Assembly: GCA_014239715.1 (NCBI GenBank)
Contig: JAAZYJ010000389.1
Location: forward strand, 1-9,239
Direction: 5' to 3'
Length of the DNA stretch: 9,239 bases
From: Flavobacteriales bacterium
Lineage (GTDB): Bacteria > Bacteroidota > Bacteroidia > Flavobacteriales > Parvicellaceae
Positions 1 to 9,239 of this stretch are shown piece after piece. Each line of letters begins with the position of its first letter. Position 1 is the stretch's first letter. A model generated the notes under the pieces. It was given only the letters and a program-made list of their open reading frames with translations. It searched no databases and was not told the DNA's origin. The position numbers were made by a program, and so were the translations under genes.

Positions 1-215
1 AGATCGTTGGCACTGTAGTACACTGCATTTGCCACTTGATAGTTGGCCGGGTCATATGCAGTTATACTTGAATTTCCCCAGCCAAAATTACCTTCATTCA
101 GGATCAGCACCTTTTCGCCCTTAAAAAGTGGCTCAACCAGAAACTGAGGGCCTATTTCTCGTTTTTTGCATGAAAGACCAAGCAAAATAATAGCTATGTA
201 ACATCCCCACCTCAA
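1..215 (-). CDS. BtuG-like DUF5074/YncE-family surface lipoprotein, N-terminal part (partial at left edge)
   Basis: Only the first 71 codons are present; the gene runs off the left edge. Reading from a TTG at 215-213 gives a short hydrophobic signal peptide ending in LGLSC (Cys16), a lipobox-like site, followed by KK. Next comes the sequence ILNEGNFGWGNSSITAYDP, which I recognise as the opening strand signature of DUF5074/YncE-type beta-propeller lipoproteins. In Bacteroides, propellers of this kind include BtuG, a surface protein that binds cobalamin and caps BtuB. Here the gene directly follows a BtuB-like receptor in a riboswitch-led operon, so a B12-capture role is a reasonable inference. 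The TTG overlaps the receptor's TGA stop as TTGA; the nearest in-frame upstream stop leaves no ATG option. A GGGAGAG stretch lies about 9 bases upstream inside the receptor gene. The family call is fairly secure from the motif; the B12 role rests on context. Confidence 0.8.
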   Translation of the reverse strand, partial: MRWGCYIAIILLGLSCKKREIGPQFLVEPLFKGEKVLILNEGNFGWGNSSITAYDPANYQVANAVYYSAND

Positions 216-2185
216 AATACGATCTCTCCCATTACGTTAACATTGAATCCCGGCATCGGCCGATATGGCATAATCTGATACTCCTCATTAAATAGATTGT
301 TCATTTTCACACCCAGCTTCAATCTGCTATCTCCCACGCCTTCGATCTGTTTGGAGATTATCAAATAAGATGGTCCATAGTACGGCATATAGCTTTGATT
401 GACCGCGTCGAGATACACTCTTCCCGTAAGACACTGACCAAAAATAAAGGTCCAGTTCAGAACCTGATATTCCAAATTGTATTTCATATTGTGTTTAGGA
501 ATGAATATCATGGAATTACCAATGCTCTGATCACCAAAGACCTCACTTTCCAGCACTTTGCTTTCTATTAGCGAATAGCACATATTAATGGTTAAGCTAT
601 GACTCAAACCAAAGGCGCTAAACGATCTGCTGCCCTTATAGCTGACCTCTACTCCACTGTTGCGAACTCTCTTCAAATTCTGAGGAGACCAGGTCTGACC
701 CGTTGGAGTCCATAATATCCAGTTGGAAATGTTGGCGTAAAAACCGGTAATCTCGAACCAGTTACCTGAGCTTCCATTCAAAGTTTTATGAGCATCTCCG
801 CCATTCGAATTCAGATCTGCTGAAATTCCGAGGTCAGCAGAATACCCTTTCTCGGGCAAAAGGTCCGGGTTGCCCCCCGGAAGCCAATACAGATCGTTTA
901 ACGAAGGGAGTCTGTAATTTTTGGATGCATTCCATTTGATCCGTAACGGTACACCTTTATTATTTAGCACTACCCATCCACTCAAGCCCGGAAGCACAGC
1001 TGCCAGTTCCTGACCGATCATTTCTGTGCGAACACGCGCAGTGTATTTTGTTCTTCTCCCGGAACGCTCAAGTTCGGTATAGTTGCTGAAAAGATCTCTG
1101 CTTTTTGTTCCTGAATAGCTGGAACTTGTTGCTTGTTCAAGTCTCCCCGCCATCCGAGAATTGATGCTCCAAAGCTCCTTAAATAAGAGTTTAGCCTCGT
1201 TCTGAAAGATCAAAACCTGACTTACATGTTCTGCAGAAAGCTCTATTGCCGGATTAGCATAACGATTTACTAAGCTAACACTACCTAATTTGAGCTGGTT
1301 CTGGAACCTGGCTCCCAGATACTGATAGTCCATAACTCCCATAAAGGAATCGTCCAGCTGACGCTCGCCTTTTGAAGAGACTCCCATAATAACCGGCAGA
1401 CCACGGTCGGCCTTGCTCAATAGTCCGGAAAACTTTATTTCGTGCTTCTTTTGTTTGTAGCCAACAGTAACGGTTCCTCCCTGTTGTGTAAAATCGGCAT
1501 TCTCCATACGTTGCAACGTGGGTTCAGCAAAAGCTCGATCGACATAACTAAAATTATTAACAGCACTGGCATATACCGCCGCGGCTGAAAAATAGAGGTT
1601 GTCGGAAGATTCCTGCAAACAAATGGAGCTGGACCTTGAGCTAAAGCTGCCGGAACGCTGACGATAACGAATGGTTGAGCTTCTCTGCCAATGCAATTCG
1701 TCGTTCAGCTCAATAGAGCCTCCAAGAGCACCACTGGAGCTGGAAAGATCACTCCCGTAATTGATCGAGACCTGATCCATTATTTCAGTATTCAATATAG
1801 ATAGATCCGACTGCCCCAATGTCGGAGAATTAATTGGCAATCCATTCCAATACACTTGTGTGTGGCTAGCCCCGCTTCCCCTGATCGAAGGAGACGCCAA
1901 TGTATTAGGTCCATATGTTTTGATATACGCATTCGTTTGTGTCTGCAACACGTCCGCCACTGAAAACGATCCTTGCTTGTCTAGCTCCTCCCTATCAAAC
2001 TTACTGTTGTGCAGATTTTTAGGGCGTGGAGACAATCGAAAGCCGGTAATTCTAACTTCAGGAATAGCATACATATCTTCTTCAGCAGATGCAGGCTTGA
2101 CGATCATTGTTGAATCCTTTTTTTCCTGGGCATTGATAAAAGCGGGTAATGAAAGGATCAGACTACATATCAAAATCCTTTTCAT
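212..2185 (-). CDS. btuB: TonB-dependent outer-membrane receptor, BtuB-like (cobalamin uptake)
   Basis: A 657-aa protein when started at the ATG at 2185-2183. This start gives a clean signal peptide (MKRILIC...FINAQ, cleavage likely after Ala19); the reading frame is open 27 codons further upstream, but that extension lies inside the preceding gene and lacks export features. A plug domain spans about residues 42-165, including RGSGASHTQVYWNG and a late GSDLSSSSGALGGSIEL stretch. The rest is typical 22-strand barrel sequence ending in NNLFNEEYQ and a terminal Phe (GEIVF), as expected for BamA-inserted barrels. These receptors import scarce ligands using TonB-ExbBD energy. The substrate call of cobalamin comes from the riboswitch at the head of the operon and the BtuG-like gene that follows; the sequence alone would only support 'TonB-dependent receptor'. 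The start overlaps the upstream stop as ATGA, implying coupled translation. Confidence 0.88.
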   Translation of the reverse strand: MKRILICSLILSLPAFINAQEKKDSTMIVKPASAEEDMYAIPEVRITGFRLSPRPKNLHNSKFDREELDKQGSFSVADVLQTQTNAYIKTYGPNTLASPSIRGSGASHTQVYWNGLPINSPTLGQSDLSILNTEIMDQVSINYGSDLSSSSGALGGSIELNDELHWQRSSTIRYRQRSGSFSSRSSSICLQESSDNLYFSAAAVYASAVNNFSYVDRAFAEPTLQRMENADFTQQGGTVTVGYKQKKHEIKFSGLLSKADRGLPVIMGVSSKGERQLDDSFMGVMDYQYLGARFQNQLKLGSVSLVNRYANPAIELSAEHVSQVLIFQNEAKLLFKELWSINSRMAGRLEQATSSSYSGTKSRDLFSNYTELERSGRRTKYTARVRTEMIGQELAAVLPGLSGWVVLNNKGVPLRIKWNASKNYRLPSLNDLYWLPGGNPDLLPEKGYSADLGISADLNSNGGDAHKTLNGSSGNWFEITGFYANISNWILWTPTGQTWSPQNLKRVRNSGVEVSYKGSRSFSAFGLSHSLTINMCYSLIESKVLESEVFGDQSIGNSMIFIPKHNMKYNLEYQVLNWTFIFGQCLTGRVYLDAVNQSYMPYYGPSYLIISKQIEGVGDSRLKLGVKMNNLFNEEYQIMPYRPMPGFNVNVMGEIVF

Positions 2186-3138
2186 TGCTTTATGAAACTT
2201 TGGTTGAAAGAACTGAACCGTGTTAAGATCTTTACGAAGTACTGTCCGGATGGCAGATCGATGCAATCAATACGGTTCTGCGTACTTGTGATAACAAGTC
2301 TTCCTTGCAGATCAAAAATTTCAACACACAAGAGGTCGGAAGAAGCAACCGAGACAAACCTGTTTGTAGGATTGGGATAGATGGTGAGGCCTTGATCGAT
2401 CTCGGAAATCGAAGTAAGTGGCTGGTAGTGCATCACCCCTACGGAGTCCAGATCAAAGCCACCAGAAGGAAATGGGGTCGGATATGGGTCATTGATAACA
2501 TTCCCGTATTGGTCGTAAGAGGCGAATTCAGGTTGAATTGAACCTACGCAATCGATGATCCTCACATGAGTTACCTCATTCACATTCAACCCAAGAATCC
2601 CGCTTAGCTCGTCCAGATCAAATGGAGTACCGTACTGGGCCCGGTATTTCCCCGCTAGGTTGTTCAGATGCGTTGCGTCAGAAGCACCAAACGGACCGAT
2701 CTGAACCGTGTCCTGCAGGTTGCAAGTTGCCGGAAAACGGAAAAAACTCACACCATCGGAACTCACTTCAATAAAAGCCAATTCTAAAAAATCATCGCTA
2801 AAAGAATTTTCAAAAACAGCGAAATCAAACCCCGGACCATTGTAAATGACGCCACCAAATGTAACTATCGCCTTCCCATTATCCCCAAGGCTGATAATTG
2901 TCCCGTTAGCCACACCATTCGCATCATCCGCTACTCCGAAACTAGCAAGACCAAGAGAGGGGTCTGCAATATCCAGCGGACCAAGAACAACAGAACATCC
3001 TGTGCTCCAAGCCTGTATAACCGATGAATCTTTATGTATGGCGGTAGTTCCGACTTGGCCTGCTGATGGCGCAAACGCTCCCTGACCAAATCCAGGAATG
3101 AGCTGTAACAATAGCAATATGAGCAGTGAAAATCTCAA
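2182..3138 (-). CDS. Secreted cell-surface protein with T9SS type A sorting domain, in the B12 operon
   Basis: A 318-aa protein with a signal peptide (MRFSLLILLLLQLIPGFGQG) and a C-terminal T9SS type A sorting domain at about residues 248-318 (TIYPNPTN, then IFDLQGRLV and LPSGQYFVKI). The central part, about 25-240, is a beta-rich domain with the striking stretch DFAVFENSF...ELAFIEVSSDGVSFFRF, seen in 'cell surface protein' families of Bacteroidota. Conserved-looking aspartates and glycines suggest a jelly-roll fold, perhaps binding metal or ligand. The start is TTG at 3138-3136, overlapping the upstream TGA as TTGA; no ATG occurs within the first 20 codons, and the TTG is needed to keep the signal peptide. 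It lies between the DUF4465 gene and the BtuB-like receptor, so a cobalamin-capture or receptor-accessory role is inferred. No biochemical function is recognisable from the sequence. Confidence 0.82.
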   Translation of the reverse strand: MRFSLLILLLLQLIPGFGQGAFAPSAGQVGTTAIHKDSSVIQAWSTGCSVVLGPLDIADPSLGLASFGVADDANGVANGTIISLGDNGKAIVTFGGVIYNGPGFDFAVFENSFSDDFLELAFIEVSSDGVSFFRFPATCNLQDTVQIGPFGASDATHLNNLAGKYRAQYGTPFDLDELSGILGLNVNEVTHVRIIDCVGSIQPEFASYDQYGNVINDPYPTPFPSGGFDLDSVGVMHYQPLTSISEIDQGLTIYPNPTNRFVSVASSDLLCVEIFDLQGRLVITSTQNRIDCIDLPSGQYFVKILTRFSSFNQSFIKQ

Positions 3139-4121
3139 TTCGATTTAATTAGCTTAGAACTGAAAACTTGATCTTCTCGTCGCAAGACCGCCAGATACAT
3201 GCCCGGTTCTAGAGAAGAAACATCTACTAGGGACGAATCAGACAGGTTTTGGATCAACACTCTCGATCCTGCTACAGAATAGATCTCCAACAATCCTATT
3301 CCTTCTCCAACAGTGATGTGATCATGAGTAGGATTTGGATAGATCTCCAGCGCATCAACAACATTTTCTTCTATTCCCGTAAAATAATCGCCGGTTATGT
3401 GATCGAGGCAAAAGTAACCCGGTGTATTCATTCCGAAAAGTCCAATGTCTGAGCTGGTTAGAGAAAAACGCAAACTATCAGAAATAAAAGGTAAATTGAC
3501 TTCCTCCCAGGTGTCCAATATATAATCCAAGGAGTCATTACTGAATCGATAATCCGCCAAATAAATCTCGACCGAATCCCATAATGTCCCATGAGTGTAA
3601 GCGTAAATCGAAAGCTTTAACCAGTCTTCTCCATTTGTGCCATCTACCACTCCGGAAGCATCAGTAGAGTCCCCGAATTTTTTAGCATACAAATCACCGT
3701 CACGCATTGAAATAGCAGTATAGGTAGAATTTGAAACATAAAAATTTAATCCTGCTGATGAGAGATAAAAAGTGTTAGGATCACTTATTGCTGTAGTTCC
3801 AATTATGTAATTGCCACCCCCGGATACATCACCTCCAGCGAATGAGGAAAATTGATTTCCGACTGTTGCTATATCCGTTTCATTCGAATATGCCCATCCG
3901 GACGCCCAGTAACCGCCCCATGAAGTATCATACTCATTTTGAAAATTCCAGAACCCATGTTCACCATAAAAAATTCCTGACTGGTCAGAACCATCCCAAT
4001 GGGTTTCATTGCCAAGTGTCAAAGAATCAAAAGTTGTGATTTGCGTAAAACTTTTGTTTTGAGCGTTTAATCCTGAGCTGCAGATTACAGCTAACACCAT
4101 TAGCAGGTAAATAATTTTCAT
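3135..4121 (-). CDS. DUF4465 domain protein with T9SS type A sorting domain, first gene of the B12 operon
   Basis: A 328-aa secreted protein. I chose the ATG at 4121-4119, preceded directly by AAAGAGA, because it begins a proper signal peptide (MKIIYLLMVLAVICSSGLNA, cleavage before Gln21); an ATG eight codons upstream is possible but adds only a short charged extension. Residues about 28-250 match the DUF4465 pattern: HWDGSDQSG, FWNFQNEYDTSWGGYWASGWAYS, FYVSNSTYTAISM, VEIYLADYRFSN, TWEEVNL and the closing TPGYFCLDHI. Residues 257-328 are a T9SS type A tail (EIYPNPTHDHITV ... SLEPGMYLAVL). DUF4465 genes commonly sit in riboswitch-controlled cobalamin loci, and surface B12-binding accessory proteins (BtuH) are known in Bacteroides; whether this family is equivalent to BtuH I cannot confirm. 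It is the first gene behind the cobalamin riboswitch, so B12 should repress it directly. Confidence 0.87.
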   Translation of the reverse strand: MKIIYLLMVLAVICSSGLNAQNKSFTQITTFDSLTLGNETHWDGSDQSGIFYGEHGFWNFQNEYDTSWGGYWASGWAYSNETDIATVGNQFSSFAGGDVSGGGNYIIGTTAISDPNTFYLSSAGLNFYVSNSTYTAISMRDGDLYAKKFGDSTDASGVVDGTNGEDWLKLSIYAYTHGTLWDSVEIYLADYRFSNDSLDYILDTWEEVNLPFISDSLRFSLTSSDIGLFGMNTPGYFCLDHITGDYFTGIEENVVDALEIYPNPTHDHITVGEGIGLLEIYSVAGSRVLIQNLSDSSLVDVSSLEPGMYLAVLRREDQVFSSKLIKSN

Positions 4122-4242
4122 TCTCTTTAATTTAAACGAGTGCATTTTTTTGCTTCGTTTTGTGTCAATAAAAAGAGAGAAAAACTTCGACCGAACAAGA
4201 TCTGTTCATACATCGATGCTTTTATCCCGAAAGCTTGATCTT
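4119..4242 (-). promoter_or_regulatory. Riboswitch expression platform and leader of the B12 operon
   Basis: Immediately after the aptamer, a hairpin GCTTT-CGGGATA-AAAGC (4234-4218) presents loop bases CGGGA that are complementary to TCCCG in the P5 loop of the aptamer (within 4342-4337). This is the L5-L13 kissing interaction expected of this riboswitch class. Further on, TCTCTTT (4178-4172) is an exact 7-base complement of AAAGAGA (4128-4122), which abuts the chosen ATG and may cover the ribosome landing site. AAGATC (4242-4237) can also pair with GATCTT (4202-4197), competing with a local GAACA/TGTTC hairpin (4207-4193). No clear terminator with a U tract was seen, so translational control is favoured, by inference. 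Confidence 0.6.
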
Positions 4243-4408
4243 TGCATGAGGCAGGTCTTCTGGCTTACTTCGCTGTGTTACGCCTTCCCATCCCTAAGAA
4301 CAGTGGCCACTTTAACACTCTTGAAGAATACAGCTACGGGAATAGCCCGGGATTCTCACCCGGTTCCCTTTTAATCCAAACAATTCATTGTTTTAGAACC
4401 AAAATGCA
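4243..4408 (-). ncRNA. Cobalamin riboswitch aptamer
   Basis: Read on the minus strand, the region carries the hallmark B12 box AGCCAGAAGACCTGCC (4265-4250). Upstream of it are GGGAA (4368-4364), a P4 stem CCGGG/CCCGG with loop TGAGAAT (4363-4347), a P5 hairpin GCTA-TTCCCG-TAGC (4346-4333), the conserved GCCACTG, and GGGAAGG. A closing P1 helix can form from TGCAT (4408-4404) and ATGCA (4247-4243). Order and spacing match class-I cobalamin riboswitches. It lies about 120 bases upstream of the first gene of the B12 uptake operon, in the right orientation to control it. Confidence 0.96.
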
Positions 4409-4411
4409 CGG

Positions 4412-4448
4412 TAAAGATAATAGAATCTCGTTTTAATCCGCCTCCAAA
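4412..4448 (-). promoter_or_regulatory. Candidate promoter of the B12 operon
   Basis: On the minus strand TATCTTTA (4419-4412) matches seven of eight positions of the Bacteroidetes -7 consensus TAnnTTTG. It would start transcription close to 4406, right at the 5' strand of riboswitch P1. A TTTG occurs at 4448-4445, but the 25-base spacing is longer than usual, so the -33 assignment is weak. Confidence 0.4.
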
Positions 4449-4534
4449 ATCTATTATTTCAATTTGCCAGTAGCTGTTTGTTTTGTGCTTTGGGTCCTTT
4501 GAAAACGTAAAATGAGCCCCTGAAAGATATTTTT

Positions 4535-4563
4535 TTTGTAAATTACTATCACCTCTATCTATT
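4535..4563 (+). promoter_or_regulatory. Candidate promoter of the glycine-rich T9SS gene
   Basis: TTTG at 4535-4538 is followed after 17 bases by TATCTATT (4556-4563), a partial match to the Bacteroidetes -33/-7 pair TTTG and TAnnTTTG. Transcription would begin near 4570, giving a leader of about 50 bases. That leader contains an imperfect hairpin (4581-4609) with arms TTAG/CTAA and an inner GCG/CGC. The stretch 4426-4618 otherwise holds no gene I can support. Confidence 0.35.
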
Positions 4564-4618
4564 TCTTGCTGAAAGCGATGTTAGCTGTGTGCGCTTACAA
4601 CGCCACTAAAACCATAAA

Positions 4619-6547
4619 ATGACTTGCCCGTCTAACACCCCATTAAGGGGACAAATACATGCATATCAAGGTGCATTGCGAAAGCGAATTGAGCCTTGGC
4701 TTGTTTTTGCATTTGTATTGGTGCATTTTGGTGGTGAAGCTCAAGTAATTAACGGATATGCCAAGGTAACTTCTATCGTTTCTAATACCCTTTCAGTAAG
4801 CGACATTGATGAATCTGGCGACTCATTTGAAGATGGTGAGAAAGTTATCATTCTGCAAATGCAGGATGATGTAATAGGCAGTAATACCTCAGACAATTCT
4901 AGCTTTGGAGATCTTGGCGCAATTTCTTCTGCCGGATTGTACGAAATCAACACAATTAGCTCACATACTGAATCTTTAGGGTCCCCGACAACAATAACAC
5001 TGGTCAATTCACTTAGTAATAGCTTCAATACAGGAACAAATTCTGCTGTCCAGATCATTACGTTCCCGACATTTGGAAGTCCCGATTACACAACAACTTC
5101 CAATATTTCAACACGCAAATGGGACGGCAACATTGGCGGAGTGACTGCTTTCAATGTTCCGGGAGTATTGACACTGGCTCATTCTATCAGTGCAACTGCT
5201 ACAGGATTGAGAGGAGCTTTTCCGAATTTGGGTGGTTCCGCAGGCTGCAATGGAAATACAGACTTTCGGTTTGTTTCGGATAACAATCACGCAGACAAGG
5301 GTGAAGGGATTTACAAATCAACCAACACTTCCTTTGTCGCCGGTATGGGTAAGATCCTGAGTGGCGGTGGCGGAGGGAACAGTCACAACGCCGGTGGAGG
5401 CGGAGGAGGAAACTTTTCAGCCGGAGGACAAGGTGGCCCGGGTTGGCCAACATGCAGTCCTACTGCCGGGGGGATTGGCGGCCTTGATCTTAGCGCACAC
5501 ATATCCTCCACACGCATCTTTATGGGTGGTGGCGGTGGCGCAGGAGAAGCAAATAACGGTGGGTCCCAGAAAGCCGGGAACGGCGGAGGAATTGTTCTGA
5601 TCAAAGCCACTGAAATTACATCAGGAGGCTGTTCCGGGGCACTAGATATTAGTGCTGATGGAGAGTCCGTAACAACGGGCAGCGGCAATGATGGCAACAG
5701 TGGTGGTGGTTCAGGAGGCACCATTGTATTTGAAATTGACACCTGGAGCATTGATCCTGCATGTCCATTGACGATCTCTTCCAGTGGCGGCAATGGTGGC
5801 GATGTGAATCACGGCGCAATGCATGGTGGCGGAGGCGGTGGCGGATTGGGAGCGATCATTTTCTCCGGAGCGCAACCAACAGGTAACATTACGATCTCTA
5901 ACTCGGCCGGGACCGGAGGAATAAACTGCATTGGCTGCGGGAATGCAGACAGCGGTGCCGGATCAAACGGTTCAGGTGTCATCGAGAATGTTTCAGGGCC
6001 ATTACCCATAGAACTTTTGCATTTTCAGGCTCGAGCTCTAGAGAATTTGAAACAAGTTAAGCTGAGCTGGCAAACCTTGTCTGAGATCAACAATGACTAT
6101 TATACGGTTCAGCGTTCAAAAGACGGGTTCAATTGGCAGTGGGTTGCAGAAGTGGATGGCTCAACAATGTCGTTAGACCTTTTAAGCTATGCTGTCATAG
6201 ACGAATCGCCTTTGTCAGGCCGATCTTACTATCGCCTCAAACAAACAGACATCGACGGCCAGTTTTTCTATTCGTCTATAGTTGCAATAGAACTGTCCGA
6301 TGAGCTGGAAATGCCCATTCTCATCTTTCCGAATCCGGCAACAAACACCATTACTATACAGGCTAGCCCCGACGAAACAGACAGACTAAAATTATTCGAT
6401 ATTCTCGGAAGAAACGTAACTTCAAAAGTGAAATTTATTACCAGAAACAAGAATGAGACAATTGCTGATATATCCTCCCTCACCCCAGGATATTACATTG
6501 TCGTCTCACATTCTTTTGCCGTGAAGATCAAAAAACTTGGATGGTAA
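4619..6547 (+). CDS. Large secreted glycine-rich protein with T9SS type A sorting domain
   Basis: A 642-aa protein. From the ATG at 4619 it has a long polar N-terminus before the hydrophobic segment WLVFAFVLVHFGG, with cleavage likely near GEAQ (residue 42). A TTG at 4676 (codon 20), preceded by AAGGTG, would give a shorter and neater signal peptide and is a real alternative start. Residues about 43-245 are Ser/Thr/Asn-rich and probably beta-structured. About 248-455 is strongly glycine-rich, with several runs of five to six Gly (near 5361-5412, 5527-5541 and 5827-5845). About 461-560 is a module common in Bacteroidota secreted proteins (LPIELLHFQA ... SEINNDYYTVQRSKDG ... SYYRLKQTDIDG). The last ~78 residues are a T9SS sorting domain (IFPNPATNTITI ... 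LTPGYYIVV). It is probably a surface or matrix protein such as an adhesin; no enzymatic motif was seen. It is transcribed divergently from the B12 operon with no evident functional link. Confidence 0.85.
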   Translation: MTCPSNTPLRGQIHAYQGALRKRIEPWLVFAFVLVHFGGEAQVINGYAKVTSIVSNTLSVSDIDESGDSFEDGEKVIILQMQDDVIGSNTSDNSSFGDLGAISSAGLYEINTISSHTESLGSPTTITLVNSLSNSFNTGTNSAVQIITFPTFGSPDYTTTSNISTRKWDGNIGGVTAFNVPGVLTLAHSISATATGLRGAFPNLGGSAGCNGNTDFRFVSDNNHADKGEGIYKSTNTSFVAGMGKILSGGGGGNSHNAGGGGGGNFSAGGQGGPGWPTCSPTAGGIGGLDLSAHISSTRIFMGGGGGAGEANNGGSQKAGNGGGIVLIKATEITSGGCSGALDISADGESVTTGSGNDGNSGGGSGGTIVFEIDTWSIDPACPLTISSSGGNGGDVNHGAMHGGGGGGGLGAIIFSGAQPTGNITISNSAGTGGINCIGCGNADSGAGSNGSGVIENVSGPLPIELLHFQARALENLKQVKLSWQTLSEINNDYYTVQRSKDGFNWQWVAEVDGSTMSLDLLSYAVIDESPLSGRSYYRLKQTDIDGQFFYSSIVAIELSDELEMPILIFPNPATNTITIQASPDETDRLKLFDILGRNVTSKVKFITRNKNETIADISSLTPGYYIVVSHSFAVKIKKLGW

Positions 6548-6558
6548 TCCTCTTTGAG

Positions 6559-6579
6559 AAGTGATAGCTCAGCTCACTT
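6559..6579. terminator. Inverted repeat between convergent genes, possible weak terminator
   Basis: AAGTGA (6559-6564) and TCACTT (6574-6579) form a 6-bp stem around a 9-base loop, 12 bases after the stop of the glycine-rich gene and 34 bases beyond the stop of the convergent DUF218 gene. There is no good T tract directly after it in either direction; a short TTTT occurs 15 bases later on the plus strand. Position suits a shared terminator, but the sequence is only weak support. Confidence 0.3.
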
Positions 6580-6612
6580 ACAGCACTATTGCTTTTCGCC
6601 ATTCGATCATGC

Positions 6613-7281
6613 TCAAAGCTCTTCAGTATAGTAAGATAAATTGATGTTTTTTCCCAACGTACCACGGAACCGCTTGAGCTTTGATTCGCGCACAGTTATA
6701 GATTCAAAATCTTTATTATAGGCTAATGAATCTTCGATTATCGGATCAAACATTTGGTGCTCATTCTGCTCAAGGATCTCTATAACAAAAGGCACGATAT
6801 CTATGTTATTCACTTTACGCCTGACAAACCTTTTAACAAGTAAGGATTGAAATGGATCAGTAGCCAATGCGATGTTTTCAAATCCTAGATTTCGAGCTAG
6901 CTTATAGGAGTAAAAAACGTTTTCTGTGCTATGTTCTGCTTTAACTTCAACAAAGATATTTTCTTCAGGCAAGCCTACTTCCCTTGCATACAATGCCATA
7001 ATTTCCGCTTCACAATATGGAGAATAAACCGAACTTCCTGAGAAGATTATGTTTTTAGTAATCCCTTCGTCGAACAAATGTTTTGCCCAATAAACACGCC
7101 CTTTCATTGTCCTATTCCAAACATTTCCTCTATATGGAATGCCGGGAACTATAATCGCGTCATAAACATTACTACTTGATGCCTGATACATCTTCTTACA
7201 TTTTGTTTTTGTTATCATACATCCTGAGGTTAGTATTAATATCGCTAAAAAGGGAGAAATTTGGTAAATTATTTTTTTCAT
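6613..7281 (-). CDS. DUF218/YdcF-family lipoprotein
   Basis: A 222-aa protein starting at ATG 7281-7279. The N-terminus MKKIIYQISPFLAILILTSGC has a lipobox TSGC with Cys21, so it is probably a lipid-anchored envelope protein. Residues about 41-165 match the DUF218 (YdcF/SanA/ElyC-like) Rossmann-type domain: DAIIVPGIPYRG (41-52), IIFSGSS (78-84), EAEIMALYAREVGLP (91-105), the family's S-T-E-N motif in HSTENVFYS (117-125), and ATDPFQS (140-146). Members are linked to envelope integrity and peptidoglycan precursor metabolism in Enterobacteria, but the exact reaction is unsettled, so no gene symbol is given. Usual family length is around 200-250 residues, so it looks complete. It lies 58 bases downstream of a same-strand membrane protein gene and could share its transcript. 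Confidence 0.85.
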   Translation of the reverse strand: MKKIIYQISPFLAILILTSGCMITKTKCKKMYQASSSNVYDAIIVPGIPYRGNVWNRTMKGRVYWAKHLFDEGITKNIIFSGSSVYSPYCEAEIMALYAREVGLPEENIFVEVKAEHSTENVFYSYKLARNLGFENIALATDPFQSLLVKRFVRRKVNNIDIVPFVIEILEQNEHQMFDPIIEDSLAYNKDFESITVRESKLKRFRGTLGKNINLSYYTEEL

Positions 7282-7339
7282 AACACAATTGAAACAAACA
7301 GGATGTGAAAATGTTCATTGGGCTATGACATCGGATAGT

Positions 7340-7903
7340 CTAATTAACAACAAGCTCTCCTAAAAACGTAAGAGTCAATAAGGCAGATGTTAATGCCAGA
7401 ATAAGGAATTGTTGCTTAAACCCAAAAGGAAGTTCAAACTTTTTACCATTCAACAACAAGGTGATCAATGAAACTACTAGCAACCCCGACATAGGAATCA
7501 TCAATATTTCAGGAGCATACCAATAGATCATAATGGCTAAGCTCAACAATATGAAAGCACACAATGGAAGCCAAAAGAATTTTTCCCAGACAAATCTTTC
7601 CCTGATGCTGGCATAGAGGAATATAGGAGCTGAGCTGGACCCCAGAAGGTAAAGCCAGAAATATTCTGACCCGAACAATACTTCTAACAGTGGAGGGAAT
7701 AGTATCAGCGGAAACAACAGAAAAAATGCACTGACCAGCTTTCCAAAATTCTTAACAAAGAAAACCACGCATAATGTAGGCACCAACACTACGATAACCG
7801 GATATGGCAGCAGTAACCCATATTTTCCTTCAAAGAGATAAAGTAAACCATAGACTAAATACGTTAAAAAAAGAATGGCCGTTATCTTTGCGTCTCTCTC
7901 CAA
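7340..7903 (-). CDS. Multi-pass integral membrane protein of unknown function
   Basis: A 187-aa, very hydrophobic protein with six or seven likely membrane spans (roughly residues 7-24, 30-51, 55-73, 80-99, 108-128, 130-151 and 166-185) and short charged loops such as RERFVWEK (101-108). I do not recognise the family. The start is TTG at 7903-7901, giving MERDAKITAILFL; upstream codons in the frame reach a TGA at 7933-7931 without any ATG, so TTG is the best available start unless there is a sequence error. An out-of-frame ATG at 7914-7912 opens a 10-codon frame that overlaps this start. The gene lies 58 bases before the DUF218 lipoprotein gene on the same strand. Length, composition and lack of internal stops support a real gene; function is unknown. 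Confidence 0.68.
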   Translation of the reverse strand: MERDAKITAILFLTYLVYGLLYLFEGKYGLLLPYPVIVVLVPTLCVVFFVKNFGKLVSAFFLLFPLILFPPLLEVLFGSEYFWLYLLGSSSAPIFLYASIRERFVWEKFFWLPLCAFILLSLAIMIYWYAPEILMIPMSGLLVVSLITLLLNGKKFELPFGFKQQFLILALTSALLTLTFLGELVVN

Positions 7904-8045
7904 TTTGAATTCATAAAAGTAGCTGTAAAATCAAAACCGATCACACTACACCTGAAGAATGTGCAATGCATGAACTGGAGACGAATGATTTACGAATCAA
8001 TAGTTAAGATTGTTGAGAAAAGAATAAAAAAATAATAGTTATCAA

Positions 8046-8057
8046 CAATATATATTG
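8046..8057. repeat. Perfect 12-bp AT-rich palindrome
   Basis: CAATATATATTG is its own reverse complement. It lies about 65 bases upstream of the candidate sRNA promoter and about 140 bases upstream of the minus-strand membrane protein gene. It could be a regulator site or simply a low-complexity AT palindrome; nothing else in the window repeats it. Confidence 0.3.
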
Positions 8058-8120
8058 CTATATTCCAACTGGTTAAGCTATATCACAATGTTAAATTTGT
8101 GTTAAAGTTAATTACCAGCT

Positions 8121-8146
8121 GTAACATTTTTGACATTCTACGTTTA
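8121..8146 (+). promoter_or_regulatory. ECF-sigma-like promoter for the candidate small RNA
   Basis: GTAAC (8121-8125) followed after 15 bases by CGTTTA (8141-8146) resembles the -35 (GTAAC/GGAAC type) and -10 (CGT-type) elements used by ECF sigma factors. The same -10 region also reads TACGTTTA (8139-8146), seven of eight matches to the housekeeping Bacteroidetes -7 box TAnnTTTG, though without a TTTG at the proper -33 distance. Either reading places the transcription start near 8152, at the base of a strong hairpin. Confidence 0.42.
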
Positions 8147-8151
8147 TAAAA

Positions 8152-8226
8152 AGGTAACTGGTGTTTGAAACTAGTTATCTGTAAGGTGGGGGGAGCCGTT
8201 CCGAAAGGAACGGCTTCTTATTTTAT
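8152..8226 (+). ncRNA. Candidate small regulatory RNA of about 75 nt
   Basis: The stretch has three parts. First is a 10-bp hairpin GGTAACTGGT / ACTAGTTATC with loop GTTTGAA (8153-8179, all positions paired counting two G-U pairs). Second is a purine-rich linker TGTAAGGTGGGGGG (8180-8193) that could act as an exposed seed, although some of its Gs may extend the following stem. Third is a perfect intrinsic terminator. A promoter-like sequence sits immediately upstream. No plus-strand protein gene precedes the terminator: the neighbour to the left is on the minus strand and the longest small frame seen there is 21 codons (7970-8035). It does not match an RNA family I can name from memory. Confidence 0.5.
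8194..8226 (+). terminator. Strong intrinsic terminator, plus-strand orientation
   Basis: AGCCGTTCC (8194-8202) and GGAACGGCT (8207-8215) form a perfect 9-bp stem closed by a GAAA tetraloop and followed by TCTTATTTTAT. On the minus strand the stem is followed by a C run (CCCCCC), not T, so it acts on plus-strand transcripts and not on the flanking minus-strand genes. Confidence 0.85.
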
Positions 8227-8262
8227 CTGAGACCCCGTTTTCACTGCCATTGAGACCTGCTC

Positions 8263-8673
8263 CTATTGTTCCTGATTCTTTCCTTTCAGGATGCTGGCTA
8301 CTGAAATAAACAGCACTCCCACCAACCAAGCCCAAAAACCGATCAATAATGTTGATGAGTCTTCAATTCTGAATAACCAATACAAACCGGATGTCATAGC
8401 TTGTGCGGCAACAAAAAACGTCAATATCCTACTCTCATTCTTACGCCAGTATCTGATAAAAAGAAAAACTACCCAAACATTGGTAAGGATCATGAAGACA
8501 AATTCAAAATACTCCATCCCACTGTCCACATAAAACAGCATGCTTAAATTCAATAAGAATGCATAAAACCCATTCAGCTCAATATCAGAAGTAATATGAA
8601 CAGCAGGGATAAAAAATGAGGAAAGGAACAAGCCCATTCCAAATAAGACCAAGAATTTTGACAATAGTTTCAT
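8263..8673 (-). CDS. Small multi-pass membrane protein of unknown function, coupled to HMG-CoA lyase
   Basis: A 136-aa protein starting at ATG 8673-8671, with four to five hydrophobic segments (about residues 5-25, 34-50, 56-74, 83-101 and 108-129) and a polar, charged tail KGKNQEQ. I do not recognise the family; no catalytic motif is visible. The ATG overlaps the TGA of the HMG-CoA lyase gene as ATGA, so the two are almost certainly co-transcribed and translationally coupled. The context does not reveal a metabolic role, since a small hydrophobic protein next to a leucine-degradation enzyme could be incidental. About 36 bases after its stop lies the plus-strand terminator described separately; no terminator in its own direction was seen. 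Confidence 0.75.
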   Translation of the reverse strand: MKLLSKFLVLFGMGLFLSSFFIPAVHITSDIELNGFYAFLLNLSMLFYVDSGMEYFEFVFMILTNVWVVFLFIRYWRKNESRILTFFVAAQAMTSGLYWLFRIEDSSTLLIGFWAWLVGVLFISVASILKGKNQEQ

Positions 8674-9239
8674 GATATCGGGAACACTTTAGACGAATTT
8701 TTCATAGCAATGTCAAACATAGAAAAGTCAAAAGAATCTGTCAGGTTTTTATCTTTTAAATATAACAGCAATTTTTCAGTAGGCATATTTCCGGTCAGCT
8801 CATCCTTTGCCATAGGACATCCTCCATATCCTTTAATGGCAGCATCAAATCTCCTACAACCAGCTTTAAAAGCAGCATCCACTTTTTCTTCCCATGCCTG
8901 AGGCGTAGTATGAAGATGTGCTCCGAACTCTACCTGAGGAAACTCCGGGATCAATTTTTCAAACAGAAATCGAATGTTATCCCGATTGGAAGTGCCGATC
9001 GTATCGCTTAAGGACAGGATCTTTATGCCCAGCTCGTTCAGTAATTTCTCCGCCCAGTGAGCAACAATATAAGTGCTCCATTCATCACCATAAGGATTGC
9101 CGAAAGCCATCGAAAAATAGGTGACCAGTTTTTTATTGTTTTTGAAACAAATTTCTCTTACAGCAGATAATCTTCTGAACGATTCACTTATGGTAGAGTT
9201 GATGTTGCGTTTTTGAAATGTCTCTGAAATTGAAAAAGG
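8670..9239 (-). CDS. Hydroxymethylglutaryl-CoA lyase, C-terminal part (partial at right edge)
   Basis: The frame is open to the right edge, so 189 codons of the C-terminal part are present and the N-terminus, including the first barrel strands, is missing. The enzyme cleaves HMG-CoA to acetyl-CoA and acetoacetate, the last step of leucine breakdown, in the cytoplasm. Visible family features are SISETFQKRNINSTI near the edge, SMAFGNPYGD, LSDTIG, the metal-binding histidines in GAHLHT, and RFDAAIKGYGGCPMA with the conserved active-site-loop cysteine, followed by ELTGNMPTE. An internal Met at 9110 is not the start, because conserved sequence precedes it. Its stop overlaps the ATG of the next membrane protein gene as ATGA. 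The family assignment is secure; the related HMGL-like citramalate/isopropylmalate synthases lack this GGCP loop. Confidence 0.92.
   Translation of the reverse strand, partial: PFSISETFQKRNINSTISESFRRLSAVREICFKNNKKLVTYFSMAFGNPYGDEWSTYIVAHWAEKLLNELGIKILSLSDTIGTSNRDNIRFLFEKLIPEFPQVEFGAHLHTTPQAWEEKVDAAFKAGCRRFDAAIKGYGGCPMAKDELTGNMPTEKLLLYLKDKNLTDSFDFSMFDIAMKNSSKVFPIS

Follow-up and report, generated by a model that had tools for sequence, protein, structure and literature searches.

A candidate small RNA with an ECF-type promoter and an invariant linker in an uncultured family of Flavobacteriales

The DNA analysed here (hereafter the window) is a stretch of 9,239 nucleotides from a Flavobacteriales bacterium (GCA_014239715.1, contig JAAZYJ010000389.1). 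On its minus strand, a cobalamin riboswitch (Rfam RF00174, 105.4 bits) at 4233-4419 is followed by three genes, at 4145-3135 (a DUF4465 protein with a T9SS sorting tail), 3138-2182 and 2266-212 (a TonB-dependent receptor), which together probably form a B12-uptake operon. A plus-strand gene at 4619-6547 encodes a T9SS-sorted protein whose N-terminal part matches the AgmC gliding protein model with 171.8 bits, below the NCBI cut-off of 275. The small RNA (sRNA) that is the subject of this report is predicted between two minus-strand genes, and the features of this region are as follows.

7340-7903, minus strand: divergent membrane-protein gene without Pfam or NCBIfam match; 13 of the 17 other sRNA loci have a relative of it upstream, on the opposite strand
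8089-8105, plus strand: direct repeat TGTTAAATTTGTGTTAA with an 11-bp period, candidate activator site; GTTA-N7-GTTA occurs at 14 of 18 sRNA promoters
8120-8125, plus strand: predicted -35 element TGTAAC; GTAAC in 16 of 18 aligned sequences, GTACC in 2
8141-8146, plus strand: predicted -10 element CGTTTA; GTT(A/T)A in all 18
8150-8224, plus strand: predicted small RNA, ends inferred; matched at 8118-8226 by covariance models R1 and R2
8152-8180, plus strand: hairpin 1, with a conserved core of 8155-8162 and 8170-8177
8178-8189, plus strand: invariant linker TCTGTAAGGTGG, candidate pairing region
8190-8226, plus strand: intrinsic terminator, from a scan for terminator sites
8263-8673, minus strand: convergent gene encoding a membrane protein of 136 aa that matches nothing in Pfam or NCBIfam, with a relative downstream at 5 of the 17 other sRNA loci

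Read along the plus strand from 8118 to 8226, the segment consists of TGTAAC-N15-CGTTTA, hairpin 1, TCTGTAAGGTGG and AGCCGTTCC-GAAA-GGAACGGCT-TCTTATTTTAT. A spacer of 15 nt separates GTAAC (8121-8125) from CGTTTA (8141-8146). In the predicted fold, the arms of hairpin 1 are 8152-8162 and 8170-8180, with the core letters TAACTGGT and ACTAGTTA, and those of the terminator are 8194-8202 and 8207-8215, followed by TCTTATTTTAT. The plus-strand fold of 8150-8226 contains both hairpins and has a free energy of -37.5 kcal/mol versus -16.0 (sd 2.6) for shuffled sequences, none of 200 shuffles equalling it (z -8.25). Sequence and fold therefore agree with the promoter, hairpin and terminator that a preliminary description had placed at 8121-8226. 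Its observation that no plus-strand gene precedes the terminator was also correct, since the nearest upstream plus-strand ORF of at least 60 aa stops at 6547 and no plus-strand gene reads into the terminator. With 13 pairs, this terminator has the most pairs among the seven terminator-like sites in the window.

The preliminary description knew of no matching RNA family, and the same was found here: among the 4227 models of Rfam 15, none matched the sRNA segment at its gathering score, the sole match in the window being the cobalamin riboswitch mentioned above. Within 7900-8300 there were four sub-threshold matches only (E 0.14-3.9), and a scan of 10 of the 17 relative loci described below gave no matches. 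In a search of an open paper library, no paper was recognised as describing this RNA.

A neighbouring HMG-CoA-lyase-like gene puts the window near uncultured Flavobacteriales (best identity 67%), and a DNA search of 18 genomes with loci related to that neighbour yielded one clear relative, in Flavobacteriales bacterium LH_M76 (G003, E 1.8e-5), where promoter, hairpin, linker and terminator are ordered as in the window. Of the 39 genomes searched from one uncultured Flavobacteriales family, the covariance model R1, built from these two sequences, matches 17 with E-values of 2.3e-9 or better, the next match having 0.011; G003, as a training sequence, is among the 17 by construction, and the other 16 are independent. 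Five weaker matches were aligned and all are without the linker. Over 299 genomes of the order, R1 returned the same 17 and two weak matches, in G152 (6.5e-4) and G180 (9.2e-4), both again without the linker. Over the 40 genomes behind the named loci, R2 returned G003, followed by G001 at 0.0019 without the linker, and over 395 genomes of the class it returned G003 alone at E 1e-4, eight candidates being scored per listed genome, so that distant relatives may be missed. A weak match in G320 (E 0.063), which includes CTGTAAGGTGG, was judged to be due to chance, and a search of viral contigs with the 18-nt linker pattern in its long-form version gave no matches. By its sequence relatives, the segment looks like a member of a new, uncatalogued RNA family of one uncultured Flavobacteriales family, whose genomes are mostly drafts of unstated completeness.

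The family alignment comprises 18 sequences, the window and its 17 relatives. The linker TCTGTAAGGTGG is identical in all of them, and the -10 element is preceded by C in 12 and by A in 6, so that a CGT box is not universal. Two forms of the RNA can be distinguished: in 14 sequences (the long form), loop 1 of hairpin 1 carries extra sequence, usually a hairpin, and the short form is found in the window and three further loci (L094, L098 and L101). The paired fraction of cells is 93.5% versus 88.3% in shuffled alignments, and the covariation score is 0.264 versus 0.176 in shuffles and at most 0.119 when slid. Overall, three of five covariation measures exceed every shuffle, and the two others are not clearly above the shuffles, namely pairs changed on both sides (5 versus 3.1, with 43 of 500 shuffles as high) and further pair types (13 versus 13.7). 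Hairpin 1, with 95.1% of cells paired, contains one pair changed on both sides, and the terminator, with 92.0% paired, contains four. De novo consensus folding recovered the same two stems, with both-sided changes at 7 of 20 pairs. The covariance search that had been proposed for 8121-8226 thus found compensatory changes in both stems and an invariant linker between them, a kind of conservation that would be expected of a stand-alone sRNA gene. A small protein gene was considered and rejected; in each of the 18 RNAs, the longest stretch that is open from an M, V or L spans 13-36 codons, and it differs between loci.

Where loci are syntenic with the window, identity amounts to 84-97% over 8144-8203 and to 9% past 8234. 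A second conserved stretch lies at 8024-8053 (71%), and a TAGTTATCAACAA block at 8009-8063 is kept among the window, G050, G051 and G052; the window has an imperfect inverted repeat (8009-8019/8039-8049) in this region, and the block is perhaps part of the promoter of the divergent gene.

Across the loci, the flanking genes and their strands vary while promoter, linker and both hairpins are kept, and an own promoter together with an own intrinsic terminator across changing contexts is, as far as the comparison of sequences goes, the arrangement of a stand-alone sRNA. A lack of conservation of hairpin 1 or promoter would have spoken against this claim of the preliminary description, but both are kept in 17 related genomes, and comparison strongly supports a stand-alone sRNA gene with an ECF-type promoter. 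This variation also bears on the idea that the hairpins are terminators or leader elements of the flanking genes. Such a role might be read from CCTTTTTATAA, which follows hairpin 1 on the minus strand of the window, and from a methyltransferase-like gene that lies 10-49 nt downstream on the same strand at L089-L092. The T run after the minus-strand hairpin is, however, not kept in the three other short-form loci, the minus-strand fold of the segment is ordinary (z -1.27), and the flanking genes change while the RNA stays, which makes this idea very improbable. Chance hairpins beside a chance promoter match would agree with the abundance of terminator-like sites, which are not enriched in the window as a whole (7 versus 7.8 in shuffles), but neither the depth of the plus-strand fold nor its conservation in 17 genomes fits with coincidence, whose probability we regard as negligible. 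On account of conservation across different gene contexts, both ideas were rejected.

The preliminary description had called the promoter ECF-like, and a search for ECF genes with the same promoter points to a candidate sigma factor. Four genomes with the RNA (RNA-positive) contain 69 places matching Sigma70_r2, from which 66 ECF ORFs were recovered by script in 64 of the 69 loci. GTAAC-N15-17-GTTA occurs within 200 nt upstream of exactly four of these 66 ORFs, and the four constitute one orthologue group with one member per genome. Each is followed by a gene for a protein with one apparent membrane segment, which is anti-sigma-like by eye and by position, and the one such protein tested had no Pfam match. 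When the orthologue was searched family-wide at E 1e-25, matches came from 19 of 39 genomes, including 16 of the 17 RNA-positive and 3 of the 22 RNA-negative ones, the latter three at 38-41% identity. With at least 50% identity, a cut chosen after seeing the list (the lowest orthologue has 50%, the highest paralogue 47%), 15 of the 17 RNA-positive genomes have it and none of the 22 RNA-negative ones does (Fisher p 5e-9); in G021 and G049 the RNA is present and the orthologue undetected. The promoter motif precedes 12 of the 15 orthologues versus none of 15 paralogue loci. The exceptions, G050-52, are the closest relatives and include those syntenic with the window; there, the strict motif is absent before the ECF gene and GTTAC-N15-(C/T)GTTATA is seen by eye instead. 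When presence of the RNA is placed as a label on the tree of the GldJ-family protein (30 genomes), it changes five times, at least four of these changes being forced by well-supported branches, and hence the co-occurrence of RNA and ECF gene is not one shared event. Although genes can be missing from drafts, the GldJ-family gene was detected in all but one of the 22 RNA-negative genomes. A promoter common to the sRNA and to an ECF gene that would be autoregulated is what an ECF-dependent sRNA should display, and this sequence comparison, together with the co-occurrence, supports both the earlier assignment of the promoter and control of the sRNA by this one ECF orthologue group.

In another group of ECF genes, 10 of 13 upstream sequences show GCAAC, often as GGCAACC, where GTAAC would stand (L238, L243, L246, L249, L253, L254, L259, L266, L268 and L288). 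Their upstream sequences suggest that these genes may represent a second autoregulated promoter class.

In 17 genomes, GTAAC-N15/16-CGTTAYA is not enriched overall (40 sites versus 58 for the reversed pattern). Its sites include the starts of a GldJ/GldK-family gene and of a gene for a TPR/carboxypeptidase-regulatory protein. For the former, the family scan favours GldJ over GldK with a score below the NCBI cut-off. A count of the motif before this gene, which was prompted by the pattern match and is thus not an independent discovery, found it in the 450 nt upstream of the gene at 22 of 30 loci, and at 19 of these it stands 18-30 nt ahead of the start codon. Of the loci from RNA-positive genomes 13 of 14 have the motif, and of those from RNA-negative genomes 9 of 16. 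As for the gene of the secreted TPR/carboxypeptidase-regulatory protein, GTAAC-N-CGTTA is observed upstream of it in two lineages (L122, L123, L124, L102 and L104).

Since the motif stands before the GldJ-family gene also in RNA-negative genomes without the ECF orthologue, another sigma factor must read the site there. This raises the possibility of a wider T9SS/gliding ECF regulon that includes the sRNA and is served by several related sigma factors; the one that co-occurs would then be just one among them, or would travel with the RNA for some other reason. An ECF-type promoter class of Flavobacterium psychrophilum (SM6), which according to the accessible part of its description comprises porU, gldN, an ECF/anti-sigma pair and the sRNA Rfp11 (PMC9723704), speaks for such a regulon as well. 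However, what the RNA tracks is the ECF orthologue; the GldJ-family gene, by contrast, is found in 21 of 22 genomes that lack the RNA, and we therefore consider the wider regulon unlikely as an explanation.

Upstream of the sRNA promoter, the half-sites of the direct repeat stand in a fixed phase. Between the second half-site and GTAAC there are 9 bp in ten long-form loci (the value for L105 was read by eye, since the script had picked a closer GTAAC); in the four short-form sequences there are 20 bp, which is longer by one 11-bp period; GTTA-N7-GTTA is absent at L091, L092, L102 and L104. A repeat arranged in this way, with a period of 11 bp and a constant phase, suggests an OmpR/PhoB-type activator. 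When all fetched loci were searched for TGTTA(A/T)-N6-GTTA, it was listed neither ahead of the ECF orthologues nor ahead of the GldJ-family gene, and the 11-bp spacing is not enriched in the other fetched loci (11 sites versus 8-22 at six other spacings). For comparison with a Pho box, a literature search that included the accessible part of PMC4796936 gave no Bacteroidetes box.

With regard to function, the preliminary description had proposed the G-rich linker GTAAGGTGGGGGG as seed. This stretch does not form a single unit: its TCTGTAAGGTGG part is invariant, as noted above, and its last Gs vary and lie partly in the terminator stem, so that the whole G-run is unsupported as a seed and the candidate narrows to UCUGUAAGGUGG. 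A sponge for C-rich targets is likewise not borne out by the conservation pattern of the linker and the target searches. The invariant linker is the natural candidate for pairing. In the 17 genomes, CCACCTTACA has 61 matches, 17 of which are the sRNA itself, versus 101 for the reversed pattern, and none of the 19 inspected among the 44 non-self matches lies within 100 nt of a same-strand ORF start. When duplexes of the linker with 493 start regions from the fetched loci were scored, the best value was -19.0 kcal/mol, for another ECF gene, in G020. This gene was rejected as a target; the pairing is not kept, its homologues reaching -12.3 or weaker. Two linker-complementary stretches that lie upstream of the ECF gene in G020 are absent from G019 and G022. 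This partial search (one 10-mer in 17 genomes and 493 start regions) thus returned no conserved complementary site. Twelve invariant nucleotides combined with this result might indicate that the linker binds a protein, such as an RNA chaperone or a regulator, and that the RNA acts by titration; considering, however, that the search covered only 19 of the 44 non-self matches, a missed mRNA target is as likely a cause, and we judge titration to be improbable.

Taken together, we consider it probable, on comparative grounds, that the segment encodes a trans-acting stand-alone sRNA of an autoregulated ECF regulon, which would probably act through its linker. For this reading we infer transcription, the identity of the sigma factor, the activator and pairing by the linker. 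In the window the RNA would be about 75 nt long, and where a lineage has the extra inner hairpin its length would reach about 110 nt. The ECF sigma factor would transcribe both the sRNA and its own sigma/anti-sigma-like operon, an activator bound to the upstream direct repeat would probably help in transcription of the sRNA, and the invariant linker UCUGUAAGGUGG, displayed by the two hairpins, would most likely pair with a single mRNA or a small number of them, making the sRNA the post-transcriptional arm of the regulon in a manner comparable to the sigmaE sRNAs of enterobacteria. More tentatively, and with a probability well short of even, an autoregulated ECF module in Flavobacteriales could link the state of the envelope to the expression of T9SS/gliding genes and have the sRNA as its non-coding arm; the sRNA promoter would receive a second input from a response-regulator-type activator on the 11-bp repeat, so that the RNA would be made only when both signals agree. 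The significance of the locus lies in a new sRNA family, supported by covariance, from a part of Bacteroidota that has received little study. Candidates for its sigma factor and its activator site come with it, as does an invariant linker, and each of these can be put to a direct test.

Several known systems resemble parts of this arrangement, as far as the accessible parts of their descriptions go. Rfp11 of F. psychrophilum, a putative regulatory RNA, is, like the sRNA described here, a structured RNA in an independent unit with an ECF-type promoter that has a CGT -10 box, and its promoter class, as at the present promoter, also holds an ECF/anti-sigma pair and T9SS genes (PMC9723704). The two RNAs are compared here by description; R2 had no match in the one Flavobacterium genome searched with it (G324), and across 13 Flavobacterium genomes the GTAAC-type pattern shows no enrichment (6 sites versus 27 reversed). 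In PorXY-SigP of Porphyromonas gingivalis, an ECF sigma factor similarly reads T9SS genes (PMC4800418), but the accessible part of that description contains no sRNA, and here an anti-sigma-like gene comes after the ECF gene. BatR and BTnc353 of Bacteroides thetaiotaomicron are further conserved Bacteroidota sRNAs linked to the cell surface (PMC10861873); for BTnc353, an ECF/anti-sigma pair is a predicted target, whereas here the ECF factor is the predicted regulator, and BatR has a -7 box promoter, unlike the GTAAC/CGTT promoter of the present family. The sigmaE-dependent RybB and MicA of Salmonella (PMC1804206) belong to a different phylum and no sequence kinship is claimed, but the proposed logic is alike, in that an ECF sigma factor has a small RNA of its own. 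For base-pairing repression of surface-protein mRNAs, the mark of RybB/MicA-type sRNAs, the partial search above gave no conserved target. If the ECF link is true, such a pairing would be a solution that recurs in distant phyla.
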